Source: Rhodospirillales bacterium
Lineage (GTDB): Bacteria; Pseudomonadota; Alphaproteobacteria; Rhodospirillales; SHVU01
Direction: 5' to 3'
Length of the DNA stretch: 64,000 nucleotides
Assembly: GCA_009691105.1 (NCBI GenBank)
Contig: SHVU01000010.1
Span: forward strand, 1-64,000
The notes beneath the pieces were generated by a model. It was not told where the DNA came from. It ran no database searches and was given only the letters and a program-made list of their open reading frames with translations. Positions 1 to 64,000 of this stretch are shown here, in pieces. A program made the translations under genes and the position numbers. The first letter of the stretch is position 1. Each line of letters begins with the position of its first letter.

Positions 1-63
1 CCAGATCGCGCGGTCAATGATCTCAGGCGGGAACCGGTAGCCGCTGTAGCTGATTGTCTTCAT
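1..63 (-). mobile_element. IS6-family transposase, N-terminal fragment cut by the window edge
   Basis: Reverse complement of 1-63 reads ATGAAGACAATCAGC... = MKTISYSGYRFPPEIIDRAIW, the typical N-terminus of one IS6-family transposase group. Confidence 0.75.
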
Positions 64-114
64 CCATTTGACTACCGGAGGGCCAGAGTGGTCGCAAGCC
101 AGCTATCAACGTGA

Positions 115-309
115 CAATGTCATTTGAGGCACACCGCCATCACACGACTCGCCGAGGCGGGCTGTACCATGCCGGAAATTTCCGGGATTACCGGACACGC
201 GGTGGCGAGCTGTCAGAAAATCGTCGAACGCTACCTGGTTCGCACCGCTGCCCTTGCACGTGCAGCGCTCCAAAAGCGGATCGATCGAGAAGGGACGGCG
301 AACAAATAA
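115..309 (+). pseudogene. Tyrosine recombinase (phage-type integrase) C-terminal remnant
   Basis: Frame reads ..CHLRHTAITRLAEAGCTMPEISGITGHAVASCQKIVERYLVRT.., with the HxLRHT..G..GH..Y motif of the tyrosine recombinase C-terminus. In-frame TGA at 112-114; the rest of the gene is missing. Confidence 0.75.
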
Positions 310-386
310 GCGGCCGAACTCTAACGGCGTTAGACTCGTTCGCGAGCTGTTCCTCGTATCGGTAAGGGCGAGGGTGGCGGATATTG

Positions 387-473
387 TGGTGCCCCGGGAG
401 GGACTCGAACCCCCACGATGTTGCCACCAACAGATTTTGAGTCTGCCGCGTCTGCCAGTTCCGCCACCGGGGC
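387..473 (-). tRNA. tRNA-Leu (anticodon CAA)
   Basis: Reverse complement GCCCCGGTGGCGGAACTGGCAGACGCGGCAGACTCAAAATCTGTTGGTGGCAACATCGTGGGGGTTCGAGTCCCTCCCGGGGCACCA; 7-bp acceptor stem, T-loop GTTCGAGTC, anticodon loop CTCAAAA, long variable arm, encoded CCA. Confidence 0.95.
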
Positions 474-647
474 ACGGGCCGCATCCTAGCCAAATCCGCG
501 AGGCTGGCCAGGGGCTTCCTGCGGGCCAGACGAGTTTTTTCCGGGCCCTCCGGAATGTCCTTCGACCCCTTCTGAAGGGCCGGCCCGCTCGGCGTCCGGT
601 GGGTTGCCGCGCCGTGCCACGACTGCTATAGCCGCCCAGCTTCACCC

Positions 648-1229
648 ATGTTCCGCAGCCTGTATGATTGGACGCTCCGCCTCGCCGCCCACCGCCGCGC
701 GTTACCGGCGCTGGCGCTGGTGTCGTTTGCCGAGAGCTCCTTCTTCCCAATCCCGCCCGACGCCATGCTCATCCCAATGTGCCTGGCACGGCGCGACCAG
801 GCGTTCCGGTTCGCCTTCGTCTGCACGATCGCTTCGGTCCTGGGCGGTATCCTGGGCTACGCCATCGGCTACTTCGCTTACGAGACGGTGGGTCGGCCGA
901 TCGTCGAGCTCTACGGCCTCCAAGCAGCGATGGACTCGTACCGGACCATGTTCGCCGAATGGGGTCTCTGGATCATCCTGATCAAGGGCCTGACGCCGAT
1001 CCCCTATAAGGTCGTGACCATCGCCAGCGGCGTTGCCGCCTTCGATCCCCTCGTCTTTATCTTGGCCTCGATCGTCACCCGCGCCGGCCGCTTTTTCATC
1101 GTCGCCGCGCTCATTTGGAAGTTCGGGCCGCCGATCCAAGCGTTCATCGAGAAGCGCCTGACCATCCTCAGCCTCGGGTTACTCGCGGTCGTCATCGGCG
1201 GCTTCGTCCTGGTCAAAGTCCTGCTCTAG
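648..1229 (+). CDS. YqaA/DedA-type (VTT domain) membrane protein
   Basis: MFRSLYDWTLRLAAHRRALPALALVSFAESSFFPIPPDAMLIPM...; multi-helix protein with the E-x-x-F-P-I-P-P-D motif. Confidence 0.8.
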   Translation: MFRSLYDWTLRLAAHRRALPALALVSFAESSFFPIPPDAMLIPMCLARRDQAFRFAFVCTIASVLGGILGYAIGYFAYETVGRPIVELYGLQAAMDSYRTMFAEWGLWIILIKGLTPIPYKVVTIASGVAAFDPLVFILASIVTRAGRFFIVAALIWKFGPPIQAFIEKRLTILSLGLLAVVIGGFVLVKVLL

Positions 1230-1267
1230 CCATGGCGGGCGGTCCGGCTTTCCCGTATATCCGGGGC

Positions 1268-1783
1268 ATGGACCGGCTCCGCGAACTCAGCGCGTCGCCT
1301 CGCGCCCCGCTCGTCTTTGTTCTCGCGGCGAGCCTGGCGGCTCTCGCCGTTGCCTACACGGCGCAGTATGTCTTCGGCCTCGCGCCCTGTGTCCTTTGCC
1401 TGTATCAGCGCATTCCGTTCGCGGTCGCCGGCGGCATCGCCACCATCGGGCTTGTGGCGCTCTCGAGCGACAAAGCCCTGGTCAGCGCCGTGGTCGCCGC
1501 CGGCATCGTGTTCGCGATCGGCAGCGCCATTGCCGTCTATCACGTCGGCGTCGAGAAACACTGGTGGGTCTCGGTCGCGGCCTGCGGCGGTTCGTTGCCG
1601 TCAGCTATGACCGTCGAAGAACTGCGCGCCCGGCTCATGATGCCGCCGCCCGTGCCCTGCGACCGCATCGCCTGGTCGCTGTTCGGCTTGTCGATGGCTG
1701 CCTACAACGCCATCGCCTCGGCCCTCTTGGCGATCGGAACATTGGCCGGGGCCCGCGTCGCCTGGGCGGAGCGCGACCGATGA
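1268..1783 (+). CDS. dsbB: Disulfide bond formation protein DsbB
   Basis: MDRLRELSASPRAPL...LAPCVLCLYQRIPFAVAG... (CxxC in PCVLCLYQR) plus a second Cys pair; 4 TM segments. Confidence 0.88.
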   Translation: MDRLRELSASPRAPLVFVLAASLAALAVAYTAQYVFGLAPCVLCLYQRIPFAVAGGIATIGLVALSSDKALVSAVVAAGIVFAIGSAIAVYHVGVEKHWWVSVAACGGSLPSAMTVEELRARLMMPPPVPCDRIAWSLFGLSMAAYNAIASALLAIGTLAGARVAWAERDR

Positions 1784-2343
1784 AAGCCAAAGCCAAACGC
1801 CGGCCCCACCGCCATCTTCCCGGCGATCCGTCGCCGAGCCGCCTTCGCGAGCGCGCCATCCGCGTCGATCACGCCGGCGAATACGGCGCCGTACGGATTT
1901 ACGAAGGCCAACTGCGCGTCCTCGGCCAATCGCGGGTCGGATCGCTGCTCCGCGAAATGCGCGACGAAGAAGCCAAGCATCTCGAGATTTTCAACCGCCT
2001 CATCGCCGAGAACCGGGTCCGGCCGTCGGCGCTGCTGCCGCTGTGGCACGTCGGCGGATTCCTGCTCGGCGTCGGCACGGCCCTGCTCGGCGAGAAGGCC
2101 GCCATGGCCTGTACCGCCGCCGTCGAAGAAGTCATCGAGCAGCACTATCAGGGACAGATCGACAGCATCGGCGCCGACGATCGCGAGCTGGAGGACGTCA
2201 TCGCCCATTGCCGGGCCGGCGAAGTCGAACACCGCGAGACGGCGCTGCGCCACGGCGCCGAAGACGCGCCGGCGCACGGGCCTTTGTCGGAAGCGATCAA
2301 AGCCGGCTGTCGGCTCGCAATCTGGATTGCCGAGCGGGTCTAA
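1780..2343 (+). CDS. coq7: Demethoxyubiquinone hydroxylase family protein (Coq7)
   Basis: IRVDHAGEYGAVRIYEGQL..EEAKHLEIFN..AVEEVIEQHY.. di-iron ligand pattern. ATGA overlap with dsbB. Confidence 0.92.
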   Translation: MKAKAKRRPHRHLPGDPSPSRLRERAIRVDHAGEYGAVRIYEGQLRVLGQSRVGSLLREMRDEEAKHLEIFNRLIAENRVRPSALLPLWHVGGFLLGVGTALLGEKAAMACTAAVEEVIEQHYQGQIDSIGADDRELEDVIAHCRAGEVEHRETALRHGAEDAPAHGPLSEAIKAGCRLAIWIAERV

Positions 2344-2361
2344 AGACCGGCTTGGCGTCGC

Positions 2362-3150
2362 TTAGCGGCCGGTAAAGACTGCCTTTCGCTTTTCCATGAA
2401 GGCGCGGCGGCCTTCGATGTAGTCCTGGCTCGCGAAGCAGGCTTTGACCATGCGGTCGCAGGCTGCCATGTCGCGATCCGCCGGATCCTTCACCAATTCG
2501 CCGACGATCTTCTTGATGGACGCCACGGTCAGCGGCGCGTTGTCGGCAATGGACTGCACGAGTTCTTTCACCTGCGCGGCGAGATCGGCCTTGGGGACGA
2601 CGCGATTGACCAAGCCCATGGCGAACGCCTCTTCGGCCGTGTAGCGGCGCGCCGTGTAGAAAATCTCGCGGGTAAACGCCGGGCCGACCAGATCCATGAG
2701 CCGGCGCACGCCGTCGGCGCCATAGCCCAAGCCGAGCTTCGCCGCCGGAACACCAAACTGCGATCCGACTGAACACATCCGCATGTCGCAGGCGAGCGCG
2801 AGCGACATGCCGCCGCCGATGCAATACCCGTCGATCATCGCCAACGTCGGCTTGGCGAAGTTGACCAAAGCCTCGGTCGCGGCATGGGTCGCGGCGTTGT
2901 AGCGATCGACCGCGTTTTGGGACGCGCGTTCGCTTTCGAACTTGGAAATGTCGGCGCCAGACACGAAGGCTTTGCCCCCGGCCCCACTGACGACGACGAC
3001 GCGCACCGCTGGATCCGTGGCGAACCCCGCCATGATCTCGACCACCGCTTCCCACATCTCGCGCGAAACGGCGTTGTGGCGTTCCGGGTTATTGAAAATC
3101 ATGCGACCGACGGCGCCATCGCGCTCGACGATCATTTTATCGGTAGCCAT
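2362..3150 (-). CDS. Enoyl-CoA hydratase/isomerase family protein
   Basis: MATDKMIVERDGAVGRMIFNNPERHNAVSREMW..VSGADISKFE..IDGYCIGGGMSLALACDMR.. crotonase fold. Confidence 0.9.
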   Translation of the reverse strand: MATDKMIVERDGAVGRMIFNNPERHNAVSREMWEAVVEIMAGFATDPAVRVVVVSGAGGKAFVSGADISKFESERASQNAVDRYNAATHAATEALVNFAKPTLAMIDGYCIGGGMSLALACDMRMCSVGSQFGVPAAKLGLGYGADGVRRLMDLVGPAFTREIFYTARRYTAEEAFAMGLVNRVVPKADLAAQVKELVQSIADNAPLTVASIKKIVGELVKDPADRDMAACDRMVKACFASQDYIEGRRAFMEKRKAVFTGR

Positions 3151-3206
3151 GGATGTCACCTTTGCTGGCGCGAGAAACGAAACAAACGACCTAACCTATC
3201 GGCGAC

Positions 3207-4400
3207 TCAGACCACGCCGCCAGCCCGCAGCGCTTTGATTTCGGCGGCGGAGAAGCCGAATTCGGCCAGCACTTCGTCGGTGTGCTCGCCGCGCAAGGGG
3301 GCGCGCCGGACCATGCGGCTTGGCGTGCGGGTCATCTCGATCGGCTGGCGCACCACGTCTTCAGTCTTGCCGTTGCCGACGTCGACCGGCTCGGCGATCT
3401 TCAAATGCTTCACCTGCGGATCGGCAAAGACCTGATCGATCGTATTGATCTCGCCGGTCGGAACGCCGGCCTCGTTCAGGAACTTGACCCAATGGCGGCT
3501 GGGTTTGTCCTTGAGGAGATTGTTGAGCTCGACGTTGAGCGCGGCGCGGTTCTTGGAGCGGGCCTTCGCATCGATGTACTCTGGACGCTTGGTGAGCTCG
3601 TCCGCATTCAACGCCTTGGCGAGCCGAAGCCAGAACGCCTGGCCCGCGCAGGCGATGTTGATGTGGCCGTCGGAGGTCGTGAAGACGCCGGTCGGGATCA
3701 TGGTGGGATGATCGTTGCCGGCTTGCGGCGGGACTTCCTTGCCGATCAGCCACCGCGCCGCCTGGAAATCGAGCATGAAGATCTGCGCCTCGAGCAGCGA
3801 GGTTTTCACCCACTGCCCCTTCCCAGACACTTCGCGCTCAAGCAGCGCCACGGCGATGCCGAAAGACGCGAAGACGCCCGAGGACAGATCGGCGATGGGA
3901 ATGCCGACCCGGACCGGTCCCTGGCCCGGCAATCCGGTGATCGACATCAAGCCGCCGACGCCTTGGACGACCTGATCGAAACCCGGGCGATCGCCGTCGG
4001 GACCGTCCTGACCGAAGCCCGAAATGCTGGCGTAGACGAGCCGCGGGTTGATCTTGGCGAGAGTCTCGTAATCGAGGCCCAGGCGGAATTTCACGTCGGC
4101 ACGGAAGTTCTCGACGACGACGTCGGCTTTTTCAACCAGCCGCTTGAACGTCGCCACGCCTTCCGGCGCCTTGAGGTTGAGGGTCAGGCTGCGCTTGTTC
4201 CGCTGCAGGTTCTTGAAGTCCGGCGTGTCGCGGCCGGCGCCCAAGGCGCCGTCGGCCTCGAGGGCTTCGGGCATCTCGACTTTGATGACGTTCGCACCCC
4301 AGTCGCCCAACTGACGGACGCAGGTCGGGCCGGAGCGGACCCGGGTCAGATCTAGGACCGTAAAACGCGAGAGAGCTTGCGAGGCGGGCTGGAACGGCAT
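3207..4400 (-). CDS. Family III CoA-transferase (CaiB/BaiF)
   Basis: LDLTRVRSGPTCVRQLGDWGANVIKVE...NLQRNKRSLTLNLKAPEG... typical CaiB/BaiF sequence. Confidence 0.92.
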   Translation of the reverse strand: MPFQPASQALSRFTVLDLTRVRSGPTCVRQLGDWGANVIKVEMPEALEADGALGAGRDTPDFKNLQRNKRSLTLNLKAPEGVATFKRLVEKADVVVENFRADVKFRLGLDYETLAKINPRLVYASISGFGQDGPDGDRPGFDQVVQGVGGLMSITGLPGQGPVRVGIPIADLSSGVFASFGIAVALLEREVSGKGQWVKTSLLEAQIFMLDFQAARWLIGKEVPPQAGNDHPTMIPTGVFTTSDGHINIACAGQAFWLRLAKALNADELTKRPEYIDAKARSKNRAALNVELNNLLKDKPSRHWVKFLNEAGVPTGEINTIDQVFADPQVKHLKIAEPVDVGNGKTEDVVRQPIEMTRTPSRMVRRAPLRGEHTDEVLAEFGFSAAEIKALRAGGVV

Positions 4401-4477
4401 CGGTCGAGAACCTTTACGCAAAGGGTGAACAGAAGGGTGGCCGCGACTATAGCGCGGGTTGGCGAAAAATTCGCGCC

Positions 4478-5269
4478 TCAGCCCGGCCGGCGATTCCGAA
4501 TGCCGTCGAGACTTGCGATCACGCCGCGCAACGTACGGACTTCATGATCGGTGAGGCCAATCCGGCCAAAAATATTGCGCAGATTGCGCTTCATCGAGGG
4601 TCGCTTGTCGGCATTGCGGAGAAAGCCGCTCTCCGTCAACGCGGCCTCGAGATGCTCAAACAATCCGATCAGTTCACCTTTGGTGGCCTGGCGGGCGCGG
4701 AACTCGGCATCGAAGACCTCGGCCGGCTCGCCCTGGCCGCGAAACCATTCGTACCCCAGCACCGCCACGGCGTGCCCCAGATTGAGCGACCATATGCCGT
4801 TGGGGTCGGTCGGGATGGTGACCATGGCATCGGCGATCGCCACATCGTCGTTGCCGAGACCTTTGGCTTCTGGCCCGAACAACCATCCGGGCCTGAGATC
4901 GGGATCGGGGGCGCGCATGCGAGCAACCGCGGCCTCCGGCGAGACCGCGGTCTTGGTCATATGCCGGCTGCGCGCCGTGGTCGCATAGACAAGATTCAGA
5001 TCGGCGATCGCTTCGGCGGTCGTCTCGAACAGGCGAGCCCCGTTGATGATCGCATCGGCGTCGACCGCGGCCGACACGGCGCGAGGGTTCGGCCAGCCGT
5101 CGCGTGGCCGGACGAGGCGCAAATCGTGCAATCCAAAGTTGGCCATGGCCCGCGCCGCCATGCCGATGTTGTCCCCGAGTTGGGGATCAACCAGCACGAC
5201 CACCGGAGGGACCGGGGCCGCGCCGGAGCTAGGCGCTTCGGGCTTGTTGGGCCGGGGCAGCCGCGCCAT
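4478..5269 (-). CDS. trmJ: tRNA/rRNA 2'-O-methyltransferase, TrmJ-like (SPOUT)
   Basis: VVLVDPQLGDNIGMAARAMANFGLHDLRLVRPRDGWPN...LNLGHAVAVLGYEWFR. Start codon uncertain (overlaps the cimA 3' end). Confidence 0.82.
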   Translation of the reverse strand: MARLPRPNKPEAPSSGAAPVPPVVVLVDPQLGDNIGMAARAMANFGLHDLRLVRPRDGWPNPRAVSAAVDADAIINGARLFETTAEAIADLNLVYATTARSRHMTKTAVSPEAAVARMRAPDPDLRPGWLFGPEAKGLGNDDVAIADAMVTIPTDPNGIWSLNLGHAVAVLGYEWFRGQGEPAEVFDAEFRARQATKGELIGLFEHLEAALTESGFLRNADKRPSMKRNLRNIFGRIGLTDHEVRTLRGVIASLDGIRNRRPG

Positions 5270-6845
5270 CGCGGAAAAGCTTGTAGACGAGCGAATCGTG
5301 GAGGGCGTTGTACGAGGCATCGATGATGTTCGCCGAGACCCCGATCGTCGACCAACGGGTGCCTTTCTCGTCGGCGGATTCGATCATGACACGGGTCACC
5401 GCGGCGGTGCCTTCGTTCGGCGTCAGGATGCGAACCTTGTAGTCGACGAGGCGCAGATCGCGGAGTTCGGGATAGGCCGGGGCCAAAACCTTGCGCAGGC
5501 TAGCGTCGAGCGCGTTGACCGGGCCGTTGCCTTCGGCGACCGCCATATGGAAGGACGGGCCGACGACCAGTTTCACGGTCGCTTCCGAAATCGTGATGAG
5601 CTCGCCCTTGGCGTTCCAGCGGCGCTCGTCGATGACGCGGAAGCTTTTCAGATTGAAGTAGTCGGGAACCTCCCCCATGACCCGGCGCGCCATGATCTCG
5701 AAGCTAGCCTCGGCGCCGTCGTAGGCGTAACCCTCAAACTCTTTGTCTTTGACGGTCTTCAAGAGCGCCCCGATGCGGCTGTCGTCGGCGCTGATGTCGA
5801 TGCCGATGTCACGGAACCGCGCCAAGATGTTGGAGCGCCCGGCTTGGTCTGAGACCACGATGTGGCGGCGGTTGCCGACGAGATCAGGAACGATGTGCTC
5901 GTAGGAGCGCGGGTCCTTCTCGACCGCCGAGACGTGCAAACCGCCCTTATGAGCGAAGGCCGAGAGGCCGACGTAGGGCGCGTTACGGCTCGGGGCGCGA
6001 TTCAGGCGTTCGTCGACAAGATGCGAGACGCGCGTCAGATGCGTCAGGTCCGCTTCGCCGACGCCGGTCGTGTATCCCATCTTCAAAATCAGCGACGGCA
6101 GGATCGAGACCAGGTTGGCGTTGCCACAGCGCTCGCCCAAGCCGTTGACGGTACCTTGGATCTGTCGGGCGCCGGCTTCGACGGCGGCAAGACTGTTGGC
6201 GACGGCATTGCCGGTGTCATCGTGGAAATGAACGCCGATGCGGTCGCCGGGAATACGCTTCATGACCTCGCGAACGATCGTGTCGACTTCGCTCGGCAAG
6301 GTTCCGCCGTTGGTGTCGCAGAGCACGACCCAACGCGCTCCGGCCTTGTAGGCCGTCTCGATACATTCAAGCGCGTAGGCGGGATTGGCTTTGTAGCCAT
6401 CGAAGAAATGTTCGGCGTCGAAGAGGACTTCCTCGACACGCTCGGCCGCCAGCTTGATGCTGTCGTCGATCATCTTGGTATTTTCTTCGAGGCTGATCCC
6501 GAGCGCCGAGGTCACGCCGAAGTCCCAGGTCTTGCCGACCAGACACAATGCTTTCGTTTTGGCGGCGAACAACGTGTTCAAACCAGGATCGTTGGCGGCG
6601 CTGCGGCCCGGCCGGCGCGTCATGCCAAAGGCGGTGAAGCGCGAGCGGCGCAGCTTGGGCGGCTCGGCGAAAAACGCGTCGTCGGTCGGGTTGGCGCCCG
6701 GCCAACCGCCCTCGATGTAATCGATACCAAGCGAGTCCAACGCCTCCGCGATCGCCGTCTTGTCGACGGTTGAGAAGTCGACGCCCTGGGTCTGGGCACC
6801 GTCGCGCAGCGTCGTGTCATAGAGATAGACTCGCTTGTCGCTCAT
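5229..6845 (-). CDS. cimA: Citramalate synthase
   Basis: MSDKRVYLYDTTLRDGAQTQGVDFSTVDK..GIDYIEGGWPGANPTDDAFF.. diagnostic of the CimA clade of the IPMS/HMGL family. Confidence 0.9.
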   Translation of the reverse strand: MSDKRVYLYDTTLRDGAQTQGVDFSTVDKTAIAEALDSLGIDYIEGGWPGANPTDDAFFAEPPKLRRSRFTAFGMTRRPGRSAANDPGLNTLFAAKTKALCLVGKTWDFGVTSALGISLEENTKMIDDSIKLAAERVEEVLFDAEHFFDGYKANPAYALECIETAYKAGARWVVLCDTNGGTLPSEVDTIVREVMKRIPGDRIGVHFHDDTGNAVANSLAAVEAGARQIQGTVNGLGERCGNANLVSILPSLILKMGYTTGVGEADLTHLTRVSHLVDERLNRAPSRNAPYVGLSAFAHKGGLHVSAVEKDPRSYEHIVPDLVGNRRHIVVSDQAGRSNILARFRDIGIDISADDSRIGALLKTVKDKEFEGYAYDGAEASFEIMARRVMGEVPDYFNLKSFRVIDERRWNAKGELITISEATVKLVVGPSFHMAVAEGNGPVNALDASLRKVLAPAYPELRDLRLVDYKVRILTPNEGTAAVTRVMIESADEKGTRWSTIGVSANIIDASYNALHDSLVYKLFRDGAAAPAQQARSA

Positions 6846-6971
6846 GATCCCGGCCTAGCCGCGGAAAGTCGCCGAGAATGCCCAATTCGAGCCGGCGCCT
6901 CAAGGCCAAAGGCCAAGGATCGTCGGGGGTGGGCCTGGATCGACCGATCCCGCCACCGCCGCCAACCGTCT

Positions 6972-7835
6972 CTAGGTGAGGATTCCCTTCAAAAACGTCA
7001 CGGTCCGGGACCAGGCGAGCGTCGCCGCCTTTTCGTCGTAGCGATCGCCGGCCGTGTCGTTATGGAAGGCGTGCTGGGCGCCCTCATAGACATGGAGGGT
7101 GTATTTGACGTTGGCCGCCTTGGCTGCGGCTTCGAACGCCGGAAGGCCGGCGTTGATGCGCTCGTCCATGCCGGCGTACTGCAGCATCATCTGCGCCTTG
7201 ATCTTGGGAACGTCAGTGGGCTCGGGCAACTGACCGTAGAACGGCACGGCGGCCATCACGTCCGGCGAATGGACGGCAACCTGGTTGACCATATCGCCGC
7301 CCCAGCAGAATCCGACGACGCCGACCTTCTGGATCGACTCGAAGTGGTTCTTGATGAAAGCTGCCGCCGCAACGCCGTTGGCGATGGTCTGGGCACGATC
7401 GAGCTTGGCGAACATGTCTCGAGCCTGGCCGGCGTCGGACGGCGTCCCGCCGAGCGGCGAGAGGAAGTCCACCGCCAGCGCCAGGAATCCGGCAAGACCA
7501 GCGCGGCGCGCGACGTCTTCGATATGCGGGTTGAGACCCCGGTTTTCGTGAATGATGACCAAGCCCGGCATCCGGCCGCCCATGCGCAGACGCGACATGT
7601 AGGCCTTCACGTCTCCGGTCGCGCCTTTGAAGGTGACGCGCGAGTTGGCGAGCTTCGGTTCGGATTCCGGCACGGTCGCCGCCTGGGCGTAATTGTTCTC
7701 GAGAAGCGGCAGCAAGGCCAAAGCTGCCGCCATGCTGCCCGTCATCGTCGCCAGCCGCTCCAGGAAGACGCGACGTGGCAGCGGCGCATGGGTGTATTCG
7801 TCGTAAAGATTGATAATCTTTTGGTCCAAAGCCAT
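6972..7835 (-). CDS. Dienelactone hydrolase family protein with signal-like N-terminus
   Basis: MALDQKIINLYDEYTHAPLPRRVFLERLATMTGSMAAALALL...VIHENRGLNPHIEDVARR..VGVVGFCWGGD..AQHAFHND (Cys nucleophile in GFCWGG). Confidence 0.88.
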   Translation of the reverse strand: MALDQKIINLYDEYTHAPLPRRVFLERLATMTGSMAAALALLPLLENNYAQAATVPESEPKLANSRVTFKGATGDVKAYMSRLRMGGRMPGLVIIHENRGLNPHIEDVARRAGLAGFLALAVDFLSPLGGTPSDAGQARDMFAKLDRAQTIANGVAAAAFIKNHFESIQKVGVVGFCWGGDMVNQVAVHSPDVMAAVPFYGQLPEPTDVPKIKAQMMLQYAGMDERINAGLPAFEAAAKAANVKYTLHVYEGAQHAFHNDTAGDRYDEKAATLAWSRTVTFLKGILT

Positions 7836-8004
7836 CGGTGCCTCCGTGTTGTGCCATGTTGCTGGGATCGTTGCGTCCCCTTTATGAACACGTGAGCTAG
7901 CCCGAAAGTCCGGTTTTTCGCAAGTTGAGTGGCTCGTTGCGAAGAGCAACGCCACGCACTTGTAATATTAGATTTCTGGTCTGGAACCGAAAGTAATTGA
8001 GAAT

Positions 8005-8020
8005 GCGGGCTTAAGCCCGC
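8005..8020. repeat. GCGGGCTTAAGCCCGC perfect inverted repeat at the cysS 3' end, possible weak terminator
   Basis: 6-bp GC stem with TTAA loop overlapping the cysS stop codon; no good U-tract. Confidence 0.4.
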
Positions 8021-9381
8021 TTCCAGGTCGTGCCCTTGGGGCCGTCCTCGAGAACCACACCCTGATCGGCGAGATCCTTGCGGATACGATCCGCCGCGGC
8101 GAAATCGCGCGCTTTGCGGGCCGCGAGACGTTCGGCGATCCGGGCCTCGATAGCGGCGTCGGTAAGACCCGACGCCGGAGACGCGCCCTTGAACCAGGCT
8201 TCGGGATCGGCGCCCAACAGACCGAGCGCTTCGCCGCCCGCCCGCATCGCACCGGCCAGCTTCGCCCGCGCCGCATCGTCGGTCGTCCGGTGCAACTCGC
8301 CCGCCAGTTCGTGCAAATGGCGGATGGCTAGTGGCGTATTGAGATCGTCCGAGAGTGCCGCCGTTATCGGCTCCGGCACCGCCGCATCCTTGGCAGCGGC
8401 GACGCCGCGGAGCGCGCCGTAAAACCGATTGAGAGTTTCCTTGGCTTCGCTGAGGCCGGCGGCGGTGAAATTCAACGGCTGCCGATAATGTGTCGACAGC
8501 AGTGCGAAGCGGATCGCCTCGCCGGGATACTCCGTCAGCAATTGCTTGACCGTCGTGATGTTGCCGAGGCTCTTCGACATCTTCTCGCCTTCGGTCATCA
8601 GGTAGCCGTTGTGCATCCAGACGCGCGCAAAGGTTCCGGCGCCATGGGCGCAGGTCGATTGCGCGAACTCGTTCTCGTGATGCGGGAAGATCAAATCCTG
8701 GCCGCCACCGTGGATGTCAAAGGAATCTCCCAGGAAAACCCGGCTCATCGCCGAGCATTCGATGTGCCAGCCCGGCCGGCCCCGGCCCCAGGGCGAGTCC
8801 CATCCGGGAAGCTCCGGCAGCGACGGCTTCCACAACACGAAATCGGCGGGATCGCGCTTGTACGGCGCCACCTCGACCCGGTCCCCGGCGATCATCTCGT
8901 CACGGTTCCGCCCCGACAGCCGCCCGTAGGTCGGCATCGACGGCACACTGAACAGGACATGCCACTCGGCGACGTAGGCGTGGTTCTTGGCGATCAAGAT
9001 TTCGATCATCGCGATCATGTCGGCGATGTGCTGCGTGGCATGGGGTTCGTGATCGGGATCGATGGCTCCGAGCGCCGCCATGTCGCGGTGAAAGGCCGCT
9101 TCCGTCCGGGCCGTGATCGTGGCGATGGGCTCGCCGCTGGCTTGGGCGGCAGCAATGATCTTGTCGTCGACGTCGGTGATGTTGCGGGCGTAGCTGACCC
9201 GCGGATAGACGCGCTTCAACAGCCGATACAAGACATCGAACACGACCACCGGCCGAGCGTTGCCGATATGAGCGTCGGCGTAGACCGTGGGGCCGCAGAC
9301 ATACATCCGGACGTGTGCCGGATCGATCGGCTGGAACGCCTCCTTGGCCCGCGCCAAGGCGTTGTGAAGACGCAGGCTCAC
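8011..9381 (-). CDS. cysS: Cysteinyl-tRNA synthetase
   Basis: [28 protein letters not shown]...[20 protein letters not shown]. Confidence 0.97.
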
Positions 9382-10727
9382 GCCGTCGTCCCACCAAGCC
9401 GTTTCAGCGCCCGGTCGCGCCCGATGAGCGGCAGGAGGCGCTTGAGCTCGGGGCCTTCAGTACGTCCGGTCAGGGCTAGGCGCAGCGGATGAAACAAATC
9501 CTTGCCGCTTCGCTTAGTTCCAATTTTCACGGCGTCGGTCCAGCGCTTCCAGGTGTCCTGATCCCAGGGCTCGGACGGCAACAGTTGCGCAGCGTCGTTG
9601 GCGAAGGCCTGATCGGCAATCACCGGGGCCATGGGCAGGAAGCAGACGGCGTACCAGTCCTTGATCTCGTCGAAGCGGGTCAGGTTCGGACGGATCGCGT
9701 CCCAAAACTCCGCCGTTCCGTCGAGACCCAGCGCCGCAAGACGTGGTCCGGCCACCGTGAACGACATTTCGTGCAGCAGCTTTGCATTGAGTTCGTCGAG
9801 TTGGCGCGGATCGAACTTGGGCGCGGCGCGGCCGAATTTCGTCATGCTGAACTCGGCCCGCAAACGATCGAGGGAAATCCGCGGCTCGATCGCGTCCATG
9901 GTGCCAAGCTTGGCAAGAAGGCTGGCCACCGCCATCGGCTCGATGCCGCGGTCGCGGAGCTGTTCGAGGCTATAGCCGCCCAAACGCTTCGACAGCCCCT
10001 CGCCTTTGAGGTCCGTCAGCAGCGGTAAATGCGAGAACGCGAAGTCATCGACCGCCTTGCCGAGTGCGGCAAACATTTGAATCTGGACGGCGGTGTTAGT
10101 GACGTGATCCTCGCCGCGAACGATATCGGTGAGACCAAGCGCGATATCGTCCACGACCGACGTGAACACGTAGAGGAACGTCTGATCGGCACGAATGACG
10201 ATCGGATCGCTCAAATTGCGGCCATTGAATTCGATGGAGCCGCGAACCAGATCGGTCCAGGCGATCGAGTCCGGCGTAATCTTGAAGCGCCAGTACGGCT
10301 GGCGACCTTCGCTTTCGAAGCGACGGCGGTCGTCGTCGGTCAGCGTCAGGCTGCGGCGGTCGTAGATCGGCGGCTTATGGGCGGCGCGCAAGCGTCGCCG
10401 CATCCGATCCAGCTCCTCCGGTGTCTCGTAGCAGCGATAGAGCCGGCCGTAAGCAATGAGCCTATCCGCAGCCTCGCGGTAGAGCGCCGTGCGATCTCTC
10501 TGCTTGACCTGGTCGTCCCAATCGAGACCCAGCCAACGCAAATCGCGCTCGATGGCTGTCACGAACTCTGGCTTGGAACGGTCGGGATCGGTGTCGTCGA
10601 TCCGCAACAGGAAGCGGCCGCCCGGCGTCGAACGCGCCAACAACCAATTGACAAGCGCGACCCGGGCATTGCCGACGTGCAGCAGGCCGGTGGGACTCGG
10701 AGCAAAGCGGGTGACGAGCGCGTTCAT
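9378..10727 (-). CDS. gltX: Glutamyl-tRNA synthetase (class I)
   Basis: [37 protein letters not shown]...; 4-nt overlaps with cysS and nadE. Confidence 0.96.
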
Positions 10728-12376
10728 ATCTGATCGGTGAAAGCGTTGGTGATGGGATAGCGCCGGTCGCGGCCGAAGGCGCGGAACGTGATCTTGACGC
10801 CGGGTGGGGCTTGGCGGCGCTTGTACTCGGCTCGATCGACCATCGTCCAGACCTTCTTCACGGTCGCCGGATCGTGGCCTTTGGCGGCGATGTCGGCCGG
10901 CGACATCTCGCCCTCGATCAAGTAGCTGAGGATGGCGTCCAGCTCCGAATACGGCGGCAAGGAATCCTGATCGGTCTGATTGGGGCGCAGTTCGGCGGTC
11001 GGGGCCTTGGTGAGCACGCGCTCCGGAATCATCGCGCCCTTCGGTCCCAACGAACCGTCATGGAGCGCTTCATTTCGCCAACGCGACAACGCGTAGACCG
11101 TCGTCTTGTAGACGTCCTTCAGGATCGCGTAGCCGCCGCACATATCGCCATACAGCGTCGCGTAGCCCACCGACATCTCGGACTTGTTGCCAGTCGAGAC
11201 CACCATGTGGCCGAACTTGTTGCTCAGCGCCATCAAGGTGATGCCCCGCGCCCGGGCCTGGATGTTCTCTTCGGTGGTGTCACGCGACCGCCCCTTGAAG
11301 GCATCGGCCAGCATTGTCCCGAACGCCGTCATCGCCGGACCGATATTGATCGTGTCGAGGACGATGCCGAGAGCCCGCGCCGTCTCGGCCGCGTCATCAA
11401 GACTGTCCTGGGACGTAAAGGGTGACGGCATCATGACGGCGCGGACGCGTATCGGGCCGATCGCATCCACGGCGATCGCCGCGGTCAGCGCCGAGTCGAT
11501 GCCGCCCGAGAGTCCGAGTAAAACGCCGCCGAAGCGGTTCTTGTTCACGTAGTCGCCGAGCCCGAGGACCAGGGCGCGATAGATCGACTCGACGCCGTCG
11601 GCGGGGCGAACCTTAGGCCCGTCGGCGCAGACCCAGCCATCCTTGCCGCGCTGCCATTCGGTCAGCGTCACATCCGGCGTCCACGACGGGGCATGAACGC
11701 GAAGCGAGTGGTCGGCACCGAGCACGAACGACCCCCCGTCGAAGACCAGCTCGTCCTGACCGCCGACGATATTGACGTAGGCGAGAGGCAAGCCCGACTC
11801 GAAGACGCGCGCCGTGGCCAGCGTGATTCTGGTGTCGGGCTTATCGGTCTCAAACGGCGAGCCGTTGATCACGACGAGAATCTCCGCGCCCGATTCCTGC
11901 AGGCACTCGGTGACGTCGGGCTTCCACATGTCCTCGCAGACCAGCACGCCGAGGCGCACGTCGCGAAAGACCAGCGGGCCGGGCAGCGGACCAGCGGCGA
12001 AGACGCGCCGTTCGTCAAAGACGCCGTAGTTGGGAAGCTCGTGCTTGAGGCTGACCCCGGCGATGGCCCCGCCGTCCAAAAGAATGGCCGCGTTGTAGAG
12101 CTTGTCATCCTGGCGCCACGGGGCGCCGATCAGCAGCGCTGGCCCGGTCTTGGTCTCGGCGGCGAGTTCGTCGACGGCGGCGCGGACCCGTTCCTGAAAG
12201 GCCGGCTTCAACACCAAATCTTCGGGCGGATATCCGGTCGTGGCGAGTTCGCCGACGACGACCAAGTCCGCCTTCGGGGCCCGAGCCCGGGCCTCGGCAA
12301 TGCGGCGCCGATTCCCGGCGACGTCGCCGACGGTCGGGTTGATCTGCGCCAACGCGATGGTGAGCCGATCGGTCAT
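10724..12376 (-). CDS. nadE: Glutamine-dependent NAD+ synthetase (nitrilase + synthetase domains)
   Basis: MTDRLTIALAQINPTVGDVAGNRRRI..GVLVCEDMWKP..; C-terminal LLGLSGGIDSALTAAIAVDA, NKSEMSVGYATLYGDMCGGYA. Confidence 0.96.
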   Translation of the reverse strand: MTDRLTIALAQINPTVGDVAGNRRRIAEARARAPKADLVVVGELATTGYPPEDLVLKPAFQERVRAAVDELAAETKTGPALLIGAPWRQDDKLYNAAILLDGGAIAGVSLKHELPNYGVFDERRVFAAGPLPGPLVFRDVRLGVLVCEDMWKPDVTECLQESGAEILVVINGSPFETDKPDTRITLATARVFESGLPLAYVNIVGGQDELVFDGGSFVLGADHSLRVHAPSWTPDVTLTEWQRGKDGWVCADGPKVRPADGVESIYRALVLGLGDYVNKNRFGGVLLGLSGGIDSALTAAIAVDAIGPIRVRAVMMPSPFTSQDSLDDAAETARALGIVLDTINIGPAMTAFGTMLADAFKGRSRDTTEENIQARARGITLMALSNKFGHMVVSTGNKSEMSVGYATLYGDMCGGYAILKDVYKTTVYALSRWRNEALHDGSLGPKGAMIPERVLTKAPTAELRPNQTDQDSLPPYSELDAILSYLIEGEMSPADIAAKGHDPATVKKVWTMVDRAEYKRRQAPPGVKITFRAFGRDRRYPITNAFTDQI

Positions 12377-12618
12377 TGTCCGGTGCTCGAAGAAGCGCGG
12401 CCGGGCCGACCGCGTGCCGCGGCGAGCCTAGGCACCGGGGCCGGGCCTGTCAATGAACGCGGCCAAATTCGCCTTGCCTTTCAAGGGCATCGCCGCTTCC
12501 TACTGTTGCCAGCCGCGAACCGACAAAATGCCGTGCGGCTGGAAAACCGCGCTGCAAAACCATATGGTAAGAATCGGACGCTGGATCAACCCGACCGCGC
12601 CAGGATGCTGTGAGCTGA

Positions 12619-13071
12619 ATGCGACGACCGAGCCCGCAACCGTCGGCCAAAACCGGCGCTAAATCCCCTAGCAAATTCGCACCCCCAGCGGTTCAGGCCC
12701 GAGCCATGGCCGAGACCGTGGTCTCGTCCATCGTCGACCGGCTGATCGGCGAAGCCAACCGCAAGGGCGGGCTCTCGGTGGCCGACCTGCACGCCCTCAG
12801 CGACGAGTTCGCGAAGAAGACCGACGCTCTCCAGAAGGTCTTCCAGAAGTCGTTCGAGGATTACGTGCGGGCTCGTGAACGCTCCGCTTGGGACCAGTCG
12901 CGCCAGTTCCCATTCGACCGCATCATCGTCCGCAAGTTCGCGGTCCTGTTTCCGCAAGATGGCGTCAGCAAGTTAAAGCCCGGACTTCTGTCGCGCCGGG
13001 TCCTGCCGGGGTTCTTCCTGGCCCTGTCGATGATGCTGGGCGAGGACTCATTTTTTGCGTTCGCGGATTAG
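12619..13071 (+). CDS. Conserved hypothetical protein, C-terminal hydrophobic segment
   Basis: 150-aa ORF (possible start at 12706, MAETVVSSIVDRLIGEANRKGG..) with coding-like composition; 3' end overlaps convergent pncB. Confidence 0.6.
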   Translation: MRRPSPQPSAKTGAKSPSKFAPPAVQARAMAETVVSSIVDRLIGEANRKGGLSVADLHALSDEFAKKTDALQKVFQKSFEDYVRARERSAWDQSRQFPFDRIIVRKFAVLFPQDGVSKLKPGLLSRRVLPGFFLALSMMLGEDSFFAFAD

Positions 13072-14238
13072 GAATTCGCGCCCGATTTTGACCGACGGGG
13101 CGTTGTCGTAAGCAACAATGTCGGCCGTCGCGTACGTCTCGATCCAGTTCTCGGGCAGATAGGACCCCGTTCCAATCGCGTCGACCGGAGCCGAAGCATC
13201 CGCCATGACGCGGCATTTGGCGACGCTGAATCCCGATGACGCAACGATTCGGACTTTGTCGTAGCCGGCGCGATCCAAGCTGTCGCGCATATGGAAGATC
13301 GCCGCGGCCGAGACACCGGTGCCGGTCAGGTAACGAAGTTCGGTTTCGCTGCGATAGCGGCGAACAGCAAGCGGCACGTGACGTTCCAACACGGCGTAAG
13401 ATTCTTGCGGATCGAGGCCTTCGACGAAACGGCCGCCGTGGGTATCGATGCGCACCGCCAATCGTCCCGCCGCGGCGATATCGTGGAAGCGCTTGCAGAC
13501 GGCAAGCGCGTCGGTGATCTCGCGGCCGTAATAATCGACGAGGACGGTTAGGTCCTGGTAGGGAAAGGTTTCGTGAAACATCTCGGCGGCGCGGACCGTC
13601 GAGCCGGCGTAGCCGATCAGCGCGTGCGGCATGGTACCGAGACCGCTGGCTTGACCGAAGAAATGCGCCGTCGCGTTGGTGGCGTTTCCAACGAAGCCCT
13701 TAGCGCCGACCTTCTTCTTCGCGGCGTCCGATCCGACCGAAGCCGCATAGGCCATGAGCTCGGCCATTTCCGTTCCGGCGCAGTGCCGCGCATCCATGGC
13801 GATGAACGCGACCCGCGGCAAATCCGTACACATCGAATAGGCGTTATAGGCGGCGATGCAAGACGCGCCGAGCTTCTGTAGATAGAGCGTCTCGAGATCG
13901 ACCAAGTGATAGAACGAGCCTTCGATGTAGAGCAGCGGCTCGCCGGCGCCGACCCAGTCGCCTTCCTGGTAGTTCAGTTTGATTGTAAATTCGGTGCCGC
14001 GGGCCTTGGCGATCGCCATCAGCCAATCGACCATCAGACGCGGCGTGAAGATCACCGGCCGGCGCATGAAGATCGCGTAGGTTACGCGCTTGTCGCCGAA
14101 ACGGTGGATCGTCTCTTTCGTTTTGACGAAATAGCGGTCGGTGAAGCGGCCGACATCCGGCTCACTCGGCCACGGTCTCGGGCCTTCGGCGCCGGGAGCG
14201 ATCTTGGGGCTCTCGGCGCGGCTTGGCTTTCGGGCCAT
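13048..14238 (-). CDS. pncB: Nicotinate phosphoribosyltransferase
   Basis: FTDRYFVKTKETIHRFGDKRVTYAIFMRRP...GFVGNATNATAHFFGQASGLGTMPHALIGYAGS..VRIDTHGGRFVEG. Confidence 0.87.
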   Translation of the reverse strand: MARKPSRAESPKIAPGAEGPRPWPSEPDVGRFTDRYFVKTKETIHRFGDKRVTYAIFMRRPVIFTPRLMVDWLMAIAKARGTEFTIKLNYQEGDWVGAGEPLLYIEGSFYHLVDLETLYLQKLGASCIAAYNAYSMCTDLPRVAFIAMDARHCAGTEMAELMAYAASVGSDAAKKKVGAKGFVGNATNATAHFFGQASGLGTMPHALIGYAGSTVRAAEMFHETFPYQDLTVLVDYYGREITDALAVCKRFHDIAAAGRLAVRIDTHGGRFVEGLDPQESYAVLERHVPLAVRRYRSETELRYLTGTGVSAAAIFHMRDSLDRAGYDKVRIVASSGFSVAKCRVMADASAPVDAIGTGSYLPENWIETYATADIVAYDNAPSVKIGREFLIRERKK

Positions 14239-14245
14239 AGGTGAC

Positions 14246-15628
14246 TCAGACCGCTTGCGCGAGACGCTCGCGATTGGCCACACGCCGATCCTTCAGCATC
14301 TCGGCGATCTCAAAGGCAAGCTCGAGAGATTGCTCGGCATTGAGCCGGGGATCGCAATGCGTGTGGTAACGATCGGCAAGATTGGCTTCGGTCACCGGCT
14401 GGGCGCCACCAACGCACTCGGTCACGTTCTGACCGGTGAGCTCGAAATGGACGCCGCCGGGGAACGTGCCTTCGCCACGATGGACGGCGAAGAAGCCCCG
14501 GACCTCGGCAACGATACGGTCGAAATGCCTGGTCTTGAGACCGTTGGCGCTCTTCACCGTGTTGCCGTGCATGGGATCGCAGGACCACGCAACCTTGCGG
14601 CCTTCACGGGTGATGCGCCGAATGATCGGCGGAAGCCCGGCCTCGACCTTGTCGGTCCCCATCCGAGCGATGAGCGTGATGCGGCCCGCCTCGTCCTTGG
14701 GATTGAGAATGTCGAGGATGCGGATCAAGTCGTCGAGATCGGTGGTCGGCCCTACTTTGATGCCGAGCGGATTGTGGATGCCGCGCAAATAATCGACATG
14801 CGCGCCCGCCGACGTCCGCGTCCGATCGCCGATCCACAGCATATGCGCCGAGGTGTCGTACCACTCGCCTGTCGTCGAATCGACGCGCGTCATGACCTGC
14901 TCGTAGGGCAGCAGCAACGCCTCGTGGGACGTGAAGAAATCCGTCTCGCGAATTTGCGGCGTGGTTTCCGATGTGATGCCGCAGGCCGCCATGAAGGCCA
15001 GCGTCTCGTCGATGCGGTTGGCGAGACCTTCGAAGCGCTCGGCCAACGGGCTCGACGCGACAAAGCCGAGCGTCCATTGATGGACGCGGTGCAGGTCGGC
15101 GTAGCCGCCTTGCGCGAAAGCGCGGAGCAGGTTCAGCGTCGCCGCCGACTGGTTATAGGCTTGGACCATGCGGGCCGGGCTCGGGTCGCGCGCCTCGCGC
15201 GTGAACTCCATGCCGTTGATCATGTCGCCGCGATAGGCCGGCAGCGTAACGCCGTCGATGGTTTCGGTATCGGAGCTGCGCGGCTTGGCGAACTGGCCGG
15301 CCAGGCGGCCGACCTTAACCACCGGCAAAGCGGCGGCAAACGTCAGCACGACTGCCATTTGCAGCAGCACGCGGAAGGTGTCGCGGATGTTGTTGGGGTG
15401 GAATTCGGCGAAGCTTTCCGCGCAGTCACCGCCCTGCATCAGGAAAGCACGGCCGTCGACAACCCGGGCCAGCGTAGCCTTCAGGCGCCGCGCTTCACCC
15501 GCAAACACCAGGGGCGGATAGTTGCGCAGCGTCGTCTCGGCCTTGGCGAGCTCGGCCGAGTTGGGGTAAACCGGCATTTGCTTGGCGGGTTTCGACCGCC
15601 AGCCTTCAGGCGTCCACTTTTCGGCCAT
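14246..15628 (-). CDS. Class II 3-deoxy-7-phosphoheptulonate synthase
   Basis: [65 protein letters not shown] (plant/class II DAHP synthase). Confidence 0.96.
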
Positions 15629-15703
15629 ATCATCCTCGCGGGCCTTCAGAACGGGCAAGGCTATACGCTGGAATCCCTCTACTTTCAAGGAAACGGCACC
15701 AAC

Positions 15704-16381
15704 ATGATCGAGCTTTACACCTGGACCACGAATAACGGCCGCAAGCCAATCGTCGCCCTGGAGGAAATGGGCATCCCATATCGCCTCCAGTGGCTCGACA
15801 TCTGGAAGGGCGAGACCCGCTCAGCCGAGCACAAACAGTTTCATCCCCTGGGCATGATCCCGGCCCTGGTCGACCCGGACGGTCCGGGCGGCGAGGCCGT
15901 GACGGTCTGGGAGTCGGTCATGATCCTGATCTATCTCGGCGAGAAGACCGGCAAATTCTTACCCACCCAGGGGGCGAAGCGCCTCGAGGTCCTGCAATGG
16001 ACCGTGTTCCACACCGCCTCGGTCACGCCGTCGATGGACCAGTTCATGCTGTTCCGGCGCGAGCCAGATATCGCCTCGCCGACCCTCAAAGAGATGGTCG
16101 GAAAGCGCGTCACCCGGCGCATGGAAATGATGAACGATCGGCTCACTGGCCGGGAATACATCTGCGACGAGCTGAGCATCGCCGATATGGCCCACTATCC
16201 CTTGTTCGTCGTGGGGATTGCGGCGGGCCTCGATCTTGGCCCCTATCCGCATCTGAAAGCTTGGTGCGATCGGATGGCGGCCCGGCCCAAGGTGGCGCGC
16301 GGTATCACCATCATGCCCGAAGGCTACGTGGCACCGGCGAAACGCCCGACCGAGATCCCGGGCGGCTGGCCGCTCGGCTAA
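15704..16381 (+). CDS. Glutathione S-transferase family protein (Nu-class/YghU/YfcG-like)
   Basis: [37 protein letters not shown]...[33 protein letters not shown]. Confidence 0.92.
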
Positions 16382-16384
16382 GGG

Positions 16385-17776
16385 CTAGACCTTCGCCGGA
16401 GCGGCGGGCGTCGGCGCGACCGGGTCGGGCCGCTTGGTCCGCATGGTAACGAACTCTTCGGCCGCGGTCGGGTGAATGCCGATCGTCCGGTCGAAATCGC
16501 GTTTCGTCGCCCCGGCCGTGATCGCCACCGCCAACCCTTGAACGATCTCGGCCGCGTCCATGCCCATCATGTGGCAGCCGAGGACGCGGTCGGTGGCACG
16601 ATCGACGATTAGTTTCATCAAGGTCAGCTCGTCGCGACACGAGAGCGTGTGCTTCAAGGGCTTGAAGCGCGCGACATAGACGTCGATCGCGCCATGGCTG
16701 GCCTTAGCCTGGGCTTCGGTCAGACCGACGCAGGAAATTTGTGGGTGGCTGAAGACCGCCGTCGGGACATTGGCGTAATCGAATGCTGTCGGCCGGCCCC
16801 CAAACACCGTCGCCACGAAGGCCATGCCTTCGGCGAGCGCGACCGGGGTCAGATTGAGGCGATTGGTGACGTCGCCGATGGCATAGATCGACTCCACGGC
16901 CGTCCGCGAATAGGAATCGACGACGACGGCGCCAACCGGATCGAGCTTGATACCCGCCGCCTCCAACCCAAGGCCCTGGGTGCGGGGCTTCCGCCCCGTC
17001 GCGTACAGGATCTGATCGGCGGCGATGGTTTCGCCCGTGTCCAAACGAACCGTGACGCCTTGGGTTGCCGCCTCGATGGACCGAACCTGGGACTTCGCCT
17101 TGATGGCGATGCCGCGCTTGGTCATTTCGTCGGCGAGGCCGGCTCGGATGTCCTCGTCGAAGCCTCGCAACGGCGAGTCGGCGCGGATGACCAGACTGAC
17201 GGCCGACCCCAGGCCACGGAAAATCCCAGCGAACTCGACGGCGATGTAGCCGCCGCCGACAATGACGACCCGTTTCGGTTGCGTCTTGAGATCAAAGGCT
17301 TCGTTCGAGGTGATGGCGCGCTCAATCCAGGGAACCGTCGGTATTTCGGGCCAGGCGCCGGCAGCGATCAGGATGTGCTTGGCGGTCAGGCGCCGGCCGT
17401 CGACCTCGACCGTATGCGGATCGACGAGACGCGCCGTGCCTTCGACGATCGTGACACCGCTGTCGCGCAGCAGCTTGATGTAGATGCCGTTAAGCCGATC
17501 GATCTCGCGATCCTTGTTAGCGATCAGGCGCGACCAATCGAAGGCCGGCTGGGCTTTCTCCCAACCGAACCAGAAGGCATCTTCGAAGTCGTCTTGGAAA
17601 TGCGCCGCGTAGGCGAGCAGCTTCTTCGGGATGCAGCCACGGATGACGCAGGTGCCGCCGACGCGGCTGTTTTCAACCACCGCCACCCGGGCGCCGGTCT
17701 GGGCGGTGAGCCGCGAGGCTCGCACGCCACCTGAACCGGCCCCGATGGTGACGAGGTCGTAGTCGTAAGCGGCCAC
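16385..17776 (-). CDS. gor: Glutathione-disulfide reductase
   Basis: MAAYDYDLVTIGAGSGGVRASRLTAQTGARVAVVENSRVGGTCVIRGCIPKKLLAYAAHF.. (redox-active CVIRGC); C-terminal GIHPTAAEEFVTMR. Confidence 0.95.
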   Translation of the reverse strand: MAAYDYDLVTIGAGSGGVRASRLTAQTGARVAVVENSRVGGTCVIRGCIPKKLLAYAAHFQDDFEDAFWFGWEKAQPAFDWSRLIANKDREIDRLNGIYIKLLRDSGVTIVEGTARLVDPHTVEVDGRRLTAKHILIAAGAWPEIPTVPWIERAITSNEAFDLKTQPKRVVIVGGGYIAVEFAGIFRGLGSAVSLVIRADSPLRGFDEDIRAGLADEMTKRGIAIKAKSQVRSIEAATQGVTVRLDTGETIAADQILYATGRKPRTQGLGLEAAGIKLDPVGAVVVDSYSRTAVESIYAIGDVTNRLNLTPVALAEGMAFVATVFGGRPTAFDYANVPTAVFSHPQISCVGLTEAQAKASHGAIDVYVARFKPLKHTLSCRDELTLMKLIVDRATDRVLGCHMMGMDAAEIVQGLAVAITAGATKRDFDRTIGIHPTAAEEFVTMRTKRPDPVAPTPAAPAKV

Positions 17777-17799
17777 GGACAGACCCGGGCCGTAGCGTC

Positions 17800-19257
17800 C
17801 TAGCGGTCGATCCCGCCGAGGCAGACGTATTTGATCTCGAGGTATTCATCGATGCCGTACTTTGACCCCTCGCGACCCGTACCGGATTCCTTCATGCCGC
17901 CGAACGGCGCCACTTCGGTCGAGAAGATGCCGGCGTTGACCGAAACGATGCCGTATTCGAGCGCTTCGGAGACACGGATGACGCGGCCCATGTCGCGGGA
18001 ATAGAAGTACGCGGCGAGCCCGAACGGCGTGTCGTTGGCGAGCCGGATCGCGTCCTTCTCGGTCTTGAACTTGAGGATCGGGGCGACGGGCCCGAAGATT
18101 TCCTCACGCGAGAGCGGCATGTCGTCGGTAACGTCGGCAACCACCGTTGGCTCGTAGAAGTTACCGCCGAGCTTGTGGCGCTTGCCGCCGATGACGACGC
18201 GGGCGCCCTTGTCGACCGCGTCTTTAACGAGACGCTCGACCTTCTCGACGCCCTCGGCATTGATGAGCGGGCCCTGATCGGTCTCGCCTTTCAAGCCGTC
18301 GCCGACCCGAAGGCCGGAGGCGCGCTGCGCGAACCGGCCGACGAAATCGTCGTAGACCGATTCCTGGGCGTAGATGCGGTTGGTGCAGACGCAGGTCTGA
18401 CCGGTGTTGCGGAACTTGGACGCGATGGCGCCTTCGACCGCCTGGTCAAGATCGGCATCCTCGAACACCAGAAACGGCGCGTTGCCTCCGAGTTCGAGCG
18501 ACACCTTCTTCACGGTGCTGGCGCACTGACGCATCAGCTCCTTGCCGATTTCGGTCGAACCGGTGAACGACACCTTTCGTACCGTCGGGTTCGTCGTCAG
18601 CTCGCCACCGACGACTTTCGCCGAACCGGTGATGATGTTGATGACGCCCTTGGGGAACCCGGCACGCGCGGCGAGTTCCGCCAAGGCGAGCGCCGAATAC
18701 GGTGTGGCCGACGCCGGCTTCACCACGACCGTGCAGCCCGACGCGAGAGCCGGACCGCACTTGCGGGTGATCATAGCGTTGGGAAAGTTCCACGGCGTGA
18801 TCGCCGCGACGACGCCCACCGGCTGCTTCGTCACCATGATGCGACGGTCTTTGTTGGTCGTCGGGATGGTGTCGCCGTACACGCGCTTGCCTTCCTCAGC
18901 GTACCACTCGATGAACGAGGCCCCGTAGACGACTTCACCGCGGGACTCGGTCATCGGCTTGCCCTGCTCTGAGGTCATGAGGATTGCGAGATCCTCCACA
19001 TTCTCCAGCATCAGGTCGTTCCACTTCTTCAGGATCTTGGCCCGCTCCTTCGCGGTCATCCCACTCCACTCCGGGAACGCCCGATCGGCAGCGGCAATGG
19101 CCCGCTTGGTTTCGGCCACGCCCACATCCGGAACGGTTCCAACGGTGGATCCGTCAGCCGGATTGCGGACCGGGAAGGACTTCTTGGAGTCGGCGTCTAC
19201 CCAGGCGCCGTCGATGTAGTTCTGCTGACGAAACAGCTTCGGATCTTTGAGCTTCAC
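17800..19257 (-). CDS. gabD: NAD(P)-dependent succinate-semialdehyde dehydrogenase, copy A
   Basis: VKLKDPKLFRQQNYIDGAWVDADSKKSF...VTKQPVGVVAAITPWNFPNAMITRK..LELGGNAPFLVFEDADLDQAVEGAIASKFRNTGQTCVCTNR; GTG start assumed. Confidence 0.92.
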   Translation of the reverse strand: MKLKDPKLFRQQNYIDGAWVDADSKKSFPVRNPADGSTVGTVPDVGVAETKRAIAAADRAFPEWSGMTAKERAKILKKWNDLMLENVEDLAILMTSEQGKPMTESRGEVVYGASFIEWYAEEGKRVYGDTIPTTNKDRRIMVTKQPVGVVAAITPWNFPNAMITRKCGPALASGCTVVVKPASATPYSALALAELAARAGFPKGVINIITGSAKVVGGELTTNPTVRKVSFTGSTEIGKELMRQCASTVKKVSLELGGNAPFLVFEDADLDQAVEGAIASKFRNTGQTCVCTNRIYAQESVYDDFVGRFAQRASGLRVGDGLKGETDQGPLINAEGVEKVERLVKDAVDKGARVVIGGKRHKLGGNFYEPTVVADVTDDMPLSREEIFGPVAPILKFKTEKDAIRLANDTPFGLAAYFYSRDMGRVIRVSEALEYGIVSVNAGIFSTEVAPFGGMKESGTGREGSKYGIDEYLEIKYVCLGGIDR

Positions 19258-19289
19258 GGCTCTTCTCCCTGGGTTGACGTCGTTCGTGG

Positions 19290-20750
19290 TTAGCGGTCGA
19301 GACCGCCCATGCACAGATATTTGAGTTCGACGAACTCTTCGATTCCGTACTTCGAGCCTTCACGGCCGATGCCGGATTCCTTCATGCCGCCAAAGGGCGC
19401 AACCTCGGCTGCCGAAACGCCGACGTTGATGCCGACGACGCCCGACTCGAGGGCTTCGGCGACGCGCCACACCCGGCCCAGGTCCCGCGAGTAGAAATAG
19501 TTCGCGAGGCCGTAACGGGTGTCGTTGGCGAGCTGGACCGCTTCGTCTTCAGTCTTGAAGCGATAGATCGGAGCGACGGGCCCGAAGATTTCTTCCTTGG
19601 CCATGCGCATGGTCGCCGTGACTTCGGCCATGACCGTCGGCTCGTAATAGGTGCCGCCGAGCTTGTGGCGCTTGCCGCCGATCACGATCCGGGCACCCTT
19701 GTCGACAGCGTCTTTAACGAGGGTTTCGACCTTTTTCACGCCATCTTCGTTGATCAGCGGGCCTTGATCGATGCCGGCGGTGAGGCCGTCGCCAACCTTG
19801 AGGCCGGACACAGCCTGGGCAAAGCGTCCCACGAAGTCGTCATAGACGCTGTCCTGGACATAGAAACGGTTCGCGCAGACGCAGGTCTGACCGGCGTTGC
19901 GGAACTTGGACTGGATGGCGCCTTCGACCGCCTGATCAAGATCGGCATCGTCGAACACGATGAACGAGGCGTTGCCGCCGAGCTCGAGAGTCACCTTCTT
20001 CACGGTGTCGGCGCATTGGCGCATGAGGATCTTGCCGACCTCGGTCGATCCGGTGAAGCCAACCTTACGAACGGTCGGGTTGGTGGTGAGCTCGGTTCCG
20101 ATCGGCACCGGGTTCTCGGCGACGACGACGTTGATGACGCCCTTCGGGAAGCCGGCACGTTCAGCGAGCTCGACCAAGGCCAACGCCGAAAGCGGCGTGT
20201 CTTCGGCCGGCTTGATGACGACGGTGCAACCGGCGGCCAACGCCGGCGAGCACTTCCGCATGATCATGCCGTGGGGGAAGTTCCAGGGCGTGATCGCGGC
20301 GACGACGCCGACGGGCTGCTTGATGACAATGAAGCGGCGGTCAGCCGAGGTCGAGGGGATAGTGTCGCCGTAGATGCGACGGCCTTCTTCGGCGAACCAT
20401 TCGACCATGGAGCAACCCATGCCGATCTCGCCCTTGGCTTCCGAGAGGGGCTTGCCCTGTTCGGAGGTCAGAATGACCGCGAGGTCGTCCTGGTTCGCTT
20501 TGATCAAGTCCAGCCACTTGCGCATGATGACGGTGCGCTCTTTGGCGTTCTTCTTGCTCCAACCGGGAAACGCCTTTTCGGCGGCCGCGATGGCGCGCTT
20601 GGTTTCGGCCGCGCCCATTTCGGGCAGCGTCGCCAGGGTCTCGCCGTTCGTCGGGTTGGTGACCGTAAAGGTCTTGCCCGAGTCGGCGCCGACCCAGACG
20701 CCGTCGATGTAGCCATGGCGACGCAGCAGCTTGGAATCTTTGAGTTGCAT
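19290..20750 (-). CDS. gabD: NAD(P)-dependent succinate-semialdehyde dehydrogenase, copy B
   Basis: MQLKDSKLLRRHGYIDGVWVGADSGKTFTV...FIVIKQPVGVVAAITPWNFPHGMIMRK..LELGGNASFIVFDDADLDQAVEGAIQSKFRNAGQTCVCANR; close tandem paralog of copy A. Confidence 0.92.
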   Translation of the reverse strand: MQLKDSKLLRRHGYIDGVWVGADSGKTFTVTNPTNGETLATLPEMGAAETKRAIAAAEKAFPGWSKKNAKERTVIMRKWLDLIKANQDDLAVILTSEQGKPLSEAKGEIGMGCSMVEWFAEEGRRIYGDTIPSTSADRRFIVIKQPVGVVAAITPWNFPHGMIMRKCSPALAAGCTVVIKPAEDTPLSALALVELAERAGFPKGVINVVVAENPVPIGTELTTNPTVRKVGFTGSTEVGKILMRQCADTVKKVTLELGGNASFIVFDDADLDQAVEGAIQSKFRNAGQTCVCANRFYVQDSVYDDFVGRFAQAVSGLKVGDGLTAGIDQGPLINEDGVKKVETLVKDAVDKGARIVIGGKRHKLGGTYYEPTVMAEVTATMRMAKEEIFGPVAPIYRFKTEDEAVQLANDTRYGLANYFYSRDLGRVWRVAEALESGVVGINVGVSAAEVAPFGGMKESGIGREGSKYGIEEFVELKYLCMGGLDR

Positions 20751-20955
20751 TAGTTCCTCTCGTCGTGGGAGTCGCGGTGGTGCGACCGTGATAGCCTTCT
20801 CGACCACGGTTGACGGCGACGCTGATTAAGAAGTGGTCTGCCGCCTTGGCGGCCGAAGGTCGCCCGCGTGTCCGATGAACCAGAACATATCTCATCTGCG
20901 CGGTTCCGCAAGATCGTCCTGGCAGGCCGGGACGCCGCTAAACTGGCGTAAATCT

Positions 20956-20976
20956 GCTGGTTAGGAACCTACCAGC
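20956..20976 (-). terminator. Hairpin downstream of glmS (GCTGGTAGG-TT-CCTAACCAGC)
   Basis: Inverted repeat with one bulged base between the glmS stop (21029) and the downstream gene; weak U-tract. Confidence 0.35.
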
Positions 20977-21028
20977 ATAACTGGCATCACTCGGGCGCGG
21001 CACTGGGCCACCGCCCGAGGCAAACGGC

Positions 21029-22852
21029 TCACTCGACGGTGACGCTCTTCGCCAGATTCCGGGGCTGGTCCACGTCGGTCTGCTTCAAGACCGCGGTGTG
21101 ATAGGCGAGAAGCTGGACTGGAATCGCATAGAGGATCGGCGCCACGAACGGGTCGACCTCGGGCAGCGCGATCGTGGCCGCCGCCAGCGACCCGAGCTTC
21201 GCAACGCCTTTGGCGTCCGAGAGGAAAATGACTTGGCCGCCCCGGGCCACGACTTCCTGAAGGTTCGACGCGGTCTTCTCGAACAACGCATCCGACGGCG
21301 CGACGACGATCACCGGCACGTTGGAATCGATCAGCGCGATCGGCCCGTGCTTCATCTCGCCGGCGGCGTAGCCTTCGGCGTGAATGTAGGAAATCTCTTT
21401 CAGCTTCAGCGCGCCTTCGAGGGCAATGGCGTAGCTGGTGCCGCGGCCGAGATAGAGAACATCGCGGGCCTTGGCGACCTTCACGGCGAGATCGCGGATG
21501 CGCCCATCGTGGTTCAGGACTTCAGCGGCACGCGCCGGAACTTCGATCAAAGCTTGCGCGAGCCTGCTTTCGATCGCGGAATCGATAGCGCCCCGCGCCC
21601 GGGCCGTCGCGATCGTCAAACAGGCGAGAACCGTCAGCTGGGTCGTGAAGGCTTTGGTCGAGGCGACGCCGATCTCGGGCCCTGCGACCGTCGGCAGAAC
21701 TGCGTCTGATTCCCGGGCGATCGTGCTTTCCGGGACATTGACGATGGAGAGTATCGCTTGATCCTGTTCGCGGGCGTAACGCAGCGCGGCCAGCGAGTCG
21801 GCCGTTTCACCAGATTGCGAAATGATTAGCGCGATACCGCCTTTGGGCATCGCCGCACCGCGATAGCGGAACTCGGAGGCGACATCCACCTCGACGGGAA
21901 TCCGCGCGATGCTTTCGAGCCAATATTTCGCGACGATGCCGGCATAGTACGACGTGCCGCACGCAAGGATCGTGATCTTGGTCGCGGCGGCGAGATCGAT
22001 CGACATGGCCGGCAACGCCACCGAACGGCTCGCCGGATTGACCAACGCCACGAGCGTGTCGCCGATGACCTGCGGCTGCTCGTAGATTTCCTTCAACATA
22101 TAATGACGGTGTCCGCCCTTGCCGATGGCGGTATCGTCAACGGCGCTTGTGCGGATTTCGCGATTGGCGCGGCGGCCGGCGGCATCGAAAATCGTCGCCC
22201 CGTCCCGCTTCACGACGACCCAGTCGCCGTCTTCTAGATAGGCGATACGTCGGGTCAGGGGTGCCAGGGCGAGCGCGTCGGAGCCGAGATACATCTCGCC
22301 GTCGCCATAGCCGAGCGCGAGCGGTGCGCCGCGGCGCGCACCAACCATCAAACCATCGGCACCGGTAAAGACGAGCGCCAGCGAGAACGCACCGTGCAAG
22401 CGAGGCAAAACCTCGGCCATCGCTTCTTCCGGGGTTCGTCCGTCGGCCAACGCCAACGTCATCAGATGCGCAACGATTTCGCTGTCGGTATCGGACGCCA
22501 CCCGGCATCCCTTGGCGACAACCTCGTCACGAAGCTCGCGGAAATTCTCGATGATGCCGTTGTGCACGATTGCGACGCGATCGGTGGCATGAGGATGCGC
22601 GTTGCGCTCGCTCGGAACGCCATGGGTCGCCCAGCGCGTGTGACCGATGCCGGTCAAGCCGGCGAGCGGATCGCGCGTCAATAAAGCCTCGAGATTGATC
22701 AGCTTGCCTTCGGCACGGCGGCGCGTGATCGAACCGTTCACGACGGTGGCGATGCCGGCCGAATCGTAGCCGCGATATTCGAGGCGTTTGAGGCCCGCGA
22801 CGAGGCGGGCGGTGACGTCGGCTTTGCCGACAATACCAATGATGCCGCACAT
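21029..22852 (-). CDS. glmS: Glutamine--fructose-6-phosphate aminotransferase
   Basis: MCGIIGIVGKADVTARLVAGLKRLEYRGYDSAGIA...; C-terminal LAYHTAVLKQTDVDQPRNLAKSVTVE. Confidence 0.98.
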   Translation of the reverse strand: MCGIIGIVGKADVTARLVAGLKRLEYRGYDSAGIATVVNGSITRRRAEGKLINLEALLTRDPLAGLTGIGHTRWATHGVPSERNAHPHATDRVAIVHNGIIENFRELRDEVVAKGCRVASDTDSEIVAHLMTLALADGRTPEEAMAEVLPRLHGAFSLALVFTGADGLMVGARRGAPLALGYGDGEMYLGSDALALAPLTRRIAYLEDGDWVVVKRDGATIFDAAGRRANREIRTSAVDDTAIGKGGHRHYMLKEIYEQPQVIGDTLVALVNPASRSVALPAMSIDLAAATKITILACGTSYYAGIVAKYWLESIARIPVEVDVASEFRYRGAAMPKGGIALIISQSGETADSLAALRYAREQDQAILSIVNVPESTIARESDAVLPTVAGPEIGVASTKAFTTQLTVLACLTIATARARGAIDSAIESRLAQALIEVPARAAEVLNHDGRIRDLAVKVAKARDVLYLGRGTSYAIALEGALKLKEISYIHAEGYAAGEMKHGPIALIDSNVPVIVVAPSDALFEKTASNLQEVVARGGQVIFLSDAKGVAKLGSLAAATIALPEVDPFVAPILYAIPVQLLAYHTAVLKQTDVDQPRNLAKSVTVE

Positions 22853-22859
22853 CGTGGCG

Positions 22860-24233
22860 TTACCGCTTGGTCTTCGTCGTCTTCGGACGTTTCGCCCCGC
22901 CTTTGGCGCGACCGGCGCGGAAGCGCTTGGCGCCGCCGGCCAGCATCTTCAACGGCGCGCGCGTCATCGCAATCGCGTCATCGGGGATATCGCTGGAGAT
23001 GACCGAGCCCGCCCCAACAATGGCCCGCGCCCCGATCCGCACCGGGGCGACCAAGGCGGCGTTCGATCCGATGAACGCACCGGCGCCGATTTCGGTTCGG
23101 TGCTTGGCGAAGCCATCATAATTGCAGGTGATGGTGCCGGCGCCGATGTTGGCCGCGGCCCCAACTTCGGAATCGCCGATATAAGCCAGGTGATTGGCCT
23201 TAGCGCCCTTGCCGAGTTTCGCGGCTTTGATTTCGACGAAGTTCCCGACGTGCGCGTCTTCGCCGATGGCGGCACCGGGACGAAGCCGGGCAAACGGACC
23301 AATCCGCGCGCCCGTCGCCACCGTCGCGCCCTCGATATGCGAAAACGACAGAATGGTGACGCCGTCCGCGATTGTGACGCCCGGACCGAACACGACATGC
23401 GGATGCACCGTCACGTCACGGCCAAGCTTGGTGTCATGGGAGAAATAGACGCTCGCCGGATCGACGAGGGTCGCACCCCCGGCCATGGCTTGCGCCCGCA
23501 ATCGATTCTGCGCCACGGCTTCCGCCGCAGCGAGATCGGCCCGTGAATTGATGCCCAACAATTCCTCCGCCGGTCCCTCGACGGCGACGCAAGTTCGCCC
23601 ATCGCGCCGGGCCAACCCGACGATATCGGTCAGATAGTACTCACCTTGGGCGTTCTTCGGCGAAATCCGATGGAGCAGCGAAAAGAGTAGATCTTTTTCG
23701 ACAGCGACCACCCCGGAATTGCAGAGATCGAGTTTTAGGGTTTCCGCATCGGCATCGCGGGCCTCGACGATTTGCTCGAGCGTACCGTCACGACCGAGTA
23801 CCAAGCGGGCGTAACTGCCGGGCGTTTCGTGACGAAATCCGAGGACGACGACGGCCGGTGCCGGCTTGCGGCGCTTCGCGGCCATAACCCGCCGCAGCGT
23901 GTCCGCGCCGAGGAACGGCGTGTCGCCGAAAATCACGACGACGTCGCCTTTGAATCCGGCCAAGGCCTTTTTCGCCGCCATCACGGCGTGACCAGTGCCG
24001 AGCGGCGGCGACTGGAGTGCCGTTCGATGCGGGGCGACGGCCTGGACCAGATCGTCCATGCCTTTGCCGACGACGACGACGGTGAGCTCCGGCTTGAGCG
24101 CCGCGGCCGCGGTCATGACGTAATCGATGGTCGAGCGCCCGGCAATCGGATGCATGACTTTGGACACCTGCGTCTTCATGCGACTGGCGCGACCGGCGGC
24201 GAGAACGACAGCGGCGATGGCCGATTTCTTCAT
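22860..24233 (-). CDS. glmU: Bifunctional UDP-GlcNAc pyrophosphorylase / GlcN-1-P N-acetyltransferase
   Basis: MKKSAIAAVVLAAGRASRMKTQVSKVMHPIAG... then left-handed beta-helix repeats ..GPFARLRPGAAIGEDAHVGNFVEIKAAKLGKGAKANHLAYIGDSEVG.. Confidence 0.97.
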   Translation of the reverse strand: MKKSAIAAVVLAAGRASRMKTQVSKVMHPIAGRSTIDYVMTAAAALKPELTVVVVGKGMDDLVQAVAPHRTALQSPPLGTGHAVMAAKKALAGFKGDVVVIFGDTPFLGADTLRRVMAAKRRKPAPAVVVLGFRHETPGSYARLVLGRDGTLEQIVEARDADAETLKLDLCNSGVVAVEKDLLFSLLHRISPKNAQGEYYLTDIVGLARRDGRTCVAVEGPAEELLGINSRADLAAAEAVAQNRLRAQAMAGGATLVDPASVYFSHDTKLGRDVTVHPHVVFGPGVTIADGVTILSFSHIEGATVATGARIGPFARLRPGAAIGEDAHVGNFVEIKAAKLGKGAKANHLAYIGDSEVGAAANIGAGTITCNYDGFAKHRTEIGAGAFIGSNAALVAPVRIGARAIVGAGSVISSDIPDDAIAMTRAPLKMLAGGAKRFRAGRAKGGAKRPKTTKTKR

Positions 24234-24384
24234 GGCCCGAGGGTTTACAAGATGCTCGGCCTTCGGGGAAGGCCCGCCCTCTTCACGGCTGGTTTCAGAT
24301 CGTTGCACCCGGACTCCGGCGATTCCTTGACAACCCCCGTGGGCCCCACCCTAAATGGCGCGCTTCGGCGGGTCGCCGGCACAT

Positions 24385-24459
24385 GGGCGCGTAGCTCAGC
24401 GGGAGAGCATTCGCCTCACACGCGAGAGGTCGCTGGTTCGATCCCAGCCGCGCCCACCA
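24385..24459 (+). tRNA. tRNA-Val (anticodon CAC)
   Basis: GGGCGCGTAGCTCAGCGGGAGAGCATTCGCCTCACACGCGAGAGGTCGCTGGTTCGATCCCAGCCGCGCCCACCA; complete cloverleaf, anticodon loop CTCACAC, encoded CCA. Confidence 0.95.
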
Positions 24460-24483
24460 GCCGCATCCCGCGAGAGTTGCCCC

Positions 24484-26334
24484 ATGGCGACGCGCAAGAC
24501 CCCTACCTGGACGTGTCGTTTCGAGAGGCCGGCCAGAAAAATCTGGCCCGTCCTTGCCGATACCGGCCGATTCAACGAAGCCGCCGGCCTCCCCAAGCAC
24601 GAGATCATCGAAATCCCCCAGGACGACGGGTCGATTCGATTAGTTGGCCGCCTCAAGAAGGGTCCCTTCACGATCGAATGGGACGACGGCCCGGCGAATT
24701 GGGTCAGCGAACAGTGGTTCCGCCACGACCGCCGCTTTCGCAACGGCCCCTTCAAATTTCTGGGCGCAACCCTGAAGTTCTTCCCCGAGGGCAACGGCTG
24801 TCGCGGCGAATATACCGTCGAGGTCGAAGCCGGGAACTGGCTTGGCAGCCTAGCTTTGGCGACGACGTTTTTTCCGAACACCGGACGGAAGTTCGCGAAG
24901 CTCGCCCGCAACGCCGACGAATTCGCCATGGGCCGGCGCGACACCGAATTCGACGCGCTCCCGCCTCAGCTTGCCGACGGCGCGACGGAACGTGCGGCGC
25001 GACTGGTTGCGGCAATCGACGCGACGCCGCACAACCACGGCCTCGCCCGCCGCCTCGCCGATTACGTCCTGACCCGCCAAGAAATCGAGATCGCATCGAT
25101 CCGACCGTTGAAACTTGCCCGGCTTTGGCGAGCCCCGGAGCGCGACGCCATCGAGGTTTGCCTGGAAGCCGCCAAACAAGGACTCCTCTCCATGCGCTGG
25201 GATTTGCTCTGCCCGCGCTGTCAGGTCGGCAAGGCGGCGACGCTCGCCATGGATGAATTGCCGACGGGCGCGCATTGCGGGTCCTGCAACATCGACTACG
25301 GCCGCGAATACGCGCGCAACATCGAGGTCGTGTTCTATCCGGCGCCGACGATCCGCACCGTTACCGGCGGCGACTATTGCCTGTTCGGGCCGATGAGCAC
25401 GCCGCACATCAAGATTCACGTGACGCTGGCGCCGGGCGAACGCCGCGAGGTCGAGATCGGACTCGAGCCCGGCAACTATCGTTTGCGCACCCTCGAGGCC
25501 GGCGACGAAGCCATCGTCGAGTGGGACGGCGGCTGGTTCCCCGAAGTGATCGTCGACGGTGCCACCTTCATCGCCGGACCGCCGACGGCGCCGGGCTGCG
25601 TCCGTCTGCACAACCGATCCGCCAAGCCGCGGACGTTGATCGTCGAGGAACGCATCTGGCGCCGCGACGCCCTGACCGGTGATCGGGCGATTGCGCTGCA
25701 GGCCTTCCGCGATCTCTTCGCGAGCGAGGCTCTGCGCCCCGGCGCCGACATCGCCATCGAGGCGGTGACGCTGATGTTCACCGACTTCAAAGGATCGACC
25801 GCGCTCTACAACCGGATTGGCGATCCGCAGGCCTATGCCTTGGTGCGCGAGCACTACGCGATCATCGGCCGGGCAGTGCGCGACAACAACGGCACCGTTG
25901 TGAAGACCATCGGCGACGCCGTCATGGGCGCCTTCACCGATCCGGTCGACGCGCTGAAAGCCGCGATCCGGATGCACGCCGATCTCGCCGCGTATAATCA
26001 GACGTCCGGCAAAGACCCGATCACCATCAAGCTCGGCCTGCATCTCGGCCGTTGCATCGCCGTCACCCTCAACGGCCGCCTCGATTACTACGGCGCGGCG
26101 GCGAACAAAGCGGCGCGCCTCGAAGGGCAATCACTCGGCGGCGACATCGTGTTGTCCGACGACTTCGTCAAAGACCCCGGCTTGAAAGAGATGCTCGCCG
26201 GGTTTTCGCCAATGGAAGGCCGCGCCCCTCTCAAGGGCTTCGACACTGACGCCGTCTTCTTCCGCCTCACCGCCAAAGAACTCGCGGCGAAGCGTCACGC
26301 GACCGCAATCCCGATACGCCCACCGAACGCGTGA
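24484..26334 (+). CDS. SRPBCC/DUF5939-like + class III adenylate/guanylate cyclase domain protein
   Basis: N-terminal MATRKTPTWTCRFERPARKIWPVLADTGRFNEAAGLP.. (SRPBCC-like), central CPRCQ..HCGSC zinc-ribbon-like segment, C-terminal VTLMFTDFKGSTALYNRIGD..GTVVKTIGDAVMGAFTD..NKAARLEGQS cyclase domain. Confidence 0.85.
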   Translation: MATRKTPTWTCRFERPARKIWPVLADTGRFNEAAGLPKHEIIEIPQDDGSIRLVGRLKKGPFTIEWDDGPANWVSEQWFRHDRRFRNGPFKFLGATLKFFPEGNGCRGEYTVEVEAGNWLGSLALATTFFPNTGRKFAKLARNADEFAMGRRDTEFDALPPQLADGATERAARLVAAIDATPHNHGLARRLADYVLTRQEIEIASIRPLKLARLWRAPERDAIEVCLEAAKQGLLSMRWDLLCPRCQVGKAATLAMDELPTGAHCGSCNIDYGREYARNIEVVFYPAPTIRTVTGGDYCLFGPMSTPHIKIHVTLAPGERREVEIGLEPGNYRLRTLEAGDEAIVEWDGGWFPEVIVDGATFIAGPPTAPGCVRLHNRSAKPRTLIVEERIWRRDALTGDRAIALQAFRDLFASEALRPGADIAIEAVTLMFTDFKGSTALYNRIGDPQAYALVREHYAIIGRAVRDNNGTVVKTIGDAVMGAFTDPVDALKAAIRMHADLAAYNQTSGKDPITIKLGLHLGRCIAVTLNGRLDYYGAAANKAARLEGQSLGGDIVLSDDFVKDPGLKEMLAGFSPMEGRAPLKGFDTDAVFFRLTAKELAAKRHATAIPIRPPNA

Positions 26335-26336
26335 AA

Positions 26337-27203
26337 TCAGCGTTTCAACACGAGCGTCCGCCAGCCTTCGCGATCGTAGCGGCGAAGCAGCCGTAGTCCC
26401 AGATCGCGGTAGGGGACGACGACGAAGGCCTCGTCGGTCGCACTGAAACCGCCGAGCATCATAATTCCGCCCGGAGCCAAGCGCCGGACCAACGGTCGGG
26501 AGAGATGGCGGAGTGGCCGGGCAAACACGTTGGCGACGATCAGATCGAACCGTGGTCCCCGCGCCGCAGCTCCGGTGGCGACGCCATCGGCGACCTCGGC
26601 CCGGACCCACGCCGCGACGCGATTTTGACGGGCGTTGATACGGGCAACGCGCACCGCTTCGGGATCGATATCGACGGCCAGGACCGGAATGCGCCAGGTC
26701 CGCGCCATGGCCAGCGCCAGAATGCCGGACCCGGTGCCGAGATCGAGCGGGCGGGTAATCCGCCGCCGTCGCGCCAGATCGTCGATCCCTTCAAGACAGC
26801 CGACGGTCGAGCCGTGACGACCCGAGCCGAACGCGGTGCCGGGATCGATCTCGATAACGATACGGCCAGGCGATGTCAGGCCGCGGTCATGGGACGCGTG
26901 GACAAAAAAGCGGCCGACGGCGATCGGCGCGAAGCTTCGTTGGTTTTCCGCAACCCAATCGCGAACCCGCACCGGTTCTAGCGCGTACGTTAGATGCGCG
27001 TCGGGCGGCAGCGCGGCGAGACGCGCAATCACCGCGTCTTCGTCCAATCCGCCCTCGGCATAGGCTTCGACGGTCCATCCGACTCCGTCCGCGCCGGCCC
27101 GCGACGCCACGTGAAAGCCGAGCGAAGCCAGCACCGTTTCGATAGCGTCTACTGTTGCACGCGTCGCATCGATGACGACACGCCAAAGAGGGGCTGTGGC
27201 CAC
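26337..27203 (-). CDS. prmA: Ribosomal protein L11 methyltransferase
   Basis: VIEIDPGTAFGSGRHGSTVGCLEGIDDL..LDLGTGSGILALAMAR..VDIDPEAVRVARINARQN..DLIVANVFARPL. Confidence 0.88.
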   Translation of the reverse strand: MATAPLWRVVIDATRATVDAIETVLASLGFHVASRAGADGVGWTVEAYAEGGLDEDAVIARLAALPPDAHLTYALEPVRVRDWVAENQRSFAPIAVGRFFVHASHDRGLTSPGRIVIEIDPGTAFGSGRHGSTVGCLEGIDDLARRRRITRPLDLGTGSGILALAMARTWRIPVLAVDIDPEAVRVARINARQNRVAAWVRAEVADGVATGAAARGPRFDLIVANVFARPLRHLSRPLVRRLAPGGIMMLGGFSATDEAFVVVPYRDLGLRLLRRYDREGWRTLVLKR

Positions 27204-27208
27204 GCCGG

Positions 27209-29446
27209 CTAGGTCGCTTCGACGAAGCTCGTCATCACCTTCTTGGTGCCGGCTTTCTCGAAGGCGATCTCAAGCTTCGGACCGTCGATGGCGAGGATCC
27301 GCCCGTAGCCGAACTTCTGATGGAAAATCCGCTGGCCGGTCGCGAAGACGGAGCCGGAGTTGACCGGAGCAAAGCTTGGCGATTCCGGTCCGACCAGACG
27401 CAAAGCATGGCGCGGGCGCGGCGCGGCGAGAACCGGAGCGTCGTCGAAGCGTGACCGTCCTCCGGCCTCGGCCAAAAGTCCCGGCTCGACGAGAGCCTCG
27501 ACATTGGCGGCCGGAAGCTCGGCGATGAACCGGGACGGCAACGGATTCTGCCATTGGTTATAGACGCGACGGCTCCCCACAAAGCTGATGATGGCGCGGC
27601 GCTTGGCGCGGGTCAGGCCGACATAGGCGAGACGACGCTCTTCCTCGAGGCCCTTTGGCCCTTCTTCTTCCAAGGTGCGCTGGTTCGGGAACAGCCCCTC
27701 CTCCCAGCCGGGAAGAAACACGGTGTCGAACTCAAGGCCCTTGGCGCCGTGGAGGGTCATGAGACTCACTTTGTCCGTGCCGGCAGCTTCCTGGTTTTCC
27801 ATGACCAAGCTAACGTGCTCGAGAAATCCTTGCAGGTTCTCGAACTCGGCCAGCGCCGCGATCAGCTCCTTTAAGTTCTCGAGCCGGCCCGGAGCTTCGG
27901 GCGTCTTGGCCTGGCGCCACATCGCGGTGTAGCCGGATTCGTCCAAGACCTGCGCGGCAAGATCGGCATGCGCAATGGTCGCAAGCTGCGATCGCCACCG
28001 CGCCATATCGCCAAGCAGGCGAATGAACGTGGCGCGCGGCTGCGGCTTGAGTTCGTCGGTCTCGACCAGGCGCGCGACGGCCATGGTCAGAGGAATCTTT
28101 TCGGCGCGGGCGAACTCGTGGACCGTGCGAAAGGTCGTGTCGCCAAGACCGCGTTTCGGAACATTGGCGATCCGCTCGAACGCCAGATCGTCGGCGGGCT
28201 GCACGATAACGCGCAAATAGGCGACGGCGTCGCGGATTTCCTGGCGCTCGTAGAATCGCGGCCCGCCGACTACGCGGTACGGAACGCCCAGCGTGATCAA
28301 GCGCTCTTCGAATTCGCGGGTTTGGAAACCGGCGCGCACAAGAATGGCGATACCGCTCAACGGCTCACCCTTGGTTTGGCGCGATTCGATCTCATCACCG
28401 ATGAAACGGGCTTCGTCCTCGCCGTCCCAGAGCCCAACGACCCGCACCGGCTCGCCTTCGGCGGACTCGGTCCACAGCGTCTTACCGAGACGGCCTTGGT
28501 TATGCGCGATCAGCTCCGATGCGGCAGCGAGGATATGCGGCGTCGAGCGATAGTTGCGCTCCAACCGAATAACTGTGGCGCCCAGAAAATCGGCCTCGAA
28601 GCGCAGGATGTTGCCGATCTCGGCGCCGCGCCAGGAATAGATCGACTGATCGTCGTCACCGACGCAGCAGAGATTGCGATGCGCCTGGGCGAGAAGACGT
28701 AGCCACAGGTATTGCGAGACGTTGGTGTCCTGATACTCGTCGACCAGGATGTAGCGAAACTGCTGCTGATAGCGCGCCAAGACGTCTGGCTGCTTCTGAA
28801 AGAGCGTGATGACGTGAAGCAGCAGATCGCCAAAGTCGCAGGCGTTCAGGGTCGCAAGACGCTCCTGATAGTCCGTGTAAAGACGGAGCGCCTGACCATC
28901 GGCGATCTTAGCCCCTTCAACGGCGGAGACCTTGTCCGGGGTCAGGCCGCGATCCTTCCAGCGCGAGATGGCGGCCTGAAGGGCCCGAGGCGGCCAGCGT
29001 TTCTCATCGATCTCGTGGGATTCGAGGAGCTGCTTGAGGAGACGCAGCTGGTCATCCTGATCGAGAATCGAGAAGTTCGGCTTCAAGCCGATCGCCTCGG
29101 CATGAGCCCGCAGGATCCGAGCACTCAAGGCGTGGAACGTACCGATCCACCACCCTTCGACCGCCCGGCCAAAGAGGCGCGCGGCGCGCTCCCGCATTTC
29201 GGCGGCGGCTTTGTTGGTGAAAGTAACGGCCAAGACCTCCCAGGGTCGGGCCTTGCCTTCGAGCAGAAGATGGACGAAACGGGTCGTAAGGACGCGGGTC
29301 TTGCCCGTCCCGGCGCCGGCCAGCACCAGCACAGGCCCATCGGTCGCCAGCACAGCATCGCGCTGGCGATCGTTCAAGCCTTCTAGATAGCTGCGGTTTG
29401 GTTCCGTTGAGGCGGCCAAATGGTCCGCCTCATGCGACTCGATCAT
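27209..29446 (-). CDS. uvrD: UvrD/PcrA-type superfamily 1A DNA helicase
   Basis: YLEGLNDRQRDAVLATDGPVLVLAGAGTGKTRVLTTRF...VDEYQDTNVSQYLWLRLLA..CVGDDDQSIYSWRGAE..LMTLHGAKGLEFDTVFLPGWEEGLFP. Confidence 0.96.
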   Translation of the reverse strand: MIESHEADHLAASTEPNRSYLEGLNDRQRDAVLATDGPVLVLAGAGTGKTRVLTTRFVHLLLEGKARPWEVLAVTFTNKAAAEMRERAARLFGRAVEGWWIGTFHALSARILRAHAEAIGLKPNFSILDQDDQLRLLKQLLESHEIDEKRWPPRALQAAISRWKDRGLTPDKVSAVEGAKIADGQALRLYTDYQERLATLNACDFGDLLLHVITLFQKQPDVLARYQQQFRYILVDEYQDTNVSQYLWLRLLAQAHRNLCCVGDDDQSIYSWRGAEIGNILRFEADFLGATVIRLERNYRSTPHILAAASELIAHNQGRLGKTLWTESAEGEPVRVVGLWDGEDEARFIGDEIESRQTKGEPLSGIAILVRAGFQTREFEERLITLGVPYRVVGGPRFYERQEIRDAVAYLRVIVQPADDLAFERIANVPKRGLGDTTFRTVHEFARAEKIPLTMAVARLVETDELKPQPRATFIRLLGDMARWRSQLATIAHADLAAQVLDESGYTAMWRQAKTPEAPGRLENLKELIAALAEFENLQGFLEHVSLVMENQEAAGTDKVSLMTLHGAKGLEFDTVFLPGWEEGLFPNQRTLEEEGPKGLEEERRLAYVGLTRAKRRAIISFVGSRRVYNQWQNPLPSRFIAELPAANVEALVEPGLLAEAGGRSRFDDAPVLAAPRPRHALRLVGPESPSFAPVNSGSVFATGQRIFHQKFGYGRILAIDGPKLEIAFEKAGTKKVMTSFVEAT

Positions 29447-29524
29447 GACGGAACTATAGGTGCAGGTCGGACGCGATGCCAGCGCACCGCGTCTCGCACC
29501 TTCGCGCGATGCGATTCGCGGCGG

Positions 29525-29899
29525 CTATTTCTTTTTCCGGGTCGTCGCGAGGAGTGCCAGAAAATCCTGACGCGCGTCTTCGGGCATCGCGTAACGCTGG
29601 AAAATTTGCTCGGCCTCGCGCTCCGCAGCCGAGGAACCTGCCGGCGTCGTTATCGCCGACGGCGACGGAGCAATACGAACGCCCACACCGTGTGGATCGG
29701 CGGTCACGACAACGCCGGCCGCGCCGAGCGCGTTTTGGATCGCCGTCAAATTGTTGGGAAAGGGCGTGCGCGCGCCGCGTTCGAAATCCGCGACGGTTTG
29801 CTTGGCGACGTTGGCGTGCTTGGCAAGTTCAGCTTGATTCCAGCCGGCCAACGCCCGCGCCGCCTTGCACAGCTTGCCCGTAAATCGCGCGTCATCCAT
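29525..29899 (-). CDS. XRE/HTH-family transcriptional regulator
   Basis: MDDARFTGKLCKAARALAGWNQAELAKHANVAKQTVADFERGARTPFPNNLTAIQNALGAAGV.. Confidence 0.88.
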   Translation of the reverse strand: MDDARFTGKLCKAARALAGWNQAELAKHANVAKQTVADFERGARTPFPNNLTAIQNALGAAGVVVTADPHGVGVRIAPSPSAITTPAGSSAAEREAEQIFQRYAMPEDARQDFLALLATTRKKK

Positions 29900-29906
29900 T
29901 CCGACC

Positions 29907-29929
29907 TCAATATTAAATATTGACAATAT
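29907..29929. promoter_or_regulatory. Overlapping palindromes, putative autoregulatory operator of the HTH gene
   Basis: TCAATATTAAATATTGA (29907-29923, perfect) overlapping ATATTGACAATAT (perfect about one centre base), 7 bp upstream of the HTH start codon. Confidence 0.6.
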
Positions 29930-30022
29930 CACACTACCTAAATATAAATACACGACCTCAGGCTGGTCGTTCAAGCACCGTTTTCTGTCATGTCACCGCT
30001 CATCACACACGGAACGCAGGCC

Positions 30023-30343
30023 ATGACCCGGCTGACGCGGATCCTGATCGCCCTCGCCGCTGGCGCCGCCGCGCTGACGTTGAGCGTCTCCGTCAACGCC
30101 GCCGATGCCGCCCCATCCTGTGCCCGACGTCCGGCGGTCGTCGACGGGCTAAAGCGGAATTTCGCCGAAGTCCCGGTCGCAGTCGGCTTGCAGGCCGACG
30201 GCTCGATGATGGAAGTCTTTGCGTCGCCAAAGACGGGAAGCTGGACCATCGTCGTCACGCGTCCCAACGGCACAAGCTGCGCGGTCGCCGACGGCGAAAA
30301 CATCGAAGTACGGCCGGTGTCCGCCCTCGAATCTGGTAGCTAA
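30023..30343 (+). CDS. Small secreted hypothetical protein with signal peptide
   Basis: MTRLTRILIALAAGAAALTLSVSVNAADA...; mature part ~80 aa. Confidence 0.6.
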   Translation: MTRLTRILIALAAGAAALTLSVSVNAADAAPSCARRPAVVDGLKRNFAEVPVAVGLQADGSMMEVFASPKTGSWTIVVTRPNGTSCAVADGENIEVRPVSALESGS

Positions 30344-30460
30344 TTAGCGCGCTCGATGTGTGACGGCGCAGACGGGATAGAATCCTAGATTTTTTTGGTG
30401 TGCGCTTCCGCCCGGGCGTGGACTTCGGGTTGGAATCTATGCCATTGGAGTAGCGTGCTC

Positions 30461-31486
30461 ATGTTCGCCCGATTGTCCGTCCTCCGCCTTCTCATCCTCG
30501 CCGGACTGGTCGCCGTTGGCGTCAGCCTCGCGAACGATCGCGTCTTTGCCGCGACGCCGTCCGAAGAACCCGCCGCCCATGTTCTGGGCGCGATGGTCGG
30601 GCTACGCATCAGCGTGCCGCCCGACGCGCGTAGCGCTCAGACGCTGGGCGCCGAGCGCGCCGGCGGCGGCGTCGTGATCGATGAGAATGGATTAGTGGTG
30701 ACGATCGGCTATTTGATCTTGGAAGCCGGCCGCATCGACATCATCAAAGCCGATGGCGAAGCCGTTCCGGCCCACGTCGTCGGCTACGATCATGAATCCG
30801 GCTTCGGCCTGGTGCGCGCCGAATCCGCGCTCGGCATTAAACCGATCCGACTAGGTCAATCCTCGGCGCTGGCCGAGGGCGACCGCGTGCTCGCCGTCAG
30901 CGTCGGGCCGCGCCCGGTCACTCCCGGCTACGTCGTGTCGCGCAAGCCGTTTGCCGGCGGGTGGGAATACCTGGTCGAGAACGCGATCTACACGTCGCCG
31001 CCGCATCAGAATTTCGGCGGTGCCGCCTTGATCAACGAGGAAGGACGGCTGGTCGGCATCGGCTCGCTCTATATCAACGTTGCGCTTCCCGGAGCGCAGC
31101 CATTGCCCGGCAATATGTTCGTCCCGATCGACGATCTGAAACTGATCTTCACCGACATGATCGAGCACGGCCGGCGCGCCAAAGGGCAAAAGCCGTGGCT
31201 CGGCGTCAACACCGAGGAAGCGTTCGGCCGCGTCTTCGTGTCGCGCGTCACGCCGGGCAGCCCGGCCGAGAAAGCCGGCATCAAAGCGGGCGACATCATC
31301 ATGGGCGTCGGCGGCCGCCGCGTCGAAAGCATGATCGACTTTTATCGAAAGATTTGGACGCTGGGCGAACCTGGCATCGCCGTGCCGCTCGACGTGCTGC
31401 AGCAGTCGAGCGATCTCACGATCCGCAAAGTCGACGTGCCGTCGGTCAGCCGTTACGACTGGCTGAACATCAAGCGCGGGTACTGA
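30461..31486 (+). CDS. HtrA/DegP-like (S1C) protein with PDZ domain, predicted proteolytically inactive
   Basis: Signal peptide; GGGVVIDENGLVVTIGYLI; NFGGAALINEEGRLVGIGSL; PDZ PWLGVNTEE..GSPAEKAGIKAGDIIMGVGGRRV. His, Asp and Ser catalytic positions appear substituted. Confidence 0.82.
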   Translation: MFARLSVLRLLILAGLVAVGVSLANDRVFAATPSEEPAAHVLGAMVGLRISVPPDARSAQTLGAERAGGGVVIDENGLVVTIGYLILEAGRIDIIKADGEAVPAHVVGYDHESGFGLVRAESALGIKPIRLGQSSALAEGDRVLAVSVGPRPVTPGYVVSRKPFAGGWEYLVENAIYTSPPHQNFGGAALINEEGRLVGIGSLYINVALPGAQPLPGNMFVPIDDLKLIFTDMIEHGRRAKGQKPWLGVNTEEAFGRVFVSRVTPGSPAEKAGIKAGDIIMGVGGRRVESMIDFYRKIWTLGEPGIAVPLDVLQQSSDLTIRKVDVPSVSRYDWLNIKRGY

Positions 31487-31495
31487 CGCGCCGGC

Positions 31496-32188
31496 CTAAC
31501 CCGGCTCGACGTCGATAGCGTAGCCGGCGCCGCGGACCGTTCGGATCACGTCCGCTTCTCCGATCCGATTGAGCGCTTTGCGCAACCGCAGGACGTGAAC
31601 GTCGACCGTGCGCGGCTCGACGTCCAAATCTCGGCCCCAGACCTGATCCAAAAGTTGCTCGCGGGAGAACACCCGGCGCGGCTTTTCCATGAGAGTCCGT
31701 AACAGGCGGAATTCGGTCGGTCCGAGCTTGACCGCCGAGCCGGCGCGCGAGACGCGATGCGCCGCCAAATCCATGACGACGTCGCCGTATTCAAGCCGCT
31801 CTTCGCTCAAGGCCGGACGCGAACGCCGCAAGATGGCGCGAACCCGGGCGATGAGCTCCTTGGGCGAGAACGGTTTGGTCAAATAATCGTCGGCGCCGCT
31901 TTCGAGGCAGTGGACGCGATCCGATTCCTCGCCGCGCGCCGTCACCATGACCACTGGTAAGCGACGGGTTGCCGCTCCGCGCCGGATCCGACGGCAGACC
32001 TCGAGGCCGGATAGCTTCGGCAGCATCCAGTCGAGAACGACGACGTCCGGCGTTTCCTCGGCGAGCGCGATCAGCGCTTCCTCGCCGTCGCTGGCAATGG
32101 CCGTCCGAAATCCGTCTTTCTCGAGGTTGTAGCGAATGACCTCAACGAGGGGCGGCTCGTCCTCGACGATCAGCGCGAGAGGTTTCAT
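31496..32188 (-). CDS. phoB: Phosphate regulon response regulator PhoB
   Basis: MKPLALIVEDEPPLVEVIRYNLEKDGFRTAIASDGEEAL...VVLDWMLPKLSGLEVCRRIR..; winged-helix DNA-binding domain. Confidence 0.95.
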   Translation of the reverse strand: MKPLALIVEDEPPLVEVIRYNLEKDGFRTAIASDGEEALIALAEETPDVVVLDWMLPKLSGLEVCRRIRRGAATRRLPVVMVTARGEESDRVHCLESGADDYLTKPFSPKELIARVRAILRRSRPALSEERLEYGDVVMDLAAHRVSRAGSAVKLGPTEFRLLRTLMEKPRRVFSREQLLDQVWGRDLDVEPRTVDVHVLRLRKALNRIGEADVIRTVRGAGYAIDVEPG

Positions 32189-32907
32189 GTCCGCTCGGAC
32201 GGGTTGGTGGACGGGGCCGTACTGGCGGCATCGACCTTGCGGCGCTCTTCGACGGGCAACTTGCCGCGGATCAGGAACAGGACCGATTCCGCGACGTTGG
32301 TCGCATGGTCGCCGACCCGCTCGATATTCTTGGCGATGAACAGAAGATGCGTGCAGGGCGAAATGTTGCGCGGATCTTCCATCATGTAGGTCAGAAGTTC
32401 GCGAAACAGGCTGGTGTGAAGCTGGTCCACCGCCTCGTCCTGAGCCAGCACGTCTTCGGCCTTCTCGGCATCGCGCGCCACATATGCATCCAACACCGTC
32501 TTGACCATGGTCTGAGCGAGTTGGCCCATCCGCGCGATCGAGTGGATCGACAGCGCCGGCGAGGCATCGGCGATGGCGGAGATGCGCTTGGCGACGTTCT
32601 TGGCGTAGTCGCCGATGCGCTCGAGGTCAGCCGCGATCTTGATCGCGGCAACCGCGGCGCGCAGGTCGTCGGCCATGGGCTGACGCAACGCCAGGAGCCG
32701 CAGCGCCAAGGCATTGACCTCGGTTTCGATCTCGTCGATGCGGCGGTCACGCTCGATGATCCGCGCCGCCGCTTCGATGTCGTGCTTGACCAGAGCCTCG
32801 AACGTTTCAGCGAGTTGCGATTCCGCAAGGCCGCCCATCTCGGCGATCTTGCTCTCGAGCCGCGTCAGCTCGGTGTCGAAGGATTTGACGATGTGTTCGG
32901 ACGCCAT
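32185..32907 (-). CDS. phoU: Phosphate signalling complex protein PhoU
   Basis: MASEHIVKSFDTELTRLESKIAEMGGLAESQLAETFEALVKHD...RIGDYAKNVAKR..VGDHATNVAESVLFLIRGK. Confidence 0.95.
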   Translation of the reverse strand: MASEHIVKSFDTELTRLESKIAEMGGLAESQLAETFEALVKHDIEAAARIIERDRRIDEIETEVNALALRLLALRQPMADDLRAAVAAIKIAADLERIGDYAKNVAKRISAIADASPALSIHSIARMGQLAQTMVKTVLDAYVARDAEKAEDVLAQDEAVDQLHTSLFRELLTYMMEDPRNISPCTHLLFIAKNIERVGDHATNVAESVLFLIRGKLPVEERRKVDAASTAPSTNPSERT

Positions 32908-32935
32908 GGCGTTCGTTCCATTCAATCCGCTTCGG

Positions 32936-33757
<822 letters not shown>

Positions 33758-33767
33758 GGGCCCCTCC

Positions 33768-35516
33768 TTAGAACTGAGCGCCGGCGAATCGCTTCTTCAA
33801 GCGATTGCGGACGACGATGGCAAAGGCATTCATGCTCGCGACGAGCGTGATCAAAAGCAGCGTCGTGACGAACACCATGGGCTTGCCGGCTTCGGAATTG
33901 CGCGACTGAAAGCCGACGTCATATATGTGGAAGCCAAGATGCATGAAACTCCGTTCCAGATGCAGGAACGGGAAGATGCCGTCGATCGGCAGCTCCGGCG
34001 CCAATTTGACGACGCCGACCAGCATCAACGGCGCGACTTCGCCGGCGCCACGCGCCATCGCCAGAATGACCCCGGTCATGATCCCGGGCATGGCCTGTGG
34101 CAAGACGACGCGACGAATTGTCTGCCACTTGGAAGCGCCGCAGGCGAGCGAGCCTTCGCGGACACTCAGCGGCACGGCGGCCAACGCTTCTTCTGACGCA
34201 ACGATCACGACCGGGACGGTCAAGATGGCGAGCGTGAGCGACGACCACAGCAAGCCGCCGGTTCCGAACGTCGGGCTCGGTAAGCGTTCCTGGAAGAACC
34301 AGGCGTCGATCGACCCGCCGACGAGATAGGCGAAGAAGCCGAGGCCGAAGACGCCGTAGACGATCGACGGAACGCCGGCAAGATTGTTGACCGAGATACG
34401 GACCGCGGCGACGAGACGCCCTTGCTTGGCGTATTCGCGCAGGTACAGCGCCGTGATCACGCCGAACGGCGTCACGGCGACGACCAGCAAGAGAGTCATT
34501 GCGAAGGTGCCGAAGATCGCCGGCAACACGCCGCCCTCGGTATTGGCTTCGCGGGGCTCGTCGCTCAGGAATTCCCACCAGCGCGATAGATACACGCCGA
34601 TGGCCTGGAACACGTTCAAAGCATTGGCGGGATACATCCGGACGATTCCGGCCAGCGGCACTTTGATCTCGCGGCCGGTGACGTCCGCAAAGACGATTTC
34701 GTTGCGCGCATTCTCGGCCTTCAAGGCGTTGGCTTCGCCGACGAGGCGCTGATACTGCGCTTGGAGCTCGACGGAACGGGTGGCGAGCTCGTCGGTGGCG
34801 CGACGGTGCTCCGAGCTGCCCTCGCCGTCGGTCAGCGCCACCTTGCGAACATGCAGCCGCTCGGCTTCGAGTTCGTGGTTAATGGCGCCGATGCCGTCGC
34901 GTTCCAGCTCGCGAATGCGCGCCCATCGCGCCCGAGCGCGATCATGGGCTTGGTCGAGAACGGCGCGGTCAAGATCGGCAGCAGACCGTGACTGGCCAGA
35001 CAACGTCGCCGTCTTGATCCGTCCGATCAAAGGACCCCATTCAAGACGCTCGACGAAATGGTAATCCGCGGGATGAGCGACGCTGGCCACGGTGTGGTCG
35101 GATACCCAGCTAAAATCCTCGTTGTAGAGATCGTAGTTGCCGATCCGGTAAAGCGTTCGGTTGGCGTGACCGTCGGCGGCATCCATGGCCCGTTGCGCTT
35201 CGGGCGACATCCGGCCGCGCTCGTCGGCGGCCGGCCGGTACAGCTCGGACCGGATCGGTTCGCCGGCAATGATGGTCGCGCCATCGGTCAGGCGGATTTC
35301 GGCGATCGGTTTCGGATAGAACGTCGCAATACCGTTCCAAAAGACCAGGAACAGTAACCCGACGATCATCAGAACGCCGAGCGCCAACGCGCCGCCCAAG
35401 CCCCACAGATATGGCTCGCCATAGGCGCTGAGAGCGGTAGCGCGCAAAGACGACGCCGATTGCGCCGGGGTCCGGTCGGTCGGGTTGTCGTCGCGCGCGA
35501 TGGGCACGGTGTCCAT
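33768..35516 (-). CDS. pstA: Phosphate ABC transporter permease PstA (long form)
   Basis: C-terminal permease ..[63 protein letters not shown]; long N-terminal extension. Confidence 0.92.
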
Positions 35517-35525
35517 GGTGCGGTC

Positions 35526-38141
35526 CTAAAGCTGCGCCGCCCGCCGGCGGAACCGCTGGCGGATGATTTCGGAGCCGGTGTTGATCGCAAACGTCATCAC
35601 GAAGAGGACGAGCGCGGCCAAGAACAGCATCCGGAACAACGTCGAGTCTTTGACGGCTTCGGGCAGTTCGACGGCGATGTTGGCCGAGAGTGCGCGAAGT
35701 CCGTTGAACACGTTCCAGTCAAGAAGCGGTGTATTGCCCGCCGCCATGACGACGATCATGGTCTCGCCGACGGCGCGGCCCATGCCGACCATGATGGCGG
35801 CGAAGACACCGCTCATCGCCGTCGGCAGAATGACCGAGGTCGCCGTCTGCCACGGTGTCGCACCGCAGGCGAGACTGGCGGCGCGCAAATGCGGCGGCAC
35901 CGCGTTCAACGAGTCTTCGGCGATCGTGTAAATGATCGGCACCACCGCAAAGCCCATGGCGAAGCCGACGATCAGAGTGTTGCGTTGGACGTAGGTTCCG
36001 ACCAGGCCGTTTCGCGCGTCCACGCCGATCGCGGTAAGCATCCAGGCGATGACCACGCTCAGCACGACGGACGCGGCGAGAATCGCGAGCCAACGGCCCA
36101 GATCGAGAAGTGCCGCCTGAAACCGCGGCCGAGCTTTGAGCGCAGCGGCGAATCGTTCCGCGGCAACGCGATCGAAGATCGTAAGCGTGATGGCCAAGGC
36201 GACGGGCAATCCCAGCAGCACCAGGAACGGCACCGGAGATCCGACCTTACCGTCGAGCCACGCGCGAAGATCGCCGGCGAAAAACAACGCCTCGAACACC
36301 TGGCCCAACGCGAAGGCGATCCAGAACGCGGCAATGACGACAACGAACATCAAGCTGAATTTGGGAATGTTCTGGAGGCGAAGCGCGTAGTGCTGCGGGA
36401 TGAGCTGCCACGCATAGGCGGCCGCAACCAGCGACACCGGCAAAACGACAAAGACCAAGAGGATTGCGGCAATCCAGTTCTCGACCCAGGGCGCCAGAAC
36501 CAACGCCGCAATAAAGCCGAGAACCACCGACGGCAACGACGCCATCATCTCCATGGTCGGCTTGACCACCGCCCGAACCCGGTGATGCACGAATTCCGAC
36601 GTATAGATCGCGCCGAGCAGCGCGATCGGAACCGCGAACAGCAGCGAATAAAGCGTCGCCTTGAAGGTCCCGAACATGAGCGGGATCAACGAGAATTTCG
36701 GCTCGAAGCTGTCGGTGCCGGACGAGGATTGCCACGTATAGGACGGCTCCGAATAGCCTTCATACCAAACGTGACCGAAGATCGAGGCCCACGTGGTTTC
36801 GGGATGGGGCACGTTCATGTCCCACGCCCGATAGCGCCCGTCGATGGCCAGCGCCACGGCGCCATCATCGCGCGGCGACAAGGCGAGAGCGCTAACGTCG
36901 CGCGGCTCCGGGGCTACCTCGAGCTTGACGAGGACCTGCTGGCTGGTCGAATGCCGGAACCATACGGCGCCGTTCTCGTCGGCCGTCAGAAACGCCTTGC
37001 CGCGATGACTCGGCTGAAGATGACGGACTGCACCGGCATGTGGCTCAAGCCGATGGATCCGGATCATCTGATAACCGTCCACCGTCTTGGCGTCGGCACG
37101 CTGCAGACGGGCGTACACGTCGACAGAGCCCTGCGATCCGCCGGCGACGATCGACTGTTCACCGATCAGAAAGTCTATGACAGTTAGATTTTCGGGGCCG
37201 GGGAAGAGATCGATGCTCTCGGCCAACACAGGCTTGGTGAAATCGCGCGAGTCGAAGCGATGCACGATCCCGGTCGTGTCGGCGACATAGATCTGATCCG
37301 CCGATTCCGTCAGGAGTACGTCGGCCACCGTGAGCGCCGCCGGCAAATCGGGAAACCGCGACGTCTCGACGCGGGTCGTGGTTTGTCCGGTCAGAATGTT
37401 GCGGCGCGATTCGGCGCGGCTGAGACGAACGACGCCGCGACCATCGACGGTAGCCAGCACGCGGGACGGGCGTTCGACGGTTCCGGCGATGCGGTATCCG
37501 AGAGCGACGATGGGGCTGCCGTCCTCGGCGATTGGTTGGGGCGCGTCGAAATCGACATCCACTTCGATCTTGCGCACCTGCGCGGAATCGATTTGCACGT
37601 AGACGGAGCGACCATCGGAGAGGGCCCGCTCGCCGAGATCGCGCAAACCGGCCGGGACCTGGTCGGTAGGCAAGACGACGGTGCCGAACCGCAAGCGACC
37701 CACGGTGACGCTGCCGTCGGCAAATCCGAACGCGATCCCGTCACCCATGGAAGACTGACCGAAACTGGTCAGGCGACGGCCGCCGAAATCGAGCGTTGGC
37801 ACCGCAATCTCGGTCCCGGTCGCAACGTGAAAGGCCCGGAGGCGCCCGCCTTCTTCGAGCACCACGGCGAGAATTTTGTGGTCGTCCATGAACGTGGCGA
37901 CAGCGCGCCCGGGTGGTACAGCGAGTCGCGCATCGCGCCGCAGGCTGGCTTCTCCGCCCGTAAACAGAGGAATGGCAACCGAAATGAGAAACGCCACGAT
38001 CCCGATGACGGCGACGATCACCGACAAGCCACCGATCGTGATGACGCTGTCGGCAATGCGATCGATGATCTTGACCGATTGCCGCGTCTTACGACGAGCG
38101 GCGGCGAGCGCGGTCATGGAAGGTGTGGAGGATTCGCTCAT
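35526..38141 (-). CDS. pstC: Phosphate ABC transporter permease PstC (long form)
   Basis: Large N-terminal region followed by a permease core ..AIYTSEFVHHRVRAVVKPTMEMMASLPSVVLGFIAALVLAP..LACGATPWQTATSVILPTAMSGVFAAIMVGMGRAVGETM. Confidence 0.92.
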   Translation of the reverse strand: MSESSTPSMTALAAARRKTRQSVKIIDRIADSVITIGGLSVIVAVIGIVAFLISVAIPLFTGGEASLRRDARLAVPPGRAVATFMDDHKILAVVLEEGGRLRAFHVATGTEIAVPTLDFGGRRLTSFGQSSMGDGIAFGFADGSVTVGRLRFGTVVLPTDQVPAGLRDLGERALSDGRSVYVQIDSAQVRKIEVDVDFDAPQPIAEDGSPIVALGYRIAGTVERPSRVLATVDGRGVVRLSRAESRRNILTGQTTTRVETSRFPDLPAALTVADVLLTESADQIYVADTTGIVHRFDSRDFTKPVLAESIDLFPGPENLTVIDFLIGEQSIVAGGSQGSVDVYARLQRADAKTVDGYQMIRIHRLEPHAGAVRHLQPSHRGKAFLTADENGAVWFRHSTSQQVLVKLEVAPEPRDVSALALSPRDDGAVALAIDGRYRAWDMNVPHPETTWASIFGHVWYEGYSEPSYTWQSSSGTDSFEPKFSLIPLMFGTFKATLYSLLFAVPIALLGAIYTSEFVHHRVRAVVKPTMEMMASLPSVVLGFIAALVLAPWVENWIAAILLVFVVLPVSLVAAAYAWQLIPQHYALRLQNIPKFSLMFVVVIAAFWIAFALGQVFEALFFAGDLRAWLDGKVGSPVPFLVLLGLPVALAITLTIFDRVAAERFAAALKARPRFQAALLDLGRWLAILAASVVLSVVIAWMLTAIGVDARNGLVGTYVQRNTLIVGFAMGFAVVPIIYTIAEDSLNAVPPHLRAASLACGATPWQTATSVILPTAMSGVFAAIMVGMGRAVGETMIVVMAAGNTPLLDWNVFNGLRALSANIAVELPEAVKDSTLFRMLFLAALVLFVMTFAINTGSEIIRQRFRRRAAQL

Positions 38142-38184
38142 GGCTCACGCAAGACGAGGAACGCGACGGGATAGGAAGAGAAAG

Positions 38185-38211
38185 AGCGGCCGGCGCAGGG
38201 CACCGGCCGCT
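38185..38211 (-). terminator. Intercistronic hairpin between pstS and pstC (attenuator/RNA stabiliser)
   Basis: On the minus strand AGCGGCCGG-TGCCCTGCG-CCGGCCGCT followed by CTTTCTCTTCC. Confidence 0.6.
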
Positions 38212-38218
38212 CCGACGA

Positions 38219-39208
38219 CTAGTTCATCAACTTCTTGGCCTTGAGGTCTTCGCGAGCAATGGCGCCAGTAACGGGGAAGAACCCGTCCTTCAGCACCGCC
38301 TGCTGGCCAGCCTTGGAATAGACGTACTTGATGAACTCGGCGCGCAGCGGATCGAGCGCCTGGTTCGGATTGACGTTCACGTAGATGTAGAGGAAGCGCG
38401 ACAGCACGTAGTCGCCCGAGTAGGCGTTGTCGCTGGTCGCGTCGTAGCAGGTCGCACCCGCCTTGGCGGAGAGCGGAACCGTCTTCACGTCAGCCGTCTT
38501 GTAGCCGACGCCCGAGTAACCCATGGCGAAGCGGTCCGAGGCGATGCCCTGAACCACGGCCGACGAGCCGGGCTGTTCTTTGACCGAGTCCTTGTAGTCG
38601 CCATTGAAGAGAGCAACTTCCTTGAAGTAGCCGTACGTGCCGGACGCCGAGTTGCGGCCGTAGAGCGAAATCGGACGGTCGGCCCATTCGCCGGTCACGC
38701 CGAGCTGGCCCCAAGTCGCCATATCTTTGTCCGAGCCGCCGCGACGGGTCTTCGAGAATACCGCGTCGACTTGCTGCAGCGTCAGGCACTTCACCGGATT
38801 GTCCTTGTGGACGAACACGGCGAGAGCATCGACGGCGCTGCGCACGGCCGACGGCTTGTAGCCATATTTCTTCTCGAACTCGTCGATCTCGGCGGACTTC
38901 ATCGGCCGCGACATCGGACCAAACTGAGCCGTTCCACGGATCAAAGCAGGGGGCGCCGTTCCCGAGCCCTTGCCTTCGATCTCGATGTTGACGTTCGGGT
39001 ACTGGGCTTTGAAGCCCTCGGCCCAGAGCGTCATGAGATTGTTGAGCGTGTCGGAGCCGATCGACTTGAGGCTGCCCGAGACGCCGCTCACCGGCTTGTA
39101 GTCGGCGAGGAGCGGGTCGAGACCCTGCTGCGCATGGGCGGAGAGGCCGAGCATGACGCCGCCGGCCGCCACCAATCCCCGAAGAATGTGTCGTTTCATC
39201 ATATGCAT
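38219..39208 (-). CDS. pstS: Phosphate-binding protein PstS
   Basis: Signal peptide; SGSLKSIGSDTLNNLMTLWAEGFKAQYPNVNIEIEGKGSGTAPPALIRGTAQFGPMSRPMKSAEID. Confidence 0.94.
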   Translation of the reverse strand: MHMMKRHILRGLVAAGGVMLGLSAHAQQGLDPLLADYKPVSGVSGSLKSIGSDTLNNLMTLWAEGFKAQYPNVNIEIEGKGSGTAPPALIRGTAQFGPMSRPMKSAEIDEFEKKYGYKPSAVRSAVDALAVFVHKDNPVKCLTLQQVDAVFSKTRRGGSDKDMATWGQLGVTGEWADRPISLYGRNSASGTYGYFKEVALFNGDYKDSVKEQPGSSAVVQGIASDRFAMGYSGVGYKTADVKTVPLSAKAGATCYDATSDNAYSGDYVLSRFLYIYVNVNPNQALDPLRAEFIKYVYSKAGQQAVLKDGFFPVTGAIAREDLKAKKLMN

Positions 39209-39306
39209 TGTCCTGTGGTGTCTGTGGCTAGGAGTGGTTTGCGATCAACGGCCGACCTCCGGTCGACCGCTCGATCCGAACCCTAGCTAGCGACTGCTCC
39301 ATACCT

Positions 39307-39357
39307 ATGACTGAACGGTCTCAATGCTATGACCGATCCGTTACAGTTTCGTGACAG
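39307..39357 (-). promoter_or_regulatory. Tandem PHO-box-like repeats upstream of pstS
   Basis: Minus strand CTGTCAC-GAAA-CTGTAAC-GGAT-CGGTCAT-AGCA-TTGAGAC-CGTT-CAGTCAT: five 7-mers at exact 11-bp spacing resembling the PhoB half-site CTGTCAT. Confidence 0.75.
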
Positions 39358-40453
39358 GCGTTCCAGGACCAATGATTTCGGCGGAACTCTGGGGTTCCGC
39401 GAGGGGCAATTGCACCGTAAAGGTGCTGCCACGCCCCAGGACACTATCGATCGCGAAGCGTCCACGGTGACGATTGACGATGTGTTTGACGATGGCGAGG
39501 CCAAGACCGGTACCACCCAAAGCCCGCGATCGGCCTTTATCGACGCGATAGAATCGCTCGGTCAGGCGCGGCAGGTCGTCTTCGGGAATGCCTTCGCCCT
39601 GATCGATAATGGCGATGGCAATCCCCGGCTTGTCGCGGCCGACGATCCGTTCGATGACCCGGCCCTCGATCCGAATGGGCGTTCCGGCCCGGCCGTACTT
39701 GATGGCGTTGTCGATCAGGTTCTGAAAGACCTGGACCAGTTCGTCGCGATCGCCAGCCACCGGGGCAAGCCCGGCCGGGATGGCGAGGTCGATCGGCATG
39801 CTGCGCTCGGCGGCTCGTTTGGCGAGCAACTCGGCGACGCCGCCCACGATCTGCTTCACGTCCTGCGGCTCGCGCGGCTGAACGTGCTCGTGAATTTCCA
39901 CCCGCGACAGCGACAACAAGTCATCGACGAGGCGCGCCATCCGGCGGGCTTCTTCATGCATGATGGCGACGAAACGGTCGCGGGCTTCGGTGTCATCGCG
40001 GGCCTGGCCGGTCAGCGTTTCGAGCAGCCCCACCAGTGACGCCAGCGGCGAGCGAAGCTCGTGACTGACGTTGGCGACGAAGTCGGCCCGCATCCGCTCC
40101 CATTTGCGGACTTCGGTCACATCGTGAAACGCCAGCAAGGCGCCAGCCGGATGCGGCAATCCAGCGACCTGCAGAATGAAATCGCGCCGGACGGGCGCGG
40201 CGAGGCTTAGTTCGACCGATCGGCCGGGCCGGCCGGCCAACACGCTGTCGACCGCACCGAGAATGGCCGGATGGCGAATGGCTTGGGCCAGATTGCGGCC
40301 GGTCGCGGCGACCTGGAACGATTCCCGGGCGGAGCGGTTAATGGTCACGATCGTGCGGTTGCGGTCAACGACCACGATCGGATCGGGCAATTCGTCGAGA
40401 ATCCGTATGGCCCCGGTGGGATCAAACCATGGGATGTCGCGTCCTTCGGCCAT
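39341..40453 (-). CDS. phoR: PhoR-type sensor histidine kinase (PAS + HisKA + HATPase)
   Basis: ILDELPDPIVVVDRNRTIVTINRSARESF..; FVANVSHELRSPLASLVGLLETL; DNAIKYGR; GGTGLGLAIVKHIVNRHRG. No TM segment in the ORF. Confidence 0.9.
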   Translation of the reverse strand: MAEGRDIPWFDPTGAIRILDELPDPIVVVDRNRTIVTINRSARESFQVAATGRNLAQAIRHPAILGAVDSVLAGRPGRSVELSLAAPVRRDFILQVAGLPHPAGALLAFHDVTEVRKWERMRADFVANVSHELRSPLASLVGLLETLTGQARDDTEARDRFVAIMHEEARRMARLVDDLLSLSRVEIHEHVQPREPQDVKQIVGGVAELLAKRAAERSMPIDLAIPAGLAPVAGDRDELVQVFQNLIDNAIKYGRAGTPIRIEGRVIERIVGRDKPGIAIAIIDQGEGIPEDDLPRLTERFYRVDKGRSRALGGTGLGLAIVKHIVNRHRGRFAIDSVLGRGSTFTVQLPLAEPQSSAEIIGPGTPVTKL

Positions 40454-40583
40454 CAGGAGCGGAGTTTAACAGATTCCCCGGTCTGTCCCGATGCTCCCAG
40501 TCCCGGAGAGCTTCACGAGGCGCCGAACACGTCGGATCACCGCCCTCCGACCCGGATCCACCCTGCGAATCCGGCCTCTTCCC

Positions 40584-40612
40584 TTGACAAGGATGACCCC
40601 CGCCTCTACATG
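40584..40612 (+). promoter_or_regulatory. Sigma70-type promoter for groESL
   Basis: TTGACA (40584-40589), 17-bp spacer, TACATG, directly upstream of the CIRCE element. Confidence 0.6.
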
Positions 40613-40613
40613 C

Positions 40614-40640
40614 TTGGCACTCATCGCACTAGAGTGCTAA
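40614..40640 (+). promoter_or_regulatory. CIRCE element (HrcA operator)
   Basis: TTGGCACTC-N9-GAGTGCTAA versus consensus TTAGCACTC-N9-GAGTGCTAA (one mismatch), 16 bp before groES. Confidence 0.95.
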
Positions 40641-40656
40641 CAGGCGAGGTTAAGCC

Positions 40657-40962
40657 ATGAAATTCAAACCGCTACAGGACCGCGTTGTGGTCCGCCGTCT
40701 CGAAGGCGTCGAAAAGACAACGGGTGGGATCATCATTCCCGATACCGCCAAAGAAAAGCCGATGGAAGGCGAAGTCGTCGCCGTCGGCCCGGGCGCCCGC
40801 GACGTGAGCGGCAAGCTCATCCCGATGGACGTCAAAGTCGGCGACAAAGTGCTGTTCGGCAAATGGACCGGCACCGAAGTCAAAGTCGATGGCGAAGAGC
40901 TTGTCGTTGTAAAGGAATCCGAGCTGTTCGGAGTCATCACCGACTCCGGCAAGAAGAAATAA
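40657..40962 (+). CDS. groES: Co-chaperonin GroES
   Basis: [46 protein letters not shown]... Confidence 0.98.
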
Positions 40963-40979
40963 CGAACGGAAGGGACTAA

Positions 40980-42617
<1,638 letters not shown>

Positions 42618-42648
42618 GAATACCGACTCACTCGGTCGGTTCTCGAAA

Positions 42649-42676
42649 GGGCCGCGGCATTGCCGCGGCCCTTTTC
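42649..42676 (+). terminator. Rho-independent terminator of groESL
   Basis: GGGCCGCGGC-AT-TGCCGCGGCCC followed by TTTTC; ~10-bp perfect stem. Confidence 0.85.
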
Positions 42677-43589
42677 ATTTGAGCTTGGCCGGCGGGACGT
42701 CGATAGCTTTGATCAGGGCCGCGTGGTCGAGATCGCCGAACCCGAGCGCAATCAGCTTTTCGTAGAGATCAAGATTGAGCCGCGTTGCCGGCAGATCGAC
42801 ACCGATGTCGCCCGCTAGCGCCAAGGCTTGCGCCATGTCTTTTCGCTGGGTGGTCGCTTTAGCGCCGGGCTTGAGCTCGCCCGAAATCATGCGCTGGCCG
42901 TGAACTTCGAGAATACGGGAATCGGCAAAGCCACCTTTCAAGGCTTCGCGGACTTTCGCCGGATCGGCTCCGGCGCGTCGAGCGAGGGTCAGTGCCTCGG
43001 CAACCGCGCCGATCGACAGTCCTACGATCATTTGATTTGCCGCCTTCGCGATCTGGCCGGTGCCGGTCGGACAGACATGGGTGACGCGACTCCCGAGAAC
43101 GTCGAAGACCGGTCGCGCCCGATCGACCGCCGCCGCCGAACCACCGGCCATGATCGTGAGCTATGCGGCTTCGGCGCCAATGGTGCCGCCCGACACCGGC
43201 GCATCGACATAGTCGCCCCCGGCGTCGATGACTATTTTGGCGAAGCGCCGCGTCGCCGCAACGGCGGTCGTGCCCATGTCGATCACCAGACATTGGCGGC
43301 GCGCAGTGCCGAGGATTCCGACCGCACCGAGCAACACCGCTTCGACGGCCGCGGTATCGGCGACCATGACAATGACGATGGAAGCCTCGGCAGCGACGGC
43401 TCCTGGGCTCGGCATCGGAATCGCTCCGGCGGCCTTGAGATCCTCGACCGGACCCGGCGACCGGTTTCACACCAGAAGCCGCACGCCGCTCTTGAGAAGA
43501 TTCCGGCTCATGGGCCGGCCCATAAGACCAAGCCCGATGAAGCCGACGGTCTGACCTCGCAATGAGACGCGCTGATCGATGTCCGCCAT
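42675..43589 (-). pseudogene. 3-hydroxyisobutyrate dehydrogenase family (beta-hydroxyacid dehydrogenase) with two in-frame stops
   Basis: One continuous frame: MADIDQRVSLRGQTVGFIGLGLMGRPMSRNLLKSGVRLLV*NRSPGPVEDLKAAGAI...DAPVSGGTIGAEAA*LTIMAGGSAAAVDRARPVF...; TGA at 43467-43469, TAG at 43161-43163. Confidence 0.88.
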
Positions 43590-43622
43590 TGATCGCTCCT
43601 TCCGGCCGTCGTTGACGGCGCT

Positions 43623-46403
43623 CTAGTCCACGGTCGCCGGCGCCGCGAGCCGTGGCGTTCGGTGCCCCAAAAATTCCAGAGTTGCAGCGAGAGCGTCTTT
43701 CAAACCGAGGCGCTGCACAGTGACGCCGTCGGGAAAAGCGGAGAACAGGCGGCTCGGCAATTGGCGATCGAGCATGACGAAGACTCCCGCATCGTCGGCG
43801 CGCCGAATCAATCGGCCATAGGCTTGCTTCAGTTTGAGCCGGACCAGGCGTTCTTCGTAGGCACGGCCGCCGAACGCGGCACGGCGCGCTTTGTGAAGAA
43901 TATCGGGACGCGGCCACGGTACGCGGTCGAAGACGATCAAGCGTAGCGAACGGCCGGGCACATCGACGCCGTCGCGCACCGCGTCGGTTCCGAGCAGACA
44001 GGAGTTTTCCTCGGCACGGAAAATATCGATGAGCGTTCCCGCATCCAGCGCGTCGACGTGCTGGGCGTGCAACGCGATACCGGCTTTTTCGAGAGGGCCG
44101 GCGATCCGCGCGTGCACGGCGCGGAGCCGAGTGATCGCTGTGAATAGCCCGAGCCCGCCGCCACCCGCAGCCAAAAACAATTCCCGATAGGCGCTGGCGA
44201 TCTGATCCACATCGGTCCGGACGACATCGGTGACGACCAGAACACGGGTCCGCGCCACGTAGTCGAAAGGTGACGCCACGGCAACCCGCACCGGCGGTAG
44301 CGGGAGATGCGGCCCACCCGTCCGCGCTTCGGCGACGGTCCAATCGGTCTCGGGCTCGCCGGTCGAATCGCGAAGCGTTGCCGACGTGACGAGCACGCCA
44401 TGGGCGGGCTTGGCGACGACTTCGACGAAGGGCTGGGTTGGGTCCAGCCAGCGGCGATGAAACGCGACATCGGTATCGCGGCCGTCGATGCGCTCGACGG
44501 CAAACCAATCGACGAACTCGGGCGGTGTTTCGTGACGAAGCGAGCCCAGCATCGCGATCCAGGCTTCCAGGCGACCTTGCGCCCGCCGCTCCAATCCGCG
44601 GGCGACCGCGTCGAGGCGCAGCCGCGCTGCAGTGTCGAGCTGTGCCGCATCGTTGACCAGGATCGTCCGGAGATGACGGACCAGATCGCGGGCCGGGCCG
44701 ATCAAGCGCTGCAATGCGACTTCGAGTTGTGCCGCTGCATCGAGAAGGCCATCGAGCGGCGGCCGGACGTCCGTTTCCAATCCGTAGCCGGCTTCGGCGC
44801 CGACGGCGCGGGCATAGACCTGACGGCTAACCTGGGCGAGGAACGCTTCGGTCGGGCCGAGCGGTGCTTCGCCGGCGAGACGCTGGTGCCAGCCACGACC
44901 TGGCAAAGCGCGCGCCGCCATCAAGACTTCTTCGAGAGACGCCGCGGGCAAAGGACGATCGCGCACCAAATCCGAGAGACGCGAGGCGAGCCCGCGAGCT
45001 CGCGAGCGCCGTCCTTCGGCACCGATCAACCAGCGACGCAAGTCTTCGGATTCGATGCCGCTCAGGGTTGCGGCAAAGGCGGCATCGGCGGCATCGAACA
45101 CATGATGACCTTCGTCGAACACATACCGCGTCGGCAGAAATGTCCCGGCCGATTCATCGCCGCCGCCCAGCGCCGCCTGAACCATGGCGAGCGCATGATT
45201 GCCGACGACGATCTGGGCGCGGCGCGCCTTTCTCACGTTGCGCTCGATGAAGCACTTGTCGTAGTGCGGACAGGCCGAATAGACGCATTCGCCGCGCGTG
45301 TCGGTCAGTTCGAGGGTCGCGCCCCGGCCGACGAGATCGACTAGCCAGGCCGGGAAATCGCCGCCGACCATGTCGCCGTCGCGGCTGGCCCGCGCCCAGC
45401 GCGCCATCAACCCAAGGCCGACCGCGGCTGTGGCGCCGGGACGCGATAATTGCGCCAAGGCGTCGTCGAAATTGAGCAGGCAGAAATAGTTCTCGCGGCC
45501 TTTGCGAACTACGACCTTCGACCGTTTGTCGTCGGCGTTCGGAAAGACGCGATCGAGTTCCTGATCGAGCTGGCGTTGTAGGTTTCGCGTGTAGGTCGAA
45601 ACCCAAACCGCGCCTTTGTTGCGCTCGGCCCAGAGGCTCGCTGGCGCGAGGTAGCCGAGCGTTTTGCCGACGCCGGTACCGGCTTCCGCGACGACAAAGT
45701 GCGGCTCGCCAAAGGTCTGGCGCGGCTCGAAAGCCGCCGCGACTTCGGCCGCATAGTCCGACTGTCCCGGACGGCTCTCGGCGTCGGTGCCGAGCAAGTC
45801 AGCAAGCCGGCTTCGCGATTCCTCCGGGGCGATCGGCAGTGTTCCAGGCGCGGGTTCAGGCCCACGCTCCTCCCAGGCCGGCAAGGATTTCCAGACCTTG
45901 AAGGCCTCGATCGGCTGGGCGGCGTCGTTGCCTTTCCCACCCAGCGCTGCGACGACAGCTCCGCCCCATATCCACCCGCCTTGCGCCATGGCGACCGCGA
46001 TGGCCCGGGCATGGTCATCAGGAGTGGCGGCCAACTCGTCCAGAAGCTGCGACGCCGCTTGAAAGAGAAGCATCGCCGACTCGTCGCGATCGCCCGGTAC
46101 GGGCAGACCGAGGGCCTGGGCCAAGCCGAGCGGCGTTGGCAGGCAGAACTTGGCCGGCCGGACGAAGGCGAAAAGTTCAAGCAGATCGAGAGTCGGAACG
46201 CGCGGCAGATCGAGGCGACGGCACAGCGAACGGGCGTGGCATACGAAGGGCACGACGCCGCGTTCGAGACGCGCCGCGGCATCCGCCAGGCTCAGCGTCT
46301 CGATCTCGCCGGCCGCGGAAATCCACACCGCCTGACCAACGCCGGCAACGAGAGCCGGGGCATCGGGGCGGCGAGCCCGGACCACAGTTGGGGGAAGCGC
46401 CAT
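43623..46403 (-). CDS. DinG/Rad3-family ATP-dependent DNA helicase
   Basis: FVVAEAGTGVGKTLGYLAPASLWAERN..VSTYTRNLQRQLDQEL..; VFDEGHHVFDAADAAF; Cys cluster CVYSACPHYDKCF; C-terminal KQAYGRLIRRADDAGVFVMLDRQL. Confidence 0.9.
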   Translation of the reverse strand: MALPPTVVRARRPDAPALVAGVGQAVWISAAGEIETLSLADAAARLERGVVPFVCHARSLCRRLDLPRVPTLDLLELFAFVRPAKFCLPTPLGLAQALGLPVPGDRDESAMLLFQAASQLLDELAATPDDHARAIAVAMAQGGWIWGGAVVAALGGKGNDAAQPIEAFKVWKSLPAWEERGPEPAPGTLPIAPEESRSRLADLLGTDAESRPGQSDYAAEVAAAFEPRQTFGEPHFVVAEAGTGVGKTLGYLAPASLWAERNKGAVWVSTYTRNLQRQLDQELDRVFPNADDKRSKVVVRKGRENYFCLLNFDDALAQLSRPGATAAVGLGLMARWARASRDGDMVGGDFPAWLVDLVGRGATLELTDTRGECVYSACPHYDKCFIERNVRKARRAQIVVGNHALAMVQAALGGGDESAGTFLPTRYVFDEGHHVFDAADAAFAATLSGIESEDLRRWLIGAEGRRSRARGLASRLSDLVRDRPLPAASLEEVLMAARALPGRGWHQRLAGEAPLGPTEAFLAQVSRQVYARAVGAEAGYGLETDVRPPLDGLLDAAAQLEVALQRLIGPARDLVRHLRTILVNDAAQLDTAARLRLDAVARGLERRAQGRLEAWIAMLGSLRHETPPEFVDWFAVERIDGRDTDVAFHRRWLDPTQPFVEVVAKPAHGVLVTSATLRDSTGEPETDWTVAEARTGGPHLPLPPVRVAVASPFDYVARTRVLVVTDVVRTDVDQIASAYRELFLAAGGGGLGLFTAITRLRAVHARIAGPLEKAGIALHAQHVDALDAGTLIDIFRAEENSCLLGTDAVRDGVDVPGRSLRLIVFDRVPWPRPDILHKARRAAFGGRAYEERLVRLKLKQAYGRLIRRADDAGVFVMLDRQLPSRLFSAFPDGVTVQRLGLKDALAATLEFLGHRTPRLAAPATVD

Positions 46404-46459
46404 CGCGGCAGTATAATCATCCGAAGCGAAACTGCGGCCAACCGCGACGAGGTATTTGC

Positions 46460-47326
46460 ATGGCGGCCGAGGCCAAACGCCTGGCGGCGAATGCGGCCGG
46501 CGACTTCTTCGTCGATTCGACCTGCATCGACTGCTCGACCTGCCGCTGGGTCGCCCCGGCGAACTTCGACGAGACCGAGGGCGCGTCCCGCGTCTATCGC
46601 CAACCGGCAACCGAAGCCGAGCGCCACCAAGCGCGCATGGCGGTGATCGCCTGCCCGGTCGGCGCCATCGGCACGACAACGAAACATGACCTCCACGCCG
46701 CCGAAGCGGCCTTCCCAGACCAGATCGCCGAGAACGTCTTTCACTGCGGCTATCACGCGCGGTCGAGCTATGGCGCGGCGAGCTACCTGATCGTTCGTCC
46801 CGAAGGTAACGTCCTGATCGATTCGCCCCGCTTCGCCCGACCGCTGATCCGCCGCATCGAGGCCCTGGGCGGCGTCCGCACGATGTTCCTGACCCATTGC
46901 GACGACATCGCCGATCATCAGAAGTTCCGCGACCACTTCGGCCTGACGCGCATCCTCCATACCGCCGACGCCCGCGGCCTCGCCGTCGAGATGCCGATCA
47001 CGGGCCGCGAGCCCATCCGCCTGGCCGAGGACATTGCTTTAATTCCCGTGCCTGGACACACCCGAGGATCGGCTTGTCTTTTGTATCGCGATAAATTCCT
47101 GTTCACCGGCGACCACCTGTCGTGGCGTCCCGGCAAAGAACGGCTCGGCGCGTCGCGCGACGTCTGTTGGTACGATTGGGACGAGCAAACCGCCTCGATG
47201 GCGGCGCTGGCCGACTATCGCTTCGAATGGATACTGCCCGGTCACGGGCATCGTCATCGGCTCGCCGCCGACGCCATGGCCGCCGAAATGAAATCCTTAG
47301 TCCAGCGGATGAAGCGCGCCGCTTAA
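46460..47326 (+). CDS. Ferredoxin-domain / metallo-beta-lactamase fold fusion protein
   Basis: N-terminal FFVDSTCIDCSTCRWVAP..VIACPVGAIGT ferredoxin-like; then FLTHCDDIADHQKF, LIPVPGHTRGSACLLY, LFTGDHLSW, ILPGHGHRH of an MBL fold. Confidence 0.87.
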   Translation: MAAEAKRLAANAAGDFFVDSTCIDCSTCRWVAPANFDETEGASRVYRQPATEAERHQARMAVIACPVGAIGTTTKHDLHAAEAAFPDQIAENVFHCGYHARSSYGAASYLIVRPEGNVLIDSPRFARPLIRRIEALGGVRTMFLTHCDDIADHQKFRDHFGLTRILHTADARGLAVEMPITGREPIRLAEDIALIPVPGHTRGSACLLYRDKFLFTGDHLSWRPGKERLGASRDVCWYDWDEQTASMAALADYRFEWILPGHGHRHRLAADAMAAEMKSLVQRMKRAA

Positions 47327-47814
47327 GAGCCGAGCAGAAGTCCCGAGAGCCACCCGGTCAGCGGCGGGATAGGCAGCGAAATCAAAAGCCGCACGACCAC
47401 GAACCGCATGCCGAGCAACGGCCATTCCCAGGTCACGACGCGATTGAAGGCGAAGACAGACCAGGCGGTCACGAAGGCGATGACCTGCGGCAATCCCGCC
47501 CCGGCCTTGTGAAGAGCCAACGCCACCGGGAATGAGACGAATGGTCCGCTCGGCGTGAACCCGCCGATCGCCGAGGCAATTAGGATGCCTTTCCAGCCGG
47601 CCTCGTCGCCCATCCATCCGGCAACGGCATCGTTCGGCACCAGCGTTCCGAGAAACCCGGCCAGGATCAGGCCCAGCGGCAGGCGGATCGCCATCATGGA
47701 GACGAGTCCGCCCGAGGCCTTGAAGCCTTGAGCAATTCGGCCGTCTCCCTGATAGGCGGCGACAGCGACAGCAATTGCCGCGAGCCCACCGAGAACGACG
47801 ATGGAGGAATCCAT
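47323..47814 (-). CDS. Half-size permease (COG0701/UPF0718-like), paralog B
   Basis: MDSSIVVLGGLAAIAVAVAAYQGDGRIAQGFKASGG...GGFTPSGPFVSFPVALALHKAGAGLPQVIAFVTAWSVFAFNRVVTWEWPLLG. Confidence 0.75.
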   Translation of the reverse strand: MDSSIVVLGGLAAIAVAVAAYQGDGRIAQGFKASGGLVSMMAIRLPLGLILAGFLGTLVPNDAVAGWMGDEAGWKGILIASAIGGFTPSGPFVSFPVALALHKAGAGLPQVIAFVTAWSVFAFNRVVTWEWPLLGMRFVVVRLLISLPIPPLTGWLSGLLLGS

Positions 47815-47816
47815 GA

Positions 47817-48377
47817 TCAGAGCGCCTGTTTGCAGCGAGCGAGTATGGCTTGCGTCGCGAAGCCGACGAGCGTCGGGAACACCAGCGACGCGGCAAAGCG
47901 CGCCAACGCGAACTTTTCGCCGAACAACGGAATCTCCCACGTCACGATGCGATGAATGCCGAGGGTTGCCCAGGCGGTGACATAGGCAATGAGCGCCGGA
48001 TAACCGGCGCCAGCGGCGCGCAAGCCAACCACGATCGGAAACGACAGCATCGGCCCGCCTGGCGTACAGGTGCCGGCGATGGTCGCCAGCGCGTAGCCGC
48101 GAAAGCCGGCGCCTTCGCCGAGCCATCGCGCGATCATGCCCTTCGGCACCATGGCTTGAACGAACCCGCCGAGGATGACGGCCGCCGCCATGCGCGGGAT
48201 CATATAAAGCAGCAGTTCGAAATCGGCTTGGAGCGAGGCGACGACAATGTCGATCCCTTTGAGGGCGTACACCGCGACGCCGGCTGCCACCACCATCGCA
48301 ATCATGAGGTATAGGCTGCGGCGGTCGCGCGCGGCGGCGGCGGACGGCGGCTTCGGTGACGGCTCAAGCGATTCCAT
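47817..48377 (-). CDS. Half-size permease (COG0701/UPF0718-like), paralog A
   Basis: MESLEPSPKPPSAAAARDRRSLYLMIAMVVAAG...GTCTPGGPMLSFPIVVGLRAAGAGYPALIAYVTAWATLGIHRIVTWEIPLFG. Confidence 0.75.
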   Translation of the reverse strand: MESLEPSPKPPSAAAARDRRSLYLMIAMVVAAGVAVYALKGIDIVVASLQADFELLLYMIPRMAAAVILGGFVQAMVPKGMIARWLGEGAGFRGYALATIAGTCTPGGPMLSFPIVVGLRAAGAGYPALIAYVTAWATLGIHRIVTWEIPLFGEKFALARFAASLVFPTLVGFATQAILARCKQAL

Positions 48378-48502
48378 AGCGGGCCGCAGTCTGCCACGGC
48401 TTCACGCCGAGGCGCGACGCCTCAATGAGCGGTAACGAAACAAGGCCGGACGGGCCTGGCCGCCGTTCCACTGGTCCTGGAAATCAGGCTAGACTTGCCG
48501 CC

Positions 48503-48751
48503 AACAACGGCGCGAACCTGGCCCGCTGGTGCAACAAGAGCTATGACGAACTGATGTTGAAAGCCAAGGTGGCGACCACCGTCGCCGAGCGCACCAAGCT
48601 CTACGAAGACGCCCAGGTCATCGCCAAGGAAGAGGCACCCTGGATTCCGATCGCACATTCAGTGGTGTTCGCACCGGTGCGTAAGGAAGTCGTCGGCTAC
48701 AACGTCGACCCCTTCGGCGTGCAGTACTTCCAGAAGGTGGACCTGAAGTAA
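48503..48751 (+). pseudogene. Dipeptide ABC transporter substrate-binding protein (DppA-like), C-terminal remnant
   Basis: NNGANLARWCNKSYDELMLKAKVATTVAERTKLYEDAQVIAKEEAPWIPIAHSVVFAPVRKEVVGYNVDPFGVQYFQKVDLK matches only the C-terminus of DppA-type proteins. Confidence 0.85.
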
Positions 48752-48776
48752 CAGGCACCCGTCCGAATCGTTCGAT

Positions 48777-48809
48777 CCGCCCGGGTCCGGTCATGCCGGA
48801 TCCGGGCGG
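48777..48809 (+). repeat. Strong intercistronic hairpin after the dppA remnant
   Basis: CCGCCCGGGTCCGG-TCATG-CCGGATCCGGGCGG: 14-bp stem with one G-U pair; followed by CCCTTCCCTCC. Confidence 0.65.
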
Positions 48810-48842
48810 CCCTTCCCTCCGCACCCACCCCGACAGGACCCG

Positions 48843-49997
48843 ATGAACATCAACGCCAATTTCGATTCCGGCAGCATTGTCGTCATCAATGCCGCCAACC
48901 CTGCGAAAATTCGTCTGGCGCTGCGCCCCGACACCAAGACCAAGCTGCTCCAATGGTTTTATTTCCGCGTTACCGGCGGCCGCGGCGTCGATTGCACGTT
49001 CCGGATCGAGAACGCCGCCAAGGCCCATTGGGCCGACGCCTGGGACAAATTCCGCGTCGCCGCGTCCTATGACCGCGAAACTTGGTTCCGCGTGCCGACG
49101 AAGTACGACGGCAAGGTCTTGAGCTTTCGTCACAAGCCGGCCCACGATTCGGTCTTCTACGCCTACGCCGTTCCCTATACCCGCGAGCAGGACCTGGCGC
49201 TCATCGGCCGCGCTCAGATGTCGACGCGCGTCCGTCATGAAGTCTTGGGCCAAAGCATCGAAGGCCAGGACATCGATCTTCTGACGATCGGCAAGCCGGG
49301 TCGCGACAAGTACGCGATCTGGATCACTGCCCGCCATCATCCGAGCGAGACCCAAGGCCCCTATGCCGTCGAGGGCCTGGTCCACCGATTGATCGACGAA
49401 GGCGACGCGTTGGCCAGCGCCGTGCTCAAGCGCTGCGTCTTCTACGTCATCCCGAACATCAATCCGGACGGATCCCGCAACGGTAACCATCGCTGCAGCG
49501 GCAACGGCACCGATTTGAACCGGGAATGGTCGGTCACGACGATGAAGAGTAGTCCCGAGGTCTACGTCGTCCGGAAGCGCATCCTTAAAACCGGCCTCGA
49601 TGTCTTCGTCGATCTTCACGCCGCCGAGCGCTACACCTTTACCTGGGGCGTCCGGCCGAGCGGCATTCCGTCGTGGAGCCGCCGCCTGGAACGTCTCGCC
49701 GACACGTTTGACGCGAGCCTGTCTCAAGCCAATCCCGACCACGAGCCGGAGCGCAGGCACTGGGGCTATCCGGCCGGCACCGATCCGCTCGCCATGTCCG
49801 GGTCCTGGGCGGCCGAGACCTTCAAGACCTTCGGGCTCATCATCGAATTTCCGTTCCTCGATGAAGACAACACCGCGTCCGAGGTCAGCTGGCAGGGCGA
49901 TCGGTCGCGCCGCTATGGGGCCAGCATGGTCGACGCCGTCCACGGCATGCTCGACGAGCTCGGCACGCCCTGGGCCACCCAGCGGCGCAAGAGCTAG
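48843..49997 (+). CDS. M14-family zinc carboxypeptidase
   Basis: IWITARHHPSETQGPYAVEGLVHRL..PNINPDGSRNGNHRCSGNGTDLNREW..FVDLHAAERYTF..IIEFPFLDED: HxxE...H zinc-binding pattern and NPDG/LNR motifs. Confidence 0.9.
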   Translation: MNINANFDSGSIVVINAANPAKIRLALRPDTKTKLLQWFYFRVTGGRGVDCTFRIENAAKAHWADAWDKFRVAASYDRETWFRVPTKYDGKVLSFRHKPAHDSVFYAYAVPYTREQDLALIGRAQMSTRVRHEVLGQSIEGQDIDLLTIGKPGRDKYAIWITARHHPSETQGPYAVEGLVHRLIDEGDALASAVLKRCVFYVIPNINPDGSRNGNHRCSGNGTDLNREWSVTTMKSSPEVYVVRKRILKTGLDVFVDLHAAERYTFTWGVRPSGIPSWSRRLERLADTFDASLSQANPDHEPERRHWGYPAGTDPLAMSGSWAAETFKTFGLIIEFPFLDEDNTASEVSWQGDRSRRYGASMVDAVHGMLDELGTPWATQRRKS

Positions 49998-50005
49998 GCC
50001 CTCGG

Positions 50006-50611
50006 TGATGCATCGCGGCGAAGCCTCATCCTTCGAGACGCTCGCCATCAACACGACGCTGACCGCCACCGAACGTGCCGCGGCGGCGCGCGCCATGATG
50101 GCCAAGGTTGGCCTCCGGCCCGAGCACGTCAGCCGCTATCCGCATATGTTTCCGGCGGGCAGAGCCAACGGATCGCCATCGCCCGCGCCCTGATGCTGCA
50201 CCCCGCCGTGGTGGTCGCCGATGAGCCGGTCTCGGCTCTGGACGTGTCGATCCGGGCTAAGGTTCTGAACCTGATGATGGATCTCCGCGACGAGTTCGTG
50301 CTGGCGTTCCTCTTTATCTCCCACGATCTAGGTGTCGTTCGTCACATCGCCGACGACGTTCTCGTGCTCTATTTAGGGCGGACATGCGAACAGGGACCGA
50401 AAGAGCGCATCTTCGCCAAGCCTCTCCATCCTTACACGCGCGCTCTGTTGGCGGCGACGCCGCGTGCAGACCCGACGCATCGCGGTCAGCGCCAGGTGTT
50501 ACATGGCGAGCTGCCATCGCCCCTCGATCCGCCCAAGGGCTGCGCCTTCCACAGCCGCGGCCCATCGACGGCCGCCTCGTCGCTTGCCACTATGCCGAGA
50601 CCATCACCTGA
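50006..50611 (+). pseudogene. Dipeptide/oligopeptide ABC transporter ATPase (DppF-like) remnant
   Basis: LAINTTLTATERAAAARAMMAKVGLRPEHVSRYPHMF | frameshift near 50151 | SGGQSQRIAIARALMLHPAVVVADEPVSALDVSIRAKVLNLMMDLRDEFVLAFLFISHDLGVVRHIADDVLVLYLG.. | C-terminal shift to ..IDGRLVACHYAETIT*. Walker A region absent. Confidence 0.88.
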
Positions 50612-50638
50612 GCCCTTTCCGGAAACCGGCACACCGTC

Positions 50639-51538
50639 ATGACTGAGAAGACGATCCCCATCATTGCGCCGATCAATAACGCCTTCGGCTCGGTGTTCTC
50701 GCGCTCGGTGATGCTGTCGGCCTACACGCTCTATTGCGTCGGCTTCCTGTTCATCGCCCGGGTAGCGATCGTCCTCGCCATCGACGTCTTCCATTGGGAA
50801 GGCCGGCCTTGGATCTATTTCGCAAGCCGCTTGCCGTTGATTCTGGTGCTGACGCCGTTCGCCATCGGCATCCAACGTCATATAGTGCTGGGCACCGAAC
50901 TTCCCACCAATCCCTTCGACGGATTCTTCTCCGAAACCAACTTGCGTTTTGCACTGATCGCCGGCCTGCTCGGCGTACCGTTCTATTTCCTGCAGAACGT
51001 ACCGACCCTGTTTCCCGTGTCCTATGCGGGTCCCTGGTTCTGGCTGGTCAACCTCGCACCGCTGGTCACGATGCTCACCGCGGTCATCATGGTGCGGCTC
51101 TATATCAAGCTGCCGCTGATCGCCATCCGCGAGGAACTGCCCTTCGTCCTCTGCTGGCAGGCGACGCGGGGCAATCATTGGCAGCTCTTCGCTTCCAACG
51201 TCCTGATGGGTGCGATACTGGCCGCCATCGGTTGGACCATGACGATGGCCTACGGCAACTTGAAGCCGGGCTTCAGTTGGGGACGTCTGGTCGTCGATGG
51301 CGTCGTGACGGCGCTCTGGGCGCTTTACGTAGCATTGGCCGTGGCCCTGATTGCTCATTGGCTAGCCTTTTTCATCGAGCAGAAGCGAATCCCGCAACCA
51401 GGCGGCAACCCCGCAGGGTCGGAGGACGATGAGGCGGAGGCCGACGCGTCTGAGGACGAATACACCGAAACCGCGCCACCACCGCTGCCCAAACCCAAGA
51501 AAAAGAAACCGACGCAGTTCATCTGGCCCCGGCCGTAA
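50639..51538 (+). CDS. Hypothetical polytopic membrane protein with charged C-terminal tail
   Basis: 299 aa, ~6 hydrophobic segments; tail ..SEDDEAEADASEDEYTETAPPPLPKPKKKKPTQFIWPRP. Confidence 0.7.
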   Translation: MTEKTIPIIAPINNAFGSVFSRSVMLSAYTLYCVGFLFIARVAIVLAIDVFHWEGRPWIYFASRLPLILVLTPFAIGIQRHIVLGTELPTNPFDGFFSETNLRFALIAGLLGVPFYFLQNVPTLFPVSYAGPWFWLVNLAPLVTMLTAVIMVRLYIKLPLIAIREELPFVLCWQATRGNHWQLFASNVLMGAILAAIGWTMTMAYGNLKPGFSWGRLVVDGVVTALWALYVALAVALIAHWLAFFIEQKRIPQPGGNPAGSEDDEAEADASEDEYTETAPPPLPKPKKKKPTQFIWPRP

Positions 51539-51544
51539 ACCACC

Positions 51545-51994
51545 GTGGCTCGCGCTCCCTTCATGGCCGATCGCCCGGTGGCGTTTTTTGCCGCTGGGTG
51601 TACCGTGGCCGCCTGGCAGCGGGGCGCGACGCCGGCGCCGGTCGATCTCGCGCCTGTCGGCGCAGCCGACTCGGTTCGGCCGAGCGACGCGCTCTTCGTC
51701 GCCGTTACTGGACTTGCCGCCGAAGCGCGGAGCCGCGAGATCGTCTTTTCACGGTTGGCGAACGAAGCCCCGGACCGCTGGACCATGTTGCAGGCCGCAG
51801 CCGGCCGCGCCGAAGCCGATGAGACTCGCCGGACGCAGCGGATCGACGCGGTCTACGCCGAGGTTCGAGACTTCTTGAACGCACCGAAAGTTTGGGTCGC
51901 CGTCAACGCGGTCGCCGGATCGCTCTTGGCCCGCCGACGCCTTGGCGCCGACGAAGCCCGCGATATCATCGAACGAACCGCGGGCGGCCGGTAA
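51545..51994 (+). CDS. Hypothetical protein
   Basis: 149-aa ORF 3' of the membrane protein; no recognised domain. Confidence 0.45.
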   Translation: MARAPFMADRPVAFFAAGCTVAAWQRGATPAPVDLAPVGAADSVRPSDALFVAVTGLAAEARSREIVFSRLANEAPDRWTMLQAAAGRAEADETRRTQRIDAVYAEVRDFLNAPKVWVAVNAVAGSLLARRRLGADEARDIIERTAGGR

Positions 51995-52030
51995 CGCGCC
52001 GGCCTCGACCGTTGCGGCAGCTGAGAAGCC

Positions 52031-55704
<3,674 letters not shown>

Positions 55705-55708
<4 letters not shown>

Positions 55709-56622
55709 GATTGGGCCACCGAAAGGCGAGGAGATTGTGCTGCCGCCTGGCGTACGCCGAGGATATGGCAAATGGCGTAGCTCAGGTCGGCGCGGTTCAA
55801 GGTGTAGAAATGGAAGTGTTCGACGCCATGCGCGCTGAGCAGCCGGCATTGTTCGGCAGCCACCGTCGCCGCGACCAGGCGTCGCGTATCTTCATCGTTG
55901 TCGAGGCCATCGAACAGCCGCGCCATCCACGGCGGCACCGAGGCGCCACAGGTTTTCGCGAACTCGATAACCCGGGCGAAGTTCATGACCGGCAAGATTC
56001 CGGGAACGATCGGCACGGTGATGCCGGCGGCGCGAGCCCGATCGCGGAATCGCAAGAACACATCGACGTCGAAAAAGAACTGGGTGATGGCACGACTCGC
56101 TCCGGCATCCACTTTACGCTTCAGATTAGTGAGATCGGCGGCGGCGCTCGTTGCCTCGGGGTGAACCTCGGGAAAGGCCGCGACGCTGATTTCGAAGTCG
56201 CCGACGCGCTTCAACCCCGCCACCAGATCGGCGGCGGTCGCATAGCCGTCGGGATGGGCGCGATACCCCTCGGCGCCCTGCGGCGGATCACCGCGCAGAG
56301 CGACGATGTGGCGAATACCGGCCTGGTGATAGCGCCGCGCCACCGCGTCGACCTCGTCACGACTAGCCCCGACACAGGTCAAATGCGCCGCTACTTCACG
56401 GCCCGTGTCCTGGTGAATGCGCAACACCGTGGCGTGAGTGCGTTCCCGGGTCGTACCACCCGCCCCGTAGGTCACGGAAAAGAAGCGGGGCTCGAGCGGC
56501 GCCAGACGTTGCACGCAGCTCCACAACGACTGCTCCATCTTCTCGGTCTTGGGCGGGAAGAATTCGAAGGAGACTTGCACCGGCTTGCCCCCGGCGACGG
56601 GAAGTCCGACGGGATCAGCCAT
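55705..56622 (-). CDS. metF: Methylenetetrahydrofolate reductase
   Basis: [68 protein letters not shown]. Confidence 0.95.
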
Positions 56623-57589
56623 GGTCGCGAACCTCGATCGGGCGTGGTGTCGCGGCGCGACGCGTCGGGCGCCGGGCCTGCCACACCAGCGTGGTGAGCG
56701 GATTGCCGGGAAGACGCACGATTTCGCAGAGGTCCAGACGCGCCGCCCGCAACCAGCCCTGAACATCGGTTTCGTCGAGGCCAAGATGGCGATGATGGTG
56801 TTCGGCACGCAGACTTTCGACACGGTGCGTGGCGAAATCGACGATCAGCAGGATGCCGTCCGGACGCAGCACCCGCGCCGCCTCGGCGATGGCGCGGCCG
56901 GGATCGGCCGCGTAGTGCAGCACCTGATGAAGGACCGCCGCATCGAACGCCGCGGCCGGAAACGGCAATTGATACATGTCACCCTTGCGGACCGTGCAGT
57001 TGCCAAGCCGCGCCCTGGCCAGATTGGCGCGGGCCACCGCCAGCATGTCGGGAGAAATATCGACGCCGTGGGCCCGTGTCACCCGTTTGGCAAAAAGATC
57101 GAGAATGCGGCCGGTACCGGTTCCGATATCGAGGAAATCGTCGATACCCTTGGCGGGCATCAACCGCAACAGCTCGGCTTCCACGGTTGTCTCATCAACG
57201 TACAACGAGCGAAGCTTGTCCCAGCTTGGCGCGATCCGACGGAAATAGCCCGCCGCTGCCCGGGCCCGCGCACTGGTCACGTCTTGAAGGCGCTCGCGGT
57301 CCAGAGCCAAGCCCGGATCATCTGTCGGCAGCATCGCGACAAGCCGACGGGCGAGCTCGGCATCGGCGCCAGTCCGCGCCAAACGGTGAAAGGCGCGATT
57401 GCCCTCGGCGGCGCGCTCCACCAGACCGGAATCGACCAAAACCTTAAGATGATGCGATACCGCGGGCTGGCTTTGCCCCAAAAGCTGCGCAAGCTCGCCC
57501 ACGGTCAGCTCGGCCTCGGCACAGAAGCCGAGAATCCGAAGCCGGCTGGGCTCAGCCGCGGCGCGCAACGCTTGAAGAAGAGCATCCAT
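56615..57589 (-). CDS. ArsR-family HTH / SAM-dependent methyltransferase fusion regulator
   Basis: MDALLQALRAAAEPSRLRILGFCAEAELTVGELAQLLGQSQPAVSHHLKVLVDSGLVERAAEGN...FLDIGTGTGRILDLFAKRVTRAHGVDISPDMLAVARANL.. ; upstream of metF-metH. Confidence 0.92.
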   Translation of the reverse strand: MDALLQALRAAAEPSRLRILGFCAEAELTVGELAQLLGQSQPAVSHHLKVLVDSGLVERAAEGNRAFHRLARTGADAELARRLVAMLPTDDPGLALDRERLQDVTSARARAAAGYFRRIAPSWDKLRSLYVDETTVEAELLRLMPAKGIDDFLDIGTGTGRILDLFAKRVTRAHGVDISPDMLAVARANLARARLGNCTVRKGDMYQLPFPAAAFDAAVLHQVLHYAADPGRAIAEAARVLRPDGILLIVDFATHRVESLRAEHHHRHLGLDETDVQGWLRAARLDLCEIVRLPGNPLTTLVWQARRPTRRAATPRPIEVRDHG

Positions 57590-57633
57590 ATGGGTGTCGA
57601 CGCTCGTGAGAGTTCAGGCCTAATGTTTCAATG

Positions 57634-57649
57634 ATAAACATATATTTAT
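57634..57649. promoter_or_regulatory. Near-perfect palindrome upstream of the ArsR-methyltransferase/metF/metH operon
   Basis: ATAAACATATATTTAT (only one mismatched symmetric pair), 45 bp before the start codon in a locally AT-rich stretch. Confidence 0.55.
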
Positions 57650-57916
57650 GAACATATCAATAGCAAGCCACGAGATAGCCTGGAGTCTCGCCTCCCTCGC
57701 CCGGACAGCCGTTGTGATCCAAAGAAAATCGGAATCTGGATGAACCATATTTTAAGGGTTTCTGGCGCATGGTAGGGACATCCGCTAAGGAACCCGCAGA
57801 CACCGACGTCGGCCAACGACGCGAACGCATAAAGCAGGGAATGGCGGCCTTCAGGATTGGGCTCGCGCCGTGCCGGCAAGATCGCCGGGACGAGGTTTAG
57901 AGAGAAGAGGCTTCGG

Positions 57917-58720
57917 TTGATTCGGTTAAATCGTTCTATCCTGCGCCGTTTATAGCTGTATCCCGTTGCCGCCCTAGCCCTCGCCGGCTGGGTAGCGGGG
58001 TGTGCCTCTGCGCCCGATCCCAAGGACGCCGATGCCGTCCAGGATTACGTCGAAGCCAATGATCCTGCCGAGCCGACCATGCGCGCCGTCTTCGCATTCA
58101 ACCAAGCGCTCGACACGCTCATCGTCAAACCGCTGGCCGAGGATTATCTAGAACTGCCCGAGCAAGTGTGGGCCAGCATTCACAATTTCCTGCAAAATCT
58201 CCGCACGCCAGTGGTTTTGTTCAACGATGTCATGCATGGAAACGGCGAGCGCGCCGGAACGACCGTGGCGCGCGTCGCCCTCAACACGACCTTGGGCATC
58301 GGCGGCTTGTTCGATCCGGCAACCGCGGCTGGCTATCCCCGCCACAGCGAGGACTTTGGTCAAACGCTCGCGGTCTGGGGCGTCGATGAAGGCCCGTATA
58401 TCGTGTGGCCGATCCTGGGCCCGTCGAACCCGCGCGACACCGTCGGCTTCACCGTCGACTTTTTCACGGATCCCTTGAACGTGTGGACGAGCTTCGCCGA
58501 ATACTGATCGCTCGTGTATTACGGTCGCACCGGCATCACCATGGTCGACGCCCGCGCCATCAACTACGACGAATTCGAGGACCTGCAGAAGGGCTCGATC
58601 GATTTCTACGTCGCGATACGCAATTTCTATCGCCAGCGGCGCGACAGCGACATCAAGAACGAAGACATCGAGGGCGCCGCCCCGGCGCCGAGTCCCGACA
58701 CCGGCCCAAGGGTGCGCTGA
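57917..58720 (+). pseudogene. mlaA: MlaA/VacJ-family lipoprotein with two in-frame stops
   Basis: RBS-like AGAGAAGAGG then TTG start: MIRLNRSILRRL*LYPVAALALAGWVAGCASAPDPKDADAVQDYVEANDPAEPTMRAVFAFNQALD...NVWTSFAEY*SLVYYGRTGITMVDARA...; TAG 57953-57955, TGA 58505-58507, same frame throughout. Confidence 0.82.
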
Positions 58721-58722
58721 CC

Positions 58723-59355
58723 ATGATCAAACGATCCATCCGGAGCCTGTTTGCCACGGTGGTGTTGATCGCCTGGTCCGCGGCGGCGATGGCCGCCACC
58801 GAAATCGAAACCGAAGGTCAGAAGTTCATCTCGTCGCTGACCGACCGCGCCATTCAGTCTCTGACCGCGAAGGACATTTACCGCGGCGAGCGGGTCAAGC
58901 GCTTCCGGGCCCTTTTCAACGAGCACTTCGCGGTCCCGGTGATCGGCGAATGGGTGCTGGGTCGCAACTGGGCGCGGGCAACCCCCGAGAAACGCACCGA
59001 ATATTTGAAACTGTTCGAGGATTGGATCGTCGTCGCCTACGTCGATCGCTTTGCCGAGTACGCCGGCGAATCCCTGGCCATCACGCGCAGCAAAGAACTG
59101 GATAAGACCAACGTCGCCGTATTCTCGGAATTGGTGCGGCCGACCGGTGGCGCGCCGGTGCGCATCGAATGGCGCGTCGGGAAATCAGATTCCAGCTACA
59201 AGATTACTGATCTGATCGTCGAAGGCGTCAGCATGAGCGTCAACATGCGCTCGCAGTTCGCCTCGGTCATTCAGCAGAACGGCGGCCAGGTTGCCGCCCT
59301 GTTGCGGGTCATGCGCGACAAGACCGCAGCCTTGCGTAAGGAACTCGGCGAATAG
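58723..59355 (+). CDS. mlaC: MlaC/Ttg2D-family ABC transporter substrate-binding protein
   Basis: Signal peptide; FISSLTDRAIQSLTA..RVKRFRALFNEHFAVPVIGEWVLGRNWARATPEKRTEYLKLFEDWIVVAYVDRFAEYAGE. Confidence 0.9.
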   Translation: MIKRSIRSLFATVVLIAWSAAAMAATEIETEGQKFISSLTDRAIQSLTAKDIYRGERVKRFRALFNEHFAVPVIGEWVLGRNWARATPEKRTEYLKLFEDWIVVAYVDRFAEYAGESLAITRSKELDKTNVAVFSELVRPTGGAPVRIEWRVGKSDSSYKITDLIVEGVSMSVNMRSQFASVIQQNGGQVAALLRVMRDKTAALRKELGE

Positions 59356-59361
59356 CCGTGT

Positions 59362-61044
<1,683 letters not shown>

Positions 61045-61166
61045 GCGGCACTCCTGAGGCCGGCGACTTGTAACCAATGCAACGCCGCGAGGCAACCGAC
61101 GCTCGATACCTCGACTTCGAGCCGAGGATCGCTATGCTCGCACGAAGCGGTCGAGGGGGGCGAAAC

Positions 61167-63092
61167 GTGGCGGATGCGGCGGCCTGGGTAGGGATTTTCA
61201 TTGGCGTCTATGCCGCTGCTGCGCTTCTTCTGGCCCGGCACGGTGGATCGCCGAAACCGGCGGTTGGCGGCTCCTTTTTCGCCATCGGCCCCCTGTCCTC
61301 GACGACATTCACCCTTGGCGCGACCATTACAGCCCTACCGGCCTTCTTTATCCTCGGATACCCGGCCCTAATCCGTCGCGACGGCTTGGCCGCCGCCATT
61401 CTGGGCGCCACGGCGATCGGCATCGCCCTGGTCGCAGTCGCGACGTTCAAGCGCCTCTGGCTCGTCGGCCAGCGTCACGGCCATGCCACGCTCGGCGACG
61501 TTCTCGCCCGATACTTCGGCAACGATGCCATTCGGCTGCCACTCGTCGTCATCGGTCTTGCCTTCGCCATTCCGTTTTTGGCCATGCAGCTTCTGGCGGC
61601 CGGCGCCATCGTCGAATTCGCGACCGGAGGCGAGGTCGATCGCCGCGTCGGCGCGGCCGCTTTCGGCATTCTTCTCGTCGCCGTCCTCGGCAAGGGCGGA
61701 TTTCGGACGCTCGCCCGACTGGGCGCCGTGCAGGGGGCATTGGTCGCGGCGGGAATCACCGTAGCCGTCGTCGCCGCGGTCACGGCGGCGGGTGGCATCG
61801 GTAGTATCGTCGACGGGCTTTCGGCTTTCGCGACCTCGGGCTCCAGCCTCTTCGCCACGACTGGTGGGCGCGGCGGCGGCGATTTTCATGCATTCTTTGC
61901 CGTCGCCGGAACGATGCCAGCTCCAACCATTGCCGATGCAACGCCAGCCTGGACAGTCGCGCTCGGGTTCTCGGCCGCCCTCGCCGCCGTCGGCTTGGCG
62001 ACGTCGCCCGCCTATTGCCAATGGCCGCTCGGTGCCGCGTCGCCGCGCCCCTTCGCGCCGCACACCATCTGGGGACCGGCCGTTGCCATCGGTCTCGTGC
62101 TTGTCCTTGCAGCGGTCCTTCTCGGATTGGCGGGACGCATGCCGGGCCGCGAGACGGGATCGGCCGACATCGCGTTACTGGTCGATGACCTGGGCTTGGC
62201 GGCAGGGACGACCTTTCCGCCGCTTCTGCGCATGGCCGCAAGCACCAGCGCTGCATCACCGTGGATTGCAGGCCTCATTGTCGTGGCCGCCATCGCCGCG
62301 ACCCAAGCCGTTGGTGCCCTCGCTCTCATGGCCGGAGCCATCGTGCCTCGCGAAATCGGACGGTGGGCCGGCCGCGCCGTTCCGGCGGACGCCGAGGCGG
62401 TCATCGGCCGCGCTGCCATGTTGGTCGTTCTGCTCATCGATTTTGGCCTGATCGCCGCTGCACCTGACAGCGTCATCCGCTACGGCGGCTTGGCGCTGGC
62501 GTTTGGACTCCAGGTCGCGCCGCTTCTCGTCGCAGCCCTATGGCTGCCGTGGATAACACGCCAAGGGGCAGTCGCTGGCGTCGTCACCGGCCTTGTGGTG
62601 GCCATTCTCGCCGAGACCCAAGGTCCGCTCTTCGCCGGCATTGGACTTCCGAGCTTCGGGCGATGGCCCCTCGGCATCCACCCGGCGGCTTGGGGCCTCG
62701 CCGCACATCTCGTCGTGCTTCTCTTGGTGTCGGCGATTACACAGGATCGCGACACCGCGGCACGACATGCCGAATGGCATCGTGACCTCGACGCCCACGC
62801 CGGTCTTTCGCCAGAACGCCGGCCGTTCTTTCGTGTGGCTGTCGGTGCCGCCGTTCTCTGGGCCTTTCTGGCGGTCGGCCCCGGCGTTGTCATCGGCAAT
62901 GATGTCTTCAGCGCACCGGAGAACGGTCGGCCCGGATGGACCTTCGGCATTCCATCGATCTGGGCCTGGCACATTTTGATGTGGCTTAGCGGCGTCGCCT
63001 TGGTCGTCGCTCTCGGTCGTCGTTTTGGACTTGCGACTATTCCGCCCGCGACCGCCGACGTGCGCTCCGACACCGAGGCCGTAAGTCGATGA
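61167..63092 (+). CDS. Sodium:solute symporter (SSS)-family protein
   Basis: ~14 hydrophobic segments; RLWLVGQRHGHATLGDVLARYFGNDAIRLP.. and ..LTALPAF-type N-terminal region. GTG start preceded by GAGGGGGG; start uncertain. Confidence 0.75.
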   Translation: MADAAAWVGIFIGVYAAAALLLARHGGSPKPAVGGSFFAIGPLSSTTFTLGATITALPAFFILGYPALIRRDGLAAAILGATAIGIALVAVATFKRLWLVGQRHGHATLGDVLARYFGNDAIRLPLVVIGLAFAIPFLAMQLLAAGAIVEFATGGEVDRRVGAAAFGILLVAVLGKGGFRTLARLGAVQGALVAAGITVAVVAAVTAAGGIGSIVDGLSAFATSGSSLFATTGGRGGGDFHAFFAVAGTMPAPTIADATPAWTVALGFSAALAAVGLATSPAYCQWPLGAASPRPFAPHTIWGPAVAIGLVLVLAAVLLGLAGRMPGRETGSADIALLVDDLGLAAGTTFPPLLRMAASTSAASPWIAGLIVVAAIAATQAVGALALMAGAIVPREIGRWAGRAVPADAEAVIGRAAMLVVLLIDFGLIAAAPDSVIRYGGLALAFGLQVAPLLVAALWLPWITRQGAVAGVVTGLVVAILAETQGPLFAGIGLPSFGRWPLGIHPAAWGLAAHLVVLLLVSAITQDRDTAARHAEWHRDLDAHAGLSPERRPFFRVAVGAAVLWAFLAVGPGVVIGNDVFSAPENGRPGWTFGIPSIWAWHILMWLSGVALVVALGRRFGLATIPPATADVRSDTEAVSR

Positions 63093-64000
63093 AAGAAGGC
63101 CGCCCCTCGAGCTCGCCCGGCCTAGGCATCCTCTGCATGCTCGGAAGCTGCGCCGTCGGCATCACCAGCGATGCCGTCACCAAATGGATGACCACCACCT
63201 ATCCGGTCGGCCAAATCCTGTTCGTCCGCAATATTTTCGTCTTCGTGCCGATCATTCTGCTGGTGTGGCGCAGCGGGGGATTTTCGGTCCTGCGCATTCA
63301 CGACGTCCGCACCAATCTGTTGCGGGCGGTCTTCATGGCGAGCGGCACTTTCATGTTCATTTTCGGACTGAAGCTGTTGCCGTTGGCCGTCGCCATTGCC
63401 ATTGGATTCACCGGGCCGCTGCTGCTGACAGCATTGGCCGGACCCATGCTGGGCGAGCATGTCGGCTGGCGACGGTGGAGCGCCGTCGGCGTCGGATTCT
63501 GTGGCGTCCTTCTGATGACGCGGCCCGGCGCCGGTGTGTTCCAACTGGCGATCTTGGTTCCGATCATCTCGGCCGTCCTCGGAACCCTCAAGGACGTGGT
63601 CACCCGCAGCTTGGTCGCGACCGAAACGCCGGTCGCCATCATGACCTTCACGACGTTCGTCATTACCTCTGCCGGCGCCTCGACCGTCGTATTCGGATGG
63701 GAACCGATCACCCTCCCGGACATTGGATTGCTCGCCCTCGCCGGCGTCCTCGTCGGAACCTCGCACTATCTGCAGATCGAGGCCTTTCGCCTCGCCCAAG
63801 TCGCGCTGGTCGCGCCGTTCCGCTATTCGACGTTGGTCTGGGGAATCGGCCTCGGCTTCCTGGTTTTCGGCGAACTTCCCGACGTCTGTACGATTGCCGG
63901 CTCCGGCGTCGTCGTGGCAAGCGGCCTGTACATCATGCATCGCGAGACGGTCCGCGGCCTTCGGACCAACGCCGAGAGTGCCAAGAATCGCCGCGTGTAG
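63089..64000 (+). CDS. EamA/DMT-superfamily transporter
   Basis: 10-TM pattern; GILCMLGSCAVGITSDAVTKWMTTTYPVGQILFVRNIF..LRAVFMASGTFMFIFGLKLLPLAVAIAIGFTGPLLLTALAGPMLGEHVGWRRW. Stop is the last codon of the window. Confidence 0.88.
   Translation: MKEGRPSSSPGLGILCMLGSCAVGITSDAVTKWMTTTYPVGQILFVRNIFVFVPIILLVWRSGGFSVLRIHDVRTNLLRAVFMASGTFMFIFGLKLLPLAVAIAIGFTGPLLLTALAGPMLGEHVGWRRWSAVGVGFCGVLLMTRPGAGVFQLAILVPIISAVLGTLKDVVTRSLVATETPVAIMTFTTFVITSAGASTVVFGWEPITLPDIGLLALAGVLVGTSHYLQIEAFRLAQVALVAPFRYSTLVWGIGLGFLVFGELPDVCTIAGSGVVVASGLYIMHRETVRGLRTNAESAKNRRV

Follow-up and report, generated by a model that had tools for sequence, protein, structure and literature searches.

Is the protein encoded at positions 30461 to 31486 still a protease, and if not, what might an HtrA-like protein with a rebuilt active site do in the cell? 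The window, i.e., the whole stretch of 64,000 nucleotides analysed here from a contig of a Rhodospirillales bacterium, carries this gene as a solitary unit, and a preliminary description had read its product as an HtrA/DegP-like pseudoprotease. The parts of the gene are as follows.

30461..31486, plus strand: coding sequence of the HtrA-like pseudoprotease, 341 residues, stop included in the interval; ATG at 30461 with GGAG upstream, stop at 31486; Pfam Trypsin_2 and PDZ
30461..30550, plus strand: signal peptide, about residues 1-30 (MFARLSVLR-LLILAGLVAVGVSLA-NDRVFA), a hydrophobic segment with the cleavage site placed by eye
30701..30727, plus strand: pseudo-His motif TIGYLILEA, residues 81-89, Tyr84 in the His position (columns compared with DegP)
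30785..30811, plus strand: pseudo-Asp motif YDHESGFGL, residues 109-117, Gly114 in the Asp position (column compared with DegP)
30998..31030, plus strand: pseudo-Ser loop PPHQNFGGAAL, residues 180-190, Gly186 in the Ser position
31109..31132, plus strand: GNMFVPID, residues 217-224, the most conserved eight residues of the family
31193..31423, plus strand: PDZ domain, about residues 245-321, with the PWLG loop at 245-248 and Pfam matches PDZ_2 (246-321) and PDZ_6 (259-297)
31442..31465, plus strand: C-terminal motif SxDRxDWL, residues 328-335, family-specific, here reading SVSRYDWL

By descent the protein belongs to the HtrA superfamily, with a trypsin-like domain followed by a PDZ domain and an HtrA fold. 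Trypsin_2 matches residues 68-200 with 61.9 bits (Pfam cut-off 27.6), and the PDZ domain said to remain is indeed there, its families scoring 41-45 bits against curated Pfam cut-offs of 23-27. The closest solved relatives in a phmmer search are DegP (6.5e-24) and DegQ (5e-23) of E. coli. Among the NCBIfam profiles no HtrA equivalog cut-off is reached: the best match, the Do/DegP family TIGR02037, scores 102.6 bits (cut-off 416.2) and the DegS equivalog 67 bits (cut-off 422.95). An AlphaFold2 model computed on a 64-sequence alignment (A1) has a mean pLDDT of 93.2 and a pTM of 0.86, and its top 50 Foldseek matches in the PDB are all of the HtrA family (e.g., DegQ 4ynn, E=4.5e-23; DegQ 3stj; HtrA1 5zvj; DegP 3otp), so that the structural comparison sides with the DegP likeness first read from the motifs. 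Superposed over the whole chain, the model reaches a modest TM-score of about 0.5 with HtrA structures, and rmsd is large, which suggests that its two domains differ in arrangement from theirs or that their placement is uncertain. The N-terminal hydrophobic segment (Kyte-Doolittle mean 2.68; a helix at residues 3-27 in the model) agrees with the signal peptide proposed earlier. A family-specific tail, SxDRxDWLK, follows the PDZ domain at 31442-31483 (+).

The catalytic positions were compared with 26 references: DegP, DegQ and DegS of E. coli, and 23 HtrAs from Alphaproteobacteria. Both DegPs encoded in the genome under study are included. All 26 possess the full His-Asp-Ser triad. In this alignment Y84 falls in the His column (VVTIGYLI for VVTNNHVV), G114 in the Asp column (ESGFGLV for RSDIALI) and G186 in the Ser column (QNFGGAAL for GNSGGAL), in agreement with the manual alignment to DegP. 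The GNSGG oxyanion loop is replaced by NFGGA, Asn184 and Phe185 standing where GNSGG has Gly-Asn, and GNMFVPID occupies the place of the DegP stretch GIGFAIP.

The same substitutions run through a large family. A scan of genome contigs yielded 450 confirmed relatives. The best 80 of them, 45-63% identical, were kept; together with loci from a further genome search they make up the 118 members compared here. His and Asp are missing in 118 of 118: the His column holds Tyr in 116 and Cys in two members, the Asp column Gly throughout. The Ser column is less uniform (Gly 74, Ser 33, Ala 8, and Q, V and N once each). The claim that all three catalytic positions are replaced accordingly stands for this protein, and for the family it stands for His and Asp only, since the Ser column is not fixed. 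Residue 186 switches between Gly, Ser and Ala within the family, and 33 of the 118 members keep Ser alongside the replaced His and Asp. Chance or sequencing error as the source of the substitutions is ruled out by the 80 independently sequenced members and by the 118/118 pattern.

The Ser retained by some members raises the question of whether a different, weaker catalysis could persist. We regard this as very improbable. None of the 33 Ser-keeping members has the oxyanion-hole Gly, and all of them lack His, Asp and with them the general base; this protein itself has Gly in the Ser position. The oxyanion-hole residue, the Gly of GNSGG, is kept by all 26 active references but by only 13/118 family members, and the Asn of GNSGG has given way to Phe (49), Trp (41), Tyr (18) or His (10). 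Ordinary serine-protease chemistry is very unlikely in the family because the Ser-keeping members have neither a general base nor the oxyanion Gly and because the Asn of GNSGG is always an aromatic residue or His. An intact triad at other positions was likewise looked for in the conserved columns of the 118 members and was not found: no His is conserved family-wide and no Lys fits, the best Lys columns (K227, 74%; K297, 63%) and the His columns (below 70%) not being family-wide, and no general base is evident.

The loss of all three catalytic residues could also be the mark of a decaying gene, a pseudogene in progress. The conservation data of the family refute this reading, to which we give hardly any credence. 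Reading frames are open in nearly all members, with one stop among the matches listed, and dN/dS is 0.06-0.38 in 26 close pairs, while the replacement motifs are invariant across a wide proteobacterial range. In the core family alignment (n=81) the pseudo-His motif TIGYLxxEA has T81, I82, G83 and E88 in 81/81 and Y84 in 80/81 sequences, and G114 is invariant (81/81). WEY (168-170) and GNMFVPI (217-223) are nearly invariant, P245, W246 and G248 of the PDZ loop are invariant, and S328 (98%) and R331 (100%) mark the C-terminal motif, a motif that the HtrA references do not have. Within the family, entropy is lowest in the windows GNMFVPID (0.22 bits, where the mean is 1.62), GLVVTIGY and FAGGWEYL; replacement motifs of the former active site are thus among them. 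The residues are kept while their codons vary, Tyr84 being encoded by TAT in 49 and TAC in 31 cases and Gly114 by all four Gly codons. The altered active site is under purifying selection, and the expectation, raised with the first reading, that orthologues share the substitutions under such selection is borne out by the family-wide absence of His and Asp together with the dN/dS values.

A tree built without the active-site motif columns separates all pseudoproteases from the other sequences by a branch whose SH-aLRT support is 100%, and one state change is enough to explain their distribution. Long branches of 1.29 and 1.25 changes per site set the pseudoprotease and active clades apart. We interpret this as a single loss of the triad, which is the simplest reading of a quick tree with SH-aLRT values only and a root whose position is not fixed.

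Compared with DegP, DegQ and DegS (HtrA, MEROPS S1C), the protein shares the chymotrypsin-like domain followed by PDZ, the export and the best sequence and fold matches, but it is without His, Asp and Ser, its oxyanion loop is rebuilt, it has a single shortened PDZ domain and it falls into a separate clade. A close precedent is MamO of Magnetospirillum, likewise an exported HtrA-derived domain that has lost catalysis (PMC4794232). Of the triad, MamO retains the His (H116) and the Asp (D149) but has T225 in place of Ser; it binds metal at a surface di-His site (H148/H263) and carries a TauE transporter domain at its C-terminus (PMC4794232). In MamO the oxyanion-hole residue (chymotrypsin 193) causes a steric block, and the present family resembles it there in that 105/118 members have a residue other than Gly; the family differs from it in having lost the His and Asp that MamO keeps, in lacking conserved metal ligands and in being general, whereas MamO is specific to magnetotactic bacteria.

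That MamO is an experimentally shown HtrA-family pseudoprotease binding transition metals (PMC4794232) makes a similar metal-binding role worth weighing, the more so as His111 (64%) and His182 (69%) are frequent in the family. We nevertheless consider it improbable, and the metal-site hypothesis was rejected on the conserved His and Cys columns: among the 118 members every His column stays below 70% and every Cys column below 60%, Thr or Ser stands in 118/118 where the MamO ligand H148 directly precedes D149, and no His is conserved in the helix closing the protease domain. Pfam detects no TauE domain in this protein, which ends after PDZ. It is neither an active HtrA/DegP nor MamO and belongs to an unnamed clade of HtrA pseudoproteases. 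Pseudo-orthocaspases (PMC6426788) are another bacterial pseudoprotease family in which the catalytic His became Tyr; they are caspase-like, hence unrelated proteases, and the likeness is one of analogy only.

The clade comprises two versions, which we label A (the subfamily of this protein) and B; these are working groups, and two B-labelled members fell among A in the tree. A signal-peptide-like hydrophobic segment (threshold 1.9 Kyte-Doolittle) is found in 93 of 99 A members, in line with the export proposed for this protein. Subfamily B is about 41-46% identical to it and mostly lacks a signal peptide. Only one of the 19 distinct B-labelled sequences passes the threshold (L161, which looks like a mislabelled A member) and one is borderline (L164); in several B members the stop-to-stop frame is too short for any signal peptide. 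Judged by these features, subfamily B is probably cytosolic. A short QPxPEDVSFDLDxAL-like motif lies ahead of the protease domain in several B members.

Both versions occur in the genome under study. The second is found on another contig (C50, L089:4872-5867, minus strand) and has Trypsin_2 and PDZ, the conserved QPxPEDVSFDLDxAL-like motif and no signal peptide; it is likely a cytosolic HtrA-fold protein. It lies directly downstream of a DUF1501/DUF1800 pair (L089:5903-8574, minus strand), a link not conserved in 14 other loci. No tandem or fused copies turned up: L026 and L076 have long ORFs, but these are only extended stop-to-stop frames. The genome also encodes two intact DegPs (L003 and L004).

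DegP combines protease and chaperone roles, and keeping the binding while dropping the cutting would therefore be the simplest route to a protein of this kind. With moderate confidence we favour an exported, catalytically dead HtrA paralogue that binds rather than cuts and serves as a peptide-binding scaffold or chaperone. It would be exported to the periplasm by the Sec pathway, probably assemble into an HtrA-type trimer, and hold peptides or unfolded envelope proteins with the PDZ loop and the rebuilt, conserved former active-site cleft, thereby acting as a chaperone or scaffold. The two intact DegPs would do the cutting and leave the pseudoprotease copy free to specialise, and the paralogue without a signal peptide would have a comparable job inside the cell. 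The PDZ domain has the PWLG loop of other HtrAs, and its peptide binding may be altered or lost because about 12 residues that follow the loop in DegP and other active HtrAs are missing. More tentatively, and with less confidence than in the binding role itself, the old cleft may have become a dedicated ligand or client site, the ancient two-branched clade forming a non-proteolytic arm of quality control.

The main rival is a protein that regulates active DegP, or acts as its decoy, through mixed oligomers or substrate competition and so tunes its activity. Such a role would fit the two active DegPs encoded alongside it, the presence of DegP homologues in every one of 26 genomes searched, and an HtrA fold kept with high model confidence. 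We still hold it to be unlikely: the long branches between the clades (1.29 and 1.25 changes per site) lower the likelihood that the two have a trimer interface in common, the gene was not seen linked to degP, many related genomes with DegP carry no family member, and the non-exported paralogues could not meet a periplasmic DegP.

Counting the genome under study, 22 of 40 relatives carry a family member. Among 387 genomes drawn evenly from the class the number is 105, i.e., about a quarter of those sampled, and among 398 drawn from the phylum it is 42, all but two of them within the same class. The family also occurs in metagenome-assembled genomes that are labelled as Beta-, Gamma- and Deltaproteobacteria or Binatota; binning errors may lie behind some of these copies, but a betaproteobacterial group forms its own supported branch in the tree. 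B-type copies are located on large replicons of Azospirillum, Rhizobium, Neorhizobium and Phyllobacterium and, where annotated, are called 'S1C family serine protease' or 'signal protein PDZ'; the annotated plasmid copies bear no informative names.

Searches of Pfam and NCBIfam turned up no curated model for the clade, and it is not described in the open-access literature covered by a limited search, most subscription journals lying outside. A clade with exported and non-exported branches thus appears to be undescribed, while HtrA pseudoproteases as such are already known. These have so far been isolated cases such as MamO; here a whole clade is concerned, which many free-living Alphaproteobacteria carry and which root-nodule bacteria have too. 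Because it is automatically labelled 'S1C family serine protease', counts of DegP-like proteases in such bacteria go wrong with current annotation. A dead active site strictly kept over large evolutionary distance offers a testable case of a protease turned binding protein, and the non-exported branch would mean that an HtrA fold is at work in the cytosol.

The genomic context names no function, because only uvrD and a CLC channel gene recur and subfamily B has no partner. The gene is preceded by a small frame (29990-30343, +) and, further upstream, by a gene for a helix-turn-helix protein (29525-29974, -) and by uvrD (27209-29446, -); downstream and convergent are genes for a PhoB-type regulator, PhoU and the Pst transporter, pstA and pstC being assigned by position and by reading their sequence. 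When the neighbours of 84 loci were clustered, no conserved operon partner emerged: uvrD is divergent upstream in 32 of them, including this window, and the CLC channel is near the gene in 21. As functional partners both were rejected, as they look like inherited gene order, and many other apparently conserved clusters are spurious ORFs antisense to uvrD, to the CLC channel genes or to the pseudoprotease itself. The 15 subfamily B loci likewise show no conserved neighbour. The small frame at 29990-30343 (+) appears to encode a signal peptide and matches no Pfam family. Further upstream, a cyclase ORF (24355-26334, +; DUF5939 and a guanylate cyclase domain), as mechanically called, overruns a tRNA-Val gene at 24385-24459, and its true start must therefore lie further downstream.
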